DNA from: a virus
Length of the DNA: 64,000 bases
IMG/VR virus record: IMGVR_UViG_3300023178_000030
Location: 1 to 64,000 of that record
Reading direction: 5' to 3' (one strand)
Shown: positions 1 through 64,000 of the stretch, one piece after another
Numbering within the stretch: position 1 is the stretch's first letter
How the letters are laid out: every line of letters begins with the position of its first letter
Position numbers and translations under genes: made by a program
The notes under the pieces: model-generated
What the model saw: only the letters and a program-made list of their open reading frames with translations
Told to the model about the DNA's origin: nothing
Databases searched by the model: none

Positions 1-2
1 AA

Positions 3-152
3 AATGTATCTGATGAAATTGTAGAAAATGCAGAAGATACCACAACTTTATTAGAAAAGTATATTGAAGAACTTGATGTTGATATTGATAAGAAAAGATT
101 AACAAGTATGATGAAATCTTTATATGTTGAAGCGAGTGATTTAGAATTATAA
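3..152 (+). CDS. gp47: gp47-like recombination nuclease subunit, C-terminal end (partial)
   Basis: An open frame enters from the left edge and stops at TAA 150-152, giving about 49 acidic, helical residues that end in SLYVEASDLEL. It lies 3 bp before gp46. In T4-like phages gene 47 (the SbcD/Mre11-like nuclease) sits directly upstream of 46 (the SbcC/Rad50-like ATPase), so the position makes this the gp47 tail. No catalytic motif is inside the window, so the call rests on gene order and the helical C-terminus. Confidence 0.6.
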   Translation, partial: NVSDEIVENAEDTTTLLEKYIEELDVDIDKKRLTSMMKSLYVEASDLEL

Positions 153-155
153 TTT

Positions 156-1868
156 ATGTTAAAGTTTAAATATGTGAGATATAAGAATCTGTTAAGTACA
201 GGTAATAACTTTACAGAGATTCAGATTGATAGAAATCCTACAACATTATTTGTAGGTGAAAATGGTGCAGGTAAATCTACCATTCTTGATGCATTATGTT
301 TTGGTTTATTTGGTAGGCCATATCGAACAATCACAAAATCACAATTAGTAAATTCAATAAACGAATCAGGAACTGTAGTTGAAATAGAACTTGAAACAAA
401 TGGTAAGTATGTAAAAATTGTTCGTGGTATGAAACCAAACAAGTTTGAAGTTTATATTGATAACACACTAATGAATCAAGATGCGGCCGCAAAAGATTAT
501 CAAGAACAATTAGAACAACATATTCTAAAATTAAACTATCGTTCATTTACTCAAGTTGTTATTTTAGGAACATCAACATTTGTTCCTTTTATGCAATTGT
601 CATCAAAAGTAAGACGAGAAGTTGTTGAAGATATTTTAGATATAAAGATATTTTCTTTAATGAATGTTATTCTCAAAACAAAAGCAAAAGAACTATTAGA
701 GAATACAACTGCATTAGAAAATAAAATGGTTATCACTCAAAAAGAAATAGACTTACATAAGAAGTATATAAAAGATTTAAGTGAAAACAAAGAATCAATT
801 ATTAAGAGTAACAATGACCAGATATCAGAAAACAATAAAACTATTGATACTAAAACAAAAGAATTAAATACTTTCAAAGAAGAATACGACAAAGAAAATA
901 AAAATATTGATTCTGTTGCATATGAAGAAAGTACAAAGAAAGTTACAAAGATAAATTCAACAAGTGGTAAATTAGAAAACAAGAAATCACATTTTGATAA
1001 TCAGATTGATTGGTGGAAAGATCATGATGATTGTCCAACTTGCGAACAAGTCATTACTGATGAATTTAAACAGAAAAAAATAAATGATTTCAATACAAAG
1101 ATAAAAGAATTAGATAAAGCTTTAGAAGAACTTTCAGATATGGAAAAAACTGAAAAAGGTAAACTATCTGCATGGAATAAATGTAAAACAAAGTTAGATG
1201 GTATTAAAGTAGAAACTGCAAAACTTACAACATCATTAAATGAATTGAAAAAGTTTAATAGTAAATTAGAATCAGATAATACAAAATATAGTAACAAAGA
1301 TATTTCTGATGAAGATGTAAAGAAGTTAGGTTCGCTTGAAGGTGAATTAAAAACACTAGAAGAATTAAAACAAAAATATAATGTAGATAAATTTTACATT
1401 GATGTTGCAAAGAATTTATTACAAGATTCTGGTATTAAAACAAAGATTGTAAAACAATATTTACCTATTATGAATAAGTTAATAAACACTTACTTGACAA
1501 GTATGGACTTTTTTGTTAACTTTAATATTGATGAAAATTTTAATGAAACAATTAAGTCAAGATTTAGAGATGTATTTTCATATGCAAACTTTTCAGAGGG
1601 TGAAAAGATGAGAATAGATTTAGCATTATTATTCACTTGGAGAGCTGTTGCAAAAATGAAAAATAGTGTAAGTACAAATCTATTAATACTTGATGAGATA
1701 TTTGACAGCTCATTAGATGCAAATGGTACAGATGAGTTTTTAAAAATATTAAATACTTTTCAAGATGAAAATATATTTGTTATATCACACAAACAAGATA
1801 TTTTGTATGATAAGTTTAGAAGTGTTGTTCATTTTAAGAAAGAAAGGAATTTTAGTCATATCGTTTAG
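156..1868 (+). CDS. gp46: gp46-like recombination endonuclease subunit (SbcC/Rad50 type)
   Basis: This is the ATPase subunit of the gp46/gp47 complex that resects DNA ends for recombination-dependent replication. The Walker A motif GENGAGKST lies near residues 35-43. A long coiled coil follows, interrupted by a zinc hook CPTC at residues 293-296. The ABC signature SEGEKMRID starts near residue 480 and Walker B LLILDE near residue 509. At 570 aa it is about the size of T4 gp46. The ATG at 156 follows the gp47 stop by 3 bp and has no clear ribosome-binding site, so translation is probably coupled. All key motifs are present. Confidence 0.95.
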   Translation: MLKFKYVRYKNLLSTGNNFTEIQIDRNPTTLFVGENGAGKSTILDALCFGLFGRPYRTITKSQLVNSINESGTVVEIELETNGKYVKIVRGMKPNKFEVYIDNTLMNQDAAAKDYQEQLEQHILKLNYRSFTQVVILGTSTFVPFMQLSSKVRREVVEDILDIKIFSLMNVILKTKAKELLENTTALENKMVITQKEIDLHKKYIKDLSENKESIIKSNNDQISENNKTIDTKTKELNTFKEEYDKENKNIDSVAYEESTKKVTKINSTSGKLENKKSHFDNQIDWWKDHDDCPTCEQVITDEFKQKKINDFNTKIKELDKALEELSDMEKTEKGKLSAWNKCKTKLDGIKVETAKLTTSLNELKKFNSKLESDNTKYSNKDISDEDVKKLGSLEGELKTLEELKQKYNVDKFYIDVAKNLLQDSGIKTKIVKQYLPIMNKLINTYLTSMDFFVNFNIDENFNETIKSRFRDVFSYANFSEGEKMRIDLALLFTWRAVAKMKNSVSTNLLILDEIFDSSLDANGTDEFLKILNTFQDENIFVISHKQDILYDKFRSVVHFKKERNFSHIV

Positions 1869-1880
1869 AAAGGAGTTATA

Positions 1881-2423
1881 ATGGTATATAAATTATTAGA
1901 TTCTTCAAGTCCATCTTTGAGTGTTAAACTACCAGAGATTACTATTGAAGAATTAAAAGAAAAACATAATCTAACACCACAAGAATTAAAAGATAATTTA
2001 GTAAAGACTATGCAGAATTATCGTGGTATAGGTTTGAGTGCGAATCAATGTGGTTTACCTATTCGTGCATTTGTTATGTATACAAATTTACGAACTGATG
2101 AATTTGAATTGTATATTAATCCTAAAATTACATTTGAATCAGAAGAAACAGAAATGTTTACAGAGGGTTGTTTAACATACCCATTTTTGTTTTTAGCATT
2201 GAAAAGACCAAAGTTTATAGAGTTTACATATCTTGATATGGAAGGTAAAGAACAAACTGGTAAATTTACTGGACTAACATCAAGAGTATTTCAACATGAG
2301 TACGATCATATGCAAGGTAAAAACTTTACAATGTTAGCATCTAGATTGAAGTTAGACCTTGCACAAAAGAAAGCAAACAAAAAACTAAAACAAGCCATAA
2401 AAAGAAAAGAAGAAATGTCATGA
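1881..2423 (+). CDS. def: Peptide deformylase
   Basis: This enzyme removes the formyl group from nascent proteins. The three deformylase motifs are visible: GIGLSANQ (motif I), EGCL followed by TYP (motif II) and HEYDH (motif III), which supply the metal-binding Cys and two His. A good AAAGGAG site lies 8 bp before the ATG. At 180 aa it is of normal length and has a lysine-rich C-terminal tail. Deformylases are known cargo of marine phages. The stop overlaps the next start (ATGA), so the two genes are translationally coupled. Confidence 0.93.
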   Translation: MVYKLLDSSSPSLSVKLPEITIEELKEKHNLTPQELKDNLVKTMQNYRGIGLSANQCGLPIRAFVMYTNLRTDEFELYINPKITFESEETEMFTEGCLTYPFLFLALKRPKFIEFTYLDMEGKEQTGKFTGLTSRVFQHEYDHMQGKNFTMLASRLKLDLAQKKANKKLKQAIKRKEEMS

Positions 2424-3022
2424 GTAAGAAAGTAATATTAACTGATTGTGATGGTGTTCTTTTAGATTGGTATAATCATTTTTCTAAATGGATGGACAAA
2501 AGAGGTTACAAAAGTAGACCAATAGAATCTTATGAAGTTTATGGTCAAGTGTTATTAAAACGATATGATTTAACTTTAGATGAACATGATGCATTATGTC
2601 AAGAATTTAATCATTCTGCATGGGTAAGATTTGTTCCATCAATTAGAGATGCAGTTGCAGGTATAAAAAGATTACATGAAGAATATGGTTATGAGTTTCA
2701 TGTGATAACTGCATTTGGTGGTGATTATTATTCAAAAGCATTACGAGTACATAATCTTAAAAAGTATTTTGGTGAAGCGATTACAAAAGTAGTATGGACA
2801 CCATTTAGAGGAAGTAAACTTGAGGCTCTATCAGAATACAAAGGAACAAATTATTATTGGTTAGATGATAAACCTAGACACGCAGAATCAGGTTTGACAC
2901 ATGGACTGAAATCTGTTATCATGGAACATGATTACAACTTAAAATACAAAGATGAAGGCAAATATCGAAAAGATATACATTTTGTTAAAGACTGGAAACA
3001 TTTCACAGAACTGGTTCAGTAA
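2420..3022 (+). CDS. HAD-superfamily phosphatase-like protein
   Basis: The N-terminal LTDCDGVLLDW is HAD motif I (DxDGxL), with both nucleophile and acid-base aspartates. HVITAF near residue 95 fits motif II. YWLDDKPRHAE near residue 145 fits motif IV with paired acidic residues. The length (200 aa) suits a small nucleotidase or 5'(3')-deoxyribonucleotidase-like enzyme, but the substrate cannot be read from sequence. It overlaps the deformylase gene by 4 bp and is followed by a promoter module, so it ends its operon. Confidence 0.75.
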   Translation: MSKKVILTDCDGVLLDWYNHFSKWMDKRGYKSRPIESYEVYGQVLLKRYDLTLDEHDALCQEFNHSAWVRFVPSIRDAVAGIKRLHEEYGYEFHVITAFGGDYYSKALRVHNLKKYFGEAITKVVWTPFRGSKLEALSEYKGTNYYWLDDKPRHAESGLTHGLKSVIMEHDYNLKYKDEGKYRKDIHFVKDWKHFTELVQ

Positions 3023-3089
3023 GTCCTTGATTTTAAATAATTCTTTTTTCGTTATAAGTATTGACAAATGTTATCAAAACAAGTATAAT
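3021..3089 (+). promoter_or_regulatory. Sigma70-like promoter with conserved upstream box (copy 1 of 4)
   Basis: TTGACA at 3061-3066, a 17-bp spacer and TATAAT at 3084-3089 form a consensus promoter. The box AAGTCCTTGATTTTAAA begins at 3021, exactly 40 bp before the -35, and is followed by a T-rich stretch. The same box at the same distance occurs at 8026, 39022 and 55686. It drives the DUF932 gene at 3125. Confidence 0.85.
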
Positions 3090-3124
3090 GGACTCATAAA
3101 CTTAATTAACTAAAGGAGAGAAAA

Positions 3125-4030
3125 ATGTCACATAATGTAGAAACAATGGCTTATGCAGGTGAAGTTCCATGGCACGGTCTTGGAGAGAAAGTTCCTGCTG
3201 ATTTGACAACTGAACAATTTATGAGAAAAGCAGGTCTTGATTGGAAAGTTGAGAAAGAAACTATTACAACATCATCTGGTGCAGAAGTGCATGGTAAAAG
3301 AGCACTTGTAAGACAATCAGATAATACTGTTTTAGATATTGTTGGTTCTAATTGGAATCCAGTTCAAAATTCAGAAGCATTTGATTTTTTTACTGAATAT
3401 GTAAATGCAGGTGATATGGAAATGCACACAGCAGGTTCGTTGAAAAATGGTGAAATTGTTTGGGCTCTTGCTAAAACAAAAGATTCATTTGAATTATTCA
3501 ATGGTGATATTACTGATAATTATTTCTTATTTACAAACCCACATAAGTTTGGTAAATGTATTGATATCAGAATGACACCTGTTCGAGTTGTATGTAATAA
3601 TACTTTAACATTATCTTTAAATCAAAGTACAGATAAAATGTTAACAGTAAATCATAGAAAACCATTTGATGCAGAAGAAGTTAAACAACAAATGGGTATT
3701 GCAAGAGAAAAGATGGAACAATACAAATCAATGGCACAATTTCTTGGTAAAAAGAGATATACTGCTGAAAATGTTACTGCATACTTCAATGATGTTTTTG
3801 GTGAAAATTCTAGAAACGCTTCACTTGCACATGATAACTTACAAACTCAGCCTGGTGCAAAATATGGTGAGGGTTCTTGGTGGCAAGCATTTAATGCTGT
3901 TACTTACATGACTGACCATTTGCAAGGTAGAGAAAACGATTCAAGACTTGTATCTGCATGGTACGGTAGAAATCGTAAAGTTAAACTCAACGCTTTAGAC
4001 AAAGCACTTGAGTATGCTGAAGTTGCTTAG
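3125..4030 (+). CDS. DUF932 / phage-plasmid-like protein (TIGR03299 type)
   Basis: The 301-aa protein starts MSHNVETMAYAGEVPWHGLG, the hallmark opening of the DUF932 family of phage and plasmid proteins. The body contains PVRVVCNNTL and ends with an NRKVKLNALDKALEYA helix. The molecular role of the family is unsettled; members are common in large phages. It is a single-gene transcription unit: a consensus promoter and an AAAGGAGAG site precede it, and a hairpin plus an A/T-rich terminator follow. Confidence 0.85.
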   Translation: MSHNVETMAYAGEVPWHGLGEKVPADLTTEQFMRKAGLDWKVEKETITTSSGAEVHGKRALVRQSDNTVLDIVGSNWNPVQNSEAFDFFTEYVNAGDMEMHTAGSLKNGEIVWALAKTKDSFELFNGDITDNYFLFTNPHKFGKCIDIRMTPVRVVCNNTLTLSLNQSTDKMLTVNHRKPFDAEEVKQQMGIAREKMEQYKSMAQFLGKKRYTAENVTAYFNDVFGENSRNASLAHDNLQTQPGAKYGEGSWWQAFNAVTYMTDHLQGRENDSRLVSAWYGRNRKVKLNALDKALEYAEVA

Positions 4031-4067
4031 GTTCAGAGGTGGTCCTATTAGGTAGCCTCATATGAAC
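4031..4067 (+). other. Small nested RNA hairpin after the DUF932 gene
   Basis: GTTCA (4031-4035) can pair with TGAAC (4063-4067), GAGG (4036-4039) with CCTC (4056-4059), and an inner CCT/AGG hairpin (4044-4046 with 4050-4052) fills the loop. It begins at the base after the stop codon. It may stabilise the 3' end of the mRNA or protect it from processing. This is a hand fold only. Confidence 0.45.
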
Positions 4068-4078
4068 GGATATGTTTT

Positions 4079-4117
4079 AAAAGTTTTTAATTCGTGAACA
4101 AAAAAAACTTTTATTTT
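4079..4117 (+). terminator. A/T-rich hairpin terminator
   Basis: AAAAGTTTTT (4079-4088) pairs with AAAAACTTTT (4103-4112) around a 14-nt loop, followed by ATTTTG. The stem has only one G-C pair per arm and is therefore weak. It separates the DUF932 unit from the late-expressed Hsp20 gene. Confidence 0.5.
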
Positions 4118-4131
4118 GTTTATACTTTTTG

Positions 4132-4139
4132 TATAAATA
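4132..4139 (+). promoter_or_regulatory. T4-type late promoter TATAAATA
   Basis: An exact match to the T4 late -10 box, with no -35 needed. Transcription would start near 4145, giving a leader of about 55 nt to the Hsp20 ATG at 4200. Confidence 0.75.
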
Positions 4140-4199
4140 GTTATCGTAATATGCCTTACGGGTATTACATTTTAATCTTGCTAAATAGGAGATAATACA

Positions 4200-4622
4200 A
4201 TGGTAGATTCATTAGCACACCTCGACCCTAGCAGGGTCAAAACATACTCAATTGGTTTTGATAGAATGTTCGACAGATTATGGGAGAATACATATTCTAA
4301 TCAAAGCTACCCACCATACAATATCATTCATGAGAAAGACGACAAGTACAAAATTGAAATTGCACTTGCTGGTTTTCAAAAAGATGATATCGAAATTGAA
4401 ACCAAAGAAAATGTTCTTGTTATAAGAACAAAAGATGTTTCTAAAGATGACGATCAAGATTATCTACACAGAGGTATTTCAAAAAGACATTTTGAAAGAA
4501 AGTTTAACCTTGCTGAAGATGTTGTTGTAAATGGTGCATCATTAGAACATGGACTTTTGGTTATTGACCTTGAAAGAATCATTCCAGAGGAAAAGAAACC
4601 TCGTTTGATAGACATAAAGTAA
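4200..4622 (+). CDS. hsp20: Hsp20/alpha-crystallin small heat shock protein
   Basis: This is an ATP-independent holdase chaperone of the IbpA type. The alpha-crystallin domain runs from about residue 40 (PPYNIIHE) to residue 130. It includes LAGFQKDDIEIE and the conserved closing motif in NGASLEHGLLVIDL (the A-x-x-x-G-x-L pattern). The last residues form a short tail with an IxI-like LIDIK. The late promoter at 4132 suggests a role in virion assembly rather than early takeover. Hsp20 genes are typical of marine T4-like phages. Confidence 0.93.
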   Translation: MVDSLAHLDPSRVKTYSIGFDRMFDRLWENTYSNQSYPPYNIIHEKDDKYKIEIALAGFQKDDIEIETKENVLVIRTKDVSKDDDQDYLHRGISKRHFERKFNLAEDVVVNGASLEHGLLVIDLERIIPEEKKPRLIDIK

Positions 4623-4625
4623 TAC

Positions 4626-4655
4626 TTGACAAATAAGTTTATTTTGTGTTATAAT
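4626..4655 (+). promoter_or_regulatory. Sigma70-like promoter
   Basis: TTGACA 4626-4631, an 18-bp spacer and TATAAT 4650-4655. It starts the operon that runs from 4685 through the clamp and clamp-loader genes to 8020. Confidence 0.8.
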
Positions 4656-4684
4656 TTGTTTTTAAATCGTTATGGAGATATATT

Positions 4685-4939
4685 ATGTATAAAAAGTTAA
4701 GTAAAACTCAAAAAGTAGTAAATCTACTCATGAAGGGCAAAAATGTTTCTTGGAAAACTTTAAGAAGCAGATTTGACTTAACCTCACCTACGAAGTTAAT
4801 TCATACACTTCGCAAAAGAGGTTTCTGCATTTATGAGAATAAAGTAGATGGTGAAGTCAACTATAGACTTGGAACACCTTCTAAAGCAATCATAGCTGCA
4901 GGAATCGAAAAGGTTCTCGATACACAGTATGCCTATTAA
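4685..4939 (+). CDS. Small winged-helix-like DNA-binding protein
   Basis: The 84-aa basic protein has helix-rich segments followed by LRKRGFCIYENKVDGEVNYRLG, which looks like the recognition helix and beta-hairpin wing of a winged-helix domain. Similar small proteins ending YRLGxPSK occur in marine T4-like phages. It is first in the replication operon, directly after a consensus promoter, so a regulatory role is plausible. No target can be named. Confidence 0.5.
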   Translation: MYKKLSKTQKVVNLLMKGKNVSWKTLRSRFDLTSPTKLIHTLRKRGFCIYENKVDGEVNYRLGTPSKAIIAAGIEKVLDTQYAY

Positions 4940-5213
4940 AAACTGTAAGTATAATGAGGACAAAATCCTTAAAGATGTTTCAGAGTATGTTGCAAAGACA
5001 TACTCTGAACATTACTCCAGAAATAAATTTCAAGCAACTGAATTTATAATGGACAATGGTCATGGTGAAGGTTTTTGTATTGGCAACATTATGAAGTATG
5101 CACAAAGATACGGAAAGAAAAGTGGATACAATCGTAATGATTTGATGAAAATAATACATTACACAATCATGGCAATTTATAATCATGATGAAATACTGAA
5201 AGGTAAAAAATGA
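4929..5213 (+). CDS. DUF3310-like phage protein
   Basis: The 94-aa protein contains GFCIGNIMKYAQRYGKK, then NDLMKIIHYTIMAI. This matches the DUF3310 pattern (GN-x-IKY-x-R followed by a dL-Ka-x-Y helix) found in many phage nucleotide-metabolism clusters. The function of the family is unproven. It overlaps the preceding gene by 11 bp and the next by 4 bp, so it lies within a tightly coupled operon leading to the sliding clamp. Confidence 0.6.
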   Translation: MPIKNCKYNEDKILKDVSEYVAKTYSEHYSRNKFQATEFIMDNGHGEGFCIGNIMKYAQRYGKKSGYNRNDLMKIIHYTIMAIYNHDEILKGKK

Positions 5214-5383
5214 TAAGCAATGTTGATAGGCTAGTTTTCTTGATGGATGAAATAAGAATCTTGAAAGAAAGAATTCAACCTACTGATACAGGACATTTAC
5301 ACACAGCAGTTGGTGTTCTATACACTAGAGTTGAAGAAGTCACTAAACAATTAAATGAGGAAAATCGTAATGAAATTAAGTGA
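5210..5383 (+). CDS. Small hypothetical protein (57 aa)
   Basis: ATG 5210 overlaps the previous stop (ATGA), and TGA 5381-5383 lies inside the clamp gene, so it is coupled on both sides. The product begins MISNVDRLVFLMDEIRIL and is an alpha-helical, heptad-like peptide. I recognise no family. Its position between a DUF3310-like gene and gp45 suggests a small replication accessory protein. Confidence 0.6.
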   Translation: MISNVDRLVFLMDEIRILKERIQPTDTGHLHTAVGVLYTRVEEVTKQLNEENRNEIK

Positions 5384-6029
5384 AGATACAAGAGAAGTTT
5401 TAAAAAACTTTTCTCAAATTAATCCCAATCTTTTAGTTAAAGGTGGTAGTAAAATTGCTACAATGTCTGCAATGAAAAACATTGTTGCATTGTCTAATGT
5501 ATCAGATAATTTTTCACAAGAGTTTGCAATATATGACTTAAATGAATTCTTATCTGCATTATCATTATTTAAAGAACCTGATTTATCTTTTTCTAATGAT
5601 AGTGTAAAACTTAAAGAACAAAATGGTAACAGTTCTTTAAACTATTATTTTTCAGACCCTTCAATTGTTACTGCACCAAAAACAGAAATAACAATGCCTA
5701 GTGTTGCTGTTGAATTTGTTTTGACAGAAAGTATATTTGCACAAATACAAAAAGCAGCTGCAGTATTGAATGTTCCTGATTTAGTTTTAAAGGGTGCTCA
5801 AGGTTCTGATATTAATCTGTTAATAACAGATAGAAAGAATACATCATCAAATGATTTTTCAATTAAAGTTGGTGAAAATGCAGAATCAGATTTTGCATAC
5901 AATTTTAAAGTAGAAAACTTAAAATTATTATCTGGCGATTATGATGTTAAAGTTAGTGATAAAGGTATCTCTAATTTTAAACATAAGAAAAAAGATATAG
6001 AGTATTTTATTGCACTAGAATCTAACTAA
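5370..6029 (+). CDS. gp45: gp45-like sliding clamp
   Basis: This is the trimeric DNA polymerase processivity clamp, which in T4 also activates late promoters. I chose ATG 5370 because the product then begins MKLSEDTREVLKNFSQINPN, aligned with T4 gp45 (MKLSKDTTALLKNFATIN). An ATGAGG ribosome-binding site lies upstream; an in-frame codon at 5355 would add five residues not seen in T4. YDLNEFLSALSLF and the terminal IEYFIALES also match T4. At 219 aa it is of family length. Genes 44, 62 and regA follow in T4-like order. Confidence 0.95.
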   Translation: MKLSEDTREVLKNFSQINPNLLVKGGSKIATMSAMKNIVALSNVSDNFSQEFAIYDLNEFLSALSLFKEPDLSFSNDSVKLKEQNGNSSLNYYFSDPSIVTAPKTEITMPSVAVEFVLTESIFAQIQKAAAVLNVPDLVLKGAQGSDINLLITDRKNTSSNDFSIKVGENAESDFAYNFKVENLKLLSGDYDVKVSDKGISNFKHKKKDIEYFIALESN

Positions 6030-6049
6030 TAATCGTTAGGAGTTATATA

Positions 6050-6988
6050 ATGAATGATGTGATGCTTTGGGTCGAGAAGTATCGACCCAATAAGATTGGT
6101 GATTGTATTTTACCAAAAGAAATAAAAAATACATTTCAAAAATTTGTAGATAATAAACACATACCTAATTTACTATTATCAGGTAAGCCTGGTGTAGGAA
6201 AGACTACTGTTGCAAAGGCAGTATTAGAAGAATTAGGTTGTACTTATATTCTAATCAATGGTTCTGATGAAGGTAGACAGATAGATGTTTTAAGAACAAA
6301 GATAAAAAACTTTGCTTCTACAATGTCTATTGGTGGTGAAAGAAAGTATGTTATTCTTGACGAGGCAGACTATCTCAATCCTGAATCTGTTCAACCTGCA
6401 TTAAGAAGTTTTATTGAAGAATTTCATAAGAATTGTGGTTTCATATTTACTTGTAATTACAAAAACAAAATTTTAGAACCTTTACAATCAAGATGTTCTA
6501 ATGTTGATTTTGTAATACCCACAGCTGAGAAACCAAAACTTGCACAAACTTTTTTCAAAAGAATAGAAACTATTTTAACTCAAGAAGAAATTGATTTTGA
6601 ACCAAGACCAGTTGTTGAATTGATTCAAAAACATTTCCCTGATTGGAGAAGAATACTTAATGAGTTACAAAGATATTCTGCATCAGGTAAAATTGATTCA
6701 GGTATATTAGTTAGTATTTCAGAAACTAATATGAAAGATTTAGTAACATTCTTAAAAGAAAAAGATTTTAAATCTATTCGTAAATGGGTTGTAAACAATC
6801 TTGATAATGATGCATCTATATTTAAAAAGATATATGATACATTATATGAAAAGATTGAACCATCAACTGTACCACATTTAGTTTTGTTAGTTGCAGATTA
6901 TCAATACAAGTCTGCATTTGTAGCCGATCAAGAAATTAATATGTTGGCATTTATGTTAGAAACCATGTCACAAGTGAAGTTTAAGTAA
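6050..6988 (+). CDS. gp44: gp44-like clamp loader ATPase
   Basis: This AAA+ subunit of the gp44/gp62 clamp loader opens gp45 and places it on primed DNA. It begins with WVEKYRPNKIGDCILP as in T4. Walker A GKPGVGKTT lies at about residues 45-53, Walker B with DEAD near residue 104 and the SRC arginine-finger motif in LQSRCSNVDF. At 312 aa it matches T4 (319 aa). An AGGAG site lies 9 bp before the ATG. The stop overlaps the gp62 start (TAATG). Confidence 0.96.
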   Translation: MNDVMLWVEKYRPNKIGDCILPKEIKNTFQKFVDNKHIPNLLLSGKPGVGKTTVAKAVLEELGCTYILINGSDEGRQIDVLRTKIKNFASTMSIGGERKYVILDEADYLNPESVQPALRSFIEEFHKNCGFIFTCNYKNKILEPLQSRCSNVDFVIPTAEKPKLAQTFFKRIETILTQEEIDFEPRPVVELIQKHFPDWRRILNELQRYSASGKIDSGILVSISETNMKDLVTFLKEKDFKSIRKWVVNNLDNDASIFKKIYDTLYEKIEPSTVPHLVLLVADYQYKSAFVADQEINMLAFMLETMSQVKFK

Positions 6989-7374
6989 TGTATGAATTAA
7001 AAGATTATCTAAACGCAATTAATTACACAAAAGAAAAGTTACTAGATAGTGATGATGAAACTTGGAAGAAGAAATATCCACCTTACATTGTTAATAAATG
7101 TCTAGCACCACACAATGACACAATTATGTTAGTCAATGAGATTAACATGAGGCATCATTTAGATAAAAAGTTACAGTTTGACTTTTTGATAAATAGTATT
7201 AGAAAGCGAAAGCGATTTGAACCTTATGTCAGAAGTGGTAAAATTAAAGACATAGAGTATGTAAAAGAGTATTATGGTTACAGTAATGAAAAGGCTAAAA
7301 CTGCTCTGAAGATACTAACCAAAGAACAAATAACCACTATAAGAAAAAAACTAAACAAAGGTGGAAGAAAATGA
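6988..7374 (+). CDS. gp62: gp62-like clamp loader small subunit
   Basis: A 128-aa basic helical protein placed between gp44 and RegA, exactly where gene 62 lies in T4-like genomes. It is shorter than T4 gp62 (187 aa), as in marine relatives. MLVNEINMRHHLDKKLQFDFLINSIRKRKRFEPYV resembles the conserved core. It overlaps gp44 by one base and regA by four, which supports stoichiometric, coupled synthesis. Confidence 0.85.
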   Translation: MYELKDYLNAINYTKEKLLDSDDETWKKKYPPYIVNKCLAPHNDTIMLVNEINMRHHLDKKLQFDFLINSIRKRKRFEPYVRSGKIKDIEYVKEYYGYSNEKAKTALKILTKEQITTIRKKLNKGGRK

Positions 7375-7778
7375 ATGATGTAATATGGAATCCAGAGCAG
7401 ATGCTCGAAATCAAACTAAAAGAACCAGATGACTTTTTAAAAGTTAGAGAAACACTTTCAAGAATAGGTGTTGCATCTCGAAAAGAAAAAAAGTTATATC
7501 AAAGTTGTCACATCCTACACAAACAGGGAAGTTATTATCTAGTACATTTTAAAGAATTGTTTGCACTAGATGGTAAAACCACAAACATTTCAAGTAACGA
7601 CATTGCAAGAAGAAATTCTATAGCTCAACTATTAAAAGATTGGGGTTTAGTCGAAGTAGTTGGTAACATAGATAACAAAGCACCACTTTCCCAAATCAAA
7701 GTGATTTCATTTAAAGAAAAGGGTGAATGGATTTTAGAAACAAAATATAATATTGGAAATAAAAGGACAGAAGAATGA
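7371..7778 (+). CDS. regA: RegA-like translational repressor
   Basis: RegA binds ribosome-binding sites of early mRNAs and blocks initiation. The protein aligns closely with T4 RegA: EPDDFLKVRETLSRIGVA, KLYQSCHILHKQGSYYLVHFKE, then RRNSIAQLLKDWGLVE and a terminal KYNIGN. It carries about 10 extra N-terminal residues (MNDVIWNPEQ) ahead of the T4-like start. It is the last conserved gene of the 45-44-62-regA operon, so it may feed back on its own mRNA as in T4. Confidence 0.96.
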   Translation: MNDVIWNPEQMLEIKLKEPDDFLKVRETLSRIGVASRKEKKLYQSCHILHKQGSYYLVHFKELFALDGKTTNISSNDIARRNSIAQLLKDWGLVEVVGNIDNKAPLSQIKVISFKEKGEWILETKYNIGNKRTEE

Positions 7779-8020
7779 TTATAAAAGCTTTACGAGCAAA
7801 ATACAAATATGAAATTGCATCTGCAAAGGCAAACATTGAAGTGTATAGGAATAATCCAGTTGGTGTAGGAGAACATCCTGATTTAGTGAGTGCAGTAGAT
7901 TGTGAATTGAAAAAACTTACTGACGCAGAGGATAAATTAAATACACTTATTAAGCATTACCCATATGAAGCCCATGGAGAAGATGATCCTGAAAAGAATC
8001 AAGAAACTCTTTTTGGTTAA
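7775..8020 (+). CDS. Hypothetical protein (81 aa)
   Basis: This charged helical protein overlaps regA by 4 bp and ends the replication operon just before a promoter module. It starts MIIKALRAKYKYEIASAKANIEVY and ends in an acidic tail (EDDPEKNQETLFG). The tail QETLFG loosely resembles a clamp-binding peptide (Q-x-x-L-F), which is only a guess. No family is recognised. Confidence 0.65.
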   Translation: MIIKALRAKYKYEIASAKANIEVYRNNPVGVGEHPDLVSAVDCELKKLTDAEDKLNTLIKHYPYEAHGEDDPEKNQETLFG

Positions 8021-8025
8021 TTCGT

Positions 8026-8094
8026 AAGTCCCTGATTTTAAACAAATCTTTTTTGGTATTTTGTATTGACAACAAACCAGTATTTTGATAAAAT
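8026..8094 (+). promoter_or_regulatory. Sigma70-like promoter with conserved upstream box (copy 2)
   Basis: AAGTCCCTGATTTTAAAC begins at 8026. TTGACA lies at 8066-8071, and after 17 bp there is an extended -10, TGA then TAAAAT at 8089-8094. The box-to-minus-35 distance is again 40 bp. It drives the DUF262-HNH gene. Confidence 0.82.
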
Positions 8095-8127
8095 ATTATT
8101 ATTAACTAAACAAATATGAGATAAATT

Positions 8128-9726
8128 ATGATTATGAAATTAATTGAAAATGCTAAACAGTTACTAACTGTACCAGAAGAATTAAAAGAAGAGTTTGAAA
8201 GTGATAAGAGAATATGGACTAGAGTTGAAATTCCTATCGAATTATATTTCAAACTTTCAATGACGGATAACTATTCTTTTAAACATTACCCTCCAAATAA
8301 AAATCAAGTTATTGATCCTAATGATAAATGTAATAGAACTGATAGAAATGATTTGTTGAAAAAACAAGGAATTTTAAAGTGTATATTTGCAGGAATGCCT
8401 ATTCCAGATTTGTCTTTAGTCATTAAAAATAAAAGAAGAAGTATACTTGATGTGAAACAACAAGTTGCTTCAGTTAATGATGGTGGCCACAGAAGTAGAA
8501 CAATTATAGAATTTAAAGCAAATCAAATTAAAACAAGTCCTGATACTGTTTTCTATACTGAAAATAATACTGAAATAAAAATTGGTGATATGACTTATGA
8601 CGAAATTAAAAAGAAATTTCCTAATGCAGTCAAAAAATTTGACGGATATCTTTTGTGTTTAACACTTCAATGGAATCTTGATTCTAAACAAAGAAAAATG
8701 GATTTTGATTGTAGAAATACTCAAAACAAAATTGAAAGACAAGAAGGTAGAAATGCTAATGACGATAATAGAGTTGCTGATGGTGTTCGTAATGCTGTTA
8801 ATAAAATTTTCGGTGAAATAGATGCACGACCTGTTCACAATGTTTTTACAAAAGATGTTTTAGGTTTTAAAAATGATAAAATGGTTTATGATGAAATTGT
8901 TGCAAAGATAATGAAAATGAATCATGAATATGAAGAGCATGGTGGTCATACAGATTTAACTAATGATTCATTAGATGAATTTTATCTAAAAGGTAGTTAT
9001 GCAGGAACTGATAATGGTATCTTTTATAAAAACACAAAGCAATTCAAGAAGTTATTAGATAATACTTATAAAGTTTTAGATTTTTTAGAAGGTGTATTAA
9101 CTGAATGGCCTCAAAAAATTTATGCAAAGAAACAATTAGTTGTTCATGCACTTTTAAGATGGTATTTTCAATATAAAAAAGATTTACAAAATGAAAATCT
9201 TTCTTTAGAATACAATGGAACATTTCGTATTGATTACAAAAAGTTTGCCACACAGTTTGCTAAAGTTGTTATGTTGGAAAATACAAACAATGAAGAAACA
9301 GGTAAATGGACAGGTAAAGAAAAACTTCCTAGAGTATTTGGTGAAGCATTTACTGGTTTTCTAGGTCATTTTAAAAATGATATTAAAATGCAATTAAGTG
9401 TTAAATGGATAATGAATAGTTTTTATGATTCACTTAAAACATTAGAAGATGAAGAAAAATTTGGTTTAACACATTTCGATAGTAGACCTTCTTTTAATAC
9501 TAAAGATATTATTCAAAAATGGATGGATAACGGTGAAAAAGATTGTTTAAAAAACGAACCTGTAAGTTCTGATGATATACAAGGTGACCATGCAATTCCT
9601 AGAAGTCATGGTGTAGTTGCAGGTGGTGTAACCGAGAAATCAAACCTTAAGATTCTTCACAAAGATGATAACAATAAAAAGTCAGATAGAACATTTGAAG
9701 AATATAAGAAAGTTATCAACGAATGA
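8128..9726 (+). CDS. DUF262-HNH nuclease-like protein (GmrSD/type IV restriction-like)
   Basis: The N-terminal third resembles DUF262: residues near 117-125 read VNDGGHRSRTI, the DGxxR core of that ParB-related nucleotidase fold. The C-terminus (about residues 486-524) has an HNH-like GDHAIPRSHG followed by KSNLKILHKDDNNKKSD. DUF262 plus HNH is the plan of GmrSD and related enzymes that cut modified DNA. In a phage it could attack host or rival DNA, or be borrowed defence. It has its own promoter and overlaps the next gene by 4 bp. At 532 aa it is near the single-chain family size. Confidence 0.8.
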   Translation: MIMKLIENAKQLLTVPEELKEEFESDKRIWTRVEIPIELYFKLSMTDNYSFKHYPPNKNQVIDPNDKCNRTDRNDLLKKQGILKCIFAGMPIPDLSLVIKNKRRSILDVKQQVASVNDGGHRSRTIIEFKANQIKTSPDTVFYTENNTEIKIGDMTYDEIKKKFPNAVKKFDGYLLCLTLQWNLDSKQRKMDFDCRNTQNKIERQEGRNANDDNRVADGVRNAVNKIFGEIDARPVHNVFTKDVLGFKNDKMVYDEIVAKIMKMNHEYEEHGGHTDLTNDSLDEFYLKGSYAGTDNGIFYKNTKQFKKLLDNTYKVLDFLEGVLTEWPQKIYAKKQLVVHALLRWYFQYKKDLQNENLSLEYNGTFRIDYKKFATQFAKVVMLENTNNEETGKWTGKEKLPRVFGEAFTGFLGHFKNDIKMQLSVKWIMNSFYDSLKTLEDEEKFGLTHFDSRPSFNTKDIIQKWMDNGEKDCLKNEPVSSDDIQGDHAIPRSHGVVAGGVTEKSNLKILHKDDNNKKSDRTFEEYKKVINE

Positions 9727-10547
9727 TTGATACTATCTTATGTGATGTTATTAAAACAAATGTTAAATCAGAAAATTTTGTGGCCCTACTTTTATCAGGT
9801 GGGGCCGATTCTATCAGTATTGCGTTCTCTCTGCATCGCCTAGAAATCCCAGTTCACGCCTACTCATTTCGATTGGATACCCAAAACAATTACGATTTCA
9901 ATAAAGCCAAAGAAATTAGTGAAATTTTGAATTTTGAATTTACTGGTGTTGTTATTAATACATCTAATTTAGTTCAAGACTTTCATAAATTAGTTTCTCT
10001 TGGTGCAAAAAAGAAAACAAACTTTGAAGCAATCTATCCCTTTCTTCATGTCTTTCCAAAGATAAAAGAATCTTATGTTGCTACTGGCTGGGCCGCAGAT
10101 GGGTACTATGGTTTATCAAAAAAAGCAAACATACATTTCAAACATACTAAAGAATTATTTGATAAGTTTAGAGATAATTATTTTTTACCAGAAAATTGTG
10201 CTAGTTATTCTTTTCTTAAAAAAGTATCAGATATGCACAATAAAAAGTTAATTGCACCTTATCTTGATTCTAAAGTTAAAGATTATTTTTACACTATGGA
10301 TTGGGATGAGTTAAACAAACCTTATCAAAAACATCATGTTAGAAAAGCATTTGAAAAAGAATTTAATATGATTGGTAAAGTTAACAAACATTTGAATCTA
10401 CAATTAGAATCTAAAGTAGATAAATTATTTGAAACACTTATCGACAATAAAAGAATTAATTTTAAATCCAGACAAAGAGTTATGGATATTTGTAGAGATT
10501 GGTACTTGCTAAATAATACTAACACATTAGAAAACTTTTTTGAATAA
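9723..10547 (+). CDS. Asparagine-synthase-like PP-loop ATP pyrophosphatase
   Basis: The P-loop LLSGGADSISIA (SGGxDS) marks an adenylating PP-loop enzyme. ATGWAADGYYGL and IAPYLDSKVKDYF, then NKPYQKHHVRKAF, resemble the C-terminal synthetase domain of AsnB rather than QueC or TilS. There is no glutamine amidotransferase domain, so an ammonia-dependent or different amidation or adenylation reaction is likely. It is coupled (ATGA) to the DUF262-HNH gene, implying a shared function. Bases 9781-9900 around the P-loop are clearly richer in G+C than the rest of the gene. Confidence 0.75.
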   Translation: MIDTILCDVIKTNVKSENFVALLLSGGADSISIAFSLHRLEIPVHAYSFRLDTQNNYDFNKAKEISEILNFEFTGVVINTSNLVQDFHKLVSLGAKKKTNFEAIYPFLHVFPKIKESYVATGWAADGYYGLSKKANIHFKHTKELFDKFRDNYFLPENCASYSFLKKVSDMHNKKLIAPYLDSKVKDYFYTMDWDELNKPYQKHHVRKAFEKEFNMIGKVNKHLNLQLESKVDKLFETLIDNKRINFKSRQRVMDICRDWYLLNNTNTLENFFE

Positions 10548-10551
10548 AAGT

Positions 10552-10580
10552 TTGACAAAACACAATTAATACTATATAAT
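10552..10580 (+). promoter_or_regulatory. Sigma70-like promoter giving a probable leaderless mRNA
   Basis: TTGACA 10552-10557, a 17-bp spacer and TATAAT 10575-10580. The next start codon, ATG 10589, begins 9 bases after the -10, essentially at the expected transcription start. No ribosome-binding site can fit. Confidence 0.82.
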
Positions 10581-10588
10581 GGTTCTAT

Positions 10589-11737
10589 ATGAAATATAAT
10601 CCTTACACATTACAAGATGTTATCAAAGCATCTTCACAAAACAAATTTTCTGTAATATCAACATTCGCTGGTGGTGGTGGCAGTTCTACTGGCTATCGTC
10701 TTGCAGGTGGTAATATACTTTGCATGAATGAATTTGTTGAAGAAGCTCAAAACACTTATAGAGAAAATTACCCTAACACTCCGATCTTACCTGGTGATAT
10801 TAAAAAATTATCAGGTAAAGATTTTCTTGACATTGCAAAACTTGATGTTGGTGAATTAGATATTCTAGATGGTTCACCTCCATGTTCTGCATTTAGTGTT
10901 GCAGGTAAATTATCTCATAGTAAAGATGGTAAACATAGTGATGGTTGGGGTCAAACTAAAAATTATTCTGACGGTAAGATGGTAGAAAATATCGAAGATT
11001 TATTTTTTGAATTTCTACGAGTGGCTGATGAAATAAAACCAAAAGTTATTATTGCAGAAAATGTTGCAGGTCTTACTGTCGGTGAAGCAAAAACATATTT
11101 CAATAAGATACAGAATACATTTGAAGATATAGGTTATGATGTATGTGCAAAAGTTTTAGACAGTCGTTACTTTGGTGTATCACAAACAAGAACAAGAGTA
11201 TTCTTTATTGGTTTACGAAATGATATTACAACAAAAGCTGGATTAACATTTATGAATATTGCAAATGTATTTCCTGAAGAAAGTAGAGATATTGTTTCGT
11301 TAGAAGAAGCTTTAAAAGATTTAGAGTATGATTCTGAAGAAGTAAAGATGTTAACAGACAGATTTTCAAATACTGCATACTGGAAACAAACTGGTAGTAA
11401 AATGCCAAACAATCCAGACAAAGTTTTGACAGGTGGTGACTATCATCCTAAAGGACATCACTTTAATCTTAAGAGAGTTTCTCTAAAACAACCAGGTCCA
11501 ACATTAACTGCAATGGGTTCACAGATTACAACAGCAGGTGCTTTCCACTGGAACGAACCTAGAAAGTTAACAATAGGTGAATTGAAAAGAATACAATCAT
11601 TACCAGATGATTTTATTTTAACAGGTAAGTGGAATCAAAAAGCAGAACGCATTGGAAGAATGGTACCACCATTACTTCTAAAATCAATTGCAGATTCCGT
11701 TTATGAAAAAGTTATTAAGGAGTATAAGAATGGCTGA
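10589..11737 (+). CDS. C5-cytosine DNA methyltransferase
   Basis: The enzyme transfers a methyl group from SAM to cytosine in DNA. Motif I is FAGGGGSSTGYRLAGG. Motif IV DGSPPCSAFS carries the catalytic PC. Motif VI reads IIAENVAG (ENV) and motif VIII SQTRTRVFF (QxRxR). Motifs IX/X near the C-terminus include RIGRMVPPLLLKSIA. At 382 aa it is a complete Dcm-type enzyme. It follows the DUF262-HNH and PP-loop genes, so it may mark phage DNA against that nuclease. Its mRNA appears leaderless. The target site is unknown. Confidence 0.95.
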   Translation: MKYNPYTLQDVIKASSQNKFSVISTFAGGGGSSTGYRLAGGNILCMNEFVEEAQNTYRENYPNTPILPGDIKKLSGKDFLDIAKLDVGELDILDGSPPCSAFSVAGKLSHSKDGKHSDGWGQTKNYSDGKMVENIEDLFFEFLRVADEIKPKVIIAENVAGLTVGEAKTYFNKIQNTFEDIGYDVCAKVLDSRYFGVSQTRTRVFFIGLRNDITTKAGLTFMNIANVFPEESRDIVSLEEALKDLEYDSEEVKMLTDRFSNTAYWKQTGSKMPNNPDKVLTGGDYHPKGHHFNLKRVSLKQPGPTLTAMGSQITTAGAFHWNEPRKLTIGELKRIQSLPDDFILTGKWNQKAERIGRMVPPLLLKSIADSVYEKVIKEYKNG

Positions 11738-12425
11738 TTTTACATTCGCACATAGAGAAGAAGGTTTTGATGAACATATTGAAAACTCTATTCGTGGTTA
11801 CAGTAATTTATTAAATGACATTATTAGTTTCTCTACATATTTTGTAGAAGATTCAACTAACATAGTTGATATTGGATGTTCTACTGGTAAACTAACAGAA
11901 GCAATTATTGAAAAGAATCAAGACTGGGCTAAAGAAGCAACTTATATCGGTATTGAAGTTGCAGAAGGTTTCTTTAAAAATGTAGATGATAGATTAAAAC
12001 AAATCAATGATAAGTATGATTGGGCAGAAGTTGAATTTATAAAAGATGATGTTCGTAATTATAAGTTTGATAATTGTAATCTAGTAACATCAATATTTAC
12101 ATTACAGTTTATGCCTAAACAAGATAGACAGAAACTTATTGAAGATATTTACAATGGATTAAACCCAGGTGGTGCATTTATTTTTGCAGAGAAAACTATT
12201 TGTGAAGATGCAAGATTTCAAGATATGTTAACATTCAATTATTATGATTACAAAAGAAAATCATTTACTACAGATGACATTCTAAACAAAGAGATCACAT
12301 TAAGACACATGATGAAACCAAATACATACAAAGAGATAGAACAAATGTTATCTAGTGCAGGTTTCAAAAACATTCAACCGTTCTGGCGAAACTTTATGTT
12401 CGTTGGTATTCTAGCAGTTAAATAG
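11730..12425 (+). CDS. CmoA-like SAM-dependent methyltransferase-fold protein
   Basis: I chose ATG 11730 (AAGGAG upstream) because the product then begins MADFTFAHREEGFDEHIENSIRGYSNL. This parallels CmoA, in which FDxxIxxSIPGY is typical. Motif I is VDIGCSTG, followed by FTLQFM and LNPGGAFIFAEK, again CmoA-like. CmoA makes carboxy-SAM for wobble-uridine tRNA modification. A generic SAM methyltransferase is the alternative. It overlaps the C5-methyltransferase stop by 8 bp and precedes mazG. A phage copy could tune tRNA decoding. Confidence 0.72.
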   Translation: MADFTFAHREEGFDEHIENSIRGYSNLLNDIISFSTYFVEDSTNIVDIGCSTGKLTEAIIEKNQDWAKEATYIGIEVAEGFFKNVDDRLKQINDKYDWAEVEFIKDDVRNYKFDNCNLVTSIFTLQFMPKQDRQKLIEDIYNGLNPGGAFIFAEKTICEDARFQDMLTFNYYDYKRKSFTTDDILNKEITLRHMMKPNTYKEIEQMLSSAGFKNIQPFWRNFMFVGILAVK

Positions 12426-12436
12426 GAGGATATATA

Positions 12437-12844
12437 ATGATGAAAAACGCATACTTAAAAAAGTATCAAGATTTTGTAGATTTTACAACCAGTCAACAAA
12501 GTAAAGACACAAGATATTTCAAAGATACTGTTGACTTAATTCGTGAACATAGATTACCACCAGAAAGAATTATTACAGCCGCAATGGGTTTGTCATCAGA
12601 ATCAGGTGAATTCGCAGAGATTATTAAGAAGATAGTATTTCAAGGTAAACCAATTGAAGAAGAAACAAAGTTTCATTTGAAAAGAGAATTAGGTGATATA
12701 CTTTGGTATGTTTGTCAAGCTTGTATTGCACTTGATACAGATTTAGAAGAAATAATAGAAATGAATATTAACAAATTAGAAGATAGATACCCAGGTGGTT
12801 TTAGTGAGTTCAATTCTAATAATAGAAAAGAAGGTGACTTATGA
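12437..12844 (+). CDS. mazG: MazG-like nucleotide pyrophosphohydrolase
   Basis: The central [18 protein letters not shown] and [12 protein letters not shown] form the MazG-type EExxE plus ExxD metal-binding helices. At 135 aa it is a single-domain enzyme as in marine T4-like phages. It hydrolyses (d)NTPs or ppGpp-like nucleotides; the true phage substrate is debated. The start follows a strong AGGAGG site, with two adjacent ATGs. It overlaps uvsX by 4 bp, so it is expressed with recombination genes. Confidence 0.9.
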
Positions 12845-13881
12845 GTAATTTTTTAAAAGATATGTTGAAGGCTTCAGGTAATGAATATGCTTCAATAGTT
12901 GATGATGGTGTTGAAGGTGGTGATGTAGATAGTTTTATTGATACAGGTTCTTATGTATTAAATGGTTTATTATCTGGAAGTATTCATGGTGGATTACCTT
13001 CAAATAAAATAACTGCACTTGCAGGTGAATCTGCAACAGGTAAAACTTTTTTCTTGATGGGTATGGTAAAAAACTTTCTTGATTCAAACCCTGATGCAGG
13101 TGTTTTATATTTTGAATCAGAAAGTGCAATAACAAAACAAATGGTTATTGACAGAGGTATTGATCCAAAGAGAATGATTATTCTTCCTGTGACAACTGTT
13201 CAAGAATTTAGAACAGAAACACTTCGAGTTTTGAATAAGTATCTTGAAACACCTGAATCAGATAGAAAGAAAATGATGTTATGTCTTGATTCGTTGGGTA
13301 TGTTATCTACTACAAAAGAAGTTGAAGATACTAGTGAAGGTAAAGAAACTAGAGATATGACAAGAGCACAAGTTTTGAAAGCCGCATTTAGAGTTATCAC
13401 TCTAAAATTAGGTAGAGCTAAATTACCAATGGTAATCACAAATCATACCTATGATGTCGTAGGTTCAATGTTTCCCACAAAAGAGATGGGTGGTGGTTCA
13501 GGATTAAAGTATGCGGCTTCATCTATTGTTTATCTTTCAAAAAGAAAAGAGAAAGATGGTACAGAAGTTGTAGGTAATATTGTTCATTGTAAGAATCATA
13601 AATCAAGATTGACAATAGAAAACAAAATGGTAGATGTTAGATTATCATATGATAAAGGTTTAGATAGATACTATGGTTTACTTGACTTGGCAGAAAAGTA
13701 TAACATCATAAAGAAAGTATCAACAAGATATGAATTACCTGATGGTACTAAAGCATTTGGTAAACAAATCAATAGAGAACCTGAAAAGTATTTTACAGAA
13801 GATATTATGAATCAATTAGAAGATGCTTGTAAAAAAGAATTCAAGTATGGTAACAAATTAGAGGCTGTAGAAGTTGAGTGA
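12841..13881 (+). CDS. uvsX: UvsX-like RecA-family recombinase
   Basis: UvsX is the strand-exchange protein that starts recombination-dependent replication. Walker A GESATGKT lies at residues 62-69, and Walker B is in [13 protein letters not shown]. The loop segment [20 protein letters not shown] matches the DNA-binding L2 area of T4 UvsX. At 346 aa it is slightly shorter than T4 (391 aa). The ATG overlaps the MazG stop. Confidence 0.95.
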
Positions 13882-14425
13882 TTCATATATAAGAGTTTAT
13901 GATAATGTTATCGAAACATCTTTATGTAAAGAGTTAATAGAACAATTTGAAAACAATCCAAAACAACAAGAAAATGTTGTTTTTGAAGAACAAATGTCAT
14001 TTAAACAAATCACATTACAACAACATGATAATTGGAAAAAGTATTGTGACAAGCTTCAGAAAGTATTTTTTTCATATATAGAAACATATTCAAAAGATTG
14101 CGATTTGCTTTCATATAAAGTATTTCCAGAGAAGTTTGCATTTGAAATGTTTCGTATGAAAAGATATTTACCTAACAATAAAGATATGTTTGATTATCAT
14201 GTTGATGTAGGTGATTATGAAAGTGCAAGAAGATTTTTAGTTTTCTTTGTTTATCTATCTGACAATGAACATGGACATACATACTTTCCAAATTACAGAA
14301 TGTCTGTTCAACCTGTAACTGGAAAACTATTAATGTTTCCACCATTATGGACACATGTTCACACAGGAATCAAACCAGTCAAAGAACCAAAATATATTAT
14401 AGGAAGTTATTTACATTATGTCTGA
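13874..14425 (+). CDS. 2-oxoglutarate/Fe(II)-dependent oxygenase-like protein
   Basis: The double-stranded beta-helix iron site is visible as [10 protein letters not shown] (HxD), the distal histidine in LWTHVHTG and a downstream basic/serine segment [10 protein letters not shown]. The start appears to be TTG 13874, with GAGG 9 bp upstream, overlapping the uvsX stop. Such oxygenases are abundant in marine T4-like phages. Proposed roles include hydroxylation of DNA bases, tRNA or proteins, and the substrate is unknown here. It is coupled to the next gene by an 8-bp overlap. Confidence 0.8.
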
Positions 14426-14744
14426 TATTAGTAGTAAGTACACATATGTTGTAAATGAAAAACAAACTTGGACAGGAATAGGCTTGACAAAAGATGCAGG
14501 TAAATACCAAGGTGTTGTTTATCGTTATGGAAAAGTATCATTTGCAGATGAAGATGAAAATGGTAATATGCCATTAAAGTTTGAATGGGATATATTAGAT
14601 TCAAATGGTTTATCAAAAGAAGATATGCAAGAAGATTTTTTTAATTTAATAGGGGATATCCTAGTTGATATCATGGACAAACAAATTGAAGAAGGAAGTA
14701 TGGAATATGTCAACACCGACAATAGAGAGAACGACATTAAGTAA
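14418..14744 (+). CDS. Hypothetical protein (108 aa)
   Basis: This acidic protein has a beta-rich first half (KYTYVVNEKQTWTGIGLTK, then VVYRYGKVSFADED) and a helical acidic C-terminus. It overlaps the oxygenase gene by 8 bp and the gp41 start by 38 bp. The location between uvsX and gp41 suggests a replication accessory. I recognise no characterised family. Confidence 0.7.
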   Translation: MSDISSKYTYVVNEKQTWTGIGLTKDAGKYQGVVYRYGKVSFADEDENGNMPLKFEWDILDSNGLSKEDMQEDFFNLIGDILVDIMDKQIEEGSMEYVNTDNRENDIK

Positions 14745-16092
14745 TTTAGTTTATAATGAAAACTACACAAGAAAAGTTTTACCATTTTTAAAATCAGAAT
14801 ATTTTTCTGATAGACAAGAGAGAATTGTTTTTGAAGAAATTTCAAAGTTTGTAGAAAAGTTTAATAACAGACCAACTAAACAAGCATTATCAATTGAACT
14901 TGATAAAAGAAAAGATTTAAATGATGATGAGTTTAAAAAAGTTTTAGAAGTCGTTGAAACATTATCTGATGCAGAAGTTGATTTAAATTGGTTAGTTGAA
15001 ACAACAGAAAAGTTTTGTAAAGAGAAAGCTGTTTACAATGCAGTTTTAGAATCTATCAAAATTATTGATGGTAAAGATAAACAAAAACAAATAGATGCAA
15101 TACCAGATGTTTTATCTGATGCACTATCAGTTGGGTTTGACCAACACATTGGTCATGATTATGTTGATGATGGTGAAGGAAGATTTGAATTCTATCATAA
15201 GAAAGAAGAAAAGATAGAATTTGATTTAGATTATTTTAACAAAATAACTAAAGGTGGTTTACCACAAAAAACATTAAATGTTGCACTTGCAGGTACAGGT
15301 GTTGGTAAATCATTATTCATGTGTCACTTTGCATCATCACTTCTAATGCAAGGTAAAAATGTTTTATATATAACATTAGAAATGGCTGAAGAAAAGATTG
15401 CAGAAAGAATTGATGCAAACTTAATGAATGTCACAATGGATGAATTACATCAATTACCTAAAAAGATGTTTGAAGATAGATTGACAAAGATACAATCTAA
15501 AACTAAAGGTAGATTGATTATTAAAGAATATCCAACTGCATCTGCTCATGCTGGTCATTTTCGTGCATTGATTAAAGAACTTGCACTAAAGAAATCATTT
15601 AAGCCAGATATTATATTTGTTGATTATTTAAATATCTGTGCATCATCAAGATTTAAAGGAAATGCAAATGTGGGTAGTTACTTCTATATTAAAGCGATTG
15701 CAGAGGAACTTCGAGGGTTGGCAGTTGAGAATAATCTACCGATTGTTTCTGCGACACAAACAACTAGAGGCGGGTATTCAAACAGCGACATTGGAATGGA
15801 AGATACATCAGAATCTTTTGCTCTTCCTGCTACGGCTGATTTCATGTTTGCACTTATTTCTACTGAAGAGCTCGAAAAACTTAATCAAATAATGGTAAAA
15901 CAGTTAAAGAATCGTTATAATGACCCTAATATGAACAAAAGATTCGTTATTGGTGTTGATAGAGGTAAAATGAAACTCTATGACTGTGAACAAGAAGCAC
16001 AAGACGATATCATAGATAACGGTCAAGATGACGATAAACCTCTATTTGACAAGTCTAGAAGTTACGAAAAATTCTCTGATATTAAAGTTTGA
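14707..16092 (+). CDS. gp41: gp41-like replicative DNA helicase
   Basis: This is the DnaB-family hexameric fork helicase. I chose ATG 14707 because a GAAGGAAG site precedes it and the product then starts MSTPTIERTTLSNLVYNENY, in register with T4 gp41. Walker A GTGVGKS lies near residue 196, and LYITLEMAEE, DIIFVDYLNIC and the VSATQTTR segment match helicase motifs 1a, 2 and 3. YDLDYFNKITKGG precedes the ATPase core as in T4. At 461 aa it is close to T4 (475 aa). Confidence 0.95.
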   Translation: MSTPTIERTTLSNLVYNENYTRKVLPFLKSEYFSDRQERIVFEEISKFVEKFNNRPTKQALSIELDKRKDLNDDEFKKVLEVVETLSDAEVDLNWLVETTEKFCKEKAVYNAVLESIKIIDGKDKQKQIDAIPDVLSDALSVGFDQHIGHDYVDDGEGRFEFYHKKEEKIEFDLDYFNKITKGGLPQKTLNVALAGTGVGKSLFMCHFASSLLMQGKNVLYITLEMAEEKIAERIDANLMNVTMDELHQLPKKMFEDRLTKIQSKTKGRLIIKEYPTASAHAGHFRALIKELALKKSFKPDIIFVDYLNICASSRFKGNANVGSYFYIKAIAEELRGLAVENNLPIVSATQTTRGGYSNSDIGMEDTSESFALPATADFMFALISTEELEKLNQIMVKQLKNRYNDPNMNKRFVIGVDRGKMKLYDCEQEAQDDIIDNGQDDDKPLFDKSRSYEKFSDIKV

Positions 16093-16122
16093 CATCTTTC
16101 AAAGATACTGTTATTATAAATA
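16089..16122 (+). promoter_or_regulatory. Composite sigma70 and T4 late promoter
   Basis: TTGACA 16089-16094, a 17-bp spacer, then TATTATAAATA at 16112-16122. This 11-mer holds a sigma70 -10 (TATTAT 16112-16117) fused to an exact late box (TATAAATA 16115-16122). The same fusion precedes gp32 at 46385. It overlaps the gp41 stop and opens the virion gene block. Confidence 0.8.
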
Positions 16123-16160
16123 GTTTGTAATTATTTGTATAAATGGAAAAGGTGTAAAAG

Positions 16161-17624
16161 ATGAAAACTTTCAAACAATATGTGTTGGCAGAAGCAGATA
16201 CATCTGGTGCAACCAACACAGAAATAGCAATTTGTTATCAATACAACTTAAATAGAACAAACGACCACGATAAGGCACTTTCTGACGGTGGTATTGATCC
16301 AAAAGACTTCCAAAAACTAACTCCAGAACTATTAGAAATCGGCAAAAAAGTTGCTGACCAGATGGGAAATAGAGGCCCAATGTTGGTTCATTCTGGTAGA
16401 GCAACTGCTAGTAAAAACTATTATGAGGGTGCAAGAGATGTTACTCCTAAAGCAGATTTCTTTGGTAATTCAAAAAATTACATTTCCTTAAAAAAATCAG
16501 GTGAAAGTGGTGCTGGTGCTCAATTAATGAGTGCTAAATCTGCTGAAGCTGCTGGTGTTGTAAAAGCCGCAGTTGGTCATTATGAAAATGCAACTGGTAG
16601 TGCTTTATCAAATAACAAAGATTTTGCAAAAGCAATTTCTATTCTAGAACAAGAAATGAAAAAAACTGCTCGTAATGATTTAAATGTTGAAGTTGCAAAA
16701 GGTAAAAAGAGTTTTGAAGATTGGTATGTATCTTCAAGTTCTCGTAGAGATAAAATACTTAAAAAAGAAAAAAATAAAAAGAAAGTTGATGCACATTTGA
16801 AAGCAGAACTTGGTTTGATTGGTGCTACAAGATTTAGTAAAAATCTTGAGAAAAATTTAATTGGTGGTATTGCACCAATTAGTCAAGCGCAACTTAAAGT
16901 GTATTATGATGAATATGCAAATGATTCCAAGTATAAAGTTGGAGATGTTACTGTTAGTGGTAAATATTTAAAAAATGTATCTAAAGATTTGTTATCTGAT
17001 GAAGCATTAAAAAAACAAATTACAGAAGTTATTGATACTTCCGTTAAATCTCTAACTTGGCAAAATGAACTTACAAAATTTTTTACTGATAATGAAGATT
17101 TAAAAAAATGGATAGTATATGAAGCAGGTTCTGGATTGTATAAATTCACAGGAGAATATTCTTCTGGTTCAAATTATTTTGGTTCAGATCAAAATGTTGC
17201 AAATAAAATATTAGTATTTTCTAGTGATGGTATTAAAACAGAATATGATATTATGAAATATGCAGAGGAGAATACATCACTAGTAAATAAGATATCTGTC
17301 AGTTATAAAGGTTCTGGTAGAAGCAAATATATTAAACTAGGTATTGCATCTGCAATGGAATACGAAATGCCATTTTTAAAAGAAGAAATGGATAAATTAG
17401 AAAAACAATATTACTTATCTGAAGGAATTTTTAGTGGTTTGAAAAAGAAACTTTCTACATTTGTAGATTCTGCAAAAAAACTGATAAAGAAGTTTTATGA
17501 AAATGTAATTAAAAGAGTAATAGGAAATATTAAAACACTTGCACAAAAAGGTGTTAATATTTTTCTAGATTCTATAGGATTGGAATATACTCCAAATGTG
17601 ACGATTGGAACTCCAAAATGGTGA
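16161..17624 (+). CDS. Putative internal head protein with capsid-targeting sequence
   Basis: The 487-aa protein opens MKTFKQYVLAEA, very like the T4 internal-protein capsid-targeting sequence MKTYQEFIxEA, including an LAE cleavage site for the gp21 prohead protease. The rest is unlike T4 internal proteins. AICYQYNLN and GRATASKNYYEGARDVTPKAD are conserved-looking, and the C-terminus is basic and amphipathic (LKKKLSTFVDSAKKLIKKFY). It is expressed from the composite late promoter. I infer packaging with the DNA and possible ejection into the host. No enzymatic family is recognised. Confidence 0.65.
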   Translation: MKTFKQYVLAEADTSGATNTEIAICYQYNLNRTNDHDKALSDGGIDPKDFQKLTPELLEIGKKVADQMGNRGPMLVHSGRATASKNYYEGARDVTPKADFFGNSKNYISLKKSGESGAGAQLMSAKSAEAAGVVKAAVGHYENATGSALSNNKDFAKAISILEQEMKKTARNDLNVEVAKGKKSFEDWYVSSSSRRDKILKKEKNKKKVDAHLKAELGLIGATRFSKNLEKNLIGGIAPISQAQLKVYYDEYANDSKYKVGDVTVSGKYLKNVSKDLLSDEALKKQITEVIDTSVKSLTWQNELTKFFTDNEDLKKWIVYEAGSGLYKFTGEYSSGSNYFGSDQNVANKILVFSSDGIKTEYDIMKYAEENTSLVNKISVSYKGSGRSKYIKLGIASAMEYEMPFLKEEMDKLEKQYYLSEGIFSGLKKKLSTFVDSAKKLIKKFYENVIKRVIGNIKTLAQKGVNIFLDSIGLEYTPNVTIGTPKW

Positions 17625-18868
17625 TAAGTTTTTCTGATTATCTAACAGAAGATAAAGGTGGTAAGAATTTACATCTCGAACATATCGAAGATGAGATTCT
17701 AAACTATGGTGTTGATGGTGGTAGAGCTGCAATTAATTTTGTTCAATCATTAAGAGATATGTTAGCAGGTTCTAGTCGTTCATCAATTAATATGACTGTA
17801 AAATGGGATGGTGCTCCAGCAATATTTGCTGGCATTGATCCTGAAGATAATAAATTTTTTGTTGCAAAGAAATCTGTATTTAATATCAATCCAAAACTTT
17901 ATAAATCAGTTGCAGAGATTGATGCAGATTTATCTGGTCAACTTAATGATAAATTTAAAGTTGCACTTGCAGAATTTTCTAAACTTAATATTAAAGGTGT
18001 TTTGCAAGGTGACTTAATGTTTACATCAGATGATATTAATACAGAAAATATAGATGGAACAAAGTATTATACATTTCAACCTAATACAATTGTTTATGCA
18101 GTTCCAGTAGATTCTGATTTAGGTAAACAAATTAAAAATGCAAAAGTTGGTGTTGTATGGCATACAACTTACACAGGTGATGCACTACAAGATATGAAAG
18201 CTTCATTTGGTGCAGATGTATCTAATTTAAATAAAGTATCTTCAGTATGGACTGATGATGCAACTTATAAAGATGTTTCAGGTAAAGCAACAATGACTGA
18301 AAAAGAAACTGCAATTGTAACAAAACATTTATCAAATGCAGGTAAAACTTTTAGAAAAATTAATTCATCATTGTTAAAGAGTTTTTTAAATTTACAAAAT
18401 ACATTTACTGGTGTGTATGCAAGTGCAGGTTTAAAAACATATAACAATTCAAAAGTAAGAGAAGGTAAACCAGTATCAGATGCAAAGAAACACGCACAAG
18501 GTTATTTAAAGTGGGTTGAAAATGCATTTGATAAACAGATGAATAAATTAAAGACAGATAAAAGTAAAGAAAAAGTAAAAGTCAAAAAGACAGAAGTATT
18601 AAGAGAATTAAAAAAACATACAGTTAATTTATCAAACATTGTAGATTTTCAGAATCACATTGTCAATGCAAAAATGGCTGTGGTGAAGAAACTAAATAAT
18701 GTTAGACAGTTAACAGATACATTTATCAAAACTGCAAATGGATACAAAGTAACAAATCCAGAAGGTTATGTTGCAATTGATAGAGTAAAAGGAAATGCAG
18801 TTAAACTTGTTGACAGAATGGAATTTAGTTTTAATAACTTTACGGCAATAAAAAATTGGGATAAGTAA
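17618..18868 (+). CDS. Polynucleotide-ligase-fold-like protein, probably head-associated
   Basis: Several segments are placed like ligase/nucleotidyltransferase motifs: KWDG at residues 62-65 (motif I KxDG), GVLQGDLMF at 127-135 (motif III-like), EGYVAID at 382-388 (motif IV-like) and KGNAVKLVDR at 391-400 (motif V-like). The order fits a DNA or RNA ligase fold with a helical insert. The N-terminus VISFSDYLTED resembles a capsid-targeting peptide. The start at 17618 overlaps the previous gene by 7 bp. It is conserved in marine T4-like phages as an uncharacterised family; activity is my inference. Confidence 0.6.
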   Translation: MVISFSDYLTEDKGGKNLHLEHIEDEILNYGVDGGRAAINFVQSLRDMLAGSSRSSINMTVKWDGAPAIFAGIDPEDNKFFVAKKSVFNINPKLYKSVAEIDADLSGQLNDKFKVALAEFSKLNIKGVLQGDLMFTSDDINTENIDGTKYYTFQPNTIVYAVPVDSDLGKQIKNAKVGVVWHTTYTGDALQDMKASFGADVSNLNKVSSVWTDDATYKDVSGKATMTEKETAIVTKHLSNAGKTFRKINSSLLKSFLNLQNTFTGVYASAGLKTYNNSKVREGKPVSDAKKHAQGYLKWVENAFDKQMNKLKTDKSKEKVKVKKTEVLRELKKHTVNLSNIVDFQNHIVNAKMAVVKKLNNVRQLTDTFIKTANGYKVTNPEGYVAIDRVKGNAVKLVDRMEFSFNNFTAIKNWDK

Positions 18869-19267
18869 ATGAAAACTTTTAAAGAATTGATGCAATCACT
18901 ACCAGAGAAGAAAGCAATGAGTTTTGCACAAAGACGAAAAGTAGGTATTCGTATGGGAAGAATGGCAAGATCATCTGCATTTCAAGCTAAACTAAAAAGA
19001 CTTCGAGGTAAAATGGCAACACCTGAAAAGTTAATGAGAAGAGCAAGAAAACAAGCGAAGATGTTAGCAATTAAAAAGTTTGGTGGTGTGTCTGCAAAGA
19101 ATTATGCACAAATGCCTGCATCAAAAAGAGTTACATTTGATAACAGAATTCTTGCAACTAAAGGTGCATTTATACAAAAAGTTGCAAAGAAGTTATTAAG
19201 AGTAGTAAGACAAAAAGAAATACAAAGATTGAAAACTTACAAACAAAATTTGAGTGATAAAAAATGA
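18869..19267 (+). CDS. Very basic head-internal protein with capsid-targeting sequence
   Basis: The 132-aa protein begins MKTFKELMQSLPEKK, a capsid-targeting-like sequence with an LPE cleavage site. The remainder is extremely rich in Arg and Lys (QRRKVGIRMGRMARS, MRRARKQAKML, KKLLRVVRQKEIQRLK). It probably binds DNA inside the capsid. It abuts the preceding stop and overlaps the next start by 4 bp, so it belongs to the same late unit. Confidence 0.7.
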   Translation: MKTFKELMQSLPEKKAMSFAQRRKVGIRMGRMARSSAFQAKLKRLRGKMATPEKLMRRARKQAKMLAIKKFGGVSAKNYAQMPASKRVTFDNRILATKGAFIQKVAKKLLRVVRQKEIQRLKTYKQNLSDKK

Positions 19268-21615
19268 AGGTAACAAAAGACCGAGCTATACAAAGATTTC
19301 AACAGAATCATCCTAAAACAAAAGACTATGATGCGTTTGTAAAAACTCAAGGTGCATCATTACAAAAAAAGTTACAGAAGATGGTTGATTTTGCAATGAA
19401 GATTCCAAATAAGAAAAATCAAGCAAAATACATTGATAACGAGGTTCGTGATATAGAAAGAGAATTAATTAAAAACTACGAAAAACAAATGAAAAAAGAA
19501 GAAGTTGTTTTAAAAACATTTAAAGATTTAAGGGAAGAAAAAAAGAAAACAGCTGTGTTTACTTTTGGTAGATTTAATCCACCAACAATAGGTCATGAAA
19601 AACTTATTGATAAAGTTTCTAAAGTTGCAGGTAGTAATTCTTATTTCATTTATCCATCTCATTCACAGAATACAAAGAAAGACCCATTACCACAATCTTT
19701 AAAGATTGCATATATGAGAAGTATGTTTCCAAAACACGCAAAGAAAATTATTGCAGGAACAGAAAAGAATGTATTTGACATTGCAGTATCTTTATACAAT
19801 AAAGGATTTACTGATATAGAAATGGTTGTAGGTTCAGATAGAATTAGAGAATTCAATAAGATATTAACAAAGTACAATGATGTACAAGGTAGACATGGAT
19901 TTTATAATTTCAAAACTATTACTGTAACTTCTGCTGGTGATAGAGACCCTGATGCAGATGGTGTAACAGGTATGTCTGCATCTAAAATGAGAGGTGCAGC
20001 TTTATCAAATGATTTTGAAACATTTAAATCTGGATTACCAAAAACATTTGGTCATGCACAGAAAATGTTTAAAGACATTCGTAAGTATATGAAAGTTGTA
20101 GAATCATTTAATACAATTTCACCTACATTAACTGAAGAAGATGTTATAAGAGATATGTATTTAGAAAATAAAATCTTTAACATTGGTGATATAGTTGAAG
20201 ATGTTTATACTGGAGTTTCTGGTGAGATAATTCGTAGAGGAACAAACTATCTTGTATTTGCAGAAGAAGATGGAACATCACACAAGAAATGGTTATTTGA
20301 AATACAACTAAAAGAAGATTGTTGGCCTGGTTACAAACAAGTTGGAATGAAAGATAAGAATGGAAAGAAAGTTCCTAATTGTGTTCCAGTAGGTGAAAAG
20401 AATGTAAAACAAGATAAAGATGTAAAAGATAAAGAAGGAACACAACCTGCAAAGTATTTTGCAAAAGATGCTGATGGTGATGAAATGTCAAAGTCTACAA
20501 AAGACAAAAGAGATGCACATTTCAAAAAAGGTGCAAGTAAGTCTGATGATGACCCAAGTGCATACAAACCAGCGCCTGGTGATAAGGGTGCAAAAACTAA
20601 ATTATCAAAATACACAAAAGCAATGAAAAAGAAGTATCCTGATTTATATAAAGAATCTGCTGATTCTTCACTAAAAAAGAAAGCAGAAAAGTCTGGAATA
20701 TCTTTCTCAATATTAAAGAAAGTTTACAATCGTGGTGTTGCGGCTTGGAGAACAGGTCACAGACCAGGTACTACTCCTCAACAATGGGGTCATGCAAGAG
20801 TTAATTCTTTTATGACTGGTGGTAAAACTCGTTCAACTGCTGATAAAGATTTATGGCAACAACACAAAGGTAAGAGCGAAGAAGTTAATACTGCTGATGC
20901 AATGAAAAGATACAAGTCTGGTAAAGCAGGATTTACTGACATTGCACATTTAAAAGCAAAAGGTTTAATTAAAAGAAGTGATGGAACAAAAAAGAAATCA
21001 GACAAATATGAAGATGGTGGTGCAGGTGATTGGGGAACTGATAAACTTGCAAACAAATATAAAAAAGATACGCCTGGTCAATCTGTAAAATCATTTACAG
21101 AGTTTCGTTCATCATGTTGTGAAGATTGCGAACAAGAATCTGATTTAATTGAATCAAATATTTACAGAGTTGGTTCTCAAAAGTATTTTGAATACTTTTT
21201 GGAAAAGAAAAAACTATACAAAGAAAATAAATTAAAAGTCGATAACAAATTTGACATTGAACTATTAGAAGGTGATATTGGTGAATATGCAGAATATGAA
21301 GGTAAAAATGTTGCATTAGATACACCAATGTTTGAAGAAGATGATGTTGAATTAAATAAACCTAAAAGGGGTGGCCCTAAAAAATATTATGTTTATGTGA
21401 AAGACCCATCAACAGGTAATGTTAAAAAAGTTACTTGGGGTGATACAACAGGACTTAAAGTTAAATTAAACGACCCTGAAGCAAGAAAAAGTTTTGCAGC
21501 TAGACATAAGTGTGATACTAGAACAGACAAAACTAAAGCATCATATTGGGCGTGTAGATTACCAAGATATGCAAAACAACTAGGTTTATCAGGCGGAGGA
21601 AACTTTTTTTGGTAG
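19264..21615 (+). CDS. Large head-associated polyprotein with nucleotidyltransferase domain
   Basis: This 783-aa protein has several parts. Residues 1-80 are helical. An internal capsid-targeting-like KTFKDLREE lies at 84-92. A cytidylyltransferase/NadM-like domain follows, with GRFNPPTIGH (102-111) and GMSASKMRGA (near 236). A segment at about 335 starts EDCWPGYKQVG. A block at about 470-530 (SGISFSILKKVYNRGVAAW, then GHRPGTTPQQWG) resembles DUF5824. The C-terminus reads KYYVYVKDPSTGNVKKVTWG and ARHKCDTRTDKTKASYWACR. LxE sites between blocks suggest processing by the prohead protease. Confidence 0.75.
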   Translation: MKVTKDRAIQRFQQNHPKTKDYDAFVKTQGASLQKKLQKMVDFAMKIPNKKNQAKYIDNEVRDIERELIKNYEKQMKKEEVVLKTFKDLREEKKKTAVFTFGRFNPPTIGHEKLIDKVSKVAGSNSYFIYPSHSQNTKKDPLPQSLKIAYMRSMFPKHAKKIIAGTEKNVFDIAVSLYNKGFTDIEMVVGSDRIREFNKILTKYNDVQGRHGFYNFKTITVTSAGDRDPDADGVTGMSASKMRGAALSNDFETFKSGLPKTFGHAQKMFKDIRKYMKVVESFNTISPTLTEEDVIRDMYLENKIFNIGDIVEDVYTGVSGEIIRRGTNYLVFAEEDGTSHKKWLFEIQLKEDCWPGYKQVGMKDKNGKKVPNCVPVGEKNVKQDKDVKDKEGTQPAKYFAKDADGDEMSKSTKDKRDAHFKKGASKSDDDPSAYKPAPGDKGAKTKLSKYTKAMKKKYPDLYKESADSSLKKKAEKSGISFSILKKVYNRGVAAWRTGHRPGTTPQQWGHARVNSFMTGGKTRSTADKDLWQQHKGKSEEVNTADAMKRYKSGKAGFTDIAHLKAKGLIKRSDGTKKKSDKYEDGGAGDWGTDKLANKYKKDTPGQSVKSFTEFRSSCCEDCEQESDLIESNIYRVGSQKYFEYFLEKKKLYKENKLKVDNKFDIELLEGDIGEYAEYEGKNVALDTPMFEEDDVELNKPKRGGPKKYYVYVKDPSTGNVKKVTWGDTTGLKVKLNDPEARKSFAARHKCDTRTDKTKASYWACRLPRYAKQLGLSGGGNFFW

Positions 21616-21890
21616 AGATATACAAAGATGATAAAAAACCAGAGAACGATTATTTCATTAGAACATTTAAACAAACTTGTAGTGAATATGATCTTGTCTG
21701 GCATAGAGATAAAAAAGACAGAGATATTATTGTTCTTGAAGGAGAAGGTTGGAGTCTGCAAAAAGAAGATGAAGATCCTATCGAGCTCGTTAAAGAAAAC
21801 TTATATCAAGTTAAAGCATATCAGTTTCATAGACTGTTAAAAGGAACTACTGATTTAAAACTTAAAATTTGGGAAAAAGAAAATGACTAG
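21609..21890 (+). CDS. Small cupin-like protein (TTG start)
   Basis: WHRDKKDRDIIVLEGEGWSLQ followed by PIELVKENLYQVKAYQFHRLLKG resembles a compact cupin-type barrel. The start is TTG 21609, supported by GGAGGA 8 bp upstream, and it overlaps the end of the polyprotein gene by 7 bp. Similar short proteins occur beside head genes of marine T4-like phages. The ligand is unknown. Confidence 0.65.
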   Translation: MVEIYKDDKKPENDYFIRTFKQTCSEYDLVWHRDKKDRDIIVLEGEGWSLQKEDEDPIELVKENLYQVKAYQFHRLLKGTTDLKLKIWEKEND

Positions 21891-22290
21891 ATACACAAAA
21901 ACAATGGCAGAAACTTTACTAGAAGTAAAGAAAAAACAAGAAGCTATTGATGCAACAGATACTGGTGGAGAAGAAGAAGTTTCCATGGCAGTAAGACAAG
22001 TTAGTGCAATGCAACATTTTTTACAAGGTATAGAATCCAGAGTTAAAGAAACTGGTGATATGGAAGAATGGTTTCAAAACAAACTAACAAAAGCACATGA
22101 TTATTTAAAGACACTTTATGCTTATGGTAAAGGTGATATGCAAGAAAAATTAAAAGTATCAGATGGACTTGGTGCATGGATATCTGACTTTCAAAAATCT
22201 GATGCACCACAATTCGATAACAAAACACCAGAAGAAAAAAAGAAAATGGCAATAGCTGCTTATGTTTCGGCTGGCGGAAAATTAGACTAG
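21883..22290 (+). CDS. Conserved marine-phage structural-cluster protein (135 aa)
   Basis: The protein is helical, with MEEWFQNKLTKAHDYLKTLYAYG in the middle and DAPQFDNKTPEEKKKMAIAAYVSAGG at the end. Both modules recur in virion-cluster proteins of marine T4-like phages as I remember them. The first residues (MTRYTKTMAETLLEV) could act as a targeting peptide. It overlaps the cupin-like gene by 8 bp. Function is unknown, probably prohead core. Confidence 0.6.
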   Translation: MTRYTKTMAETLLEVKKKQEAIDATDTGGEEEVSMAVRQVSAMQHFLQGIESRVKETGDMEEWFQNKLTKAHDYLKTLYAYGKGDMQEKLKVSDGLGAWISDFQKSDAPQFDNKTPEEKKKMAIAAYVSAGGKLD

Positions 22291-22299
22291 GAGAACAAG

Positions 22300-23547
22300 A
22301 TGAAATATCTTAATACTAAAAAAGGCAGTCTTGAAGAAGCTATTGTTAAGACTGTTGCAAAAGAAAACAATTTTATCTATGCCGCTAAAATGGCAAAGAA
22401 AAATGGTGAAAAAACTTTTACTATTGGTGGTAAACAATATGATGTCGAAGAATTTTTAGAAGGCAAAGTAGAGTGTCCACAATGTAAAGGTGAAGGTTGC
22501 GATCATTGTGATAATAAAGGTTATCATATGTCAGAAGCAAAGATTTCTAAAAAAGAAGTTGCTGATTTAGAGAAAAATAACCAACATGGTGAACTTGCAT
22601 TAAAACTTGCAAAGTCTTTTGGAACTCCAAAAGAAGTAAAGAAGATTGAAGATATAAACAAAAGACATGACAAAGCAGGTTCTATTGATCCTAAAGATCA
22701 AAAAGAAAGAGATGCAATTGCTAAAAAATATTACAAGATGGTAGAACAGATTGATGAACAACCAAGACAATTGAAAGACCCTAAAAAAGAAGTTATGGTT
22801 GTTAAGAACAATAATGTAATTGTAATCGACAAAAAAGATTTAGCTTCTTACAAGAAAAAAGGTTATGAAGTTGCAGAAGATAACACTAATGATGTTTCTG
22901 ATGATGGTGATGGTATGGACAAAGTACAACCTAAAGCATTAAAGAAAAAATTCAAAGATAGAAAAGATAAAGATATTGACAATGATGGAGATGTTGATGA
23001 TTCTGATGAATATCTACACAAAAGAAGAAAAACAGTATCTAAAGCAATTGCAAAGGAGAATGTTATGAATACACCAGGTAAAGATGATTATGTTGTAGTA
23101 ATTCAAGGACCAGGCGATAATAAACAAAAAATTATTGCAGTTTTTAAAGGTAAAGCAGAATTAAACAAAGCTCAAAAATTTAAAAACGATTGGAACAAGA
23201 AAAACGCAGACAAAATCAAGAAGAATAAAAAAGGTCAACCTATTCCATCTCATATGGCAAGAGTTTATATGCATCCAGCAACTGCCACAATGAATGGTAA
23301 GCCTCATGTTCCCAAAGTTGGTAATAGTGCTTCATGGTCTGATTTTAGTGATAGACTTATTAAAGAAGAAAATGTAGTAATTTCTAGAGCTGCACAATTC
23401 CTTTCAAGAATGTGGAAAGAATCTTCAGTAAAGAAAGAAGAAGAAAATGATGATGAAAAAGAAGTGAAAAAGAATGGAAAAACTATGACAGGAAAACCAA
23501 TGTCTAACATTGAAGTTAATCCTAAAGATGAAAGTAAACATAAATAA
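22300..23547 (+). CDS. Head-cluster protein with zinc-ribbon and EF-hand-like motifs
   Basis: A 415-aa, highly charged protein. VECPQCKGEGCDHC at about residues 57-70 is a DnaJ-like cysteine pair that could bind zinc. KDIDNDGDVDDSDEYLHKRRKTVSKAI near residue 227 contains a DxDxDGxVDxxD calcium loop common in marine T4-like head proteins. NVVISRAAQFLSRMW closes a helical module. A clear AGGAG site lies upstream. Prohead core or scaffold is the likely role. Confidence 0.6.
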   Translation: MKYLNTKKGSLEEAIVKTVAKENNFIYAAKMAKKNGEKTFTIGGKQYDVEEFLEGKVECPQCKGEGCDHCDNKGYHMSEAKISKKEVADLEKNNQHGELALKLAKSFGTPKEVKKIEDINKRHDKAGSIDPKDQKERDAIAKKYYKMVEQIDEQPRQLKDPKKEVMVVKNNNVIVIDKKDLASYKKKGYEVAEDNTNDVSDDGDGMDKVQPKALKKKFKDRKDKDIDNDGDVDDSDEYLHKRRKTVSKAIAKENVMNTPGKDDYVVVIQGPGDNKQKIIAVFKGKAELNKAQKFKNDWNKKNADKIKKNKKGQPIPSHMARVYMHPATATMNGKPHVPKVGNSASWSDFSDRLIKEENVVISRAAQFLSRMWKESSVKKEEENDDEKEVKKNGKTMTGKPMSNIEVNPKDESKHK

Positions 23548-23571
23548 AGTATAACAACAAGGAGAAATACT

Positions 23572-23841
23572 ATGGCTTTATGGGGAACAACAGACCAGAC
23601 TGCTGATAAACCTTTGAATTTAACAAGTGCAGAAAAAACAGCAACTGCTGGAATTTCTACAACAGAGGTTGCAGTCGCAGCTAACAAAGCGAAGGGCGTT
23701 GCACACGCTGGGTGGGTAACAACTAGAACCTACACAGATAGTGCTGGACAAACTCGTAACAAAACTGAAGTTTTGGTTGCAATGTCATCTATCACTAGTG
23801 ATGATTCAGCAGATGATACAACAATCGGAGCTAATGCTTAA
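23572..23841 (+). CDS. Small conserved virion-cluster protein (89 aa)
   Basis: It begins MALWGTTDQTADKPLNLTS and contains AANKAKGVAHAGWVTTRTYTDSAG, a pattern of small beta-rich proteins repeatedly found in marine T4-like head gene clusters. The G+C content is higher than in neighbours, which may reflect codon choice for high expression. It has an AAGGAG site 7 bp from the ATG and ends the upstream run. CATAAATA at 23540-23547 is one base off a late box. A decoration or capsid-surface role is possible. Confidence 0.6.
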   Translation: MALWGTTDQTADKPLNLTSAEKTATAGISTTEVAVAANKAKGVAHAGWVTTRTYTDSAGQTRNKTEVLVAMSSITSDDSADDTTIGANA

Positions 23842-23860
23842 TATATAAAGGAAAATAATT

Positions 23861-24115
23861 ATGCCAAATAATTCAAAAAGTTTGAAAATTGAAGATATCA
23901 ATAAACAAAAAGAAACTCTGCAATCTGACCTTGATAAAGTTCAAGGTCAGTTACAGAACATAGATAAAGCGAAAGTTCAATTGCAATCGCAGTTAGTTGC
24001 ACTTAACGGTGCATTACAACAATGTGATTTGTTTTTGCAACAATTAGGTGAGGCGAATCCCGCTAGTAGCATTCCTTCGCAAGACAATAATGCTGTAACT
24101 GAAGCATTGAGTTGA
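23861..24115 (+). CDS. Coiled-coil protein (84 aa)
   Basis: Residues 10-65 form continuous heptads rich in Gln, Leu and Lys (EDINKQKETLQSDLDKVQGQ onward). A flexible tail ends AVTEALS. An AAAGGAA site precedes the ATG. It lies among small virion genes and may be a structural or chaperone-like oligomer. No family is named. Confidence 0.6.
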   Translation: MPNNSKSLKIEDINKQKETLQSDLDKVQGQLQNIDKAKVQLQSQLVALNGALQQCDLFLQQLGEANPASSIPSQDNNAVTEALS

Positions 24116-24142
24116 AGGTTAACATTATAAGGAGAAGAAAAA

Positions 24143-24589
24143 ATGGCAGATAAAAAAATAACTGCACTATCAGATTTAGGAACAGGATTAGCAGGTGAAG
24201 ATTTACTTCATGTTATTGATGATCCTTCAGGTAATCCTGTAAACAAAAAAATTAGTGTTAATGATGTATTTCATAACATACCTACATGGATTGGTTTAGA
24301 TGGTACACCACAATCAATCACAGCAACAACTGGTGATGTAAATGTAACAACATCAATTACACATATTGACACTACTAGTGGTGCTCATTCAGGTGGTTTA
24401 CCAGATGGAAGTAATGGTCAAATTAAAATTATCACTATGATTACAGATGGTGGTGATTCAGTAATTACACCAACTTCACTCGCAAATGGTACTACAATTA
24501 CTTTTGAAGATGTAAATGATACAGTTACATTACTATTTACTAATTCTAATTGGGTTGTTCTTTCTAACAATGGAGCTACAGTCGCATAA
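24143..24589 (+). CDS. Putative virion fibre-like structural protein (148 aa)
   Basis: It starts MADKKITALSDLGTGLAGED and then LLHVIDDPSGNPVNKKISVNDVF, an N-terminal pattern seen in many phage head- or tail-fibre-like proteins. The remainder is Thr/Gly/Asn-rich beta sequence. An AAGGAG site lies 9 bp before the ATG. The stop overlaps the next start (TAATG). The exact virion location is unknown. Confidence 0.6.
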   Translation: MADKKITALSDLGTGLAGEDLLHVIDDPSGNPVNKKISVNDVFHNIPTWIGLDGTPQSITATTGDVNVTTSITHIDTTSGAHSGGLPDGSNGQIKIITMITDGGDSVITPTSLANGTTITFEDVNDTVTLLFTNSNWVVLSNNGATVA

Positions 24590-24741
24590 TGTGGCCTGAA
24601 TTGATAGAAGAAAGACCAGTAGAAAAATCATCTGAAGATGATGAAAAAAATATTGAAGCATGGCCTTTTCCTACAACAGAAAGTATGAAAAGGTCAAAAC
24701 TTCAACAAGAAAAACAGGATAATAAAAATGAAAAAGTTTAA
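24589..24741 (+). CDS. Small hypothetical protein (50 aa)
   Basis: ATG 24589 overlaps the preceding stop and TAA 24739-24741 lies inside the following gene. The product, beginning MWPELIEERPVEKSSEDDE, is very acidic with a proline-rich patch (AWPFPTTES). Overlaps on both sides support translation by coupling. No family is recognised. Confidence 0.5.
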   Translation: MWPELIEERPVEKSSEDDEKNIEAWPFPTTESMKRSKLQQEKQDNKNEKV

Positions 24742-25135
24742 AGACTATATTACTGAAAAATCATTAGATACTCAAAATGCAGTTGATGATGCTAGTTTCA
24801 ATAATGATTTAAGTAATCCAGATACAATTGTAAAGATTAATTCTTATCTTGCACAGTTAGGTAAAATGGAACATTTAGTTCCAGAAAATGCACTTAACAA
24901 ATTAAAAGACAAACTTGGTAGATTAAGTATTTCTTTTGAAGATGTTGAGTTAACTGGTAAGAGTGATACTTATGATTTACCTTTAACACAGTTTGGTGGT
25001 CGTTTTGGAAAAGACGAAGAAGGTGATATCAATGATGACGGTATTTCACACAAAGTAGAAGGTGGTTTAAAATTACAACTTAAACATGAAGTAACATCAG
25101 GAAACACACATTTCTTAATGGCAAAAATAGTTTAA
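24728..25135 (+). CDS. Head-associated protein with capsid-targeting sequence (135 aa)
   Basis: It begins MKKFKDYITEK, a T4-like capsid-targeting peptide with an ITE cleavage site. The rest is an alpha segment (KINSYLAQLGKMEHLVPENA) followed by beta strands and an EGDINDDG acidic loop. At 135 aa it could be an internal head protein. It overlaps the preceding small gene by 14 bp. Confidence 0.6.
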   Translation: MKKFKDYITEKSLDTQNAVDDASFNNDLSNPDTIVKINSYLAQLGKMEHLVPENALNKLKDKLGRLSISFEDVELTGKSDTYDLPLTQFGGRFGKDEEGDINDDGISHKVEGGLKLQLKHEVTSGNTHFLMAKIV

Positions 25136-25151
25136 TTAGTTTTTTTATATT

Positions 25152-25514
25152 ATGTTTGAAAAAATAACGAATGATAATGTCATTCTTTATGCAATAAAAA
25201 ATTATGATAATCCACAATGTGAGGGTGAAATAGAGTTTCATGATGACATGAAACGATTTAAGTACATTAAAAGACTTATTCGTAAATATCATGAAACTGG
25301 TGAATTAAAAGAAAGATTGATTTTAAATCACATGATTGTCATTAATAATTTGTTTGGTATAGAAGCTTCAAGTACATTGTTACTGTTTAAAGTAGAAAAA
25401 CAATACTGGCATATTTTAAAGTCATTTATGGTATTTCTAAATATGTTACAGAAACATGAATTAGATGATATAGAAGAAGATAAAAAAATAACAGAGGTAT
25501 TAGAGAAACTATAA
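25152..25514 (+). CDS. Conserved phage protein resembling DUF7207
   Basis: YDNPQCEGEIEFHDDMKRFKYIKRLIRKY and LKERLILNHMIVINNLFGIE are the signature segments of a family seen beside T4-like structural genes. At 120 aa it is all-helical. The start lacks a strong ribosome-binding site (TTTTTATATT upstream). It overlaps the next gene by one base. Role unknown. Confidence 0.65.
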   Translation: MFEKITNDNVILYAIKNYDNPQCEGEIEFHDDMKRFKYIKRLIRKYHETGELKERLILNHMIVINNLFGIEASSTLLLFKVEKQYWHILKSFMVFLNMLQKHELDDIEEDKKITEVLEKL

Positions 25515-26128
25515 TGGGAAGAGCGATAGACTTATTTGTAACTTACAGATTTATAAAGTTGTTAGTTACGCCTTTTGAAAAGACACCTGCATATAAGATG
25601 GGTATCATTGATAAAGAAGGTTACAGAACAGATAAGATACTTTATAAACAAGTAGAACAAGATGCTTATACTGTTCTACATAAACTTGTATTTAACATAA
25701 AAAGAATATTTGCAAAAGTTCCAGGCTTGAGAACAAAAGTAGGAACATATGCAGCTGCGTTGTTTTTATTGAAAGATACTTTCAAAGAACACATGGATGA
25801 CCCAAGAGTATTTGAAAAAGAATTTTTAAAATACTTAAAAGAAAAAAATATAGAATTAGATAATTCTATCGTAGAAGAAGTTACTCTAGACAATGGTAAA
25901 TTACCAAAAGGTTTATATAAACTTGTTAATGATGTTGTAATAACAAGTGAAGATGATAACGAGATTAGTGCATTAATTGGTGATGAAGTAGAAGCTTACG
26001 AAGATACTGCATCATCTGACACAATTATGGGAATAGATGTATTTCCAGTTATACACAGTAACACTAGACAAAAAATATATGTCAGTTCAGAAGATTTAGA
26101 AGAATTAGGAATAGGGGATATAAAATGA
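25514..26128 (+). CDS. Conserved virion-cluster protein (204 aa)
   Basis: It begins with AIDLFVTYRFIKLLVTPFEKTPAYKMGIID, which I recognise as a conserved opening of marine T4-like structural-cluster proteins. The segment VFPVIHSNTRQKIYVSSEDLEELG closes it. Coupled to both neighbours (1-bp and 4-bp overlaps). A structural or assembly role is inferred from position. Confidence 0.6.
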   Translation: MGRAIDLFVTYRFIKLLVTPFEKTPAYKMGIIDKEGYRTDKILYKQVEQDAYTVLHKLVFNIKRIFAKVPGLRTKVGTYAAALFLLKDTFKEHMDDPRVFEKEFLKYLKEKNIELDNSIVEEVTLDNGKLPKGLYKLVNDVVITSEDDNEISALIGDEVEAYEDTASSDTIMGIDVFPVIHSNTRQKIYVSSEDLEELGIGDIK

Positions 26129-27297
26129 CAACATTCAAAGACATCATGCAAAAATATTATGATGACGAAAAACTAGGAATCAAAAAAGAAGATGCACCAG
26201 TAAATGCAACAGGTGTTGCAGTTGCAGGAACAGGTGATGATAGTTCAACAGTCGTTGTAAAAAAGAAAAAGAAAAATCCATATGATGGTAGAACAAGAGA
26301 AGCAAAAGCGTTCTTAAAAAGAATGACTGAACGACAATCAAAACTTAAAGAAGCAGTTGAGTTAGATGAGTTTAATAAAATGACTGTTACTGTGAATGAC
26401 CCTAATCAAAGAAAAAAAGTATTTGATGATTTAAAGAAACAAAAAAGATTAGATGTTTCTATGGGGCCTGGTAAGACTATCAAAGTAGATGGTAAAGGTA
26501 AAGCACTAAATCTTTTTGCAAAAGACATAATGAATTTTTATGATGCAGAAATCAGAGCAGAAGAAATAGAAGAAGATGCAAAGATGGCTAAACAGTCTGA
26601 TGACAATCTAAAGTCACTAATGAAAAAGTTTCGTGACATGGAAAAGAAAGACCCAAAGATGCCTTCTACACAGTTTATGATTAAAAGAATTGGTAAAGAA
26701 ATGAAAAAACGAGGACTGAAAGAACAAGACATGAGTAATATGTGTTGTAAACAATGTGGTGATATGTTTGGTAAACCAACTGCTGAAAGTTCTTGTCAAT
26801 ATGACGCATACGATCCAAGTGGTAAAAATTGGGTTGCAAAGAATGAGTATTATGAAAGTGTAGAATATTTCAATGAAGCAAAGAAAGAGTTTCATTTATT
26901 TGATAACGAAAAAGAAGCACAAGCTTTTGCAAAGAAGTCTGGTGGTAAACTTGTCAAAGGTGTCAACAAATCTAAAGGTAAATTTGCAGTCGTTATCGAA
27001 GAAGTAAAACCAAGTTTCATTGATAATATCAAAGAAAAAATGTCAACATACTCAAGTGACTTAATGTTAAATGAAAGTAACTTGAAGATTGTTCAAGATA
27101 TTGTTAAAAGAAAAAGTGCAAAGAATATTAAGTTTAAAGATGGTTCTCTGAAAGTTGATATGTTTACTGCATCTGCACTTTCACAAATTTATGATAAAGT
27201 AAATACAGACAATAAAAAGAAAATGGAAAAGATGATGAATGGTACAAAAGATCAGTTCATGAAACTTGCCAAATTTGCATTGTCTAAAGTAGGATAA
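26125..27297 (+). CDS. Head-core-like protein with capsid-targeting sequence (390 aa)
   Basis: The start MTTFKDIMQKYYDDEK resembles the capsid-targeting peptide. A lysine-rich segment follows (KKKKKNPYDGRTREAKAFLKR). MCCKQCGDMFGKP near residue 206 is a cysteine cluster. MTVTVNDPNQRKKVFDDLKK and MPSTQFMIKRIGKEMKKRGL look like repeated helical modules of marine T4-like head proteins. It is probably a prohead core or internal protein. It overlaps its neighbour by 4 bp. Confidence 0.55.
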   Translation: MTTFKDIMQKYYDDEKLGIKKEDAPVNATGVAVAGTGDDSSTVVVKKKKKNPYDGRTREAKAFLKRMTERQSKLKEAVELDEFNKMTVTVNDPNQRKKVFDDLKKQKRLDVSMGPGKTIKVDGKGKALNLFAKDIMNFYDAEIRAEEIEEDAKMAKQSDDNLKSLMKKFRDMEKKDPKMPSTQFMIKRIGKEMKKRGLKEQDMSNMCCKQCGDMFGKPTAESSCQYDAYDPSGKNWVAKNEYYESVEYFNEAKKEFHLFDNEKEAQAFAKKSGGKLVKGVNKSKGKFAVVIEEVKPSFIDNIKEKMSTYSSDLMLNESNLKIVQDIVKRKSAKNIKFKDGSLKVDMFTASALSQIYDKVNTDNKKKMEKMMNGTKDQFMKLAKFALSKVG

Positions 27298-27307
27298 GGA
27301 ATAGATT

Positions 27308-27628
27308 ATGACAAATGAAAAACTAGAAGTGCTAAAATTAGAGGCTATGTCATCTTTAAGACCAAATGGAGAATGGTCGTATTCTCCTGGCACAGGTTTT
27401 GTGTGGGGAGATGGTAATACTGAAACACAACCCACAGATGCAGAATTAGTTGCTGAAATATCTAACATTGAATATAGGATTCATAGACAAAGTAGATATC
27501 CTAAACCAGAGGAACAATTAGATATGTTATGGCACGCTATTGATTCTGGTACATTGGATAAAACTTGTGACTTTTATACAACTTTAAAAGCAATAAAAGA
27601 TAATTATCCAAAAGGATATACAGAATAA
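27308..27628 (+). CDS. Tail/fibre-assembly-like protein (106 aa)
   Basis: PKPEEQLDMLWHAIDSGTLDKT followed by DFYTTLKAIKDNYP is a recurrent motif near virion fibre genes and in XkdW-like phage proteins. The first half contains a beta-rich WSYSPGTGFVWGDGN. It overlaps the next start by one base. Precise role unknown. Confidence 0.6.
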   Translation: MTNEKLEVLKLEAMSSLRPNGEWSYSPGTGFVWGDGNTETQPTDAELVAEISNIEYRIHRQSRYPKPEEQLDMLWHAIDSGTLDKTCDFYTTLKAIKDNYPKGYTE

Positions 27629-27849
27629 TGGCATATGTAACAGTACCAGGCTCAAATAATATATGGGAATATGATAATGCGGCTGTTAGAGCAGACACAT
27701 ATTCAGATTCACCAGGCACTATTACTGGTGGAGTAAGAAGTTATACCTCACCTAGAGGAGTAACAACACAAACTTATATTAAAGCGAGAAAAGTAGGTGA
27801 AACTATTGTTCGTGGTGAAATTAGTAAAACTTATTACGATAATCAATAA
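27628..27849 (+). CDS. Small structural-cluster protein (73 aa)
   Basis: A Tyr/Thr/Gly-rich beta protein (WEYDNAAVRADTYSDSPG, then SYTSPRGVTTQTYIKARKVG) without Cys. Its start overlaps the previous stop. Similar short proteins are common in late clusters of marine T4-like phages. No family is recognised. Confidence 0.55.
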   Translation: MAYVTVPGSNNIWEYDNAAVRADTYSDSPGTITGGVRSYTSPRGVTTQTYIKARKVGETIVRGEISKTYYDNQ

Positions 27850-27851
27850 CT

Positions 27852-28190
27852 ATGGCATCTTATGTTATAAGAAATACAACTAGTGAATATGCTTTCAAAG
27901 TAATTAATCAAGCATCTTTCACAATAACACTTGCAGATACAGCATTGAACGCTGTAACTCCAACTGGTTTATATATTAGTAGATATTATATAACTATGAA
28001 TTCAGGTAATGATTATGTAGAAATTGGTAGAAATGGTACAGCAGTTTTGGAACTTCATGGAAATGAAGTTGTTAATTTAGCTGCAATTAAGTTTCCTCTT
28101 TATGAAGAATCAGGTTCAAGTGTAGTTGTTACACCATCTAATTCAGGACATAAATACACACTAATCATGGCATTAGGAAAAATAATTTAA
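27852..28190 (+). CDS. Small beta-rich structural-cluster protein (112 aa)
   Basis: The protein alternates short beta strands (YAFKVINQASFTITLAD, GNDYVEIGRNGTAVLELHG) and looks like a capsid-surface or fibre-tip domain. Its stop overlaps the start of the next small gene. The role is inferred from context only. Confidence 0.55.
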   Translation: MASYVIRNTTSEYAFKVINQASFTITLADTALNAVTPTGLYISRYYITMNSGNDYVEIGRNGTAVLELHGNEVVNLAAIKFPLYEESGSSVVVTPSNSGHKYTLIMALGKII

Positions 28191-28342
28191 TGAAAACATT
28201 TAAAGAATTAAAAAAAGAAATATTAAAACAACAATCTTATAGTTATGCACTAGATACCTCTAAACCTATCGGAGATATTGTCGATAGAGATAGAGATGAG
28301 ATAAAATCTAGTGTCAAAAAGACTAAACGAAAGGCGAAATAA
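28190..28342 (+). CDS. Small basic protein with capsid-targeting sequence (50 aa)
   Basis: ATG 28190 overlaps the previous stop. The product begins MKTFKELKKEILKQQ and ends in a basic tail (SSVKKTKRKAK). It shares its first seven residues (MKTFKEL) with the basic protein at 18869, so it is probably another internal head peptide. Its size is like a packaged peptide rather than an enzyme. Confidence 0.6.
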   Translation: MKTFKELKKEILKQQSYSYALDTSKPIGDIVDRDRDEIKSSVKKTKRKAK

Positions 28343-28344
28343 TT

Positions 28345-28812
28345 ATGTTATCAATATTAGGTTCATTATTAGGTTTCGCAAGTTCGAGTGTTCCAGCTGT
28401 CACAGATTTGTTCGCAAAGAAAGGTGACAGGAAACATGAACTTGAGAAAATGAAACTTGCTGCTGAATTAAAAGCACAAGGTATGGATGTTGACATGAAA
28501 CAATACGAAGTCATGGGTGCAGATAAAGAACATGAGAGATTAATTGCTCATGATACTGCAATCATGCAATCAACAGGTTGGACTTCAGCACTTCAAAAGT
28601 CTGTAAGACCAATTATCACATATGCCTTTTTTGGTTTGTTCTCTGTAATTGAAGTAACTCTATTAATGAGTGCATTAGAAAATGGAACAGATTTCAGAGA
28701 AGCGATTCAATTATTATGGGATGAAGATACTAAAGCGATATTTGCAGCTATTATATCATTTTGGTTTGGGTCTCGAGCTGTAGAAAAAGCAAGACAAAAT
28801 TACAGAAAATAA
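28345..28812 (+). CDS. Holin-like protein (GTA holin 3TM type)
   Basis: The N-terminus LGSLLGFASSSVPAVTDLF is hydrophobic. A charged helix follows (KKGDRKHELEKMKLAAELKAQ), then membrane segments PIITYAFFGLFSVIEVTLLM and AIFAAIISFWFGSRAVEKA. This matches the three-segment holin family first described in gene transfer agents. Holins form the inner-membrane hole at lysis. It directly follows virion genes. At 155 aa it fits the family. Confidence 0.7.
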   Translation: MLSILGSLLGFASSSVPAVTDLFAKKGDRKHELEKMKLAAELKAQGMDVDMKQYEVMGADKEHERLIAHDTAIMQSTGWTSALQKSVRPIITYAFFGLFSVIEVTLLMSALENGTDFREAIQLLWDEDTKAIFAAIISFWFGSRAVEKARQNYRK

Positions 28813-28856
28813 CAAACTGTGCATGATTCTTGCATCTTTCAATCAATGGTAATACT

Positions 28857-29297
28857 ATGGTAGATAAAAGTATAGAAACAGAAGTAGCGTTAATAAAAAA
28901 AGACATACATGATTTAAAATCAATTCATGTTCGTTTAGATAATGCTATTGAAAAAATTGCAGATGTTTCTAGTCAGTTACACACTATCATGGCTGTCCAT
29001 GAAGAAAAACTAGTAAAACAGGAAGAAGCATTGGAAGAACAAGAAAAAGAATTTAAAGCAACAGTTCAAGAGTTACACACTAGAATTACGAGCAATGCAA
29101 AAGAAACATCTGATAAAATGAGTTCTATGGAAAGAAGAATATTAGATATGTTGCATGAACATAATACTAGAGAATCTGAACAGTTTGTAAAGTTAAGAGA
29201 AGAATTACAGAACAGAGTAGGAATATTAGAAAAGTGGCGTCATCTAATTATTGGTGGTGCGATTGTAGTAGGTTTTTTATTACAGAAATTCTTATAA
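28857..29297 (+). CDS. Coiled-coil protein with C-terminal membrane anchor
   Basis: I chose ATG 28857 (146 aa) over an in-frame TTG at 28830. Most of the chain is a long coiled coil (HEEKLVKQEEALEEQEKEFK and onward). It ends with WRHLIIGGAIVVGFLLQKFL, a single membrane span. Following the holin-like gene, it could be a lysis regulator or a spanin-like tether, although the anchor is at the C-terminus. No strong ribosome-binding site is seen. Confidence 0.6.
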   Translation: MVDKSIETEVALIKKDIHDLKSIHVRLDNAIEKIADVSSQLHTIMAVHEEKLVKQEEALEEQEKEFKATVQELHTRITSNAKETSDKMSSMERRILDMLHEHNTRESEQFVKLREELQNRVGILEKWRHLIIGGAIVVGFLLQKFL

Positions 29298-29300
29298 AGT

Positions 29301-29329
29301 TTGACAAAGATACACATTTAATGTATAAT
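29301..29329 (+). promoter_or_regulatory. Sigma70-like promoter giving a probable leaderless mRNA
   Basis: TTGACA 29301-29306, a 17-bp spacer and TATAAT 29324-29329. The primase ATG at 29337 begins 8 bases after the -10, at the expected transcription start. Confidence 0.82.
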
Positions 29330-29336
29330 TGTGTTT

Positions 29337-30356
29337 ATGAATTTTGTAGACATAAAATACATTTCTTTACTTTCCCCTAGACTAGAAAAATTTCAGAAGA
29401 AAGATAACTTTCTCTGGAACTTTAGGTGTCCTTATTGTGGTGATTCAAAGAAAAATAGAAATAAAGCTAGAGGTTTTGTTTATAGAACAAAAGCAGATTT
29501 GTTTTATAAATGTCATAACTGTTCTGTAGGTGCATCATTCTCTAATCTATTAAAGTATGTAGATACAAACTTACATAAAGAGTACATATTAGAGAAATAT
29601 AAAGAGGGCCAGACATCAAAAGGTAGAGGTAGTAAGAGTAATGTTACAGTACCTAATCCTAAATTTGATTTCAAACCACCTGTTTTCAAAACAAGACTAG
29701 GTAATCTAAAAACATTTGCAGAATTAGACAAGAAACACCCAGCTGTACAATATTTGTTTAAGAGAAAACTTCCTAGAGATTCTTGGAATGATATATATTA
29801 CTGTTCTAAATTTTTTGAGTTTTCCAACACGATAGTTGAGAACAAATTCCCTACTTTGAAAGGTGACCACCCAAGAATACTGATACCATTCAGAAATAAG
29901 AATGGTCAGATATTTGGTTATCAAGGTAGGTGTTTTGGGAAAGAAACTCAAAAATATATTACGATTATTTTCAATAATTCGTATCAAAAACTGTTTGGTG
30001 TCGATAGATTAAATACTAGTAAAACAATTTACATAGTAGAAGGCCCCTTTGACAGTCTATTCATAGATAACTGTATCGCAGTTGCACAAAGCGATTTACA
30101 AGTTACTAAATACAAAAACAAGTCTGTGTTAATTCCAGACAACGAACCTAGAAATAGAGAAATCTGTAAACAGATTGAAAAATATATTTCTAATAAGTAT
30201 AGTGTCGTTATATGGCCTAGAGATGTAAAAGAAAAAGATATAAATGATATGATTCTTTCAGGTATGACAAAAGAAGAATTACAACTTATAATACAACAAA
30301 ATACATATTCTGGTTTAACTGCACTTACAGAATTCAATAAGTGGAAAAAAGTTTAG
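29337..30356 (+). CDS. gp61: gp61-like DNA primase
   Basis: This enzyme makes RNA primers at the fork with gp41. The CHC2-type zinc finger is clear: FRCPYCGDSKKNRNKARGF then YKCHNC. The TOPRIM region includes IYIVEGPFDSLFIDN and VLIPDNEPRNREI, both matching T4 gp61. At 339 aa it equals the family length. ATG 29337 is preferred to GTG 29331 because the latter would precede the expected transcription start. No ribosome-binding site can be present on such an mRNA. Confidence 0.95.
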   Translation: MNFVDIKYISLLSPRLEKFQKKDNFLWNFRCPYCGDSKKNRNKARGFVYRTKADLFYKCHNCSVGASFSNLLKYVDTNLHKEYILEKYKEGQTSKGRGSKSNVTVPNPKFDFKPPVFKTRLGNLKTFAELDKKHPAVQYLFKRKLPRDSWNDIYYCSKFFEFSNTIVENKFPTLKGDHPRILIPFRNKNGQIFGYQGRCFGKETQKYITIIFNNSYQKLFGVDRLNTSKTIYIVEGPFDSLFIDNCIAVAQSDLQVTKYKNKSVLIPDNEPRNREICKQIEKYISNKYSVVIWPRDVKEKDINDMILSGMTKEELQLIIQQNTYSGLTALTEFNKWKKV

Positions 30357-30365
30357 GAGAGAAGA

Positions 30366-32177
30366 ATGAGTGGTTTGGCACCTGTAATTAAATTACCAAC
30401 TGAAGATAAAAATAACTATCTTGGTATAACAATAGATAAAAGCAAAGATAGTATGTTATCAGAACAAGCATTTAAATTATTAAAAGATTACTATTGTGTT
30501 GACGGTGAAACATCTCCACAAGAATCATTTGCAAGAGCTGCTGTTGCATATTCATATAAAGACATGGCACTTGCACAAAGAATTTATGATGCAGCTGCAA
30601 ATGGTTGGTTTATGTTTGCATCACCAGTTTTATCAAATGCACCATTACCAAATCACAAAACAAAAGCATTACCTATTTCTTGTTTTTTAACTTATGTACC
30701 AGATTCATTAGAAGGTTTGATTGACCATAGTGCAGAGTTAAGATGGTTATCAGTAAAAGGTGGTGGTGTTGGTGGTCATTGGTCTGATGTCCGTGCAATA
30801 TCTGACAAAGCACCAGGCCCTATGCCTTTTCTACATACAGTAGATGCAGATATGACTGCATATCGTCAAGGTAAAACTCGTAAAGGTTCATATGCATCTT
30901 ATATGAATGTATCACACCCTGACATAATTGAATTCTTAAATATGAGAATACCTACTGGTGATGTTAATAGAAAGAATTTAAATTTACATCACGCAATTAA
31001 TATTACAGATGATTTCATGTTAGCAGTTGAAAGAAATGAAACATGGGATTTAAAAGACCCAAATGATAATACTGTTAGAGATAGTATGCCTGCAAGAAAA
31101 CTATGGCAACAAATATTAGAAACAAGATATAGAACAGGTGAACCATACTTAAACTTTATTGATACAGCTAATCGTGCAATGCCACAAAGTATGAAAGATA
31201 AAGGTTTAAAAATTCATGGTTCAAACTTATGTAATGAAATACATTTACCAACATCAAGTGATAGAACAGCAGTTTGTTGTTTATCATCACTTAATTTAGA
31301 AAAGTTTGATGAGTGGAAGAATACAACACTTGTAAGAGATTTAATTAGATTTTTAGATAATGTATTACAATTCTTTATTGATAATGCAGGTGATGAAATT
31401 AGTCGTGCAAGATATTCTGCAAAACAAGAAAGAAGTTTAGGTCTTGGTGCAATGGGTTATCATGCATTACTACAACAAAAGAGAATACCATTTGAATCTC
31501 AAGAAGCAAGAGATTTAAACAATGAAGTATTTGCATACATTAAAGACGAGGCAGTAAAAGAAAGTAACACTATGGGTTATGAAAGAGGTGAAGCACCAGA
31601 CATGGATGGTACTGGTAGAAGAAATGCACACTTACTTGCAATAGCTCCTAATGCAAATAGTTCAATTATTGTTGCAACATCACCATCAATTGAACCTAAT
31701 AAAGCAAACGCATATACACATAGAACAAGAGCTGGTTCACATTTAGTAAAGAATAGATATCTTGAAGAAGAATTAGAAAAAGTAAATAAGAACAATTCTG
31801 AAGTATGGAGTAGTATTATTACAAATGGTGGTTCAGTTCAACATTTAGATTTTCTATCTGAAGAAGTTAAAGATGTTTTCAAAACAGCAATTGAGTTAGA
31901 TCAATTAGAAATTGTAAAACAAGGTGCAGATAGACAAAAGTTTTTATGTCAAGGACAATCACTAAATTTATTCTTTCCTGCAAATGCAGATAAAAAAGAT
32001 TTACATAAAGCACATTTTAATGCGTGGAAAGAAGGTTGTAAAGGTTTATATTATTTGAGAACAGAAACATCAAACCGTGCAGAAAATGTTTCGCAGAAAG
32101 TTGTAAGAGATGCACTAAAAGATTACGAATCACAGGCACTCGAAACTCAAGACGAGTGTGTATCATGTCAAGGATAA
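30366..32177 (+). CDS. nrdA: Ribonucleotide reductase class I large subunit
   Basis: This subunit reduces NDPs to dNDPs. Catalytic cysteines are in place: LPISCF near residue 102, SNLCNEI at 286-292 with the N-x-C-x-E triad, and RTAVCCLSS at about 300-308. The C-terminal swinging arm ends ECVSCQG (CxxC). There is no N-terminal ATP-cone and the protein is short (603 aa), as in marine phage enzymes, so dATP inhibition is probably absent. An AGGAGAG site lies upstream. The radical subunit gene lies one gene downstream. Confidence 0.95.
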   Translation: MSGLAPVIKLPTEDKNNYLGITIDKSKDSMLSEQAFKLLKDYYCVDGETSPQESFARAAVAYSYKDMALAQRIYDAAANGWFMFASPVLSNAPLPNHKTKALPISCFLTYVPDSLEGLIDHSAELRWLSVKGGGVGGHWSDVRAISDKAPGPMPFLHTVDADMTAYRQGKTRKGSYASYMNVSHPDIIEFLNMRIPTGDVNRKNLNLHHAINITDDFMLAVERNETWDLKDPNDNTVRDSMPARKLWQQILETRYRTGEPYLNFIDTANRAMPQSMKDKGLKIHGSNLCNEIHLPTSSDRTAVCCLSSLNLEKFDEWKNTTLVRDLIRFLDNVLQFFIDNAGDEISRARYSAKQERSLGLGAMGYHALLQQKRIPFESQEARDLNNEVFAYIKDEAVKESNTMGYERGEAPDMDGTGRRNAHLLAIAPNANSSIIVATSPSIEPNKANAYTHRTRAGSHLVKNRYLEEELEKVNKNNSEVWSSIITNGGSVQHLDFLSEEVKDVFKTAIELDQLEIVKQGADRQKFLCQGQSLNLFFPANADKKDLHKAHFNAWKEGCKGLYYLRTETSNRAENVSQKVVRDALKDYESQALETQDECVSCQG

Positions 32178-32182
32178 AATAT

Positions 32183-32860
32183 ATGACGGCATGGCCGACA
32201 ATTTGTGTAGATAATTTTTATGACGACCCTGATAAGGTGAGAGAATTTGCTCTTGGTTTAGACTACGCACCAGCAGAAGATGGAAGATGGCCTGGAAAAA
32301 GATCTAAAGAAATTATAGAAATTGATGAAGAATTTAGTTTAAAATTTGGTCGTAAATTAATGTCACATTATTTTGATCTGGAGGTAACTGAAGTAAGATG
32401 GAAGATTAGTTCACAGTTTCAATTAATAGAACCGTATGACAACGATATTAATTCACCTAAAAATATAGGTTGGATACATTATGATAATGCAGTTATAGGA
32501 GGCTTAATTTATCTTAACAAAGAACCAAATCCAAACAGCGGAACTTCACTTTATGCTGTTATAGAGTCTGCAAAATATAATAATGATCAAATTGCTAAAG
32601 AAAAATTTTATTTAGAAGGCAATGATAAAGACTACGAAAAATTGCTAAATAAACATAATGAAAATTTTATTGAAACTGTAAAATTTTCAAATCAATACAA
32701 CAGACTGATAAGTTTTGATTCTACTTTGCCGCATGGTGCTAACAATTTTACAATTAGCAACGAGCCAAGGTTAACACAGGTATTTTTTGTGCATGATATT
32801 AAATCTACTAGACCCAAAACATCAGATATTTATAGCAAAATTTATAGCAAAACAGTATAA
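32183..32860 (+). CDS. Oxygenase-like protein inserted between nrdA and nrdB (DUF6445-like)
   Basis: I chose ATG 32183 with AAGGA upstream; in-frame GTG 32156 and ATG 32165 lie within the nrdA end. The product opens MTAWPTICVDNFYDDPDKVR and has RWPGKRSKE, WIHYDN (HxD), then LPHGANNF and RLTQVFFV. This is arranged like a 2-oxoglutarate/Fe(II) dioxygenase and resembles DUF6445 as I remember it. Its G+C and codon choices seem a little different from nrdA. Location inside the nrd operon suggests insertion as cargo. Confidence 0.65.
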   Translation: MTAWPTICVDNFYDDPDKVREFALGLDYAPAEDGRWPGKRSKEIIEIDEEFSLKFGRKLMSHYFDLEVTEVRWKISSQFQLIEPYDNDINSPKNIGWIHYDNAVIGGLIYLNKEPNPNSGTSLYAVIESAKYNNDQIAKEKFYLEGNDKDYEKLLNKHNENFIETVKFSNQYNRLISFDSTLPHGANNFTISNEPRLTQVFFVHDIKSTRPKTSDIYSKIYSKTV

Positions 32861-32870
32861 AGGATAAAAT

Positions 32871-34115
32871 ATGAAAATAAGAATAGTATCAAAAACAGGT
32901 TGCCCATTTTGTGTAAAAGCTAAAGAATGGTTTGATGAACATGGTTTCATCTATACAGAAGATTTAATGGATAATGAAAATGAAAGACTTGCATTTTATC
33001 AGTCTATGAATAACATACAAGAAACTGTAGGTGAAAGTGTAGAAATTCGTAGAATTAATTCAGTTCCACAAATCTTTATTGATGATAATCATGTTGGTGG
33101 GTATGATGATTTGATGAAAATTTCTGATGACTTATTAAAGAAAAGAAGTGGTGGTTTATTAAAGTTTAGTAAAACATATAAACCATTTCATTATCCTTGG
33201 GCTGTTGAATTAACAACAAGACATGAAAAAGCACATTGGATTGAAGATGAATTAGATTTAGGTGAAGATGTTGCAGATTGGAAGTCTGGTAAAATGAATG
33301 ATATTGAAAAAGAATATGTAACAAACATATTAAGATTATTCACACAATCAGATGTTGCAGTTGGTCAAAACTATTATGACCAGTTCATTCCTAAATTTAA
33401 AAATAATGAAGTTCGTAATATGTTAGGTTCATTTGCATCAAGAGAAGGTGTTCATCAGAGAGCATATGCACTACTTAATGAAACACTTGGATTATCAGAC
33501 GAAGAATATCATGCGTTTTTAGAATATAAAGAAATGACTGATAAACTTGAGTTTATGGTTGATTCAGATATATCTTCAGTAAAAGGTCTTGCATTATCAC
33601 TTGCAAAATCTGTATTCAATGAAGGTGTAGCTTTATTTGCATCATTTGTAATGTTACTAAACTTTCAAAGACATGGTAAAATGAAAGGTATGGGTAAAGT
33701 TGTAGAATGGTCAATCAGAGATGAATCAATGCATGTTGAAGGTAATTCTAAATTGTTCAGAAGTTATTGTGCAGAACATCCAAAGATTGTAAATGATGAC
33801 ATGAAACTACAAATTTATGAGATGGCTCGTGTTGCTGTAAAACTAGAAGATAAGTTTGTTGACTTAGCGTATAAGTTAGGGGATATACAAGGTTTAAATT
33901 CTTCAGATGTTAAAAAATATATCAGATATATAACAGATAGAAGGTTATTACAACTTGGTCTAAAAACTAATTTTAAAGTCAAAGAGAATCCATTACCGTG
34001 GTTAGAGTGGGTTTTAAATGGTGCAGACCATACAAACTTTTTTGAAAATCGTGTAACAGAATATGAAGTTGCAGGACTTAAAGGAGATTGGGAAGAAGCG
34101 TATGAGGCAGCTTAA
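32871..34115 (+). CDS. nrdB: Glutaredoxin-NrdB fusion (ribonucleotide reductase small subunit)
   Basis: Residues 1-85 are a glutaredoxin with CPFC at 11-14 and SVPQIFI plus VGGYDDL. Residues from about 95 are the di-iron radical subunit: ligands D161, E192, H195, E251, E285 and H288, and the radical tyrosine Y199 four residues after H195. Ligand spacings 31, 59 and 34 are close to NrdF-type proteins. The fusion supplies its own reductant domain for NrdA's CxxC tail. An AAGGA site precedes the ATG. The stop overlaps the next start. Confidence 0.93.
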   Translation: MKIRIVSKTGCPFCVKAKEWFDEHGFIYTEDLMDNENERLAFYQSMNNIQETVGESVEIRRINSVPQIFIDDNHVGGYDDLMKISDDLLKKRSGGLLKFSKTYKPFHYPWAVELTTRHEKAHWIEDELDLGEDVADWKSGKMNDIEKEYVTNILRLFTQSDVAVGQNYYDQFIPKFKNNEVRNMLGSFASREGVHQRAYALLNETLGLSDEEYHAFLEYKEMTDKLEFMVDSDISSVKGLALSLAKSVFNEGVALFASFVMLLNFQRHGKMKGMGKVVEWSIRDESMHVEGNSKLFRSYCAEHPKIVNDDMKLQIYEMARVAVKLEDKFVDLAYKLGDIQGLNSSDVKKYIRYITDRRLLQLGLKTNFKVKENPLPWLEWVLNGADHTNFFENRVTEYEVAGLKGDWEEAYEAA

Positions 34116-34264
34116 TGAAAATAGTAGTATGCGAAGAATGTTCTGCTGAATATCAAGTAAAACATGATTTAGAAGAAACACTATATATTATAAAATATTG
34201 TACATTCTGTGGTAATCCCATAGACTTACAAGATGATAATGCTATAGAAGAATGGGAAGATTGA
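34115..34264 (+). CDS. Small zinc-ribbon protein (49 aa)
   Basis: The start overlaps the nrdB stop (TAATG). The product has two CxxC knuckles, VVCEECSAEY and YCTFCGNPI, followed by an acidic tail. Such mini zinc ribbons are common beside T4-like nrd and nuclease genes and may act as transcription or nuclease cofactors. Function unknown. Confidence 0.6.
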   Translation: MKIVVCEECSAEYQVKHDLEETLYIIKYCTFCGNPIDLQDDNAIEEWED

Positions 34265-34265
34265 T

Positions 34266-34619
34266 TTGAAAACGCAAAGTGCAAAATCAAAAGGTCGTAG
34301 ACTACAACAATGGATTCGAGATAAATTAGTAGAACAATTAGGTGTTCACCCTGAAGATGTAGAAAGTCGTTCAATGGGTGCATCTGGTGAAGATTTAATC
34401 ATGGCTCGTGCGGCTAGAGAAAAGTTCCCATATTCTATTGAATGTAAAAATGTAGAAAAGCTTAATGTATGGGAAGCATACAATCAAGCAATAGACAATA
34501 GTAACAATTATGAACCAATAGTTGTTATGAAAAAGAATGGTAAGAAACCATTAATCGTAGTTGATGCAGAATATTTTGTAAAACTACATCAAAAAGACAC
34601 TTATTCAAATAAAGAATAA
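34266..34619 (+). CDS. PD-(D/E)XK-type endonuclease (resolvase-like)
   Basis: The core SMGASGEDLIM, then FPYSIECKNVEKLNVWEAYNQA, is a PD-(D/E)XK nuclease pattern with D, then E-x-K. The basic N-terminal helix GRRLQQWIRDKL fits DNA binding. The start is TTG 34266, one base after the previous stop, with GGGAAGA upstream. At 117 aa it resembles small Holliday-junction-resolvase-like nucleases of marine phages. Confidence 0.75.
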   Translation: MKTQSAKSKGRRLQQWIRDKLVEQLGVHPEDVESRSMGASGEDLIMARAAREKFPYSIECKNVEKLNVWEAYNQAIDNSNNYEPIVVMKKNGKKPLIVVDAEYFVKLHQKDTYSNKE

Positions 34620-34693
34620 ATACTAGTATTATTCACATATAAATTCTTTTTCTAAATATAAGTATAAATCAACTTATTCAGAAAGGAGAATCA

Positions 34694-34768
34694 ATGTCAC
34701 AACTTATTCAATTTACAATATCACCCTTAACAATCGCATTTCTAATTTTTGTAATCACAATTCTTTAA
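34694..34768 (+). CDS. Tiny membrane peptide (24 aa)
   Basis: AAAGGAGA lies 6 bp before the ATG. The product is one hydrophobic span (FTISPLTIAFLIFVITIL). TATAAATC upstream at 34665-34672 is one base off a T4 late box. The good ribosome-binding site and uniform hydrophobicity argue that it is real. It could be a small membrane or lysis modulator. Confidence 0.5.
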   Translation: MSQLIQFTISPLTIAFLIFVITIL

Positions 34769-34779
34769 GGGGACACTCA

Positions 34780-34878
34780 ATGTTAAAAACACTCAAAAAA
34801 ATCTATATGTTCCTACTAATCAGTAGAAAAAATCAAATCGAATCAAGAATCAAGCTATATGGGGGTAGAATCATATGA
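34780..34878 (+). CDS. Tiny basic peptide (32 aa)
   Basis: It starts at ATG 34780 after AAGGGGACA and ends at TGA 34876-34878, overlapping the next ATG. The product MLKTLKKIYMFLLISRKNQI and on is basic and amphipathic. Support is the overlap chain and ribosome-binding site only. Confidence 0.45.
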   Translation: MLKTLKKIYMFLLISRKNQIESRIKLYGGRII

Positions 34879-35048
34879 TACCTTTTAAAATCTCAACAAA
34901 AGGTATATACCCAATCGTATATGACTTGTACAAAAGATGGACAAGAACACCAACAGAAAACTATGTTGAAGATTACCTTGCAAAGTCAGTAGATAGAAAA
35001 GACTATGCTTGTAGAGTAAAATATCTCAAAAGTAAAAGTTTATTTTAA
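34875..35048 (+). CDS. Small hypothetical protein (57 aa)
   Basis: ATG 34875 overlaps the preceding TGA, and GGGGG precedes it. The product has KGIYPIVYDLYKRWTRTPTE and DYACRVKYLKSKSLF, a compact helical basic protein. No family is recognised. It ends a mini-operon of three small genes before a promoter. Confidence 0.5.
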   Translation: MIPFKISTKGIYPIVYDLYKRWTRTPTENYVEDYLAKSVDRKDYACRVKYLKSKSLF

Positions 35049-35073
35049 TATAAGTAGTTGATGTAGCACAAAC

Positions 35074-35103
35074 TTGACAAAACATATATCATTGTTGTAT
35101 AAT
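35074..35103 (+). promoter_or_regulatory. Sigma70-like promoter
   Basis: TTGACA 35074-35079, an 18-bp spacer and TATAAT 35098-35103. It drives the 75-aa gene at 35132, with a leader containing AAAGAGAG. Confidence 0.8.
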
Positions 35104-35131
35104 GATGTCATTACTGTAAAGAGAGTTTACT

Positions 35132-35359
35132 ATGTCAACATTACAAACTGTGACACCTGAAGGTCAGAAATTTCTTGACGAATGTTATAGATTTTTAGGC
35201 CCAGAGGGTAAATTCAACATTAATGCAACTAAAGAAGAAATCTTTGATGCAACAAACCAACGAATGAAAGATGTTACATATGTTCCATTCATTGGTGATG
35301 CAGTCGATAGATTTATCGTCAGAGATATTATAAGTAAATCAAGAAGAATCAAAACTTGA
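35132..35359 (+). CDS. Small phage protein, paralogue of the gene at 55789
   Basis: The 75-aa protein has FLDECYRFLGPEGKFNINAT and later VPFIGDAVDRFIVRDI. The protein at 55789 has FANYCYDFYGKNGTFELNYT and later GGGDSIDRERVRIEM, so the two share order, length and motifs. Both have their own strong sigma70-like promoter, suggesting early, independent expression. Function unknown; a host-takeover factor is a reasonable guess. Confidence 0.65.
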   Translation: MSTLQTVTPEGQKFLDECYRFLGPEGKFNINATKEEIFDATNQRMKDVTYVPFIGDAVDRFIVRDIISKSRRIKT

Positions 35360-35384
35360 CATATTTAATATGTTTTGTTATACT
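35356..35384 (+). promoter_or_regulatory. Sigma70-like promoter upstream of bS21
   Basis: TTGACA 35356-35361, a 17-bp spacer and TATACT 35379-35384. It overlaps the stop of the preceding gene. The bS21 ATG follows at 35405 with an AAAGAGG site. Confidence 0.8.
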
Positions 35385-35404
35385 TTAATTTTTGAAAGAG
35401 GAAT

Positions 35405-35668
35405 ATGAAAGAAAACAAATACAGACACAATCCATCTAAACCTAAAGGTATCATACGAGGTATTCGTGTAGATGTTAAAGGTGATGATGTAACTGGTGCA
35501 TTAAGAGTTTTAAAGAAACGAGTTGCAAAAGGTGGTATCTTACAAGATATCAGAGATAAAAGTTTTTTTGAATCTAAAGGAACAAAACGCAGAAAGATGG
35601 AAGCTGCTGGTGCTAGAAGATTTCAAAGAAAAATGGAAAAACTAAAGTCTTTAGGTTATGGCAGGTAA
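35405..35668 (+). CDS. rpsU: Ribosomal protein bS21 homologue
   Basis: The 87-aa basic protein contains VTGALRVLKKRVAKGGILQDIRDKSFFESKG followed by RRKMEAAGARRFQRKMEK. This matches bS21 (A-L-R-x-x-K-x-x-x-x-K-x-G-x-L-x-x-x-R, then the basic C-terminal helix). bS21 sits near the anti-Shine-Dalgarno site in the 30S platform, and phage copies may replace the host protein to bias initiation. It has about 20 extra N-terminal residues and its own promoter. It overlaps the next gene by 11 bp. Confidence 0.88.
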   Translation: MKENKYRHNPSKPKGIIRGIRVDVKGDDVTGALRVLKKRVAKGGILQDIRDKSFFESKGTKRRKMEAAGARRFQRKMEKLKSLGYGR

Positions 35669-36131
35669 AAGAAAAATGTCTCCTGAACAAAGGGAGGCCG
35701 CAATTGAGAGATTGAGAATTGCAAGAGAAAAGCGATTAAAAGAAAATCCACCAGAATATAAATCTATTCATCCATCTGTTCTTGCAAGAGATGAAGATGA
35801 CCCATTTTCATTTAAGAATGTAAAAGAATATATTAAAGTTCAGAAAGAAGCTTTGCGTTCAGAAAAGAGTTCTTTAATGAGAGATAGAAACTTACAAAGA
35901 ATATCTGATATAGAAGGTTACATTAGAATGTTAAACAGTTATCTATCTGATGGTATATGGGTAAGTAATTATGTCGGCCCTGAAGAAAATAGAAAAGTTA
36001 TTTGGAAGTGTATTGCACCTGCATACAATGATGATGGTAGTATAAAAAGAGTTGTAAATGTATACTATGAAGATATTGATGCAGTATGGACAAAAGAAAT
36101 GGATTACGATTATTACTCTAATAATTCTTGA
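35658..36131 (+). CDS. Conserved hypothetical protein (157 aa)
   Basis: The N-terminus is basic and helical (KMSPEQREAAIERLRIAREKR), then SIHPSVLARDEDDPFSFKNVKEYI, and the end is acidic and tyrosine-rich. Similar proteins are present in marine T4-like phages next to rnh. It overlaps the bS21 gene by 11 bp, so translation may be coupled. Confidence 0.65.
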   Translation: MAGKRKMSPEQREAAIERLRIAREKRLKENPPEYKSIHPSVLARDEDDPFSFKNVKEYIKVQKEALRSEKSSLMRDRNLQRISDIEGYIRMLNSYLSDGIWVSNYVGPEENRKVIWKCIAPAYNDDGSIKRVVNVYYEDIDAVWTKEMDYDYYSNNS

Positions 36132-36165
36132 CGCATATATATAATTGAAGTGATTGGAATATAAA

Positions 36166-37026
36166 ATGATATTAGTTGATACAAACCAAGTGATGATATC
36201 TAATTTGATGATGCAAATTAGTGCATCTAAAAATAATGATATTGAAGAAGATTTAGTTCGACATATGACACTTAATTCTATAAGGACATATCGTTCTAAA
36301 TTTAATGAAAGATTTGGTGAAATTGTATTATGTTATGATAATAGAAAAGTATGGCGTAGAGAAGTATTTCCTAATTATAAATTCAATCGTAAGAAAGATA
36401 GAGAAAAGTCTGAACACGATTGGAATTTAATTTTTGAAACATTTACGAATATTCGTAGTGAATTGAAAGAAGTATTTCCTTACAAAGTTATTGAAGTCGA
36501 AGGTGCAGAAGCCGATGACATCATTGCAACAGTTGTTAGTGATGTCAATAAAAGAGGTGGTCTGGAACAAGTTTTGATATTATCAAGTGACAAAGATTTC
36601 ATTCAACTACAAAAACACTCATTTGTAAAACAATACAGTCCAATGGCAAAGAAATTTGTTAATGGTATGAATCCTTTAACTTATATAAAAGAACATATAA
36701 TTAAGGGAGATAGAAGTGATGGTATACCTAACTTTTTATCACCAGACAATTGTTTTGTAGATGGTTTAAGACAGAAACCTATTACAAAGAAAAAACTGAG
36801 CACTTGGGTTGAATTAGAACCAGATGAGTTTTGTAGTAATGAAACTATTTTGAGAAACTATCAAAGAAATAGAACACTAATTGATTTTGACTATATACCA
36901 GAAGAAATACAAACAAAGATTATGAAAGAATTTGATAAGAAGCCTGTTGGTGATAGAAGTAAAATATTGAATTATTTCATATCTAAAAAATTAAAAAATT
37001 TAATTCAAGATATTGGAGACTTTTAA
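36166..37026 (+). CDS. rnh: RNase H / 5'-3' exonuclease (FEN-1 family)
   Basis: It removes RNA primers and flap DNA. MILVDTNQVM supplies the first acidic residue, and VEGAEADDIIATVV and ILSSDKDFIQL are the FEN metal motifs; GDRSDGIPNF is the third acidic cluster. I chose ATG 36166, since TTG 36154 adds four residues with no better ribosome-binding site. At 286 aa it is slightly shorter than T4 RNase H (305 aa). Confidence 0.93.
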   Translation: MILVDTNQVMISNLMMQISASKNNDIEEDLVRHMTLNSIRTYRSKFNERFGEIVLCYDNRKVWRREVFPNYKFNRKKDREKSEHDWNLIFETFTNIRSELKEVFPYKVIEVEGAEADDIIATVVSDVNKRGGLEQVLILSSDKDFIQLQKHSFVKQYSPMAKKFVNGMNPLTYIKEHIIKGDRSDGIPNFLSPDNCFVDGLRQKPITKKKLSTWVELEPDEFCSNETILRNYQRNRTLIDFDYIPEEIQTKIMKEFDKKPVGDRSKILNYFISKKLKNLIQDIGDF

Positions 37027-37027
37027 G

Positions 37028-37489
37028 ATGGCAGTACAAAACTACACACCCTTAATTTCTGAAGTATTAACGAAAGTTAATAATGCAAAAGTTAAAGACA
37101 AAAAAATTAAAGTGTTACAAGAACACGATTCACAAGCGTTAAGAATGATTATCAAATCATCTTTCGATCCAAAGATAGAATGGATAGTTCCTAAAGGTGA
37201 AGTTCCTTACATTAAGAACGAAGCACCTGAAGGAACTGAACATACTCTATTATCAAAAGAAGCTAAAAAGTTATATCGTTTCATTAAAGGTGGTGACGAT
37301 AAAACACCTATCTTCAAAAGAGAACAAATGTTTATTCAAATGTTAGAAGGTCTACATGATTCTGAAGCACAAGTTGTAATCAATGCAAAAGATAAAAGAT
37401 TACATCAAGTTTATAAAGGTTTATCAGAGAATGTAGTCAAAGAAGCGTTTGGTTGGAACGATAACTATATGCAAGAGGTGAAAAAATGA
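37028..37489 (+). CDS. Conserved T4-like phage protein (DUF6433-like)
   Basis: The ATG at 37028, one base after the rnh stop, is preferred over TTG 37013. The segments LQEHDSQALRMIIKSSFDPKIEW, KREQMFIQMLEGLHDSEAQ and KDKRLHQVYKGLSENVVKEAF match a conserved marine T4-like family whose role is unknown. It overlaps the peroxiredoxin gene by 4 bp. Confidence 0.65.
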   Translation: MAVQNYTPLISEVLTKVNNAKVKDKKIKVLQEHDSQALRMIIKSSFDPKIEWIVPKGEVPYIKNEAPEGTEHTLLSKEAKKLYRFIKGGDDKTPIFKREQMFIQMLEGLHDSEAQVVINAKDKRLHQVYKGLSENVVKEAFGWNDNYMQEVKK

Positions 37490-38070
37490 TAGGAAAAACT
37501 ATACCTGGCGTATTTTTGTATATGAGAGTAAGAGATGAATCTATTGGTGGAGATAATCCATACAAATGGGAACATAGATTTACTCACAATATTTTCAAAG
37601 ATAAACGAGTTGTATTGTTTAGTTTGCCTGGTGCATTTACACCAACTTGTTCAACATTTCAATTACCAAACTTTGAAAAGTTATATGACTTTTATATGAA
37701 AGAAGGTATTGACGAAATTTATTGTATGTCAGTAAATGATGCATTTGTTATGAACGCATGGGCAAAAGCTCAAGAAATCAAAAATGTAAAAGTATTACCT
37801 GATGGTAATGGACAATTTACTAGATTAATGGGTATGTTAGTTGATAAACATAATCTAGGTTTTGGTATGAGGTCTTGGAGATATGCGTGTGTGATTGATA
37901 ATAATAAAATAAAATTATGGTTTGAAGAGCCTGGTTTCAAAGATATTGCAGAAGATGATCCATATGGTGAAACAGACCCTGAACATATTCTAAAATCAAT
38001 CATGGAAGAAAATGAAAAAGAATATCCTCACATAAGTGAATTCACAACAGAAGGAGAAAAGTATACATGA
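37486..38070 (+). CDS. Peroxiredoxin-like protein (Prx5/AhpC-TSA fold)
   Basis: LFSLPGAFTPTCSTFQLP contains the PxxxTxxC peroxidatic site (P48, T52, C55). IDEIYCMSVNDAFVMNAWAK and VLPDGNGQFTRLMG are typical of Prx5-like enzymes. It would reduce peroxides with glutaredoxin or thioredoxin, and the window encodes a glutaredoxin domain in NrdB. A second cysteine at about 85 (YCMSV) could be resolving. The gene overlaps both neighbours by 4 bp. Confidence 0.88.
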   Translation: MIGKTIPGVFLYMRVRDESIGGDNPYKWEHRFTHNIFKDKRVVLFSLPGAFTPTCSTFQLPNFEKLYDFYMKEGIDEIYCMSVNDAFVMNAWAKAQEIKNVKVLPDGNGQFTRLMGMLVDKHNLGFGMRSWRYACVIDNNKIKLWFEEPGFKDIAEDDPYGETDPEHILKSIMEENEKEYPHISEFTTEGEKYT

Positions 38071-38528
38071 AGTTAAGTAAAAATTTCTCATTACATGAGA
38101 TGACAAAGTCAGAAACAGCGTTAAGAAAAGGACTTGACAATACGCCTGGTGAAACTGAAGAAAATAATTTAAAAGCATTATGCGAAAATGTTTTACAAAA
38201 AGTCAGAGATGAGTTTGGCCCTACAAAAGTTAATTCTGGTTTTAGACACCCAGATGTAAATTCAGCTGTTGGTGGTTCAAAGACATCAGATCATTGCAAA
38301 GGTATGGCCGCAGATATAGAAGTACCTGGCGTTGCAAATGGTGATCTAGCTCAATGGATTGTTGACAACTGTGAATTCAGACAAGTAATCCTAGAGTTCT
38401 ATACACCAGGCATACCAGATTCAGGTTGGGTTCATGTATCATACAATCCTGATGACAATAAGAAACAAATCTTAACTGCAATGCGTGAAAACGGTAGAAC
38501 AGTTTACAAGGTAGGTTTAATCAAATAA
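38067..38528 (+). CDS. Peptidase M15-type endolysin
   Basis: This is a zinc D-Ala-D-Ala carboxypeptidase-like murein hydrolase. VNSGFRHPDVNSAVGG, then SDHCKGMAADIE (first His and Asp ligands) and GWVHVSY (second His) form the M15 active site. At 153 aa it is a single domain without a signal peptide, so it would rely on the holin. Coupled to the peroxiredoxin gene by ATGA overlap. A hairpin follows. Confidence 0.88.
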   Translation: MKLSKNFSLHEMTKSETALRKGLDNTPGETEENNLKALCENVLQKVRDEFGPTKVNSGFRHPDVNSAVGGSKTSDHCKGMAADIEVPGVANGDLAQWIVDNCEFRQVILEFYTPGIPDSGWVHVSYNPDDNKKQILTAMRENGRTVYKVGLIK

Positions 38529-38534
38529 CACTAT

Positions 38535-38587
38535 AAGGGTCAGTCTTTCTTTTCTCTCTCAACTCTCTCTATATGAGATTGACCCTT
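38535..38587 (+). other. Hairpin with long pyrimidine-rich loop
   Basis: AAGGGTCAGTCT (38535-38546) pairs with AGATTGACCCTT (38576-38587): 12 pairs with one G-U. The 29-nt loop is nearly all C and U (CTCTCTC twice). No good T-run follows, so it is a poor terminator. It may be a processing site or an RNA that pairs with GGAGAG-type ribosome-binding sites. Confidence 0.5.
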
Positions 38588-38609
38588 CCTTTACTCTTTA
38601 GGTGATAAT

Positions 38610-39020
38610 ATGAATTATATTAACATTACTGGTGGTAAAAAATATCAAAGAGATATTGCACTAAAAGTAATTCGTTATATGATTTATGTATTGCTTCCAA
38701 AAATAAAAGTCATTGATATTGAAGTTGTTTTCAAAACAATTAAAGAATCTTATGGTTATGCAACACAATTAGACAATAGAGAATTTGAAATCGAGTTAGA
38801 TAAAAATGTTTCTATTGTAGAATTAGTTGAAACATTATGTCATGAGATGGTTCACATTCGACAATATGTTAGAAAAAAACTAAATGATTCAGGTACTAAA
38901 TGGGATAATCAACAAATAAATTCAGAAGAAATAGACTATCATGACTTGCCGTGGGAGAAAGAAGCCTATAATTTAGAAGAAAAACTCACACAAATGGTAT
39001 GGGATAACTATGTTATTTGA
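38610..39020 (+). CDS. Zincin-like metalloprotease-family protein
   Basis: ETLCHEMVHIRQY near residue 77 is an HExxH zinc motif. DLPWEKEAYNLEEKL downstream provides a likely third ligand glutamate. At 136 aa it is the size of small phage SprT- or DUF-type zincins. It lies beside the endolysin, but cell-wall or protein substrates cannot be distinguished. Confidence 0.7.
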   Translation: MNYINITGGKKYQRDIALKVIRYMIYVLLPKIKVIDIEVVFKTIKESYGYATQLDNREFEIELDKNVSIVELVETLCHEMVHIRQYVRKKLNDSGTKWDNQQINSEEIDYHDLPWEKEAYNLEEKLTQMVWDNYVI

Positions 39021-39021
39021 T

Positions 39022-39090
39022 AAGTCCTTGATTTTAAACAAATCTTTTTTGGTATTTTGTATTGACAACAAGTCAATTTTCTGTCATAAT
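39022..39090 (+). promoter_or_regulatory. Sigma70-like promoter with conserved upstream box (copy 3)
   Basis: AAGTCCTTGATTTTAAAC begins at 39022. TTGACA lies at 39062-39067 and, after 17 bp, an extended -10 TGT then CATAAT at 39085-39090. Box-to-minus-35 distance is 40 bp. From the box to the -35 it is nearly identical to copy 2. Confidence 0.82.
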
Positions 39091-39121
39091 ATTCATATAT
39101 TAATAAGAAAGAGAGAATATT

Positions 39122-39385
39122 ATGAAAAAAATAACAAAAAAAATGAGTGAACTAGGTGGTTGGATAGGTATGATATTGATTCATAGTGCAACATTACCAA
39201 CATCAGTTAGTGTAATATTAGGTAAATCAACTAACTTACCACCACTTAACATGGTATTGTTAATATGGACTGGATTGTTCTTATTTTTATTAAGAGCCAT
39301 TCAGAGAAAAGATACATTATACATTGTATCAAATTCTGTTGGATTTTTCTTCAACACAATTTTATTATCATTAATCGTTTACTAA
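39122..39385 (+). CDS. Small multi-span membrane protein (87 aa)
   Basis: Three hydrophobic segments are visible: GGWIGMILIHSATLPTSVSV, MVLLIWTGLFLFLLRAI and IVSNSVGFFFNTILLSLIVY. The pattern TLPTSV, then a conserved N in the last span, loosely recalls SemiSWEET/PQ-loop half transporters, but this is uncertain. It is the first gene after a strong promoter module, so it is likely early-expressed. Confidence 0.6.
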   Translation: MKKITKKMSELGGWIGMILIHSATLPTSVSVILGKSTNLPPLNMVLLIWTGLFLFLLRAIQRKDTLYIVSNSVGFFFNTILLSLIVY

Positions 39386-39396
39386 AGGAGAGAGAT

Positions 39397-39585
39397 ATGT
39401 TACCAATTATACCAGAAAGACTTATTGGAATAGATAAAAATTTTGTTGCATACAAATATATTGCAGATGCAATTAAGTTGTTAGAACAACAAATTAAAAA
39501 AGAATCTGATCCTGAAAAAAAGAAAAATTATATTTTTCAACAATCAGAGTTAGATAAATTTCTTAACAAAGAATTTCCATACTAG
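39397..39585 (+). CDS. Small hypothetical protein (62 aa)
   Basis: The true start is ATG 39397 with AAAGGAGAG upstream. The product begins MLPIIPERLIGIDKNFVAYK and has a helical charged body (KLLEQQIKKESDPEKKKNY). It follows the membrane protein in the same operon. No family is recognised. Confidence 0.65.
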   Translation: MLPIIPERLIGIDKNFVAYKYIADAIKLLEQQIKKESDPEKKKNYIFQQSELDKFLNKEFPY

Positions 39586-39593
39586 GAGTTATC

Positions 39594-39734
39594 ATGTTAA
39601 AATTTATTGTAGGTATTTTAATTGGTATCACTATCTCAACAAACTATCCATCTGTTGGTAGTGATTTGGCAAATGTGTTTTATAATCTTTTTAATGAAAT
39701 AAAAGAAGATTTAGAGATAGAGGAGAATGTATAA
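39594..39734 (+). CDS. Small membrane-anchored peptide (46 aa)
   Basis: AGGAG lies 6 bp before ATG 39594. The product begins MLKFIVGILIGITISTNYPS (a membrane span or signal anchor) and ends in an acidic helix (NEIKEDLEIEENV). The stop overlaps the next start (TAATG), which supports it as a gene. Confidence 0.55.
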   Translation: MLKFIVGILIGITISTNYPSVGSDLANVFYNLFNEIKEDLEIEENV

Positions 39735-39988
39735 TGTTTCTAGTAAAAATGGAATTAACATCAATTAAGGGTAAAGAAACTTTTTATCAATATTTTACTA
39801 TTAGTAGAAAAATTTCTGACGAAGAAATTATTAAAGTAATTTATGATGATAGAGTTACAATGGATTTTGAATCTTATATTCTCAATAATAAATTTAGAAT
39901 TAATGTTGCAAGGGTTGACAAAGTACATGGCAATGATGTACACTATCTAAATAGATATGGAGTTATAGAGGGTTCAAAAATATGTTAA
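39734..39988 (+). CDS. Hypothetical protein (84 aa)
   Basis: A mixed alpha/beta protein (KMELTSIKGKETFYQYFTIS, DEEIIKVIYDDRVTM). Start overlaps the previous stop, and the end overlaps the SleB-like gene by 7 bp. No family recognised. Coupling suggests a shared operon with the cell-wall hydrolase. Confidence 0.6.
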   Translation: MFLVKMELTSIKGKETFYQYFTISRKISDEEIIKVIYDDRVTMDFESYILNNKFRINVARVDKVHGNDVHYLNRYGVIEGSKIC

Positions 39989-40494
39989 AAGAATTAATAC
40001 TATCAACATTGTTGTATACACCTGTTGTAGATTCTGATGACTTGCATAAAGAAATATCTTGCATGACACATAATGTATATCATGAGGCTAGAAATCAAGG
40101 AACGGCAGGTAGACTTGCAGTTATGGCTGTAACAATCAATAGAGTAAATGACGAAAGATTTCCAAATACAATTTGTGATGTCGTTTACGAAGGTGAACAT
40201 AGAAAACACCCAACAGAAGATAGATTGAAACCTATTATTAATAGATGTCAGTTTAGTTGGTATTGTGATGGTTTACCTGACAGTATAAAGTATCCACAAA
40301 TCTGGCATGAGATTTACACACTTGCAGAAAAAGTAGTTGAAGGTGAATACAGAGTTCCTGACATTACTGATGGTGCAACACACTATCATGCAGATTATGT
40401 TTACCCATCTTGGGCAGATACTAAAACAAAAACTATTGAAATACAAGATCATATTTTTTATCGTTGGGAACAAAATACTAAAAAAGATTTTTGA
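39982..40494 (+). CDS. SleB-like cell wall hydrolase (first copy)
   Basis: The Hydrolase_2 (SleB) pattern is clear: CMTHNVYHEARNQGTAGRLAVM with the catalytic Glu, then VNDERFPNTICDVVYEG, CQFSWYCDG and THYHADYVYPSW. These enzymes act on peptidoglycan glycan strands. At 170 aa with a weak hydrophobic N-terminus. A second copy lies at 56230. In a phage it could be part of lysis or local wall opening during DNA entry. Confidence 0.82.
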   Translation: MLKELILSTLLYTPVVDSDDLHKEISCMTHNVYHEARNQGTAGRLAVMAVTINRVNDERFPNTICDVVYEGEHRKHPTEDRLKPIINRCQFSWYCDGLPDSIKYPQIWHEIYTLAEKVVEGEYRVPDITDGATHYHADYVYPSWADTKTKTIEIQDHIFYRWEQNTKKDF

Positions 40495-40520
40495 AATATT
40501 AATTGAAATGAGAGGTAAGT

Positions 40521-40859
40521 ATGAGTGAATCAAATTGTTACTTTACAAGGTCAAATTATTTTGGGCCAAGAAATAAGTCAGGATATCATTATTATATAAC
40601 TGAATGTAATTGTAGAAATAAACATGAAATTGGTGAGTTAAATCTTGCTGGAAAAAATTATCTCTACAAAAACAAAAAAGGTAAAATTGTTGTTGGTTAT
40701 CATTCTTTTACAAATGATGGTGAAGAAAATCCATTATATAAAAAAATTGCAAAAATACAGTATGATGTTTTTAAAAAAATATTTAAAGGTGATAAAAGTT
40801 TTTTGGCTACAAAACCTTTTTATGAAAAAGTTGATGAATTAGTTAGAGAGAAGATATGA
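40521..40859 (+). CDS. Hypothetical protein (112 aa)
   Basis: It has a beta-rich, cysteine-containing first half (CYFTRSNYFGPRNKSGYHYY, ITECNCRNKHEIGELN) and a lysine-rich helical end. AGAGG precedes the ATG. It overlaps the next gene by 4 bp. No recognised family. Confidence 0.6.
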   Translation: MSESNCYFTRSNYFGPRNKSGYHYYITECNCRNKHEIGELNLAGKNYLYKNKKGKIVVGYHSFTNDGEENPLYKKIAKIQYDVFKKIFKGDKSFLATKPFYEKVDELVREKI

Positions 40860-41413
40860 ATTATTTTATATTAGATGAAGATATTAGAAAAGCCGCACAG
40901 TATCATTTAGATAAACACATTGTAAAGATGCCTACTGAAACAATGCAGTTACTAGGAACTGCACATAGAATGATTGATGGTAATGTTTATGTCACTTGGA
41001 ACAAAAGAGGTGCAAGAATGACAAAGTATTATCTTAATGATGGTAGACAAGATATCATTTCTAAATGTGGTCATCACAAACATCCATGTCAAATATGGTT
41101 ACAAGAATCAGCAGATAACTACGATTGGTTGTTTGAATTTATGTTAGAGTTATGTAAAGAATACACATATCGTTATGGAAAGATTCATGGTGTAGAAAAG
41201 AAATCTTATCTATATAAAGATGCACCAAAGAATTTACCTAGAATTGGTTTGACACCATTTAAGATTGCAATACAACATCAAGACATCAAAGACGAATTTG
41301 CAATACATAAAAATGTTGTTAAAGCTTACAGAGAATACTATATATTATATAAGAAACATATTGCAAAGTGGACTAAAAGGCAAATACCAAACTGGTTTAT
41401 ACCACAGACATAG
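40856..41413 (+). CDS. Conserved T4-like phage protein (185 aa)
   Basis: AAQYHLDKHIVKMPTETMQLLGTAHR followed by CGHHKHPCQIWLQES is the hallmark of a family widespread in large marine phages, sometimes labelled as a pyrimidine-dimer-glycosylase-like or DNA-binding protein. I cannot confirm a catalytic residue set. The conserved His/Cys cluster may bind metal. Coupled to the previous gene by ATGA overlap. Confidence 0.65.
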   Translation: MNYFILDEDIRKAAQYHLDKHIVKMPTETMQLLGTAHRMIDGNVYVTWNKRGARMTKYYLNDGRQDIISKCGHHKHPCQIWLQESADNYDWLFEFMLELCKEYTYRYGKIHGVEKKSYLYKDAPKNLPRIGLTPFKIAIQHQDIKDEFAIHKNVVKAYREYYILYKKHIAKWTKRQIPNWFIPQT

Positions 41414-41422
41414 GAGAATACT

Positions 41423-41596
41423 ATGAAAGTAATAACTCAAGAGGAAATTTTTAGAAAAGAAATTGCAAGTTTAAATAAACAATATTATGATGCACTCAAA
41501 CGAATTAAACAGTTAACAAAAGAGAATCATGATTTAAAACACAATATAATTCGTTCAAGGAAGAAAGGAAAAAATGCCGACTTACAAATTTTATGA
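41423..41596 (+). CDS. Small coiled-coil protein (57 aa)
   Basis: AGGAG lies 6 bp before ATG 41423. The product is a basic helix (EEIFRKEIASLNKQYYDALK, KQLTKENHDLKH), and TGA 41594-41596 lies 23 bp inside the next gene. It may be a small DNA-associated or regulatory peptide. No family is recognised. Confidence 0.6.
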   Translation: MKVITQEEIFRKEIASLNKQYYDALKRIKQLTKENHDLKHNIIRSRKKGKNADLQIL

Positions 41597-41885
41597 TTCA
41601 GAAACAAAAGAAACATTTGAAGACTTTCTATCAATATCTACTAAAGACGAATTGTTAGAAAAGAATCCACACATAAAACAATTACCAACATCTTTTGGTA
41701 TTGTATCAGGTGTGGGTACAATACAAGGTAAAACTTCCCAAGGATTTAAAGAAGTCTTATCTAAAATATCAGAAGCACATCCTGATAGTCCACTTGCACA
41801 ATCACATGGTACTAATAAAAGTATTAAAGATATAAAAACTCAAGCAGTTTTAAACAAACATAGAAAGAAATGGAAGAATCAATAA
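41574..41885 (+). CDS. FmdB-like fold protein without cysteines (103 aa)
   Basis: MPTYKFYDSETKETFEDFLSIS is the start of FmdB-type regulatory zinc ribbons, but the cysteine knuckles are missing. The C-terminal GFKEVLSKISEAHPDSPLAQ is conserved in marine T4-like relatives as I remember them. An AAGGAAAAA site precedes the ATG. A complex hairpin begins one base after the stop. Confidence 0.65.
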   Translation: MPTYKFYDSETKETFEDFLSISTKDELLEKNPHIKQLPTSFGIVSGVGTIQGKTSQGFKEVLSKISEAHPDSPLAQSHGTNKSIKDIKTQAVLNKHRKKWKNQ

Positions 41886-41973
41886 CAGAGAGGACAATCG
41901 AGATTTACTTCAGCACCCTCAACTAGAGAAAGTAAGCTGTGAAGCCTCTCCGATTATGTCCTCTCTCTTTTTT
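41886..41973 (+). ncRNA. Long structured RNA element ending in a T-run
   Basis: GAGAGGACA (41888-41896) pairs with TGTCCTCTC (41957-41965). After a small internal loop, TC/GA and GAGA/TCTC (41900-41903 with 41947-41950) extend the rod. CTT/AAG and CAGC/GCTG (41908-41914 with 41936-41944, with a TG bulge) close a 21-nt loop. A run of T follows at 41968-41973. It is far more elaborate than other terminators here and may be a stable small RNA as well as a terminator before phoH. Confidence 0.65.
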
Positions 41974-41991
41974 AAAGGAAGTATAATATAA

Positions 41992-42690
41992 ATGGCAAAA
42001 GCAAAAGATATAAAACTAGATCAAATGGTTACAGTTAAACCAATAACTGATAATCAAAAATTAGCATTTGAATCATACGAAGAAGGTAAAAACTTATTTC
42101 TGTATGGTGCGGCTGGAACTGGTAAAACATTTGTATCATTGTATCTTGCATTACAAGATGTATTAAGTTATGATAACAATTACGAATGTGTTTATCTGGT
42201 TCGTAGTGCAGTACCTACAAGAGAAATAGGATTCTTGCCTGGCGATGAAGAAGATAAAACTGCATTATTTCAGATACCATATCAAAACATGGTACGATTT
42301 ATGTTTGAACAACCAAACGAAATTGCATTTATGCAGTTATATGATAGATTAAAAAATCAAGGAAGTCTTTATTTTTTGACTACATCATTCTTAAGAGGTA
42401 TTACATTAGACAATGCAATAATTATTGTAGATGAATGTCAGAATCTAAACTTCCACGAATTGGATTCTATAACAACTAGAGTTGGACAAGACAGTAAAAT
42501 AATATTCTGTGGAGATTTCTTTCAATCAGATTTAACAAAACAAAGTGATAGAGATGGAATGTCTAGATTTTTAAGAATATTAGAATCAATGGAACAATTT
42601 GAAAACATTGAATTTTCAGTTGGCGATATCGTTCGCTCTGGATTTGTAAGAGATTATTTAATTAACAAAATAAAATTAGGAATAGAATAA
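41992..42690 (+). CDS. phoH: PhoH-like ATPase
   Basis: A P-loop ATPase of the PhoH family. Walker A GAAGTGKTF begins near residue 39. Walker B lies in AIIIVDECQNL, followed by GQDSKIIFCGDFFQSDL. At 232 aa it is the compact marine T4-like form. The function in infection is unknown, and RNA-related roles are suspected. An AAAGGAAG site lies 11 bp upstream, downstream of the structured RNA. Confidence 0.92.
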   Translation: MAKAKDIKLDQMVTVKPITDNQKLAFESYEEGKNLFLYGAAGTGKTFVSLYLALQDVLSYDNNYECVYLVRSAVPTREIGFLPGDEEDKTALFQIPYQNMVRFMFEQPNEIAFMQLYDRLKNQGSLYFLTTSFLRGITLDNAIIIVDECQNLNFHELDSITTRVGQDSKIIFCGDFFQSDLTKQSDRDGMSRFLRILESMEQFENIEFSVGDIVRSGFVRDYLINKIKLGIE

Positions 42691-42839
42691 TGGCTAGATT
42701 GCGATTTGATAAAAGTGTTTTTGAAACAAGATCAAGATTTAAAAAGACAGGTCAAGGTTCAAGTAGAAGAACATCACTACAAATGATGAATAAAAGTAAA
42801 AGAAAAAGTTTTAAAGCTTATAGAGGTCAAGGTAGATAA
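42690..42839 (+). CDS. Small basic protein (49 aa)
   Basis: The start overlaps the phoH stop (TAATG). The product is Arg/Lys/Ser-rich (RFDKSVFETRSRFKKTGQG, NKSKRKSFKAYRGQGR) and probably binds nucleic acid. Its coupling to phoH suggests co-function. A promoter follows at 42845. Confidence 0.6.
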   Translation: MARLRFDKSVFETRSRFKKTGQGSSRRTSLQMMNKSKRKSFKAYRGQGR

Positions 42840-42844
42840 TTTAC

Positions 42845-42874
42845 TTGACAAAACTACAATATATTTGATATAAT
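42845..42874 (+). promoter_or_regulatory. Sigma70-like promoter
   Basis: TTGACA 42845-42850, an 18-bp spacer and TATAAT 42869-42874. It drives the exonuclease operon starting at 42904. Confidence 0.8.
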
Positions 42875-42903
42875 TTATATAATTTAATAAAGGTGAATAC
42901 ATT

Positions 42904-43575
42904 ATGTTTACACACAAAACATTTGAGTTACAAGATTTACAAACTAAAAACATAGATGGTAAAAGATTCTATGTCACACCAGATGATGAGTATTATCCAT
43001 CAATCACAACTGTTTTAAGTCCAAGAAAATCTAAAGGTTTACAAGAATGGCGTGATAGAGTCGGTCCTCAAGTTGCATCTTATATTTCAAGAACAGCTGC
43101 TAGACGAGGTACACAAGTACATTCTATCTGTGAAGATTTTCTAAACAACAAATCAATTGAACATCATAAAGAAAACTTTCTTGCATGGTGTTTATTCAAT
43201 CAATTAAAAGAAACCCTTACAAGTCGTATAAATAGTATACACGCACAAGAATGTGCGTTATATAGCACCAAGTACAGGGTCGCAGGTAGAGTTGATTGTA
43301 TTGCAGAATATAATAATGAGTTATCAATAATTGACTTTAAAACTTCTAGAAGTTCTAGAAATGATGAATACAATTTAGATTATTATTTACAAGCTACTGC
43401 ATATGCAGAAATGTGGGAAGAAAGAACAGGTCAACCTATCAATCAAATCGTGATTCTTGTAGTAACAGAAAACGGAGAGGTTCAAGAATTTGTAAAAGAT
43501 AAAACTGAATATATACCACAACTTCTCCAGGCGATTGATGACTTTACTGTACAATGGGAAAAGGAGAAAGTATAA
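42904..43575 (+). CDS. PD-(D/E)XK exonuclease (RecB/MGME1-like)
   Basis: AGRVDCIAEYNNELSIIDFKTSR gives the D then D-x-K nuclease core. The N-terminal YPSITTVLSPRKSKGLQEWRD and the RRGTQVHSICEDFL helix are typical of Cas4/MGME1-like exonucleases in marine T4-like phages. YLQATAYAEMWEERTG closes the core. At 223 aa. It would trim DNA ends in replication or degrade host DNA. Confidence 0.85.
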   Translation: MFTHKTFELQDLQTKNIDGKRFYVTPDDEYYPSITTVLSPRKSKGLQEWRDRVGPQVASYISRTAARRGTQVHSICEDFLNNKSIEHHKENFLAWCLFNQLKETLTSRINSIHAQECALYSTKYRVAGRVDCIAEYNNELSIIDFKTSRSSRNDEYNLDYYLQATAYAEMWEERTGQPINQIVILVVTENGEVQEFVKDKTEYIPQLLQAIDDFTVQWEKEKV

Positions 43576-43805
43576 TGGGTATGTCCAGAACGCAACAAGC
43601 TTTAGAAGAATTAAAAGTTAAAGATATTAATTCCTACGAAGCACTTAAACATCTATGGGTAGATTCTTTTAAAGGTGAATTCAATCATAAAGATGTAGAA
43701 GAATTTGTGGAAAAATACAAATTACTTGAACATGATGATATGGAAACAAAACATATCATTGAATCGATTATTAGAAGCATACATGGAGTGGTAGGTGTAC
43801 AATGA
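43575..43805 (+). CDS. Small hypothetical protein (76 aa)
   Basis: I chose ATG 43575 with AAAGGAG upstream, overlapping the exonuclease stop; an upstream ATG at 43554 lies inside that gene. The product is all-helical and acidic (EELKVKDINSYEALKHLWVD, EFVEKYKLLEHDDMETKHII). It overlaps the gp33-like gene by 4 bp. No family is recognised. Confidence 0.6.
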   Translation: MGMSRTQQALEELKVKDINSYEALKHLWVDSFKGEFNHKDVEEFVEKYKLLEHDDMETKHIIESIIRSIHGVVGVQ

Positions 43806-44035
43806 AACTTGAAGAATTAACTGTTATGACACCAAAGAAGTTTTCTATACTAATTGAAGATTTAGTAAAGAAAGATAAAATATCCTACATGGATGCGATT
43901 GTTCATTATTGTCAGGTGAAAAAAATGGAGCCAGAGGCAATCAAACCTCTGGTTTCCAAACCTCTTAAAGAAAAACTCGAAGCAGACGCAAGAAGATTAA
44001 ATTACTTACCAAAAATATCACAACTACCAATTTGA
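43802..44035 (+). CDS. gp33: gp33-like late transcription co-activator (tentative)
   Basis: The 77-aa protein reads TPKKFSILIEDLVKKDKISYMDAIVHYCQ, then ALKPL-like KPLVSKPLKEKLEADARRLN. It resembles short proteins called gp33 in marine T4-like phages. In T4 gp33 links RNA polymerase to the gp45 clamp at late promoters. The window contains many TATAAATA late promoters, so such a factor is expected. It lies directly before gp59. The similarity to T4 gp33 itself is too weak to be certain. Confidence 0.5.
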   Translation: MKLEELTVMTPKKFSILIEDLVKKDKISYMDAIVHYCQVKKMEPEAIKPLVSKPLKEKLEADARRLNYLPKISQLPI

Positions 44036-44041
44036 AAAATT

Positions 44042-44635
44042 ATGTACAATATTATGGAGCCGTGGGAAGCATATAAGATTTATCTAGGATTGAAATTACA
44101 TTTCAATTCAGACTATGACTATCAAAGATATGGTGGTAAATCTAGAGCATCAAAACAATCATTTTTAAATAGAAAAGACAGAAGTTTCTTCGCTCGTGTT
44201 GCAAGAAAGTATAAAGATTCTGTTAAAGATTTTTTTATTGCAAATTTTTTAGTAAATCAAAAAGGTTGGATTGGTAACTTTAATGATTTAAATTATACTG
44301 AATGGAATAAAAGAAAACAATCTTTAACATATACATTCAACAATGAGATGACTTCACTATGTCAACTTGAAAATAATTTTGATGACATTTTTAAAATAGA
44401 AAATAATACACACCCAATAATTATAAAAGAATTTTTAGCGAAACGAGTTAGTATAGAAACATTAATTATTTTACAAGACTTGGTAAACTATATAAAAGAT
44501 TTTGATAAAAAATTATCTGATGATTTGGTATGGCCAGACATAAGACGATTGATTGTCAAATACTCGGTGTTTTTGAATATTGATATTCAAAAATGTAAGA
44601 TTAACCTTTTGAAGATTATAAAGGAAAATTTATAA
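44042..44635 (+). CDS. gp59: gp59-like helicase loader
   Basis: This protein loads gp41 helicase onto gp32-coated fork DNA. The sequence aligns with T4 gp59: AYKIYLGLKLHFNSDYDYQRYG, RKDRSFFARVARKYKD, FIANFLVNQKGWIGNF and KRVSIETLIILQDLVNYI. At 197 aa it is close to T4 (217 aa). The ATG at 44042 has a second in-frame ATG four codons later. It overlaps the next start by one base. Confidence 0.92.
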   Translation: MYNIMEPWEAYKIYLGLKLHFNSDYDYQRYGGKSRASKQSFLNRKDRSFFARVARKYKDSVKDFFIANFLVNQKGWIGNFNDLNYTEWNKRKQSLTYTFNNEMTSLCQLENNFDDIFKIENNTHPIIIKEFLAKRVSIETLIILQDLVNYIKDFDKKLSDDLVWPDIRRLIVKYSVFLNIDIQKCKINLLKIIKENL

Positions 44636-44820
44636 TGTCAAATGAAGAAACGATAAGAGAAGCAGGTTTTTATCTTTCCCAAATCGACAAACTTCAAGCT
44701 CGTGTCAAGTCATTAGAATTTGACAATGCAGAACTGCAAAAACGAGATGCAGAAGTTACGAAGAAGATTCAGGAATTTACAAAAACTGCTTTCTTCAAGT
44801 ACAGGAACAAGAGGGGTTGA
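44635..44820 (+). CDS. Small coiled-coil protein (61 aa)
   Basis: The product begins MSNEETIREAGFYLSQIDKL and continues as heptads (LQARVKSLEFDNAELQKRD), then a basic end (FKYRNKRG). It overlaps gp59 by one base. The terminator stem extends into its last codons, so transcription of the gp59 unit ends here. Confidence 0.65.
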   Translation: MSNEETIREAGFYLSQIDKLQARVKSLEFDNAELQKRDAEVTKKIQEFTKTAFFKYRNKRG

Positions 44821-44835
44821 CCCTCTCTTGTTTTT
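44806..44835 (+). terminator. Intrinsic terminator overlapping a stop codon
   Basis: AACAAGAG (44806-44813) pairs with CTCTTGTT (44825-44832), then GGG with CCC with one bulged T, around a TTGA loop. TTTTT lies at 44831-44835. The upper stem lies in the end of the 61-aa gene and its TGA. Confidence 0.8.
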
Positions 44836-44850
44836 AGAACAAGGATTATT

Positions 44851-45585
44851 ATGACTGCAAAATTAATATCATATTCACAATCACCATTACCCCTTCGCAA
44901 TAGTAATTACATTGAAGTATATAAACTAATATCTGATTTAGATGAAACACCAACAGACTTAATAGCTTATTGTGCAAGGGTATCAAATCCATCTAATCAA
45001 AACAATAAAGAAACAAGTGAAAAACTAATTCGATATTTAATTAAACATAAACATTTCTCACCATTTGAAATGATAAATGTATGTTTAGAAATAGAAACCA
45101 CAAGAGATATTGCACATCAAATAGTTAGACATAGAAGTTTTACATTTCAAGAATTTAGTCAAAGATATGCAGATTCAACTACTGCATTAGGTTTCACAAC
45201 TAGAGAAGCAAGACTGCAAGATGACAAGAATAGACAGAACTCTTTATTTTTAGATTTAACTGATGCAAAGAATATGAAGTTAGTAAGAGAATGGGAAGAA
45301 ATGCAACAACTAGTTATTTCTCAATCAGAAAGAACATACAAGTGGGCTATAGAAAATGGTATTGCAAAAGAACAAGCAAGAGTTGTTCTACCTGAAGGTT
45401 TAACAAAGACTAGAATCTATATGAATGGAACTATTCGTTCTTGGATACATTATATAGAATTAAGAAGTGGTCATGGTACACAAAAAGAACACATGGACAT
45501 TGCAAGAGAATGTGCAGTTGAAGTTGCAAAAGTATTTCCTATGATAAAAGAATTTGTAGAAGAAGATGTTATCAAAACAAAATAA
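44851..45585 (+). CDS. thyX: Flavin-dependent thymidylate synthase
   Basis: It makes dTMP with FAD and NADPH. RHRSFTFQEFSQRYAD near residue 93 is the ThyX motif (RHRxxSxNExSxRY), with T and Q in place of the usual S and N. EQARVVLPEGLTKTRIYMNG and SWIHYIELRSGHGTQKEH complete the flavin and dUMP sites. At 244 aa it is of normal length. It begins after a terminator but no clear promoter is seen nearby. Confidence 0.94.
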   Translation: MTAKLISYSQSPLPLRNSNYIEVYKLISDLDETPTDLIAYCARVSNPSNQNNKETSEKLIRYLIKHKHFSPFEMINVCLEIETTRDIAHQIVRHRSFTFQEFSQRYADSTTALGFTTREARLQDDKNRQNSLFLDLTDAKNMKLVREWEEMQQLVISQSERTYKWAIENGIAKEQARVVLPEGLTKTRIYMNGTIRSWIHYIELRSGHGTQKEHMDIARECAVEVAKVFPMIKEFVEEDVIKTK

Positions 45586-46384
45586 TGTTTATGTTTTAGG
45601 TAATGGTGAATCAAGAAAAAATATTGATGTAAATCATTTAAGAACACTTGGTAAAGTGTATGGCTGTAACGCAATCTATAGAGATACTAAAGTAGATGTT
45701 TTAGTATGTATTGATGATGGTATCAGTCACGAAGTTTATACTTCAGGTTATGCAAAAGATAATATTTGTTATCTAAAAGATTGGTCACCATTACCTGCCG
45801 AAATATTAAATAGTTTTGTTCATACTGATATGTTCAAAGACACAGAAGTTATTGAGAACGAAAGAGGTAACAAAGAATCATTTGTATTAAATGGTTGTGA
45901 TTCAAAAATGTATGACGAACTATTAGATGAAGGTTTGAAACTTGTATCAGATAAAGAAGATTTCAAAGTTAAAATGGGAAAGAAACAAACTTTTATAACA
46001 TGGTTAGAATTACAAGATAAAGTTAAAGATGTACCAAAAGAATATGAAGGTTGGAGTGCAGGCCCAATCGCAGTAAGAATTGCAGTAGAAAATGAGAAAC
46101 CTGATAATGTATTTTTATTAGGTTTTGATTTAAAAAGTAATGATGGTAAAATAAACAATCTGTACAAAGGAACAGATAATTATTATCCATCAGATTCAAA
46201 AGAAATTTATTCTGGTAATTGGATAAATCAACATTCAGAAAATTTTAAATTATTTCCTGATGTTAATTTTATTCGAGTAGTACCTGATGAAATAAATTCT
46301 AATGCAATATCAAGTGAAGTAGATGAATGGAAACAATTTCAAAATATTCGTCATGCAACACTTGACAAATTTGAAAATTTATAG
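45566..46384 (+). CDS. Rossmann-like DUF115/MptE-type protein
   Basis: VYVLGNGESRKNIDVNHLRTLGKVYGCNAIY is a nucleotide-binding-like opening typical of DUF115/MptE-like proteins, followed by VDVLVCIDDGISHEV. WSAGPIAVRIAVENEKPDNVFLLGFD is the second conserved block. At 272 aa. Marine T4-like phages carry these proteins as possible glycan or DNA modification enzymes; the substrate is unknown. It overlaps thyX by 20 bp. The gp32 promoter lies over its last codons. Confidence 0.7.
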   Translation: MLSKQNNVYVLGNGESRKNIDVNHLRTLGKVYGCNAIYRDTKVDVLVCIDDGISHEVYTSGYAKDNICYLKDWSPLPAEILNSFVHTDMFKDTEVIENERGNKESFVLNGCDSKMYDELLDEGLKLVSDKEDFKVKMGKKQTFITWLELQDKVKDVPKEYEGWSAGPIAVRIAVENEKPDNVFLLGFDLKSNDGKINNLYKGTDNYYPSDSKEIYSGNWINQHSENFKLFPDVNFIRVVPDEINSNAISSEVDEWKQFQNIRHATLDKFENL

Positions 46385-46395
46385 TATTATAAATA
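46362..46395 (+). promoter_or_regulatory. Composite sigma70 and T4 late promoter of gp32
   Basis: TTGACA 46362-46367, a 17-bp spacer, then TATTATAAATA 46385-46395, combining TATTAT with the exact late box TATAAATA (46388-46395). The leader of about 60 nt to ATG 46460 is A/T-rich and looks unstructured, as expected if gp32 represses its own translation as in T4. Confidence 0.8.
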
Positions 46396-46459
46396 CTTTT
46401 AATATATTATGATTTTGTGAATAAAAAAATAAACATACGATTACATACGGAGAAAAATT

Positions 46460-47347
46460 ATGTCATTTGATACATTACGAAAGTCTAATTCTTTAGACAA
46501 ATTACTTGCTCAAGTAAAGAAAGACGAAACCCCAACAACAGAAAAAAAGTCTTATGTAGATGAAAGACTGTGGAAACCACAAGTTGATAAAGCTGGTAAC
46601 GGTTATGCAGTTATAAGATTTTTGCCTGCTGTTGAAGGTGAAGAAGTTCCTTGGGTTCAAGTTTGGAATCATGCATTTCAAGGCCCTACTGGACAATGGT
46701 ACATTGAGAACTCTCTCACTACTATTAAACAGAAAGACCCTGTATCTGAATACAACACTCAACTTTGGAATTCTGGAGTTGAAAGTGATAAAGAAATTGC
46801 AAGAAAGCAAAAAAGAAAATTGCAATACTATGCAAATATCTATGTTGTAGAAGATAAAACAAATCCTCAAAACGAAGGTAAAGTTTTCTTATACAAGTTT
46901 GGTAAAAAAATATTTGACAAACTTATGGAAGCTATGCAACCAGAGTTTGATGATGAAACACCAATTAATCCTTTTGACTTTTGGCAAGGTGCGAACTTTA
47001 AATTAAAGATTCGTAAAGTAGATGGTTATTGGAACTATGACAAGTCTAGTTTTGATGCACCAACTAAACTGAAAGAAAGTGATGACGAAATCGAAAAGGT
47101 TTGGAAGAATCAATATGCACTAAAAGATTTTTTAGATGCAAGTAATTTCAAGTCTTATGATGAGTTAAAGAAAAGGTTAGATGCAGTATTATCTGGAACT
47201 ACAGTTACTAAAAGAGCTGAACAAATGGTCACAGAAGATTCTGAAGATATACCAACTCTGAAAGAAACTGCACCTAAACAGAAATCTATTGCGAGTGAAG
47301 ATGATGATGATACTTTAGGTTACTTTGAACAACTTGCAAAAGAGTAA
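46460..47347 (+). CDS. gp32: gp32-like single-stranded DNA-binding protein
   Basis: The OB-fold core aligns with T4: AGNGYAVIRFLPAVEGE, VPWVQVWNHAFQGPTGQWYIEN, RKLQYYANIYVVEDKTNP and NEGKVFLYKFGKKIFDKL. The T4 zinc ligands (His plus three Cys) are missing: the IEN segment is followed by a cysteine-free stretch (DPVSEYNTQLWNSG). The N-terminal basic LAST-like region and the acidic C-terminal tail (EDDDDTLGYFEQLAKE) are kept. At 295 aa. A bidirectional terminator follows. Confidence 0.94.
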   Translation: MSFDTLRKSNSLDKLLAQVKKDETPTTEKKSYVDERLWKPQVDKAGNGYAVIRFLPAVEGEEVPWVQVWNHAFQGPTGQWYIENSLTTIKQKDPVSEYNTQLWNSGVESDKEIARKQKRKLQYYANIYVVEDKTNPQNEGKVFLYKFGKKIFDKLMEAMQPEFDDETPINPFDFWQGANFKLKIRKVDGYWNYDKSSFDAPTKLKESDDEIEKVWKNQYALKDFLDASNFKSYDELKKRLDAVLSGTTVTKRAEQMVTEDSEDIPTLKETAPKQKSIASEDDDDTLGYFEQLAKE

Positions 47348-47401
47348 AAACTTCAACCCCAACTGAAGTTTTATGAGACCCTCGAAAGAGGGTCTTTTTT
47401 T
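47347..47401. terminator. Back-to-back terminators between gp32 and the tape measure gene
   Basis: AAAACTTCA (47347-47355) pairs with TGAAGTTTT (47364-47372); on the minus strand this stem is followed by a T-run and can stop the leftward transcript. AGACCCTC (47376-47383), a GAAA loop and GAGGGTCT (47388-47395), followed by seven T, stop the rightward gp32 transcript. Confidence 0.88.
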
Positions 47402-49253
47402 ATTGATTATGAACTAACTCTATATTATCATCATCAGAAAGCTTATCAACTCTTAAAAGATTTACTGGATGAGTAACACTTTGGTCGATATTATTAGTAG
47501 TAACAACCATATCACCTTGACCACTAGCACTTCTATCTTTTGCAGATAATTCTTCTACTTCAGCTGTTGCTTGTGTAAGTGTAGGATCGTCAGCTGAAAG
47601 TCTTTCACCTGATTTAGTAATTCCTGCAAACGCATAAACTTGATCAGGAATCGCTTCTGATATTGCTCTTTTAATAAATCCAAAAAATCCATCACCATCA
47701 CCAGATGATGTTGGTAAGATTGCTCTTAAAATCATTCTATAAAAATCTAAATATAAAGTACCTACACCTTTAAATAATGTTTTGATAAATCCTAATGGGC
47801 CACCTGTTCCATCACCAGTAAATGTTTCCTTGAGATAATCTACAAAATTAGTAATTAATCCAAGAAAATTTGTGAACATTTCTTTAACTTTATCTTTAAC
47901 CATAACACCAAAGTTTGTAAGTATTTCACCTAACTGGTCAAAAGCTGTTCCTGAAATAATCCAATCTGCAAAGTCAGAAAACGCTCCAAATATACCTGTA
48001 AACAAATTCATAATTTTATCTTTAATACTAAAACTTGCAAGCGATTCTTGTGCATTTTCAAATCCCATTTTTCCTAGAATCCAACCAATAACTTTTTTTA
48101 GTAAATCTAAAGGTATGCCAACTAGATTACCAAACAATTTGGCAAAACCACCACCAAGACCATCTAAAATTTTTGCAAGATCCGAATCACCTTTTGATTT
48201 CATAAAACCATCAATGAAACCAGTAACACTATCAAAGATAGCGATTGCTAATGTTATTGGAACAAAGATTTTTCCTAAAACTTGACCAAATGTTGTTGCA
48301 AAACTTTTTATCGTTGCAAATCCAGCTTTGAAACCATCCATAAGAGGTTTGAATAATTTGAATATTGAACTAAATAAACCTTTTATATAATTAAATACTT
48401 GTTTAACTTTACCACCAACTTTACTACCACTTCCTGTTATAAACTCCTTTACTATTCTAAATATGTCTACAAATGATTTTATTACATCATCAACAAAATT
48501 AACTAATAATCCAGTAAGTCCAGTAGTGAAAAAGGCTTTAATTGCAGTTATGGCTTTTGAATTTTTTATAATTCTACCTATTGTGCTAAAGAGAGATTTA
48601 AACGCATTAAATAAACCAGTACCAAGATTTTTAACACCTGACATAAGTTTCATGCCACCTAATGCTTTAAAAAGAACTTTTAATTCAAATAAAATCTGTG
48701 AAAATAATCCTGAAATTACAAATAGTGGTGCAAGTAAAGCACCTAAACCAAAACCAGCTGCCTTACCAACTCCTGCAAGTAATCCTTTAAAACCTTGAAC
48801 TGTTACTTTATATAATGCTTCAAGTATAGATGTTTGTTTCTTTTGAGCTCTTTGATCTTCTCTTTTTTTCTCAACTTCAAATGCACTTGCAACTTTTTTA
48901 CCTGCGGCTTTTGTTGCATCAACAATTTTAGTACCGCCAGGTATTGCACCAGGCAATGATTTAAAAAATCCAGTTATTGGACTTATAATGTTTGTTGCAA
49001 CATCAGTAAGTTTCATATCTTTTGCAACACCTTTAAATCCTTGAATAATTGCAGAAGATTGTTTATTATTTTTTTCATTATCTTTTTTATCATCATCAGT
49101 TTTTTGATTAATTTCATCTATACTATCACCCATATAAACAATTGCGTGTGCAATCGCCTTAAGACCCATAGTGTGACGACCATCTCTACCAGCTTCACTT
49201 CTATTGTTAAATTTTAATTGTGTTATTACATCATCTAAAGTTGCACTTGCCAT
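47400..49253 (-). CDS. Tail tape measure protein
   Basis: The 617-aa protein has long hydrophobic and glycine-rich helical stretches (GLLAGVGKAAGFGLGALLAP, LAIAIFDSVTGFIDGFM) typical of tape measures, and sits downstream of a frameshifted tail chaperone gene. Its length is close to T4 gp29 (590 aa), which sets tail length. The N-terminus carries a Lys/Asp/Asn-rich coiled part. It ends the minus-strand tail operon just before a terminator pair. An AAGGAAAT-type ribosome-binding site precedes the start at 49253. Confidence 0.82.
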   Translation of the reverse strand: MASATLDDVITQLKFNNRSEAGRDGRHTMGLKAIAHAIVYMGDSIDEINQKTDDDKKDNEKNNKQSSAIIQGFKGVAKDMKLTDVATNIISPITGFFKSLPGAIPGGTKIVDATKAAGKKVASAFEVEKKREDQRAQKKQTSILEALYKVTVQGFKGLLAGVGKAAGFGLGALLAPLFVISGLFSQILFELKVLFKALGGMKLMSGVKNLGTGLFNAFKSLFSTIGRIIKNSKAITAIKAFFTTGLTGLLVNFVDDVIKSFVDIFRIVKEFITGSGSKVGGKVKQVFNYIKGLFSSIFKLFKPLMDGFKAGFATIKSFATTFGQVLGKIFVPITLAIAIFDSVTGFIDGFMKSKGDSDLAKILDGLGGGFAKLFGNLVGIPLDLLKKVIGWILGKMGFENAQESLASFSIKDKIMNLFTGIFGAFSDFADWIISGTAFDQLGEILTNFGVMVKDKVKEMFTNFLGLITNFVDYLKETFTGDGTGGPLGFIKTLFKGVGTLYLDFYRMILRAILPTSSGDGDGFFGFIKRAISEAIPDQVYAFAGITKSGERLSADDPTLTQATAEVEELSAKDRSASGQGDMVVTTNNIDQSVTHPVNLLRVDKLSDDDNIELVHNQ

Positions 49254-49256
49254 TTA

Positions 49257-49577
49257 TTATTTCCTTTTAAGATATGCTTCTTTACCATAGAAAGCCGCAA
49301 CGATACCTGCACTTGCAATAAAGTATAGATCAGCCATACTTGCAAGAATATCTGCTTTAAGTCCAATTGCATCTGCAATTAATGTTACGATAGGATAAAA
49401 CAACATTCCACATAACGCCATCCAAGCCATCTGTCTTTGAGAATCTTGTCTTTTATCCTCATTATCTAATTCAACTAATTTTCTATCCATTTCCAATTCT
49501 TTATCACTCACAACACCATCTCCATCTAAATCATATTTTGCATAATGTGATTCTTTTTCTAATTTCTTTTGTGCCAT
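49257..49577 (-). CDS. EF-hand protein with two membrane spans (106 aa)
   Basis: YDLDGDGVVSDKELEMD is a canonical calcium EF-hand loop near residue 15. Two hydrophobic segments follow (MAWMALCGMLFYPIVTLIAD and LYFIASAGIVAAFYGKEAY). It lies between the tail chaperone and tape measure genes, where marine T4-like phages often have it. It may anchor an assembly factor or act at infection. AGAGAG precedes the start. Confidence 0.7.
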   Translation of the reverse strand: MAQKKLEKESHYAKYDLDGDGVVSDKELEMDRKLVELDNEDKRQDSQRQMAWMALCGMLFYPIVTLIADAIGLKADILASMADLYFIASAGIVAAFYGKEAYLKRK

Positions 49578-49591
49578 AGTTTTACTCTCTT

Positions 49592-49780
49592 TTATTTATT
49601 GTTATTATGTCGATTTTTCATTTCCTCATCTTCAAGATGTTGAACTAATAATCCTGTGTATATCTCCCTTTCCCAAGGTATCATGTTTTCAATTTCAGTT
49701 AAACTATATTTGTGATGTTGCATCAATGCAAATGTTAATCTATAATAATTCTCTAAATTATTATGAGAAAGGGCTATTAA
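49592..49780 (-). CDS. Minus-one frameshift extension of gp26 (gp51-like tail chaperone part)
   Basis: Directly after the gp26 frame ends, the -1 frame stays open for 62 codons (first LIALSHNNLENYYRLTF, later HHKYSLTEIENMIPWERE) to TAA 49592-49594. The eight T residues on the minus strand (49786 to 49779) give the slippery U UUU UUU with TAA next. The encoded HKYSLTEIENMIPxER motif is that of T4-like tail/baseplate chaperone extensions. Most likely it is made only as a gp26 fusion; an internal ATG at the QHHKY segment is an alternative. Confidence 0.75.
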   Translation of the reverse strand, partial: LIALSHNNLENYYRLTFALMQHHKYSLTEIENMIPWEREIYTGLLVQHLEDEEMKNRHNNNK

Positions 49781-50475
49781 AAAAAACTATTCATTCCTTC
49801 AATAACTATTTCACTTTCTACATTTGTATTTGGATTCATTACATTTATAGTGTGTTTAACTTTAGGAGCTGTTTCAAAAAACTCTTGAACTTTAATTAAT
49901 TGATTATGTGTCATAGAATCAATAAATTCAGTTAATTCTTTTTTGTTCATATCAGTTTTTTCATAAACATTGTCTTTGTCATAAATTTGTTTTACACAAC
50001 TTGCAATCAAATCAAAAACAACTTCCTGTTTTTCTAATTCTAAACTAGACATTTCATTTAATTTAGGATAACCCATAATCATACCAATATCATCAGTTAA
50101 CTTAATATTAGGATCATGACCCTCTGTTTTTATACATTGTACTTGATTTAAATCAATTTCAACTGGAACTTTTGTTTCATTATCATCAGGGCAAGTAACA
50201 TTAACTTTTGTTATTGATCCAACTGATTTGCTTCTCAATTGTATAAAAATGTATTCCATATCAAATGTTGGTAATTCTTTTACATTTAATTTATTGAAAG
50301 TACACGCATCTATTATTTGTTCTAATGCAAGTGCAATTTCATTTTGATTTTCTGAATTCTGTGCAATCATTAACAGTTTTTCTTCTTTCACTAAAAACGG
50401 TCTAAATGCAACTTTCTCACCTGTTGAAGGAAGTGTCAATTCATGTCTTGATGCGTTTAACGAAGGTAATGCCAT
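49777..50475 (-). CDS. gp26: gp26-like baseplate hub / tail assembly chaperone
   Basis: This 232-aa protein begins MALPSLNASRHELTLPSTGE and continues VAFRPFLVKEEKLLMIAQNS, the T4 gp26-family opening (PF12322 type). LPTFDMEYIFIQLRSKSVG is the second conserved block. It ends MNSFF at an eight-T run, beyond which a -1 frame continues. Its place upstream of the tape measure matches frameshifted tail chaperones of other phages. An AGGAG site precedes the ATG. Confidence 0.85.
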   Translation of the reverse strand: MALPSLNASRHELTLPSTGEKVAFRPFLVKEEKLLMIAQNSENQNEIALALEQIIDACTFNKLNVKELPTFDMEYIFIQLRSKSVGSITKVNVTCPDDNETKVPVEIDLNQVQCIKTEGHDPNIKLTDDIGMIMGYPKLNEMSSLELEKQEVVFDLIASCVKQIYDKDNVYEKTDMNKKELTEFIDSMTHNQLIKVQEFFETAPKVKHTINVMNPNTNVESEIVIEGMNSFF

Positions 50476-50500
50476 AATATTTCTCCTATTACATTATAAT

Positions 50501-51472
50501 TTAAAATTTTCCTAATTTACCAAATATGTTTCTAACTCTTTTGTTTTTAAGTATTCCACCAAAAAACTTTTTGAGTGAAATAATTCTTTGACTATCTCTT
50601 GCAATTCCAGCTGGTAATGCAACTCTACCTCTTTGTATTGCAGGATTAAATCCAGTAGTAATTTCTTCTCTATACTGATCATATGGTCTACCAACATCTT
50701 TTATGTATGGTGCCCATTCTCTAAATGCAAAACCTACTGTTAATCTTAATATGTCATTGTTTGTTGCTTGACCATAATCTAAAACACTTATTGTTTTAGG
50801 AAATATATCTCTTATTTCTACTGTTGATGTAATTACATCATTTCTATCTAATTGGTGAACTAACATAGTTGTAACATATTCATTATAATAACTTACATTA
50901 TATGTTTTTTGATCTATTATTGTATCTTGCCAATCAGTAAAGAATTGTTTTTCTGAATGGTCATCACTTAAATAAAATACACAAGTAATTTCTTCTGCAA
51001 ATGTTAAACCTTGTGCAACCTCATGTGTTGGGCCATATATATTTTCATTAGTAACTGTTCTTATATTTCTTCCAGGCATTTGAACCTGTGCAAGTCTTAA
51101 TGACACAAATCTAGATGCGTCTACATTTGATGCGGCTTTTTGAGTTTGTATTTGATTTAAAGGTTCAGCTTGAACTGCATCAGTTTGTAATGTTGAAGGT
51201 GCAATTATAATTGCTTCAAATCTATTTGGTCTTGCAAATGAATTAGACCTAGTTTGAAATTGATTTAAATCAAAATTAGCTGTTCTTTTATTTGCAGTAT
51301 CTTGTCCATTAATTAATGGTATTTTATTATCAGGTTTGATAATATTTTCTAATTGTGGTAACTTATCTTTTGGAACTCTATTTCCTACAATATCTTCAAT
51401 CGCTCTTTTAGCTTTATTCTTTACATCATTTATTTTTTTATTGATAGGTGATATTGGTGGTATTAACGCCAT
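50501..51472 (-). CDS. gp54: gp54-like tail-tube initiator (tentative)
   Basis: The middle SFARPNRFEAIIIAPSTL and RNIRTVTNENIYGPTHEVAQG with ITCVFYLSDDHSEKQFFTDW is a tail-tube-like beta fold related to gp19/gp54. The C-terminal half, LRLTVGFAFREWAPY and a basic tail, suits a baseplate-bound tube initiator. At 323 aa it equals T4 gp54 (320 aa). It overlaps the start of its upstream neighbour by one base and lies in the minus-strand tail operon. Confidence 0.65.
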   Translation of the reverse strand: MALIPPISPINKKINDVKNKAKRAIEDIVGNRVPKDKLPQLENIIKPDNKIPLINGQDTANKRTANFDLNQFQTRSNSFARPNRFEAIIIAPSTLQTDAVQAEPLNQIQTQKAASNVDASRFVSLRLAQVQMPGRNIRTVTNENIYGPTHEVAQGLTFAEEITCVFYLSDDHSEKQFFTDWQDTIIDQKTYNVSYYNEYVTTMLVHQLDRNDVITSTVEIRDIFPKTISVLDYGQATNNDILRLTVGFAFREWAPYIKDVGRPYDQYREEITTGFNPAIQRGRVALPAGIARDSQRIISLKKFFGGILKNKRVRNIFGKLGKF

Positions 51473-52041
51473 TAGTAAAATCCTCTATTAATTCTTTTTC
51501 TTGAATCTGAATATACTTTTTCAGGAGTTGCTTTTACAAATCTTTGAACTGGTAATAAAACTGCAACCATCATTTCTTCTGCATTAATAACTCTAAAAGG
51601 TGTTTGAACATGGTCAATTAAATATCTTTTTACAGTAGGTTGAACTAAAGGATTTCTCTTAATTCTATTCCATGTCAATCTTATTCTAGTATCCTCATTC
51701 ATAAGTGTATTATTAGAATATTCAGAAATTACATTTAACAATCGAACTCTTAAAGGTATTGATAAGTAATGAAAATTCAAACCTAAAAAACCATTGTTGT
51801 AAGCTTCGATTGGTAAAACTAAAGGGAATCTGTCATAGTATGGTAATTTTTCCTCATGTTTAGGACTGTACACAAAGAAATTCATAAGTCCAAAGTTTGG
51901 TCTTGCACGAACTCTACCATCACTTACTAATTTTCTAATAGTAGGTGTTCCAAACTCTTTAACCTGATTTCTAAACCATTGAATAGAACGCTCTTTTCCA
52001 CCAGATTTTTTTAATATATTATCAAATATTGATTCTGCCAT
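51472..52041 (-). CDS. Conserved structural protein, probable leaderless late mRNA
   Basis: RSIQWFRNQVKEFG, then SPKHEEKLPYYDRFPLVLPIE and GLNFHYLSIPLRVRL form a conserved family of marine T4-like virion clusters of unknown role. At 189 aa. The minus-strand late box TATAAATA (52054 to 52047) ends six bases before the ATG at 52041. The T4 late start would then fall on the A of the start codon, so the mRNA from this promoter would be leaderless. Confidence 0.7.
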   Translation of the reverse strand: MAESIFDNILKKSGGKERSIQWFRNQVKEFGTPTIRKLVSDGRVRARPNFGLMNFFVYSPKHEEKLPYYDRFPLVLPIEAYNNGFLGLNFHYLSIPLRVRLLNVISEYSNNTLMNEDTRIRLTWNRIKRNPLVQPTVKRYLIDHVQTPFRVINAEEMMVAVLLPVQRFVKATPEKVYSDSRKRINRGFY

Positions 52042-52046
52042 AGAAG

Positions 52047-52054
52047 TATTTATA
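52047..52054 (-). promoter_or_regulatory. T4-type late promoter (minus strand)
   Basis: TATAAATA read on the minus strand. It overlaps the end of the gp4-like gene and sits immediately before the ATG at 52041. Confidence 0.65.
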
Positions 52055-52484
52055 CGCCTAATTCATGTTCAGTTAAGATTTTAAACTCCATTTGTCTATC
52101 TAAACAGAACTCATTTGCGGCTTTCCATTTTGCTTTATTGATACCCCATGTTCGCACTTCATTTATAAATTTTGGTGTTTTTCTCTTTGGTATTTGGGGT
52201 GGTTGACATTGATTATAGGGTTTGATTTCAATTAACATTTTTTTAATTGAACCATTTTGTTGTTTGACTTTGATATAGAAATCAGGGAAATATCTATGAA
52301 TTTTACCATCAATTGGAGAACGATATGGTATAATTACTTCCTCACTTCCCCATTCGATAATCTTATCATTTCTGTCACAATAGACCATAAATCGTCTTTC
52401 CCATGACGAACGATAGTATATTTTGTCTATATCACCACGATATTTTTTTGAGTTTGTTGGTCTATATCTTCCACTATACGGCAT
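52050..52484 (-). CDS. gp4: gp4-like head completion protein (nuclease fold)
   Basis: YYRSSWERRFMVYCDRNDKIIEW, IIPYRSPIDGKIHRYFPDFYI and MLIEIKPYNQC form a PD-(D/E)XK (TnsA-like) core and match T4 gp4. The protein completes filled heads before tail joining. At 144 aa it is the same size as T4 gp4 (150 aa). It is the first gene of the minus-strand tail operon and starts about 34 nt downstream of a late promoter. Confidence 0.88.
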   Translation of the reverse strand: MPYSGRYRPTNSKKYRGDIDKIYYRSSWERRFMVYCDRNDKIIEWGSEEVIIPYRSPIDGKIHRYFPDFYIKVKQQNGSIKKMLIEIKPYNQCQPPQIPKRKTPKFINEVRTWGINKAKWKAANEFCLDRQMEFKILTEHELGV

Positions 52485-52491
52485 AATCTAT

Positions 52492-52499
52492 TATAAATA
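52492..52499 (+). promoter_or_regulatory. T4-type late promoter for gp48
   Basis: TATAAATA, with transcription expected near 52505 and the gp48 ATG at 52531. It faces the minus-strand late promoter at 52524-52531. Confidence 0.75.
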
Positions 52500-52523
52500 C
52501 TTTAAAACACTTCATTTAAAGGA

Positions 52524-52531
52524 TATTTATA
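52524..52531 (-). promoter_or_regulatory. T4-type late promoter for the gp4 tail operon (minus strand)
   Basis: The plus-strand TATTTATA is TATAAATA on the minus strand. Transcription should start near 52518 and run left to the gp4 ATG at 52484. Its last base is the A of the gp48 start codon. Confidence 0.72.
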
Positions 52532-53490
52532 TGATAGTAAATTCAGGATATGGTGGCATGGACTTTGGTAGTAATGTCAACAACAATGGTTCACTCTCTA
52601 ATTCACAACCAGAAAAACAAATAGAAGATACAGGCCTGTCAAAGAAATTTGCAGCTGGGTTAGTATATCCTCAAGATACTGCAACAATGAAACGAACAGA
52701 ACATTATGTTCAATTCTTTATCAATCAACAAGATAATGCAAGAATAAAATGGAACGCAGATGAAGGATATGAACCACCAAAAGAAAATAGAAATATCACA
52801 ATAAGACGAGCACCAACTACTAGAACACTTGGTTCAATAACATTATTCTTACCTGCACAATTAAATGTTTCGCATAAAACAAACTATGGTGAAGCAGAAA
52901 TAGGTTTGGGTGTTGCGGCCGCAATTGCATCTGCAAAAGGAATTGCAAATATGCAAATGACTTTAGAAAGTTTTAAAAATGCAGCTTCAGCTGCAGGTAG
53001 ACAATTTTCACAAACTGCAAAACAAACTTTAGTAAATGCAGTTGAAACAGCAGGTGCAACTGGTGCTAAAGCCGCATTTGCAATTAGTCAAGGTGAAACT
53101 CAAAACAACAGAACTGAAATGAAATTTGAAGGTATTGATAGAAGATCATTTTCATATTCATTTAGATTGTTACCCCGTTCAAGTGCAGAAGCTGAAACAG
53201 TAAAAAATATTGTAAATGTTTTTCGTATGCAGTCATTACCAGAAGTTAGTGCAAGAGATGGTTTAGGAAGAACTCTTATTGCACCATCAACATTTGATAT
53301 AGAATATAGTAATACTGTCAGAGATCAACTACACAAAATATCAACTTGTGTTTTAGAATCAGTAAATGTAAAGTATGGTGGTGAAAGACCACAGTTTTTT
53401 AAAGATGGTTATCCAGTAGAAACACAATTAGATTTACAATTTAAAGAACTCGAAATTATTACAAAAGAAAGAGTTATGGCAGGATATTAA
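52531..53490 (+). CDS. gp48: gp48-like baseplate tail-tube cap
   Basis: I chose ATG 52531 (AAAGGATA upstream) over an ATG at 52423 that lies in the gp4 region. TLGSITLFLPAQLNVSHKTNYGEAEIG, FEGIDRRSFSYSFRLLPRSSAEAE, VNVFRMQSLPEVS and VETQLDLQFKELEIITKE match the gp48 family. At 319 aa it is near T4 gp48 (364 aa). The protein caps the baseplate hub and nucleates tube assembly with gp54. gp53 follows after one base. Confidence 0.88.
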   Translation: MIVNSGYGGMDFGSNVNNNGSLSNSQPEKQIEDTGLSKKFAAGLVYPQDTATMKRTEHYVQFFINQQDNARIKWNADEGYEPPKENRNITIRRAPTTRTLGSITLFLPAQLNVSHKTNYGEAEIGLGVAAAIASAKGIANMQMTLESFKNAASAAGRQFSQTAKQTLVNAVETAGATGAKAAFAISQGETQNNRTEMKFEGIDRRSFSYSFRLLPRSSAEAETVKNIVNVFRMQSLPEVSARDGLGRTLIAPSTFDIEYSNTVRDQLHKISTCVLESVNVKYGGERPQFFKDGYPVETQLDLQFKELEIITKERVMAGY

Positions 53491-53491
53491 A

Positions 53492-54016
53492 ATGTATTTT
53501 GAAAAATTTCCAAAAATAGATTACGAAGTAAAAGGTGATGGTGTCAATTATAAAATGACAGACATTACTCGTAGAGTTAGATTTTTTAATTCTAAAATTT
53601 TAGATAGTGTTAGTTTTGATTACTATGATGTTAAGTCTGGTCAAACACCAGAAATGATTGCAAATGAAATATATGATGATCCAAACTTACATTGGGTTAT
53701 ATTAGTTGCAAATAATATTACAGATGTATATACACAATGGCCTATGTCAGTACAACAGTTTGAAAATTTTGTAAAAGAAAAGTATAACAATCCAGCTGCA
53801 ATACATCATTATGAAATATTTCAAACATCTGGTGATACAACTCTAAAGATTGAATTACCAAATGAAAGTGCAACAACAATACCAGTTGATGCAGTTGCAG
53901 TTTCTAATTATCAATATGAAGAATCAGTACAAGATACAAAAAGAAAGATACGATTGATTCGTTCTCAATATATACAACAAATAGAACAAGAGTTTGAAAG
54001 AATAATTGCAATATAA
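53492..54016 (+). CDS. gp53: gp53-like baseplate wedge protein
   Basis: The opening MYFEKFPKIDY, the RVRFFNSKILDSVSFDYYDV segment and IYDDPNLHWVILVANNITDVYTQWPMS followed by FENFVKEKY match gp53 (LysM-like fold). At 174 aa, close to T4 gp53 (196 aa). It follows gp48 by one base and overlaps the hub gene by one base. Confidence 0.92.
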   Translation: MYFEKFPKIDYEVKGDGVNYKMTDITRRVRFFNSKILDSVSFDYYDVKSGQTPEMIANEIYDDPNLHWVILVANNITDVYTQWPMSVQQFENFVKEKYNNPAAIHHYEIFQTSGDTTLKIELPNESATTIPVDAVAVSNYQYEESVQDTKRKIRLIRSQYIQQIEQEFERIIAI

Positions 54017-55416
54017 TGTCAGAAAATAGTTTAAATTATGCAGGTGAGTTTTATGTCGAAATATGTGCATTACTAACTCTAACTGGAACAAACATAAGTC
54101 TAAAAGACCAATTCGCAAGTGTAAACATTTATGAAAGTATCTTCAATAATACTCTTACTGGTGATATATCATTTATTGATACAAATGATTTAGTAGCTAA
54201 TCTACCAATTGTCGGTCAAGAGAAACTCGCATTACGATTAACAACTCCAAGTGAAAATGGTAAAGATAGAAATGTATCTATTGATTTTACAGATGTACCA
54301 TTAAGGATTACGAAAGTAAATGCAGTAACAGACTATAATGAAAATACAAAAGTAGTTGTATTATCATTTACCACACCAGAACTACTACAAAACGAAAGAA
54401 CAAGAATCGCACAAAAATATGAGGGAGAACCATCAGTTGATATGGTTCAAAATATATTACGAAATGAATTAAACTCTCAAAAAGAATTCTATTACGAAAA
54501 AACATCAAACAATTTTAAAATGATTGCAATGAATGAAAGACCATTTGCATTTATTAATAAGTTATCAAAAAGATGTCTATCTGCAAAACATAATTATGCA
54601 CCAACATTTTTATTCTATGAAACTACAAAAGGTTTTCATTTTAGAACATTAGATAGTATGTTAAATACAGATAGTGTAAGAATGTCTTATCAAGAAATAA
54701 TACCAAATCTTCAAGAAACAGGCCCAATAGGAAATATGTTTAACTTATTGAATTATGAATTTTTTTCTGCACCAGATGTTTTGAAATCAACTAGACATGG
54801 TATGTATTCTTCAAAACTTTTATTGTTAGACTTACATAACAAAGTAAGTAAAACATATGATTATAGTTACCTAGATGATTTTGAAAACAATAAACATACA
54901 GATACAAAAAATGAATATGCACAAACAAAACCAATAATATCAACTGCAACAGATGATGATGGTACTAAAATGTCAGATAACTATGATTCAGTATTTCATA
55001 TGCAAACAATAGATAGAAATGTTGTTGATGGACTTTACAACGCAAATCATGTTGAAGAAGATGGAACTTTTATATATAATTATAATGGAACAGATCAATG
55101 GTTACAGAGAAGAAATTCAAGACTTGCAAATTTCAAAACTTCACATGGTGTTAAAATAAAAGTGCCAGGAAATTCTACAATGCAATCTGGTGACTTATTA
55201 CATTTAGTTTTTAACAACAAAACAGATGTAACAAATCAATATATGACTGGAAGATATCTTAATACTAGAATGAAACATAGTTTTGTTCGAGGTGACGGTG
55301 TTCACAGATACGAATTACTCATAGAGTGTAGAAAAGATTCACTCGCATCTGAATTACCAACAGCTGGTGTTGCATATTCAGATCAAGGAAAATCAACAAA
55401 TCAAGAAATAGAATAG
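54016..55416 (+). CDS. Baseplate hub protein (gp27-like)
   Basis: The N-terminal FYVEICALLTLTGTNISLKDQ, SVNIYESIFNNTLTGDISF is the gp27-like hub barrel pattern (two tube-like domains). The middle ERPFAFINKLSKRCLSAKHNYAPTFLFYETTKGFHFRTLDSM and the C-terminal SGDLLHLVFNNKTD support a cell-puncturing hub component. At 466 aa it is longer than T4 gp27 (391 aa). It lies after gp53 as in marine T4-like phages. The exact T4 counterpart is less certain. Confidence 0.65.
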   Translation: MSENSLNYAGEFYVEICALLTLTGTNISLKDQFASVNIYESIFNNTLTGDISFIDTNDLVANLPIVGQEKLALRLTTPSENGKDRNVSIDFTDVPLRITKVNAVTDYNENTKVVVLSFTTPELLQNERTRIAQKYEGEPSVDMVQNILRNELNSQKEFYYEKTSNNFKMIAMNERPFAFINKLSKRCLSAKHNYAPTFLFYETTKGFHFRTLDSMLNTDSVRMSYQEIIPNLQETGPIGNMFNLLNYEFFSAPDVLKSTRHGMYSSKLLLLDLHNKVSKTYDYSYLDDFENNKHTDTKNEYAQTKPIISTATDDDGTKMSDNYDSVFHMQTIDRNVVDGLYNANHVEEDGTFIYNYNGTDQWLQRRNSRLANFKTSHGVKIKVPGNSTMQSGDLLHLVFNNKTDVTNQYMTGRYLNTRMKHSFVRGDGVHRYELLIECRKDSLASELPTAGVAYSDQGKSTNQEIE

Positions 55417-55469
55417 AAAGGAGATACTGTATAAGAACTTTAAAAACTTTAAAAACGAAAGGAAAATCA

Positions 55470-55619
55470 ATGACCCAAAAACTCAAAAATAGAATCCAAA
55501 GAATGACATTTCAGAAACAAAAAGTAAGGAGAGATAAGGTCGACATTAATGATGATGTAAAAGTTGCAGAATTTATTTTCAATAAAAAAGTTAAGGAGAT
55601 GATACAGAAATCAGTTTAA
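55470..55619 (+). CDS. Small basic protein (49 aa)
   Basis: AAAGGAAAA precedes ATG 55470. The product begins MTQKLKNRIQRMTFQKQKVR and has a helical end (FIFNKKVKEMIQKSV). It is the last gene before a strong terminator. No family is recognised; it may be a regulatory peptide. Confidence 0.55.
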   Translation: MTQKLKNRIQRMTFQKQKVRRDKVDINDDVKVAEFIFNKKVKEMIQKSV

Positions 55620-55642
55620 AATTCAGTAAACATAGTGATTAT

Positions 55643-55671
55643 AAGCCCTTGATTTTCAAGGGCTTTTTTTT
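55643..55671 (+). terminator. Strong intrinsic terminator after the hub operon
   Basis: AAGCCCTTGA (55643-55652) pairs with TCAAGGGCTT (55656-55665) around a TTT loop, followed by a T-run to 55671. The left arm and loop read AAGCCCTTGATTTT, one base different from the promoter box AAGTCCTTGATTTT that starts 15 bases downstream. Confidence 0.93.
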
Positions 55672-55685
55672 CGTCTAAATATTGT

Positions 55686-55754
55686 AAGTCCTTGATTTTA
55701 AAAGAAACTTTTTTTGGCATATGTGTTGACATAGTGTGTTTGTTTTGATAACAT
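55686..55754 (+). promoter_or_regulatory. Sigma70-like promoter with conserved upstream box (copy 4)
   Basis: AAGTCCTTGATTTTAAA begins at 55686. TTGACA lies at 55726-55731 and, after 17 bp, an extended -10 TGA then TAACAT at 55749-55754. The box-to-minus-35 distance is 40 bp. An ATG at 55762 lies at the predicted transcription start. Confidence 0.8.
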
Positions 55755-55788
55755 AGCTATAATGATTAACAAAACACAGGAAAACAAA

Positions 55789-56049
55789 ATGAATACATAT
55801 CAAGAATTTGCAAACTACTGCTACGATTTCTACGGTAAAAACGGTACTTTTGAATTAAACTATACTAGAAAACAAATTGCCGCAGGCATTTATTCTTATC
55901 TCTTAAAATTAAATGATGACATTACCTGGGGTGGTGGTGACAGTATCGACAGAGAAAGAGTTAGAATCGAAATGCAAAAACTTTATCCAGAAGTTGAAAA
56001 TTTGGCAGAAGTTGCACTTGACAATTTTAAAGTTAAAGGAATATTATGA
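55789..56049 (+). CDS. Small phage protein, paralogue of the gene at 35132
   Basis: I prefer ATG 55789 (ACAGGAAAACAAA upstream), giving MNTYQEFANYCYDFYGKNGTF; an in-frame ATG at 55762 would be leaderless and add nine residues. TRKQIAAGIYSYLLKLNDDITWGGGDSIDRERVRIEM shares order and residues with the 35132 protein. It is expressed from promoter module copy 4, so it is probably early. It overlaps the next gene by 4 bp. Confidence 0.65.
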   Translation: MNTYQEFANYCYDFYGKNGTFELNYTRKQIAAGIYSYLLKLNDDITWGGGDSIDRERVRIEMQKLYPEVENLAEVALDNFKVKGIL

Positions 56050-56240
56050 AAAAATACTTACCAACAATTCAAGTTATTATCGGCTTCTTTGGTGTTCTTT
56101 TATGTTTTGGTGCAGTTGGAACTGTTGAAGTCGAAGAAAATCCTGATTACATGATAGTAATTATTCAAGGTCTTTCAGGTTTATTATTATTGTTTTTATC
56201 AATGTTAATTCCTTTCACTACGGAGAAAAATGATGACTAA
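56046..56240 (+). CDS. Small two-span membrane protein (64 aa)
   Basis: Two hydrophobic spans (IQVIIGFFGVLLCFGAVGTV and YMIVIIQGLSGLLLLFLSML) flank a short acidic loop (EVEENPD). Start overlaps the previous stop and the end overlaps the SleB gene by 11 bp. With that hydrolase next door, a lysis or holin-related role is possible. Confidence 0.6.
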   Translation: MKKYLPTIQVIIGFFGVLLCFGAVGTVEVEENPDYMIVIIQGLSGLLLLFLSMLIPFTTEKNDD

Positions 56241-56796
56241 ATTTTTATTTAAATTATGTGTTTTCATGTTAGGTTTATATTTGTTTGTTATTTTCAATAT
56301 ACAAGAAAAAATTCATACATCAACAGATAGAGTTGATAAGTTAGAAACAAAATATCTTAACATCAACTACGAAGATTTAAATGCAGAACATCAAAAAGAT
56401 ATTGATTGTCTTGCAAGTAACATTTATTTTGAAGCTCGTGGTGAACCAACAAAAGGTAAAGTTGCAGTTGCAATGGTTACTTTAAATAGAGTTGTATCAA
56501 AAGATTTTCCTAATACAGTATGTGGTGTTGTTCTTCAGAGAACTAAAAAAGTATGTCAATTTTCTTGGTTCTGTCAAAAGAGAGAAAGTTGGTTACATAG
56601 GAGTGCAAGAGTTAAATCTAAAAAACATTATGATGATATAGAAAATCTTGCAGTAAAAGTCTATACAAATTATCAAACATTAAAGAAAGAAGATTTAACT
56701 TATGGTTCTACTTTTTATCATGCAACTTATATAAACCCAAAATGGGATTTGTATAAAACTAGAACTATTGGTAATCATACTTTTTACAAACATTGA
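56230..56796 (+). CDS. SleB-like cell wall hydrolase with signal anchor (second copy)
   Basis: Residues 5-25 (LFKLCVFMLGLYLFVIFNIQ) form a signal anchor, unlike the shorter copy at 39982. The hydrolase core is CLASNIYFEARGEPTKGKVAVA with the catalytic Glu, DFPNTVCGVVLQ, CQFSWFCQ and STFYHATYINPKW. The signal anchor would place it in the periplasm without a holin. It shares an operon with a two-span membrane protein. Confidence 0.82.
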   Translation: MMTKFLFKLCVFMLGLYLFVIFNIQEKIHTSTDRVDKLETKYLNINYEDLNAEHQKDIDCLASNIYFEARGEPTKGKVAVAMVTLNRVVSKDFPNTVCGVVLQRTKKVCQFSWFCQKRESWLHRSARVKSKKHYDDIENLAVKVYTNYQTLKKEDLTYGSTFYHATYINPKWDLYKTRTIGNHTFYKH

Positions 56797-56797
56797 C

Positions 56798-56826
56798 TTG
56801 ACAAACAATAATTTTTATGATAATAT
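56798..56826 (+). promoter_or_regulatory. Sigma70-like promoter giving a near-leaderless mRNA
   Basis: TTGACA 56798-56803, a 17-bp spacer, and an extended -10 TGA then TAATAT 56821-56826. The ATG at 56836 begins 10 bases after the -10, leaving at most a 2-3 nt leader. It overlaps the SleB stop. Confidence 0.78.
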
Positions 56827-56835
56827 TTCTGTGTT

Positions 56836-57195
56836 ATGAGTAAACGAATTAATAAAAAACATTATATTGATGACTGGAGAGAAAATAATAAGTTTCTCAA
56901 AAGATTAAATTTATCAAAGATTACTTTAGAAGAATATATAGATGAAAGACACGGTAAAGGTAAATACAAACCTAGAGTGTTAGATACTTTTACAGTAACA
57001 AAGAGTTATGTTAGGACAACAGAACATATTCCTAGTTTATCAATGTCTACTAGAGGTGATTGTTCTAAAAGAGATAATTCTGAAAAACTCAAAGTTAGTA
57101 GTAAATATATAATAGGTCAGGCTTATAATAAAGGTGGGTTTCAAGTGTTGACTGATTTTGAATCAAAAGACCCACAAACAGGAAAGAGAAGATAA
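56836..57195 (+). CDS. Hypothetical protein (119 aa), near-leaderless
   Basis: The basic protein opens MSKRINKKHYIDDWRENNKF and contains VLDTFTVTKSYVRTTEHIPS and GQAYNKGGFQVLTDFES. It resembles uncharacterised proteins of marine T4-like phages next to the coiled-coil membrane gene. No ribosome-binding site fits between promoter and ATG. The stop is followed at once by the TTG start of the next gene. Confidence 0.65.
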   Translation: MSKRINKKHYIDDWRENNKFLKRLNLSKITLEEYIDERHGKGKYKPRVLDTFTVTKSYVRTTEHIPSLSMSTRGDCSKRDNSEKLKVSSKYIIGQAYNKGGFQVLTDFESKDPQTGKRR

Positions 57196-58041
57196 TTGTT
57201 TTTTGCGTTTATTACATTAATTATTGCGATTAGTATTAGTGCAGTTGCGGCTTACTATTCTATTATAGGTTTAGTTGCAATTTTTTCAAGTGCAGTATTA
57301 CCAGTTGCAATCATGGGCATAGTGTTAGAAGCAGGTAAGTTAGTTACTGCATCATGGTTATATCAAAATTGGAAACGAATAAATTTTGTTATCAAAACAT
57401 ATCTAACATTTGCAGTAGTAGTATTGATGTTCATTACATCTATGGGTATCTTTGGTTTTTTATCTAAAGCTCATATAGACCAAACATTGACAAGTGATAC
57501 ATCAAATATCGAAATCGAAAGAATCGAATCATTAATCACAATAGAAAATAGGAGAATTGAAAATGCTCAAAAAAATCTTGACAACCTTGAACGGCTGGTG
57601 GAAAACCTGTCAGCAGAAGATGCTGCTTATACTCGCAGAATTCAAAGACGAGAACGAAGTGCAATTGACAAAACCATCAAAGAAGCCAGTCAGAAAATCT
57701 CGAACTACAAAGAAGAAATCATCCCCTACAAAAAAGAAGCAGTCAAGCTCGAGGCGGAAGTCGGCCCGATAAAATATATTTCTGAACTAATTTATGATAA
57801 CTCTAACTCTGAACTATTAGAAGATGCAGTTAGGGTTGTCATAATTATTTTAGTATTTGTATTTGATCCACTTGCAGTTGTATTACTCATTGCGGCTAAT
57901 ATGTCATTTCAACAAGAGAAGTTGCGAAGAAAAAGAAAACGACAAGCTCAAATCAAGAAAGAACTACCTCAAAAGAAAAAGGGTGAAATGGTAAAAGTTA
58001 CCAGAGAACTCAATGGTGTTTCAACCACTACTTACGAATAA
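57196..58041 (+). CDS. Multi-span membrane protein with coiled-coil domain
   Basis: The start is TTG 57196, directly after the previous stop, with GGAAAGAGAAG upstream. Membrane spans occupy the first 90 residues (FAFITLIIAISISAVAAYY, AIFSSAVLPVAIMGIVL, LTFAVVVLMFITSMGIFGFL). A coiled coil follows (about residues 105-200), then span VVIIILVFVFDPLAVVLLI and a basic tail. It is a common marine-phage membrane protein of unknown role. Its coiled-coil codons at 57563-57772 also encode a second protein in another frame. Confidence 0.75.
   Translation: MFFAFITLIIAISISAVAAYYSIIGLVAIFSSAVLPVAIMGIVLEAGKLVTASWLYQNWKRINFVIKTYLTFAVVVLMFITSMGIFGFLSKAHIDQTLTSDTSNIEIERIESLITIENRRIENAQKNLDNLERLVENLSAEDAAYTRRIQRRERSAIDKTIKEASQKISNYKEEIIPYKKEAVKLEAEVGPIKYISELIYDNSNSELLEDAVRVVIIILVFVFDPLAVVLLIAANMSFQQEKLRRKRKRQAQIKKELPQKKKGEMVKVTRELNGVSTTTYE
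57563..57772 (+). CDS. Nested gene for a very basic small protein (69 aa)
   Basis: AGGAG at 57550-57554 lies 8 bp before ATG 57563, in a different frame from the enclosing membrane-protein gene. The product starts MLKKILTTLNGWWKTCQQKM and ends in a Lys/Ser/Arg/Thr-rich tail (KPSKKPVRKSRTTKKKS and on). Local G+C rises to about 44% (75 of 170 bases at 57601-57770), against about 33% just after, as expected if two frames constrain the DNA. It probably binds nucleic acid. Confidence 0.65.
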   Translation: MLKKILTTLNGWWKTCQQKMLLILAEFKDENEVQLTKPSKKPVRKSRTTKKKSSPTKKKQSSSRRKSAR

Positions 58042-58126
58042 TTACAAACTCATTACAATAAAATCACTTTTTATTTTTTTGTAATATTTTCGTGTTAAAT
58101 AATATGTGTAATGTGAAGGAGAAATT

Positions 58127-58711
58127 ATGAAACATTTATTATTAATATTTTTTATGTTATTTTCATTACCAGTTTTTGCAGATGATAGAAACTGGGAAAA
58201 GTCAGAACATAATATAAACATTAAACACAATAACTTTGGTCTTAACATTCGTCAGTATGCACAAGATGATTATGACCATATTCAATTTGAATACAATGTA
58301 GTCAAGAGTGTGAAACTTGCATTAAGACTTGCAGAAGAAGGTGAAATCAAAGAAAAAAGACCAAGTATCACTCATACTGTTGGTAAGTTTGGGCCTATAA
58401 AAGTTGCACATAGATTAGGTTATAGAATGTATGAGAGTGATTTAAAATCTGATTTTGCAAGATATAGAATCATACTTGGTGCGAACTATGGTATGTTTTG
58501 GACTAAAGTACAACCAAGATGGAAAGTTGGTGGTGAAGGTGTTCATGTAGATGCAAAAATAGATGACATTAAATCTTCAGTTGGTATCAAACTAAACTTG
58601 AATGAACATACAACATTTAAACCATATGTTGAATATCTTGCAGATGGTGAATTAAATGATTATAAGAAAAAATATGTGATGTTGGGTACTGAACTAACAT
58701 TTAAATTTTAG
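58127..58711 (+). CDS. Secreted outer-membrane beta-barrel-like protein
   Basis: A classical signal peptide (MKHLLLIFFMLFSLPVFA, cleavage before DDRN) is followed by alternating amphipathic strands (VKLALRLAEEGEIKEKRPSITHTV, IKVAHRLGYRMYES, ARYRIILGANYGMFWTKVQP) and a terminal aromatic strand ending LTFKF. This fits a small outer-membrane barrel of about eight strands. A phage-made barrel could block re-adsorption or remodel permeability. AAGGAG precedes the ATG. Confidence 0.7.
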   Translation: MKHLLLIFFMLFSLPVFADDRNWEKSEHNINIKHNNFGLNIRQYAQDDYDHIQFEYNVVKSVKLALRLAEEGEIKEKRPSITHTVGKFGPIKVAHRLGYRMYESDLKSDFARYRIILGANYGMFWTKVQPRWKVGGEGVHVDAKIDDIKSSVGIKLNLNEHTTFKPYVEYLADGELNDYKKKYVMLGTELTFKF

Positions 58712-58824
58712 TGAAACCAGAAATTAAAAAATTGATAAGACAAATAATTTTTGAAATAATATTGCCAGTAGCATTACTTATTTGGTTTATGTTATGGTTA
58801 TTAGGGCCAGTAGGAAAAGGTTAA
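58711..58824 (+). CDS. Small membrane peptide (37 aa, GTG start)
   Basis: GTG 58711 directly follows the stop of the barrel gene. The product has a basic helix (KPEIKKLIRQIIFE) and one membrane span (IILPVALLIWFMLWLLGPVG). Its stop overlaps the next ATG (TAATG), supporting coupled expression. No strong ribosome-binding site is seen. Confidence 0.55.
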   Translation: MKPEIKKLIRQIIFEIILPVALLIWFMLWLLGPVGKG

Positions 58825-59126
58825 TGTATAGTACATTAAGAGAAACATTACAAGAGAGATATGGAGATAATAGGAGACTTTATCTCCAAGCTCTCTATCT
58901 TAATGTTGAAGTTGGCCCATATACACCAGACCCTGTCGAGGGAATGTATGCATTAGAAAATTACAAGTATGGTAATTTAGAATTTGATGAAGCTATTTCA
59001 CACATAAACAAAAACAGAAAAAAGACATTCGATTTACAACAATACAATGATGACTGGCAAGAATATTTAAATTTATGTGAAAAGGAAATATTAGATGAAA
59101 AAGATAATAGAGAAAATAAAACTTAA
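58824..59126 (+). CDS. Hypothetical protein (100 aa)
   Basis: The real start is ATG 58824, overlapping the previous stop, with AGGAAAAGG upstream; a longer frame from 58782 lies inside the small membrane gene. The product has LRETLQERYGDNRRLYLQALYLN and YTPDPVEGMYALENYKYGNLEF, an acidic helical protein. Its end overlaps the 28-aa reading frame that starts at 59095. Confidence 0.65.
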   Translation: MYSTLRETLQERYGDNRRLYLQALYLNVEVGPYTPDPVEGMYALENYKYGNLEFDEAISHINKNRKKTFDLQQYNDDWQEYLNLCEKEILDEKDNRENKT

Positions 59127-59181
59127 ATTCAAATACAAATCTACTATGTGGGTGAAACCATATTTTGAAGATTGTTTATAA
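59095..59181 (+). CDS. Short reading frame ending in a PqqA-like N-terminal motif (28 aa)
   Basis: ATG 59095 has AAGGAAA 8-10 bp upstream. The product MKKIIEKIKLKFKYKST is followed by MWVKPYFEDCL and stop. Those last 11 residues look like the first half of a PqqA peptide (MWxKPxFxD). The half that would carry the conserved Glu and Tyr is missing. It lies 53 bp from the true pqqA stop on the opposite strand. It may be a relic or chance. Confidence 0.35.
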   Translation: MKKIIEKIKLKFKYKSTMWVKPYFEDCL

Positions 59182-59186
59182 ACAAA

Positions 59187-59220
59187 AAAAGGGAGTATAA
59201 AAACTCCCTTTTCTTTTTCT
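59187..59220 (+). terminator. Intrinsic terminator
   Basis: AAAAGGGAGT (59187-59196) pairs with ACTCCCTTTT (59203-59212) around ATAAAA, followed by CTTTTTCT. The minus-strand side also has a long T-run (from AACAAAAAAA), so the same hairpin can end the leftward pqqA transcript. Confidence 0.9.
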
Positions 59221-59234
59221 ATTTGAAATAAAAT

Positions 59235-59306
59235 TTACTTGTTTGCAATGTACATTGTAACTTCAAAACCAAATCTCATTTCAGTATATTCTGGTGACTT
59301 CCACAT
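59235..59306 (-). CDS. pqqA: PqqA, PQQ precursor peptide (23 aa)
   Basis: On the minus strand, ATG 59306-59304 follows AAGGAG with 8-bp spacing and ends at TAA 59235-59237. The 23-residue product starts MWKSPEYTEMRF and contains GFEVTMY. It has Glu at 15 and Tyr at 19, the positions cross-linked to form pyrroloquinoline quinone in the 23-residue Klebsiella PqqA. Length, MW start, Pro5 and the EVTxY core all agree. No pqqBCDE genes are in the window, so host enzymes would have to process it. A terminator lies just downstream on both strands. Confidence 0.88.
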   Translation of the reverse strand: MWKSPEYTEMRFGFEVTMYIANK

Positions 59307-59398
59307 AATACTTCTCCTTAATAATTATTAACACTAATATATATAATAAACACAAAAAAATCACATAGTGATAATCATTAAAATCAAGTGAGAAAATC
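59307..59398. other. Intergenic region between pqqA and the divergent 59399 gene
   Basis: Very A/T-rich. It holds the pqqA ribosome-binding site on the minus strand. I see no consensus sigma70 or late promoter in either direction; ATATATATAATAAAC is the only -10-like material. Confidence 0.4.
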
Positions 59399-59632
59399 AT
59401 GAAAAAAGAAGATGCTAAAATAATCTTACTAAAAGATGTTATTGAAACAAAACTACGAAAAGAAAAAGAATTAGATTACTATCAAAAACAACTTGAAGAG
59501 CTTCAGATGAAAATGGTGTTTCTAAAAAAAGATATTCATTTAACTAACACTATTATTAATATTATCGAAAGTGAAAATATTATGCAATTAGAACCTTTAA
59601 TACTTGACAAAAACATAAGAGATGAGTTATAA
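59399..59632 (+). CDS. Coiled-coil hypothetical protein (77 aa)
   Basis: Charged heptads run through ETKLRKEKELDYYQKQLEEL and QMKMVFLKKDIHLTNTIINI. GTGAGAAAATC precedes the ATG, with weak ribosome-binding character. Its last codons carry the promoter at 59604-59633, so its transcript leads into the structured element downstream. No family is recognised. Confidence 0.6.
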   Translation: MKKEDAKIILLKDVIETKLRKEKELDYYQKQLEELQMKMVFLKKDIHLTNTIINIIESENIMQLEPLILDKNIRDEL

Positions 59633-59633
59633 T
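59604..59633 (+). promoter_or_regulatory. Sigma70-like promoter for a structured leader RNA
   Basis: TTGACA 59604-59609, an 18-bp spacer and TATAAT 59628-59633, overlapping the stop of the preceding gene. Transcription should start near 59640, about 15 nt before the structured element. Confidence 0.8.
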
Positions 59634-59654
59634 TACTGTTCTTTCTTAAAATAA

Positions 59655-59729
59655 AAGAGTATGTAAGGCGCTAGTATTCGTGATGAAGTTGAGTCTGGAT
59701 TCAGGTGCTAGGTCTTACATATTCCTCTT
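59655..59729 (+). ncRNA. Structured 75-nt RNA element in the leader of the 59736 gene
   Basis: TATGTAAG (59660-59667) pairs with CTTACATA (59714-59721). After a TTC bulge, AAGAG (59655-59659) pairs with CTCTT (59725-59729). Inside, CTAGTA (59671-59676) pairs with TGCTAG (59706-59711) and TGAGT/ATTCA (59690-59694 with 59699-59703) closes a CTGG loop. The element ends 6 bases before ATG 59736, which has no ribosome-binding site of its own. It could be a cis-regulatory element or a processed small RNA. Tested as tRNA and rejected. Confidence 0.65.
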
Positions 59730-59735
59730 ACGATT

Positions 59736-59984
59736 ATGAAAAAATATATCCATGTAGACACAATCAAAATCAGAACTAACATCAAAAAGAAAAAGTTAGA
59801 CCCTAACTATGAGGTTGAGCCTGTTGTTATTGTTAGAACTAAAAGTAAAGTATTAGAGAAATGTCATGAGGTCGAAATACTAGGCCCAAGTAAAGTTGTA
59901 TATGCAGAAGGTGGTGAGAAAATACTGAACTGTGGTGCAAGAACTGTAATTGAAACAGAAAGTGAAATAAAGGTGATAAGATGA
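59736..59984 (+). CDS. Conserved marine-phage protein (82 aa)
   Basis: KYIHVDTIKIRTNIKKKK, then CHEVEILGPSKVVYAEGGEK and NCGARTVIETESEI, is a small beta-rich family frequent in marine T4-like phages. Function unknown. The gene is expressed from a strong promoter through the structured leader and lacks a normal ribosome-binding site, so its translation may be RNA-controlled. It overlaps the next gene by 4 bp. Confidence 0.65.
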   Translation: MKKYIHVDTIKIRTNIKKKKLDPNYEVEPVVIVRTKSKVLEKCHEVEILGPSKVVYAEGGEKILNCGARTVIETESEIKVIR

Positions 59985-60712
59985 TGTTTAATTTAAATAA
60001 AACAATTGAAGTCCATTGTTATACATGGAGAAAAATAAATGCAGAAGAATTTTGTATTAAAGAGATGAAACCACATAGACCAAAATGGTTTAGAGATATG
60101 GGAAAAATGACTGGAACTAAATGGAATCTTCCAAAGTTAAATATAAAACATTGTCATGGTATTCTTGAATTATTTAAAAGAAGTTTTTATCTTCCTTTAT
60201 GGACTGACTTATATATTATTAATGAAATGCATGATATAAATGCTATATCGAAAGATTCTTACCTGATAGTTTCAAAACATTTTGATAAAGCTAATTCACA
60301 AGCTCCAACTTTATCAGAAAAACACAGAAATCTTAAAATAGATGCTCCTTGGATTTTTGATTGTGATAAAGATATTAATTTTTATATTACTGGTGCATCA
60401 TGGGATTATATAAACAACGACTTATTTTATAATTTTCATTTACCTCCAGCTATACTCGATTTTAAGTATCAATCATGTCTTAATACACAATGGTTATTTC
60501 CAATACCATTTACAAAAGAACAAGAAACTTGTATAAGTTTTCAAGCAGGTGATCCATTATATTACATAACTCCATTAACAGATAAAAAAGTTAAATTTAT
60601 AAGTCATTGTATTACTAAAACAGAATTTTTTGATAAATTTGATAGTTTAGATCGTACTACTTCGTTTTGGTCAAATGCTTATGCAAGAGGAAAAAAACTA
60701 ATGGGTAAATGA
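59981..60712 (+). CDS. DUF6065-like protein, paralogue A
   Basis: It begins MMFNLNKTIEVHCYTWRKI and has RPKWFRDMG, YLPLWTDLYI, APWIFDCD and GASWDYINNDLF, then FQAGDPLYYITPLTDKKVKFISH. The protein at 61326 shares all of these in the same order and has the same length (243 aa). The fold resembles cupin-like DUF6065 proteins. It is coupled to an oxygenase gene by ATGA overlap, and the second copy follows that oxygenase. Substrate unknown. Confidence 0.7.
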   Translation: MMFNLNKTIEVHCYTWRKINAEEFCIKEMKPHRPKWFRDMGKMTGTKWNLPKLNIKHCHGILELFKRSFYLPLWTDLYIINEMHDINAISKDSYLIVSKHFDKANSQAPTLSEKHRNLKIDAPWIFDCDKDINFYITGASWDYINNDLFYNFHLPPAILDFKYQSCLNTQWLFPIPFTKEQETCISFQAGDPLYYITPLTDKKVKFISHCITKTEFFDKFDSLDRTTSFWSNAYARGKKLMGK

Positions 60713-61323
60713 TGGAACAAGTATTAGAGAATTTTTATACTGAAGATGAGATAGATAGAATTTGGAAAGAAATACAATATTTAGATTCTAATACTTATGG
60801 TTGGGCATATCCAAATCCACAAATAAATGCAGTTGATAAAAAAGGTAATCTACTATTACAAGGTGCAAGACAATTTAAGTTTAGTATATTTGGTTATAAT
60901 AACCTTGAACTGTTGAGAAAGTCTAACATTTATACTTCAGGTAAAAAACTTATGAATTACCATGATTATTTAGTTGGTAAACATGATATTTATAAAAATA
61001 TTAAGGAATTAGATCGTCATTTTTCTTTTTTAAATTACTACTATAAAGATGATGGTTGTTACAAATTACATCATGATATATCCATGTATACAATGTTATC
61101 GTATTTTTACGAAGAGCCTAAAAATTTTACAGGTGGTCAATGTCTTGTAGGAAATAACAAATATGAAATACATAATGGATTTACAATCGTGTTACCAGGC
61201 TGGTTAAAACATGGTTCAACACCAATAAAAATAATCGATAAATCTAGAAAAAAATCTGGAAGATATTCTATTGCACACTTTTTCTGGTCAGCAAACTCTA
61301 ACGATTTTGAGAGGAAATCATAA
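60709..61323 (+). CDS. 2-oxoglutarate/Fe(II) oxygenase flanked by paralogous genes
   Basis: CYKLHHDISMYTMLSYFYEE gives the HxD pair; LPGWLKHGSTPI gives the distal His; SGRYSIAHFFW provides the arginine for 2-oxoglutarate. At 204 aa. MEQVLENFYTEDEIDRIWKE is a typical opening of prolyl-hydroxylase-like phage enzymes. Its position between two DUF6065-like paralogues suggests a joint modification pathway. Overlaps paralogue A by 4 bp. Confidence 0.78.
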   Translation: MMEQVLENFYTEDEIDRIWKEIQYLDSNTYGWAYPNPQINAVDKKGNLLLQGARQFKFSIFGYNNLELLRKSNIYTSGKKLMNYHDYLVGKHDIYKNIKELDRHFSFLNYYYKDDGCYKLHHDISMYTMLSYFYEEPKNFTGGQCLVGNNKYEIHNGFTIVLPGWLKHGSTPIKIIDKSRKKSGRYSIAHFFWSANSNDFERKS

Positions 61324-61325
61324 AT

Positions 61326-62057
61326 ATGATGTTCAATTTTAATAAAACAGTTGAAATTCATTGTTACACATACAATAAATTTATTGCAGATAATTTTTGT
61401 GTACAAGAAATGAAAACTACAAGACCATCATGGTTTAAAAACTTACCTAAAAAATCTGAAAAAAAATCAACAATGAAAAGTTGTTATGGTTTTATAAATT
61501 TATTTAAAAAAGGATTTGTTCTCCCTTTTTGGAGTGATATTGAAATTACAAACACAATAGAAGAATTGGTTGTAAATTGTGCAAATCAAGATACAACTAA
61601 TGTTTTACATCACTTAAATCCAAATAATTCATCGGCTGAAACTTTATCAACATATCACCGTCATGCACAAATACAACCACCTTGGGTTTTTACATCTGAC
61701 AAACCTACTGAATTTGCAGTTGTAGGTGCTTCATGGGATTATATAAACAATAATCTATATGATTTTCATTTACCCACAGGTATTATTGATTTTAAATACA
61801 ACAATACAATTAATGTACAAATGTTGTTTCCTAAACCAACTGGAAATCAAAGACAATCAAATATAATTTTTAAAGCTGGCGATCCAATATTATATTTGAT
61901 TCCTTTAACTGAAAAGAAAGTTAAATTTATTACACATAATATTACTAGAATGGAATATTATGATATGATAGACAATGTAGATTCAAAGTCACATTTTTTT
62001 AGTAACAAATATGTTAGGTCTAGAACATATGGATATAAAGGATATATGAAGGAGTAA
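61326..62057 (+). CDS. DUF6065-like protein, paralogue B
   Basis: The opening MMFNFNKTVEIHCYTYNKF, then RPSWFKNLP, VLPFWSDIEI, PPWVFTSDK, GASWDYINNNLY and FKAGDPILYLIPLTEKKVKFITH mirrors paralogue A. Identity is moderate by eye, so the duplication is not recent. The ATG lies 2 bp after the oxygenase stop. Confidence 0.7.
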   Translation: MMFNFNKTVEIHCYTYNKFIADNFCVQEMKTTRPSWFKNLPKKSEKKSTMKSCYGFINLFKKGFVLPFWSDIEITNTIEELVVNCANQDTTNVLHHLNPNNSSAETLSTYHRHAQIQPPWVFTSDKPTEFAVVGASWDYINNNLYDFHLPTGIIDFKYNNTINVQMLFPKPTGNQRQSNIIFKAGDPILYLIPLTEKKVKFITHNITRMEYYDMIDNVDSKSHFFSNKYVRSRTYGYKGYMKE

Positions 62058-62059
62058 TT

Positions 62060-62305
62060 ATGACACCACAAGAATCAAATACCCTATATAGATTACATAC
62101 AGTAATAATGCAAGAGATCGAAAACTATCACTTTAGAGGTCAATATGACTATCATTTGAGAGTGAGAGTTGAAGATGATGAGATAAAATTTAGATATTTA
62201 AATGAGTGGCATCCTATATCAAAAGAAACACTATTTAAGATGTTAAAACAGAGTAACTTACCACAAAGTTTATATACTAAATTAATGTTAAGGATAGTAC
62301 AATGA
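62060..62305 (+). CDS. Hypothetical protein (81 aa)
   Basis: Residues RLHTVIMQEIENYHFRGQYDYHLRVRVEDDEIKFRYLNEW and a terminal helix (SLYTKLMLRIVQ) suggest a small alpha/beta fold. AAGGAG precedes the ATG, and it overlaps the cytochrome gene by 4 bp. No family is recognised. Confidence 0.6.
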   Translation: MTPQESNTLYRLHTVIMQEIENYHFRGQYDYHLRVRVEDDEIKFRYLNEWHPISKETLFKMLKQSNLPQSLYTKLMLRIVQ

Positions 62306-62622
62306 TTAAATTTATTTTAATGTTTTTATTTACATTCAATGTCTATGCAACAGATGAAGGTTACAAGATGTTGAAGAACAACAATTGTTTAGCTTGTCAT
62401 GCAGTTGATAAAACACTAGTAGGCCCATCATATCAAGATGTTGCGAAGAAATATGAGAATGACGATAGAAGTATTGTAGTACCTGTTCTTGCAAGAAAGA
62501 TGCGTGAAGGTGGAGTTGGTAATTGGGGAGTTATTCCTATGCCACCAATGAACTTAAGACATAATCAATCAGAGTATATAGTTAAGTGGATTTTGAATAG
62601 AGAGTGGGAAACTACTAAATAA
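62302..62622 (+). CDS. Periplasmic cytochrome c (c551-like)
   Basis: A signal peptide (KFILMFLFTFNVYA, cleavage before TDEG) is followed by the haem site CLACH at residues 29-33, the GPSYQDVAKKY segment and an axial methionine in IPMPPMN (M80 or M83). The end is a helix (EYIVKWILNR). This is the plan of small class I cytochromes of the c551/c552 type, which shuttle electrons in the periplasm, including from PQQ dehydrogenases. Haem attachment would need host Ccm enzymes. It overlaps the preceding gene by 4 bp. Confidence 0.92.
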   Translation: MIKFILMFLFTFNVYATDEGYKMLKNNNCLACHAVDKTLVGPSYQDVAKKYENDDRSIVVPVLARKMREGGVGNWGVIPMPPMNLRHNQSEYIVKWILNREWETTK

Positions 62623-62624
62623 AA

Positions 62625-62915
62625 ATGTATATAAACGATAGAAAGAATTATTATCACAATCGTTATCATAACAAAACATACTATAGAGATGCAGTACAAG
62701 GAGTTAGAGAGATGCCCGTTTCAAATGTTACTCAAGGTATCAATGCAGATATCTTAACAAACATGAAATCATCTAAAAATGTTTTATCAAAAGTAGATGA
62801 GGATAGAAAAGAAGCCGTAGAAAAATCAAAAGTTTATTTCAAGGAAGTGTTACAAACATCAACAGATATCAAAGATAATGTTGCAAAAGGTATTAATGTT
62901 GATGTGACTACATGA
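62625..62915 (+). CDS. Hypothetical protein with a repeated motif (96 aa)
   Basis: The N-terminus is Tyr/Asn/His-rich (INDRKNYYHNRYHNKTYYRD). Two similar segments, QGINADI and KGINVDV, flank a charged helix (VDEDRKEAVEKSKVYFKEVL). It follows the cytochrome gene by 2 bp and overlaps the next gene by 4 bp. No family is recognised. Confidence 0.6.
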   Translation: MYINDRKNYYHNRYHNKTYYRDAVQGVREMPVSNVTQGINADILTNMKSSKNVLSKVDEDRKEAVEKSKVYFKEVLQTSTDIKDNVAKGINVDVTT

Positions 62916-63109
62916 GAAGAAATGTTCACCATATTGCTTTTAATATTTGGTTATATTCTTTTGTGGTTTTATGTACTTTACCGATTACAATAGTTATCGT
63001 TTTGAATCTTCTAGAGTTGTACCTATGGTTGACAGACCGCCCTGCCTTGCCTTCTTTTCTGCATCCCATTGAAGTGATAAAGCAACTAGCTCAAAAATTA
63101 TCCACATAA
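62912..63109 (+). CDS. Small membrane protein, antisense-overlapping its neighbour
   Basis: The ATG overlaps the previous stop (ATGA). The product has hydrophobic spans (FNIWLYSFVVLCTLPITIVI, VLNLLELYLWL) and a proline-rich end. Its last 116 bp overlap the 3' end of the minus-strand gene, so both cannot be freely conserved there. The overlapped start and membrane character support it moderately. Confidence 0.5.
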   Translation: MRRNVHHIAFNIWLYSFVVLCTLPITIVIVLNLLELYLWLTDRPALPSFLHPIEVIKQLAQKLST

Positions 63110-63533
63110 CACCACCAACGAATAAAGATACAAGTACACCATCTCTGATTTGTTTTTTTCGTCTTAATTTTTTATAGACTTGTTCTTCTCTTTGTCGTTT
63201 TAATTTTCTTCGTAGTGCAATCATTTCTTCGTAAACTGTTCCACCATAACGCCACTTAATCATAGTTGCAAGATCAGCTTCCATTTGTTGTATTTTCTTT
63301 TTATGAACGATAATGTCTAACGCCTCTTGTTCAACAGACTTTGCAGCCATGAACTTTTTCATACTAGATGGATTTTCTCGTTCCTGTCTTGCATGATTGA
63401 AATCGGAGACTGCACTAAACCATTTACCGATTTGTCCTGTGACATCTTCGATATCTCTACCTGCATCAACTAATTTTTTGATACCATTAAATGCAGCTGT
63501 AGCCGCAGTAATGGCAGTAATTGGATCTATCAA
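62994..63533 (-). CDS. Conserved marine-phage protein with a C-terminal membrane span (179 aa)
   Basis: I chose TTG 63533 with AGAGG 8 bp upstream, giving IDPITAITAATAAFNGIKKLV after the start, the usual beginning of this family; a longer frame from TTG 63611 is less likely. KKFMAAKSVEQEALDIIVHKKKIQQME and the basic KLKRQREEQVYKKLRRKKQI precede a span (VLVSLFVGGVMWIIFELVAL). Function unknown. It is read from the minus strand and may use the late box at 63621-63628. Confidence 0.72.
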   Translation of the reverse strand: MIDPITAITAATAAFNGIKKLVDAGRDIEDVTGQIGKWFSAVSDFNHARQERENPSSMKKFMAAKSVEQEALDIIVHKKKIQQMEADLATMIKWRYGGTVYEEMIALRRKLKRQREEQVYKKLRRKKQIRDGVLVSLFVGGVMWIIFELVALSLQWDAEKKARQGGLSTIGTTLEDSKR

Positions 63534-63620
63534 TAGATTATCCTCTGTTATATTGTTACGATAACAAAAAATGATATAAGAATAGTAAAATGTGGGGTTC
63601 AAGTGAATCAACTCTACAAC

Positions 63621-63634
63621 TATTTATATAAATA
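63621..63634. promoter_or_regulatory. Palindromic pair of T4-type late promoters
   Basis: TATTTATATAAATA is a perfect palindrome that holds one TATAAATA on each strand (63627-63634 plus; 63628 to 63621 minus). Rightward transcription would start near 63640 for the gene at 63660, and leftward near 63615 for the gene at 63533. Confidence 0.72.
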
Positions 63635-63659
63635 TAATATAACAAGGAGAGATAATAAG

Positions 63660-63905
63660 ATGATAAAATCAATGTTATTAAAGAATGATACGGCAATACA
63701 AATCACAATAGGACTATTAATCGCAGTATGTATAGGAATTGTTTCAATGTTAATTTCATTTATAGGTTTCTGGCCTTTCATGTATGCATTATTGTGTGGT
63801 GTTTGTATTTTCTTTCTAATTATGATAATGTTGTGTTTATCAGCTGATTTAGAGAGGGCTCGTGCAAAAGACAGTCCTATGATGGACAGAAATGATTTCT
63901 CGTAG
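63660..63905 (+). CDS. Two-span membrane protein (81 aa)
   Basis: The real start is ATG 63660 with AAGGAGAG upstream; a longer frame from 63603 would begin before the late promoter. The product has spans IQITIGLLIAVCIGIVSMLISFIGF and FMYALLCGVCIFFLIMIMLCL and an acidic/basic tail. It is the first gene rightward from the palindromic late promoter. Confidence 0.65.
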   Translation: MIKSMLLKNDTAIQITIGLLIAVCIGIVSMLISFIGFWPFMYALLCGVCIFFLIMIMLCLSADLERARAKDSPMMDRNDFS

Positions 63906-64000
63906 TAAAAACCCAGACGGTTCTTCATATTATGTTGTAACAAATGATTATGATGATGTATTATTAATTACACAAAATTCATCTATCGCAAACTTTTACA
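63892..64000 (+). CDS. Hypothetical protein, 5' end (partial)
   Basis: An open frame from ATG 63892 runs off the right edge (MISRSKNPDGSSYYVVTNDY and on). GGACAG precedes it and it overlaps the previous gene by 14 bp. Too short to identify. Confidence 0.45.
   Translation, partial: MISRSKNPDGSSYYVVTNDYDDVLLITQNSSIANFY

Follow-up and report, generated by a model that had tools for sequence, protein, structure and literature searches.

Capsid-targeting sequences (CTS) are already known for the T-even phages. The T4 internal proteins IPI, IPII and IPIII open with a ten-residue N-terminal peptide carrying aromatic residues at positions 4 and 7, a hydrophobic residue at position 8 and glutamate at position 10, and the accessible text of PMC9026906 assigns residues 4 and 7 of IPIII to targeting and residues 8 and 10 to processing. 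The tag itself, ten residues long, is like the sequence that leads up to the gp21 cleavage site of the T4 major capsid protein. A second arrangement is represented by the polyvalent and MuF-linked effectors, enzymes which are packaged in the head for early injection through a fused head domain (MuF or portal), as described in the accessible part of PMC9503650. The window analysed here, positions 1 to 64,000 of the 78,962-base IMG/VR virus record IMGVR_UViG_3300023178_000030, belongs to a marine relative of T4 and encodes on its plus strand a set of proteins which share an N-terminal peptide like that of the T4 internal proteins. Their bodies, however, are not IP-like, many being larger and enzyme-like, the phages with these tags are Kyanoviridae and not T-evens, and some tags are 9, 11 or 13 residues long or internal. 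They would resemble the polyvalent effectors as packaged enzymes, but with a short peptide in place of a fused domain. As in the T4 system, a gp21-type protease (Peptidase_S77) is found among relatives, in three of five records (Melnitz, HTVC008M and the IMG/VR relative G001); none was found in the 78,962-base record, which is a fragment and in which the search control likewise gave no match. In a literature search that lay mostly outside the subscription journals, no paper extending the CTS to Kyanoviridae enzymes was found, the partly accessible PMC9026906 was the only paper found on capsid targeting in cyanophages, and none was found on DUF6267, DUF5824 or DUF6321.

The reading that we favour, with reasonable confidence, is that a T4-type CTS marks unrelated proteins in these phages. 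The N-terminal peptide would dock a protein into the prohead scaffold core during head building, a gp21-type protease would cut after the glutamate and so release the protein within the head, and the released protein would be ejected together with the DNA; cleavage at LAE or ITE and ejection are proposed by analogy with T4. The cargo would include an RNA/DNA-ligase-like DUF6267 protein, a cytidylyl/NMN-adenylyl-transferase-like enzyme, a nuclease-like protein and small proteins, and may act immediately on entry in nucleic-acid repair, NAD or nucleotide supply, or anti-defence.

The CTS pattern employed was M-x-x-[FY]-x-x-[FY]-[LIVF]-x-E, with [FY]4, [FY]7, hydrophobic 8 and E10 as the functional positions. 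The preliminary description had reported a shared, T4-like opening motif, and all of the sequences it named are present, with the ORF starts MKTFKQYVLAEA (16161), MKTFKELMQSLPE (18869), MKKFKDYITE (24728), MTTFKDIMQ (26125) and MKTFKELKKE (28190) confirmed. The key positions are those of T4 IPIII and are kept in relatives, where the sequence around the tag changes, but the strength of the motif is uneven: the strict pattern fits exactly two genes of the record, 24728 and, read from a GTG, 17618, both inside the 14-29 kb region and both matching at all four functional positions, while 18869, 26125 and 28190 are weak cases and 19264 carries its tag internally. Aromatic residues at both 4 and 7 are present in 17618, 24728 and 16161, the last matching with one additional residue (VLAE, E11), whereas F4 is combined with L or I at position 7 in 18869, 26125, 28190 and the internal 19264 tag. 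The hydrophobic residue 8 and Glu 10 of 17618 and 24728 are absent from 26125 and 18869, and a hydrophobic residue 8 is also missing in the looser matches of 28190 and 19264. A canonical cut site is missing from two of the tags: in 18869 an LPE comes three residues late, and in 26125 no [LIVMF]xE site follows the tag.

The first tagged protein (16161-17624) opens with MKTFKQYVLAE (16161-16193), which exceeds the T4 tag by one residue and is followed by alanine after the candidate cut and then by a domain with invariant K97, D99, S109, K111 and Q121. Its D...SxK motif suggests a nuclease-like domain, a reading taken from the motif residues only, as the AlphaFold model (mean pLDDT 54) was too poor for a structure search. 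In its relatives all 9 distinct tags keep [LIVMFY]xE right before the domain (a result equalled in 6 of 500 shuffles), and the full pattern occurs in two of the nine (16 of 500 shuffles reach 2). Tagged protein 3 (18869-19267) is a basic protein of 132 aa with homologs in 33 loci, many with an M-x-x-F start. The 24728-25135 protein carries F4, Y7, I8 and E10 in the exact T4 register, and its homologs begin MKNFKNHIAE, MKNFSKYITE and MKTFKQYMKE. For the loosely tagged 50-aa protein near the primase (28190-28342) tblastn returned no homolog in 82 loci. A second tag type, MTRYTKTMAE, opens a protein at 21883-22290 that was missing from the preliminary list; HTVC008M has the same N-terminus and Melnitz nearly the same (MTRYNKTMSE).

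Tagged protein 2 (17618-18868) belongs to DUF6267 (PF19782, E 2e-104). Its ORF opens ATG-GTG, and reading from the GTG at 17621 yields the CTS-like tag MISFSDYLTE (17621-17650; F4, Y7, L8, E10). The full pattern is fitted by 41 of 55 distinct ortholog tags, as compared to 3.9 in shuffles (maximum 10), and the KWDG at residues 62-65 (KxDG; K62, W63, D64, G65) is invariant in 26 sequences. In the predicted model the tag region is disordered (residues 1-18, pLDDT <50) and the protein looks like an RNA/DNA-ligase fold, VIA-align giving Z 7.5 over 180 residues with trypanosome RNA editing ligase 1 (REL1) and Z 6.5 over 166 residues with T4 RNA ligase 2 (Rnl2), in rows that stand amid unrelated ones. 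The ligase-core alignment and the KxDG motif are common to these enzymes and DUF6267, whereas an identity of about 12% and a long helical insertion set the latter apart. The earlier 'ligase-like' label retains some fold support from VIA-align but no significant Foldseek match (none at E <=0.001, best E 0.25). The label 'nucleotidyltransferase-like' for 19264-21615 is borne out by PF01467 above its cut-off (23.4 bits against 21), accompanied by DUF5824 and a match to phrog_395 (E 4.7e-74). Its tag KTFKDLREE (19513-19539, residues 84-92) lies directly before the cytidylyltransferase domain and is the N-terminus of the protein in most relatives; an alternative start at this point was ruled out, as the preceding codon is TTA. 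Among cytidylyltransferase orthologs 24 of 34 distinct tags fit the full pattern (shuffles 0.7, maximum 4), a count which, like the other ortholog counts, does not represent independent events, as tags within one family are related.

The weakly tagged 26125-27297 protein unexpectedly corresponds to T4 gp61.1, which has a copy of the major capsid protein N-arm behind its CTS. Its gene lies between those for the helicase (gp41) and primase (gp61), as 61.1 does in T4, and tag, putative capsid N-arm mimic and a lysine run are common to both proteins, whereas the window divides this protein between two genes and adds C-terminal modules to 26125. The adjacent protein (25514-26128) matches gp61.1 of phage RB43 in the N-terminal domain of the latter (BLASTP E 3e-12 over 68 aa), and a search of solved structures with it gave nothing useful. 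The putative mimic EDAPVNATGVAV (26188-26223) is similar to the N-arm that the predicted cut would leave on the Melnitz major capsid protein, EAAPTNSTGSAV, with a local score of 38 that is reached by 1 of 2000 shuffles; this phage's own capsid gene lies outside the contig, and in Melnitz 20 of 200 shuffled arms matched equally well somewhere in the proteome. Own-phage matches exceeded permuted ones in 12 phages (0 of 10,000 permutations), and within both the Kyanoviridae (5 phages, p 0.017) and the Straboviridae (7 phages, p 0.035), albeit the own-phage match was not always the best, HTVC008M and S-SZBM1 scoring higher with another phage's partner. Perhaps gp61.1/26125 uses its arm copy and basic tail to hold DNA or cargo against the inside of the capsid; the mimic provides gp61.1, an uncharacterised T4 gene, with a concrete testable hypothesis.

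The preliminary description had proposed that the listed proteins are packaged, and tagged orthologs do occur in published virion proteomes, though the support is unequal across the list. The strongest independent evidence comes from the Synechococcus phage S-CREM2: all of the four proteins selected there by the strict T4 pattern (SAM-lyase, kinase, cytidylyltransferase and one unknown) are among its 52 virion-detected proteins, and none is among the 167 undetected (p=0.003; proteome from Table 3 in the accessible part of PMC10665884), with the caveat of its authors that such virion proteins might be co-purified contaminants; a looser pattern selects five detected proteins and one undetected. 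The 'Cas9' label of S-CREM2 gp12 had no Pfam support and was left out of the cargo identities. Published virion proteomes also place the cytidylyltransferase in S-SM1 and S-SZBM1 and an NMNAT-like protein in S-SCSM1. In S-SZBM1 the tagged cytidylyltransferase was detected and the tagless DUF6267 protein was not; of its two genes with a plausible tag, 140 but not 191 is represented among the 30 detected proteins. As untagged proteins also occur in virions (S-SZBM1_139 and S-SZBM1_136 from the same block, and S-CREM2 155, 156, 165, 174 and 176), the tag is not the sole packaging route. Packaging of the tagged proteins is nonetheless likely, and the tag probably predicts which proteins the phage carries into its host, since tagged proteins are found inside purified virions of a related phage.

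AT-rich phage genes often begin with an amphipathic stretch rich in MK, and among the 137 genes obtained by simple calling of the record a loose tag pattern matched six times where shuffling expects about 3 (maximum 8), with 4 of 23 genes in the 14-29 kb region matching as compared to 2 of 114 outside (Fisher p=0.007). The signal is modest within the window alone and strong once relatives are added, and we regard chance as a very remote explanation: ortholog tags fit, the strict pattern selects 4 of the 219 S-CREM2 proteins where 0.04 are expected by shuffling, and in the whole T4 genome the CTS codon pattern occurs at just three places, ipII, ipIII and 61.1 (reversed pattern, 0). A codon scan of IMG/VR gave at least 120 stretches, with at least 82 matches in at least 80 loci; 79 of the 82 matches listed stand where a gene could plausibly begin and open a reading frame of >=60 aa, and those listed fall into at least 30 sequence clusters with unrelated cargo. 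A rearranged-codon control gave 62 matches, 46 of them gene-start-like as compared to the 79 of 82, and is no clean background because some 40 are themselves tag-like (F/Y at 7, F at 8, E10). A mobile 5' cassette, spread by recombination for expression and with no role in packaging, would account for N-termini that vary independently of the bodies and for tags inside fused ORFs such as 19264. Conservation at protein positions 4, 7, 8 and 10, the failure of shuffled tags and the way in which tag presence follows virion detection in S-CREM2 make such a cassette highly improbable, if marginally less so than chance; both explanations were rejected on ortholog tag conservation and S-CREM2 virion agreement.

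A stronger alternative, though in our view an unlikely one, is that the tag serves docking to the scaffold or head assembly only, the proteins functioning in head morphogenesis with no delivery to the next host. Several tagged members of the block, being small, basic or of low complexity (18869, 24728), might belong to the core, and a structural part in the head is suggested by the way in which 26125 and gp61.1 mimic the capsid arm. Against this, where Pfam identifies the tagged cargo, most of it is enzymatic (cytidylyltransferase, SAM-lyase, kinase, RimK-like ATP-grasp, GNAT and HD domain proteins), and the T4 internal proteins are injected, according to the accessible part of PMC12373910.

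For the majority of genes in the abundant marine T4-like phages no role is known. A joint reading, in which a head-delivery code of the T4 superfamily, a marine cargo kit and a conserved, capsid-arm-copying gp61.1 belong together, is put forward tentatively, at somewhat below an even chance. If true, any gene could become injected cargo by gaining a ten-residue tag, and marine phages would load an RNA-repair and metabolic kit of ligase-like, nucleotidyltransferase, nuclease-like, SAM-lyase, RimK-like, GNAT, HD and HicA-like proteins. Should the tag prove reliable, it would explain the recurrent cytidylyltransferases in cyanophage virion proteomes and provide a natural way to load phage heads with proteins. 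Sequence alone would then tell which proteins enter the host before phage gene expression, and long lists of unknown genes could be tested for first-minute effector or counter-defence functions.

All the tagged N-termini named in the preliminary description, which had at least six window proteins sharing a T4-like capsid-targeting sequence, are real. For T4 IPIII, targeting is reported to depend on residues 4 and 7 and processing on residues 8 and 10 (PMC9026906), and this register is matched exactly by 24728 (MKKFKDYITE) and by the DUF6267 protein 17618 read from its GTG (MISFSDYLTE); the tag of 16161 (MKTFKQYVLAE) carries one extra residue, 28190 and the internal tag of the cytidylyltransferase-like 19264 are without hydrophobic residue 8, the LPE of 18869 comes late and 26125 is without a cut site. 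A gp41-type helicase (14665-16092) precedes the tagged block and the DNA primase (29331-30356) follows it, all within a virus record of 78,962 bases, whose closest named relatives are the T4-like Kyanoviridae Methylophilales phage Melnitz, with identical gene order, and Pelagibacter phage HTVC008M, with largely identical order. P-loop kinase-like proteins occur within the same block of HTVC008M (L002:26563-27225) and of the locus L082 (872-codon frame at 12482), where MEFKDFISEG precedes the P-loop. Genes fitting a loose tag pattern number 4 of 23 in the block region versus 2 of 114 elsewhere in the contig (p=0.007), and exactly two genes fit the strict pattern ([FY] at 4 and 7, hydrophobic at 8, E at 10); evidence from the contig alone is modest.

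Ortholog N-termini taken from 80 IMG/VR loci show the tag to be conserved. Cytidylyltransferase orthologs start with MKKFSEIREA, MKTFKDIREA, MRSFSQISEK and similar, the full pattern being present in 24 of 34 distinct tags (47 loci; shuffled-tag mean 0.7), while DUF6267 orthologs (MIKFSSFLTED, MLNFSGFLAED, MKRFSTFLTED) retain it in 41 of 55 (73 loci; shuffled-tag mean 3.9). In the window a stretch fused on upstream places the cytidylyltransferase tag inside the protein, as is likewise the case in L003, the closest contig. In the 16161 family the part upstream of the conserved domain differs in length and sequence among relatives and only 2 of 9 distinct tags show the full pattern, with [LIVMFY]xE before the domain in 9/9, a result reached by 6 of 500 shuffles. 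Residues K97, D99, S109, K111 and Q121 of this family are invariant and resemble a nuclease site; its predicted model is poor. DUF6267, with K62-W-D-G invariant in 26 aligned sequences, may be read as ligase-like from its model, which has a mean pLDDT of 76 and little order in residues 1-18: Foldseek returned no significant match, and a second look with VIA listed many RNA and DNA ligases, including trypanosome REL1 (Z 7.5, 180 residues) and T4 Rnl2 (Z 6.5, 166 residues), mixed with helical proteins that are unrelated and reach comparable Z.

Virion proteomes reported for relatives allow an independent check. All 219 annotated protein genes of S-CREM2, with 52 proteins reported in virions (PMC10665884), were translated and scanned, and the strict pattern was found in four (0.04 expected from shuffling), namely gp6 (S-adenosylmethionine lyase family, PF23780), the kinase-like gp14, gp136 and the cytidylyltransferase gp154; 4/4 are among the reported virion proteins, versus 0/167 matches among the undetected (p=0.003). 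With a looser pattern two more proteins match, gp13, which was detected, and gp175, which was not. The detected gp12 has the motif at residues 19-25, and the search that located it there also yields one undetected protein, gp71. The Cas9 annotation of gp12 (OR473000 7704-10313) has no Pfam support and may be wrong. The authors warn of possible co-purification, and targeting, N-terminal and internal proteins are nowhere mentioned in the main text of their paper. In the S-SZBM1 proteome as reported (PMC9146016) the tagged cytidylyltransferase (MRFRQFIIEA) was detected, and the DUF6267 protein and its neighbour 142, both tagless, were both undetected; a second tagged gene, 191, was undetected, and the untagged 139 and 136 were detected. 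By start and position, 23572-23841 of the window looks like the counterpart of S-SZBM1_136. A cytidylyltransferase is also reported in S-SM1 virions (PMC3037559) and an NMNAT-like protein in those of S-SCSM1 (PMC9602691).

A codon-pattern search for the tag hit three places in T4, ipII, ipIII and 61.1. In IMG/VR the pattern has at least 82 matches; 79 of the 82 listed resemble true gene starts, and the 80 tagged proteins of at least 60 aa among them fall in at least 30 clusters. A control with rearranged codons also picked up tag-like sequences and provides no clean background. Pfam, run on 26 of these proteins covering 23 of the 30 clusters, named CTP_transf_like, RimK-like ATP-grasp, DUF6267, DUF6321, HD_4, GNAT, DPBB_1 and HicA_toxin together with DUF6321, with nothing above cut-off for the remainder. 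The HicA-like (L161:12007-12630), HD (L181:1226-1783), GNAT (L142:4149-4529) and RimK-like (L154:3704-5116) proteins are candidate injected effectors. Melnitz, with 1 strict and 8 medium matches among 219 genes, encodes a RimK-like protein with MTQKFSQFITEE. Many cargo proteins share, behind the tag, the recurring stretch GLxxDGHGGWYDxxGEFVAKTxxGKLKF (among the matches listed, L177:5203-6516 and the cluster of 29 to which it belongs); a similar stretch occurs in S-CREM2 gp12, detected in virions, and this is perhaps a second packaging module.

T4 gp61.1 (NC_000866 18966-19130) carries, behind the tag MKTFKEFIKE, a segment that matches the N-arm of gp23 where it follows the cut site (local score 77, reached by 0 of 2000 shuffles), and then lysines. 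S-CREM2 gp160 is of the same kind and is reported among the virion proteins; it shows a 24-residue match to the capsid protein of its own phage that scores 95, against 43 for the next best protein and 58 for the best of 200 shuffled arms. N-arm-bearing 61.1-type genes adjoin or stand near primase in Aes508, PX29, RB43, Octan, PM2 and POP12. In the block before the window's primase, EDAPVNATGVAV and KKKKK are found in 26125-27297, and the adjacent gene 25514-26128 is similar to the N-terminal domain of gp61.1 from RB43 (E 3e-12), so that the two look like a split version of what is a single gene in RB43-type phages. At about residues 303-320 of 26125 lies MSTYSSDLMLNE, whose counterpart in relatives stands at the N-terminus of separate proteins (for example MSNYRKTMAQAIREMYPINE in L053); fused tags suggest possible polyprotein-like processing. 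Capsid-arm matches follow their own family strongly and their own phage only moderately, and it is our guess that gp61.1-type proteins tether DNA or cargo to the inside of the capsid wall.

Internal proteins of T-even phages have already been found by signal sequence (PMC12373910, as reported there); no paper applying this to Kyanoviridae or to enzymes of such kind was found in the literature searched. The earlier proposal that the tagged proteins are packaged and ejected with the DNA can be upheld in part: 17618, 24728, 16161 and members of the cytidylyltransferase family are likely to be packaged by way of their tags, 18869, 26125 and 28190 less surely so, while by analogy with T4 the tags would be cleaved and the proteins ejected.

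Follow-up and report, generated by a model that had tools for sequence, protein, structure and literature searches.

What is the function of the 416-residue protein encoded on the forward strand of the window analysed here, the first 64,000 nucleotides of a partial virus record of 78,962 bases (IMG/VR IMGVR_UViG_3300023178_000030)? The first-pass annotation had described a ligase-fold protein predicted to travel in the capsid, which once ejected might at once seal phage DNA ends or repair host RNA; its observation was confirmed by our analysis, and its interpretation is partly supported, with both of these roles standing as proposals. Judged by its sequence, we would describe the protein as a ligase-like nucleotidyltransferase that stands outside every ligase family and, in its own clade, bears a predicted capsid tag. 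As a whole, the reading of a capsid-delivered, ligase-like covalent nucleotidyltransferase in the tagged clade is one towards which we lean slightly.

Re-checking the open reading frame and its translation returned the frame, length and motifs that had been claimed, with a reverse strand packed with stops. The protein begins with MVISFSDYLTED and contains the motif strings given in Table 1, QGD lying within GVLQGDLMF. It is a full-length member of DUF6267 (PF19782): residues 17–411 match positions 1–375 of the 376-position profile (E 2.1e-104; 350 bits against a cut-off of 27). DUF6267 corresponds to PHROG 455 and to the cyanophage cluster 'T4-LIKE GC: 71'; the window protein also falls in PHROG 455 (phrog_455), a family with no assigned function, and these were its sole matches in searches of Pfam, NCBIfam and PHROGs, in which consensus sequences did no better. 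By tblastn, homologues occur in 460 phage records, chiefly of T4-like cyanophages, and beyond these in Methylophilales phage Melnitz (75% identity), Pelagibacter phage HTVC008M (41%) and Stenotrophomonas phage DLP6 (43%). A vibriophage query against IMG/VR found no relatives, and our literature search found no paper that names DUF6267.

Table 1. Features of the DUF6267 locus and its flanks, in window coordinates
Feature	Position	Strand	Basis
Upstream partner gene, overlapping the DUF6267 start	16161..17624	+	ORF list; no Pfam/PHROG family
PD-(D/E)xK-like signature PKADFFGNSKNYISLKK in the upstream protein	16446..16496	+	
DUF6267 protein, 416 aa, ligase-like nucleotidyltransferase candidate	17618..18868	+	PF19782 match; conservation in 118 homologues
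Predicted capsid-targeting sequence (CTS) MVISFSDYLTE, predicted cut after Glu11 (Glu10 with GTG 17621)	17618..17650	+	Homologue N-termini; T4 CTS rule
Motif I KWDG, residues 62-65, predicted nucleotidyl lysine K62	17801..17812	+	Invariance; register with T4 Rnl1 K99
Motif Ia-like K85 (FFVAKKSVF)	17870..17872	+	Invariant; register with T4 Rnl1 K119
Motif III-like QGD, residues 130-132, Asp versus ligase Glu	18005..18013	+	Q130, D132 invariant
Poorly conserved, probably helical segment, about residues 215-375	18260..18742	+	Alignment; coiled-coil-type chance matches
Motif IV EGYV, residues 382-385	18761..18772	+	E382, G383, V385 invariant; register with Rnl1 E227, Rnl2 E204
Motif V-like KLVDR, residues 396-400	18803..18817	+	K396, R400 invariant; K396 in register with Rnl1 K240
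Small basic protein, tag-like N-terminus MKTFKELMQSLPE	18869..19267	+	ORF list; tag pattern
Cytidylyltransferase/NMNAT-like protein	19264..21615	+	PF01467 E 7e-5; PHROG 3041 E 3e-93
Tag-like KTFKDLREE just ahead of the NMNAT-like domain	19513..19539	+	
NMNAT-like protein motif FGRFNPPTIGH	19564..19596	+	
NMNAT-like protein motif GMSASKMR	19969..19992	+	
Protein with predicted CTS MKKFKDYITE, no known family	24728..25135	+	Flank family; motif in 13 of 14 members

One line of evidence for a ligase-like enzyme is the conservation of its motifs. Viral and genome scans collected 378 homologous ORFs, and 118 diverse members, down to 24% identity, served to define invariance. K.DG[AS]P is kept in 376 of the 378, the remaining two being fragments that lack the region; part of the scans used patterns containing KxDG, but the patterns of the DLP6-seeded scan did not and the GenBank relatives came from tblastn, so this conservation does not merely reflect selection. 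In the 118 homologues H19, K62, D64, G65, P67, G72, F81, K85, Q130, D132, N156 and Y160 are invariant, as are H182, T183, Y185, N277, K352, E382, G383, V385, K396, R400, F403 and N407. Ligase motifs I, Ia, III, IV and V find their counterparts, in that order, among these residues: K62/D64/G65, K85, D132, E382/G383/V385 and K396. Given the near-universal K.DG[AS]P and the invariant residues, the motif match in the window protein exceeds chance. The ligase order first noticed for KWDG, GVLQGDLMF and EGYVAID is thereby borne out, and K62 and D64, whose lack of conservation had been named beforehand as evidence against the idea, are both invariant. The proposed motif V, KGNAVKLVDR, fared less well: K396 is invariant, but the second Lys of the KxK typical of ATP-dependent polynucleotide ligases is Val in the window protein and in nearly all relatives. 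Together with the Asp that takes the place of Glu in motif III, this is one of two steady departures from the ligase pattern. Motifs III and IV lie about 250 residues apart in the window protein, a stretch that the alignment shows to be much shorter in a 300-residue class of the family. No OB-type or Rnl-type C-terminal domain is present, since the protein stops about 20 residues past motif V.

How close does DUF6267 come to known ligases? Profile–profile comparisons (hhalign), run for register with the insert excised and the N-terminal tag removed, place K62, K85, E382 and K396 exactly on K99, K119, E227 and K240 of T4 RNA ligase 1 (Rnl1; RnlA, gp63; PF09511). Motifs I, Ia, IV and V all sit at offset 0 in this alignment, and its score of 23.3 lies above the highest value, 21.6, reached when the columns were shuffled 100 times; across the 600 shuffles of all comparisons (100 per comparison), two motifs never came into register together. 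We regard the Rnl1 result as supportive but short of final, because shuffling preserves column composition and not local order. Motifs I and III fall on K159 and E217 of T4 DNA ligase at offset 0 with all five query profiles under one column setting, a register that disappears under another (-M first), and in the 300-residue class motifs III and IV fall on E99 and E204 of T4 RNA ligase 2 (Rnl2); the Rnl2 and DNA ligase scores lie inside the shuffle range. Raw E-values span 0.03–0.5 (DNA ligase 0.037, Rnl1 0.046–0.087), like those for 35 unrelated flank families, and by this measure ligases are not separable from unrelated families. Several of the top unrelated matches are due to a shared N-terminal tag (families N027, N022 and N005); N013 matched elsewhere. 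Global mode gave no useful result. HMMER found no ligase family for the window protein, and ligase models scored DUF6267 no higher than decoys, although a lone member matches PF09511 at E 0.017. Searches of PDB sequences with the protein or a profile returned only chance coiled-coil matches in the helical insert. Since no ligase-family profile was matched significantly with either HMMER or hhalign, and since motif V deviates, we do not assign DUF6267 to any such family.

These results bear directly on the suspicion that the fold is unrelated and that the eye has read ligase motifs into a chance resemblance. The insignificance of every profile search, with Rnl2 and DNA ligase scores no better than shuffles, is what such a coincidence would produce. 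It would leave unexplained, however, why five ordered motifs are each invariant in 118 sequences and why the Rnl1 score exceeds all 100 of its shuffles, none of which aligned two motifs; weak E-values are moreover found between true ligases (Rnl1–Rnl2 5e-4, Rnl2–DNA ligase 9e-5, Rnl1–DNA ligase 0.16). We consider coincidence decidedly unlikely and a nucleotidyltransferase fold probable from the sequence evidence. Of the ligase fold originally claimed, the invariant K62 and D64 and the Rnl1 register at four motifs stand, whereas the E-values, motif V and the C-terminus do not conform.

Among characterised enzymes, the motif layout is nearest to T4 Rnl1, with which DUF6267 shares KxDG, an FKSKGS-like motif Ia, EGYVA (identical in the window protein and T4 Rnl1) and the motif V Lys in register. 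It differs from Rnl1 in showing no significant sequence match, in lacking the second motif V Lys and the C-terminal domain, and in having a long insert between motifs III and IV, plus a CTS in the tagged clade. Tail-fibre attachment is likewise promoted by T4 Rnl1, which to our knowledge is not an ejected protein. The likeness to T4 Rnl2 (PF09414; motifs III and IV) and to ATP-dependent DNA ligases (PF01068; motifs I and III) is limited to register in some settings, and DUF6267 has neither the OB domain nor motif VI of these enzymes. An NAD+-dependent ligase (LigA) was considered as a model and rejected, as PF01653 matches nothing in the relatives' records searched.

If the fold is that of a nucleotidyltransferase, is the protein a ligase? 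It might instead adenylylate a protein, a cofactor or a tRNA end, or merely guard or regulate its nuclease-like upstream partner. Such a role would accommodate the Val in motif V, the missing C-terminal domain and the invariant HLEHxED, PNT..Y and HT.Y outside the ligase motifs, which suggest special chemistry, as well as the position next to hypervariable nuclease-like genes and the fusion of the NMNAT/cytidylyltransferase-like protein to DUF6267 in S-PM2. The register of motifs I, Ia, IV and V with Rnl1 and the shared EGYVA speak against it, and we rate a non-ligase role as rather unlikely. On the same sequence comparisons, a true polynucleotide ligase is a possibility that we hold to be slightly doubtful.

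The N-terminal extension raises the second part of the question, namely where the protein acts. T4 internal proteins are loaded by means of their first ten residues, in which mutation assigned positions 4 and 7 to targeting and 8 and 10 to processing, and gp21 cleaves after L/I-X-E (PMC9026906). In 137 of 167 distinct DUF6267 N-terminal extensions of 12–20 residues, [LIVM]xE ends at residues 8–12, with Glu exactly at position 10 in 113. These 113, a set selected for Glu10 ([LIVM]xE) with positions 4 and 7 outside the selection, have F4 in 88%, F/Y7 in 88% and L/I8 in 100%, while positions 2, 3, 5, 6 and 9 are variable; in the 94 extensions of length 14, taken without such selection, the figures are 88% for F4, 92% for F/Y7 and 77% for E10. 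Conservation thus coincides with exactly the positions that matter in T4 (4, 7, 8 and 10). The window protein fits F4, F/Y7, L/I8, E10 exactly if translation starts at GTG 17621, which is probably the true start rather than ATG 17618, since the tag Glu then becomes residue 10, as in most relatives. Each of the five complete relatives searched has a gene for a Peptidase_S77 (gp21-type) protease, and none was found in the partial 79-kb source record.

The tag is a property of part of the family. Most DUF6267/PHROG 455 members of characterised genomes, which are cyanophages, lack it, unlike the window protein; these cyanophage homologues and the entire 300-residue class start directly at the conserved HLEHxED. 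On the DUF6267 tree the tag is strongly clustered, yet several gains or losses are required. Packaging is accordingly predicted for the tagged clade only, in which we consider it very likely. At six loci of a clade near HTVC008M, N-termini of the MFSFKGFITKEKNT type keep F4 and F7 and have lost the L/I-x-E cut site; by their sequence, these proteins may be targeted but uncleaved. Compared with the T4 cargo that bears a CTS (IPI, IPII, IPIII and Alt), the ten-residue tag is alike in its aromatic positions 4 and 7 and in its L/I-x-E at 8–10; the T4 cargo, however, consists of a small inhibitor or an ADP-ribosyltransferase, whereas DUF6267 is a ligase-like enzyme whose packaging is predicted.

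Published proteomes support the view that, in related phages, proteins with this CTS travel in the virion. In S-CREM2 (PMC10665884), 52 of 219 annotated proteins were detected in virions, against five of the six annotated proteins with a CTS motif (Fisher P 0.003): a SAM hydrolase (MKDFDSFLEE), an APH-like kinase (VKRFDAFLTE), a cytidylyltransferase (MKNFSSFLTE), gp13 (MKDLHSFLTE) and gp136 (MQTFSMFFSE). In S-SZBM1, a cytidylyltransferase with MRFRQFIIE was detected in virions and two small tagged proteins were not (PMC9146016). The untagged DUF6267 proteins of S-SZBM1 (PMC9146016) and S-CREM2 (PMC10665884) were detected in neither virion proteome, and our literature search found no proteome of a phage with a tagged DUF6267 protein. 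Three studies report relatives of the NMNAT/cytidylyltransferase-like protein from cyanophage virions, and they cite the same for S-CBWM1. The virion non-structural enzymes of S-CREM2 (our loci L512 and L511) listed in Table 3 of PMC10665884 begin with a T4-like tag, which goes unmentioned in the available passages of that paper. The Cas9-like gp12 of S-CREM2 has a similar stretch, LRFASFMAE, about 17 residues in.

Could the protein nevertheless be an ordinary intracellular replication or repair ligase whose N-terminus is no capsid signal? In most phages DUF6267 lies in the replication cluster (gp43, uvsX, gp41), cyanophage homologues work without the tag, and some relatives have no other ligase: PF01068, PF09414, PF09511 and PF01653 found none in Melnitz, C48C1, HTVC008M or S-SZBM1, while DLP6 carries a PF01068 ligase. 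The pattern alone is also unspecific, as 28 of 150 UvsX N-termini match it. It is rare, however, in the neighbouring DNA polymerase (0 of 50) and helicase (1 of 227) flank families, it is conserved at exactly the T4 positions, and it is shared with unrelated neighbour families and with virion-borne enzymes of S-CREM2, so that we regard a purely intracellular ligase as very unlikely. The prediction of capsid travel thus gains support from the T4-CTS positional features and by the virion proteomes of related phages, but does not extend to the untagged cyanophage homologues. In one contig DUF6267 is flanked by a true ATP-dependent DNA ligase (57.6 bits; ORF at offset 262 of L335), so some of these phages carry both.

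The neighbourhood of DUF6267 is usually ordered gp43, uvsX, (2OG oxygenase), gp41, MazG, a variable gene, DUF6267, cytidylyltransferase and, further on, gp61 and nrdA. The gene immediately upstream of DUF6267 is hypervariable across loci, comprising many unrelated sequence clusters, of which several carry the tag and at least eight have one conserved signature in common, D-hydrophobic...(S/E)xK. This signature is typical of PD-(D/E)xK nucleases. The upstream protein of the window combines such a signature (Table 1) with a tag-like N-terminus, MKTFKQYVLAE. A loose regular expression for the signature matches 127 of 237 upstream ORFs and 17% of other ORFs; because a Pfam search of the upstream genes gave no match backing a PD-(D/E)xK nuclease, we treat this candidate assignment as a lead only. 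Tag-like N-termini also occur in DUF6267 flanks on HAD phosphatase-like proteins (DIDDTLF; for example MKTFIQFLEE) in three contigs and on adenylate kinase-like P-loop proteins (for example MKTFLTFLEE) in four.

Building on the observed motif conservation, CTS pattern, gene neighbourhood and gp21-type proteases of the complete relatives, we infer the following model for the DUF6267 protein, covering its fold, its chemistry with AMP, its substrate and its purpose. In the tagged clade, this ligase-like covalent nucleotidyltransferase would be synthesised with its ten-residue CTS and packed into the prohead, where a gp21-type protease would trim it after the [LI]xE site, and it would be released into the cell along with the phage DNA. 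Once inside, K62 would accept AMP from ATP and hand it to a nucleic-acid 5' end, thereby sealing or protecting ends early on, perhaps against host nucleases, the enzyme acting beside the upstream nuclease-like and the downstream NMNAT-like protein. We know of no earlier case of a ligase-like enzyme delivered from the capsid. One may further imagine that a conserved ligase-like enzyme, a hypervariable, interchangeable PD-(D/E)xK-like nuclease and an NMNAT-like enzyme with one shared tag form a kit injected by marine T4-like phages, an early cut-and-seal weapon or counter-defence that precedes phage gene expression; we put this extension forward as speculation that is unlikely to hold in full.

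What would such an enzyme mean for these phages? If the model is correct, a very widespread, uncharacterised gene family (460 phage records) typical of T4-like phages from the sea would acquire a testable function, and its tagged members would be, as far as is known, the first capsid-delivered ligase-like enzymes. With the tag rule F4, F/Y7, L/I8, E10, which was checked against a virion proteome from the literature, uncharacterised genes whose products are injected can be listed easily, and this opens the early takeover of hosts by uncultured marine phages, and their counter-defence, to direct tests.

Follow-up and report, generated by a model that had tools for sequence, protein, structure and literature searches.

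Comparative evidence for a probable programmed -1 frameshift in a viral tail assembly chaperone gene related to T4 gp26 and gp51

Introduction

The G/GT genes of phage lambda, with the slippery heptamer GGGAAAG, are the model system for frameshifted tail assembly chaperones. For T4-like phages, a 2022 paper, going by its title, reportedly argues for another mechanism. In lambda, a short chaperone (gpG) and a rare long one (gpGT) are produced by -1 frameshifting and bind the tape measure protein (PMC5009743). The sequence TTTTTTG serves the same job in the E/E+E' genes of P2, where no obvious downstream structure is present (PMC3091744). A 2016 review described G/GT-type frameshifting as conserved in long-tailed phages "except T4" (PMC5009743). 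According to a 2025 paper, which cites Vladimirov et al. 2022, poly-T slip signals are known in the TAC-N genes of T4-like phages, and a GTTTTT slip site occurs in Vandenendeviridae and Andersonviridae (PMC12846349).

Here we describe a gp26-like gene in a 64,000-nucleotide stretch of DNA from a marine T4-related phage (positions 1 to 64,000 of IMG/VR record IMGVR_UViG_3300023178_000030), referred to below as the window. As judged from its sequence, this locus appears to belong with the frameshifted tail assembly chaperones of the lambda G/GT and P2 E/E+E' kind.

Results

The gp26-like gene (positions 49777 to 50475, minus strand) encodes a putative short tail assembly chaperone (TAC-N) of 232 amino acids and is preceded by the Shine-Dalgarno (SD) sequence AGGAG. 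Its product matched PF12322, the T4 gp26 family, in full (E = 2.6e-66; 223.9 bits against a curated cut-off of 24.5), and it also matched phrog_150 (E = 2.3e-72). Directly upstream is a gene for a tail-tube-family protein (50501 to 51472, minus strand; phrog_45, tail tube, E = 1.6e-34). Downstream is the gene for a tape measure protein, the expected binding partner (47400 to 49253, minus strand; phrog_4200, tail length tape measure, E = 3.5e-11), so that gp26 and its extension lie between the two, with one small open reading frame intervening. This reading frame (49257 to 49577, minus strand), which follows the extension and precedes the tape measure gene, encodes 106 amino acids with hydrophobic stretches and an EF-hand-like DLDGDG loop (PF13202, E = 0.0075, below the cut-off) and matched phrog_27150, a family of unknown function (E = 1.7e-8). 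The 78,962-base record, which may be incomplete, held one PF12322 match only, and a second PF12322 gene with a one-frame extension, as in the T4-type two-gene arrangement, was absent from it.

The AlphaFold model of the window gp26 had a pLDDT of 85.8. Residues 1 to 95 aligned with the HK97 tail assembly chaperone structure 2ob9 (Z = 7.7) and with 3fgx and 3klu, the three giving Z scores of 6.6 to 7.7, and the next-best chain scored 2.7. A Foldseek search of the model against the PDB gave no significant match, with the HK97 chaperone at rank 7, and a profile search of PDB sequences returned chance-level hits only. Because Foldseek alone was not significant and the similarity came from the second aligner only, these data give moderate support to an HK97 chaperone-like fold for the predicted N-terminal domain.

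In the zero frame, gp26 ends AGT TTT TTT TAA, within a run of eight Ts at positions 49786 to 49779 that contains the heptamer T_TTT_TTT (49780 to 49786, minus strand). A -1 slip on this heptamer makes TTA, from position 49780, the next codon and leads into 62 open codons followed by TAA at 49594 to 49592, whereas the +1 frame after the slip site continues for just 5 codons. The extension (49592 to 49780, minus strand), which would form the C-terminal region specific to the long form (TAC-NC), translates as LIALSHNNLENYYRLTFALMQHHKYSLTEIENMIPWEREIYTGLLVQHLEDEEMKNRHNNNK, with its stop at 49592. It matched phrog_634 (E = 2.5e-26) and positions 237 to 280 of phrog_150; NCBIfam had no model for gp26 or for the extension. 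Helices were predicted for the extension alone (pLDDT 85.1). The sequence-only reading had described the end of gp26, the eight-T run, the 62-codon extension ending at 49592 and the position of the gene just upstream of the tape measure region, and this description proved exact, down to single bases. The motif that it had noted in the extension was found there, in the stretch HHKYSLTEIENMIPWERE, and some relatives carry PYER or PFER in theirs.

The window's genome is AT rich (30% GC), and T_TTT_TT occurs in frame 23 times in about 18,900 open-reading-frame codons. A single heptamer, not being rare in such a genome, would prove little, and the case therefore rests on comparison. We gathered relatives of gp26 from viral contigs and GenBank phages and made them nonredundant at 90%, which left 124 sequences; extensions were located by a scan starting at the heptamer. 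Contig L013 holds, from position 1546, a gp26 copy whose best segment is 100% identical to the window and which stops after codon 34, probably owing to an indel from assembly or sequencing. An in-frame T_TTT_TTN was present at the end of gp26 in 120 of the 124 nonredundant relatives. As a control, we used a conserved Phe-Phe pair located internally in these genes, which fitted T_TTT_TT in 8 of 111 cases. The codon before the Phe pair of the heptamer was AGT, GAT, TCT, AAT, GCT or ACT, encoding Ser, Asp, Asn, Ala or Thr, yet its third base was always T; the second heptamer codon was TTC, TTT, TTA or TTG, that is, Phe or Leu. What is conserved is the nucleotide sequence, not the protein alone. 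A synonymous-codon null for the heptamer gave small joint probabilities, but the relatives are not independent, and we therefore prefer the Phe-Phe control.

The reading frame entered by the slip is conserved as well. Within 13 codons past the site, a stop occurred in the -1 frame in none of 119 relatives, compared with 78 and 114 for the other two frames. Between the slip site and the usual first ATG, 68.5% of single-difference codons (47 sequences) were synonymous in the -1 frame, versus 14% in the others. Judged by these sequence comparisons, the -1 frame stays open beyond the slip site, and coding constraint on it starts there.

Ackermannviridae (L008, L093) and Vibrio K357 (L095) are without the T_TTT_TT heptamer and have ATTTTC, GTTTTC or CTTTTC before the gp26 stop; the -1 extension that follows contains MPWHLD or MPWHLM, has a similar ending and is mostly unannotated in GenBank. 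These short runs are perhaps another slip site.

Could the extension instead be a separate small gene, translated from its own internal ATG or after ribosomes terminate at the gp26 stop and reinitiate, with the T-run a coincidence? GenBank often annotates it in this way, as a separate "gp51 baseplate hub assembly catalyst" (e.g., Melnitz-3, S-RIM8 and Syn19), with starts about 50 to 56 nt past the gp26 stop. However, the coding constraint starts at the slip site, ahead of these annotated starts, and in 62 of 119 relatives the first 14 codons of the extension contain no ATG, GTG or TTG. An SD tetramer preceded the first ATG or GTG of the extension in only 6 of 119 relatives, versus 76 of 119 for gp26, and none was found at the internal extension ATG of the window (context ATTTGCATTGATGCAA). 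The shortage of early starts, together with the rarity of SD sequences, makes separate translation of the extension unlikely. An ATG or GTG overlapping the gp26 stop, as reinitiation would use, was found in 8 of 120 relatives, but the slippery run is retained in all eight; these lineages might use both routes. In the T-even phages, moreover, the extension is fused to a gp26-like domain. Taken together, we regard a separate gene as very improbable.

Two further explanations retain the fusion or the split but dispense with ribosomal slippage. RNA polymerase could add a U at the T-run, and the eight Ts found in the window and in 17 other nonredundant relatives are long enough for some transcriptional slippage. 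In most relatives (99 of 120), however, the run is exactly six Ts long, with the ribosomal heptamer register preserved, which favors ribosomal over transcriptional slipping, and we consider the polymerase extremely unlikely to be responsible. Homopolymer runs are error prone on some sequencing platforms, and a sequencing error or a recent frameshift mutation might have split a gp51-like gene. Against this, the same eight Ts are present in near-identical contigs of other metagenomes (L011, L012, L014 and L017), the heptamer recurs in the genomes of isolates, among them S-RIM8, MED4-213, Syn19 and Aeh1, and the slip site with a -1 extension past the zero-frame stop is shared by the 120 relatives, GenBank isolates included. 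The split-gene reading is thereby refuted, and its probability is negligible.

These comparisons bear out the programmed -1 frameshift proposed in the sequence-only reading, through the heptamer, its control and the constraint on the -1 frame, with the fusion itself inferred. The comparison with relatives that it had suggested showed the heptamer and the -1 frame to be conserved. It had also named two observations that would count against it, namely, relatives with a normal start and SD for the extension but no slippery run, and an error in the eight-T run; the former is countered by the rarity of SD sequences and by the run in the overlap lineages, and the latter is excluded by the contigs and isolates above. 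Its identification of a tail chaperone was likewise upheld, by PF12322, the HK97 chaperone-like N-terminal domain and the one-frame homology to T-even gp51.

Two elements near the slip site are possible stimulators. An SD-like GAAGGA (49795 to 49800, minus strand), which precedes the heptamer by about 8 nt, resembles known SD stimulators, and its anti-SD energy is in the lowest 5% of gp26 positions; selection on it beyond the conserved Glu-Gly codons was not clear (synonymous null, mean P = 0.38). Downstream, an A/T hairpin (approximately 49741 to 49768, minus strand; RNAfold, -7.4 kcal/mol, z = -1.2) may be a weak stimulator. Among relatives, single sequences folded slightly more stably than their shuffles just past the site (mean z of -1.2 to -1.75, compared with a z near 0 at most of the other offsets examined), and RNAalifold on ungapped alignments of relatives found no conserved stimulatory structure past the site. 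In Escherichia coli, U_UUU_UUU and U_UUU_UUA are far less shift prone than A_AAA_AAG (PMC5009743).

T4-type phages carry the same parts in another arrangement. In PG7, T6, 44RR, AV108 and Konradin, gp26 and gp51 are separate, divergently oriented genes, and gp51 has an extension-like region at its C terminus, which is weak in Konradin. For PG7 gp51, a PF12322 domain was confirmed directly, and phrog_150 covers nearly the whole protein. A slippery run is absent from all five gp26 genes; gp26 of PG7 and T6 ends near Glu-Phe-Phe, with the Phe-Phe pair encoded by TTC TTC and TTC TTT. Since T-even gp51 comprises a gp26-like domain and the same extension in one frame, the fusion would correspond to gp51 and the unshifted product to gp26. 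The earlier proposal that a fusion here would link these arrangements is refined in one respect: T4-type gp51 is not the extension alone but a second PF12322 domain with the extension attached in one frame.

In a PF12322-domain tree, for which a root on gp51 was assumed and in which two rows had long branches, the frameshift type flanks the T-even gp26 clade on both sides, and Aeh1, CC2 and KVP40-like phages lie apart from the cyanophage side. So rooted, the tree fits an ancestral frameshift that was lost in T-evens.

Discussion

We consider it very likely, from the comparative evidence, that this locus specifies a pair of tail assembly chaperones from one start codon by -1 ribosomal frameshifting at T_TTT_TTT. 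Most ribosomes would stop at TAA and yield the 232-amino-acid short form (TAC-N), the equivalent of T4 gp26. A minority would slip back one base at the heptamer, where both Phe-tRNAs can re-pair on TTT, and yield a 294-amino-acid long form (TAC-NC), the equivalent of T4 gp51; we infer that this fusion is produced. By analogy with lambda, the shared domain would coat the tape measure protein; the rarely made extension would connect this domain with subunits of the tail tube or baseplate hub while the tail is assembled.

Many cyanophage records contain short "gp51" reading frames, which should be annotated as the frameshift product; no fusion was annotated in the GenBank records whose annotation was examined. 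In S-CAM1, ACG-2014b, ACG-2014d and S-MbCM25 (L181, L182, L183 and L184), the extension, which lies between gp26 and the gene that follows, carries no annotation.

Among the T4-related groups sampled, most appear to conserve the standard mechanism, and the T-even group appears to lack it. We give even chances to the possibility that frameshifting is ancestral across T4-related phages (Kyanoviridae, Aeh1/CC2 and KVP40-like Straboviridae, and others) and that T-evens replaced it once, by duplication, in-frame fusion and loss of the run. If true, it would offer a worked example of one programmed frameshift giving way to two genes, and a wider one than published.

Among known systems, P2 E/E+E' resembles the window in its run of Ts and in having no obvious downstream structure, and differs in the length of the short protein (91 amino acids, versus 232 here) and in sequence family, the window gene being of the PF12322 family. 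The lambda pair has the plan of a short and a rare long chaperone that is predicted for the window, but its slippery heptamer is unlike T_TTT_TTT, and family searches found no sequence similarity of the window gp26 to gpG/gpGT. The poly-T sites of T4-like TAC-N genes and the GTTTTT site of Vandenendeviridae and Andersonviridae are likewise poly-T -1 sites ending a short chaperone gene in large myoviruses (PMC12846349). With T4-type phages (T6, PG7, 44RR, AV108 and Konradin), the window shares the PF12322 domain and the C-terminal extension of gp51; in those phages gp26 and gp51 are two divergently oriented genes and gp26 is without a slippery run, whereas the window has one gene with the run. 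The frameshift groups and the T-evens would thus form a before-and-after pair for a recoded gene becoming two genes.
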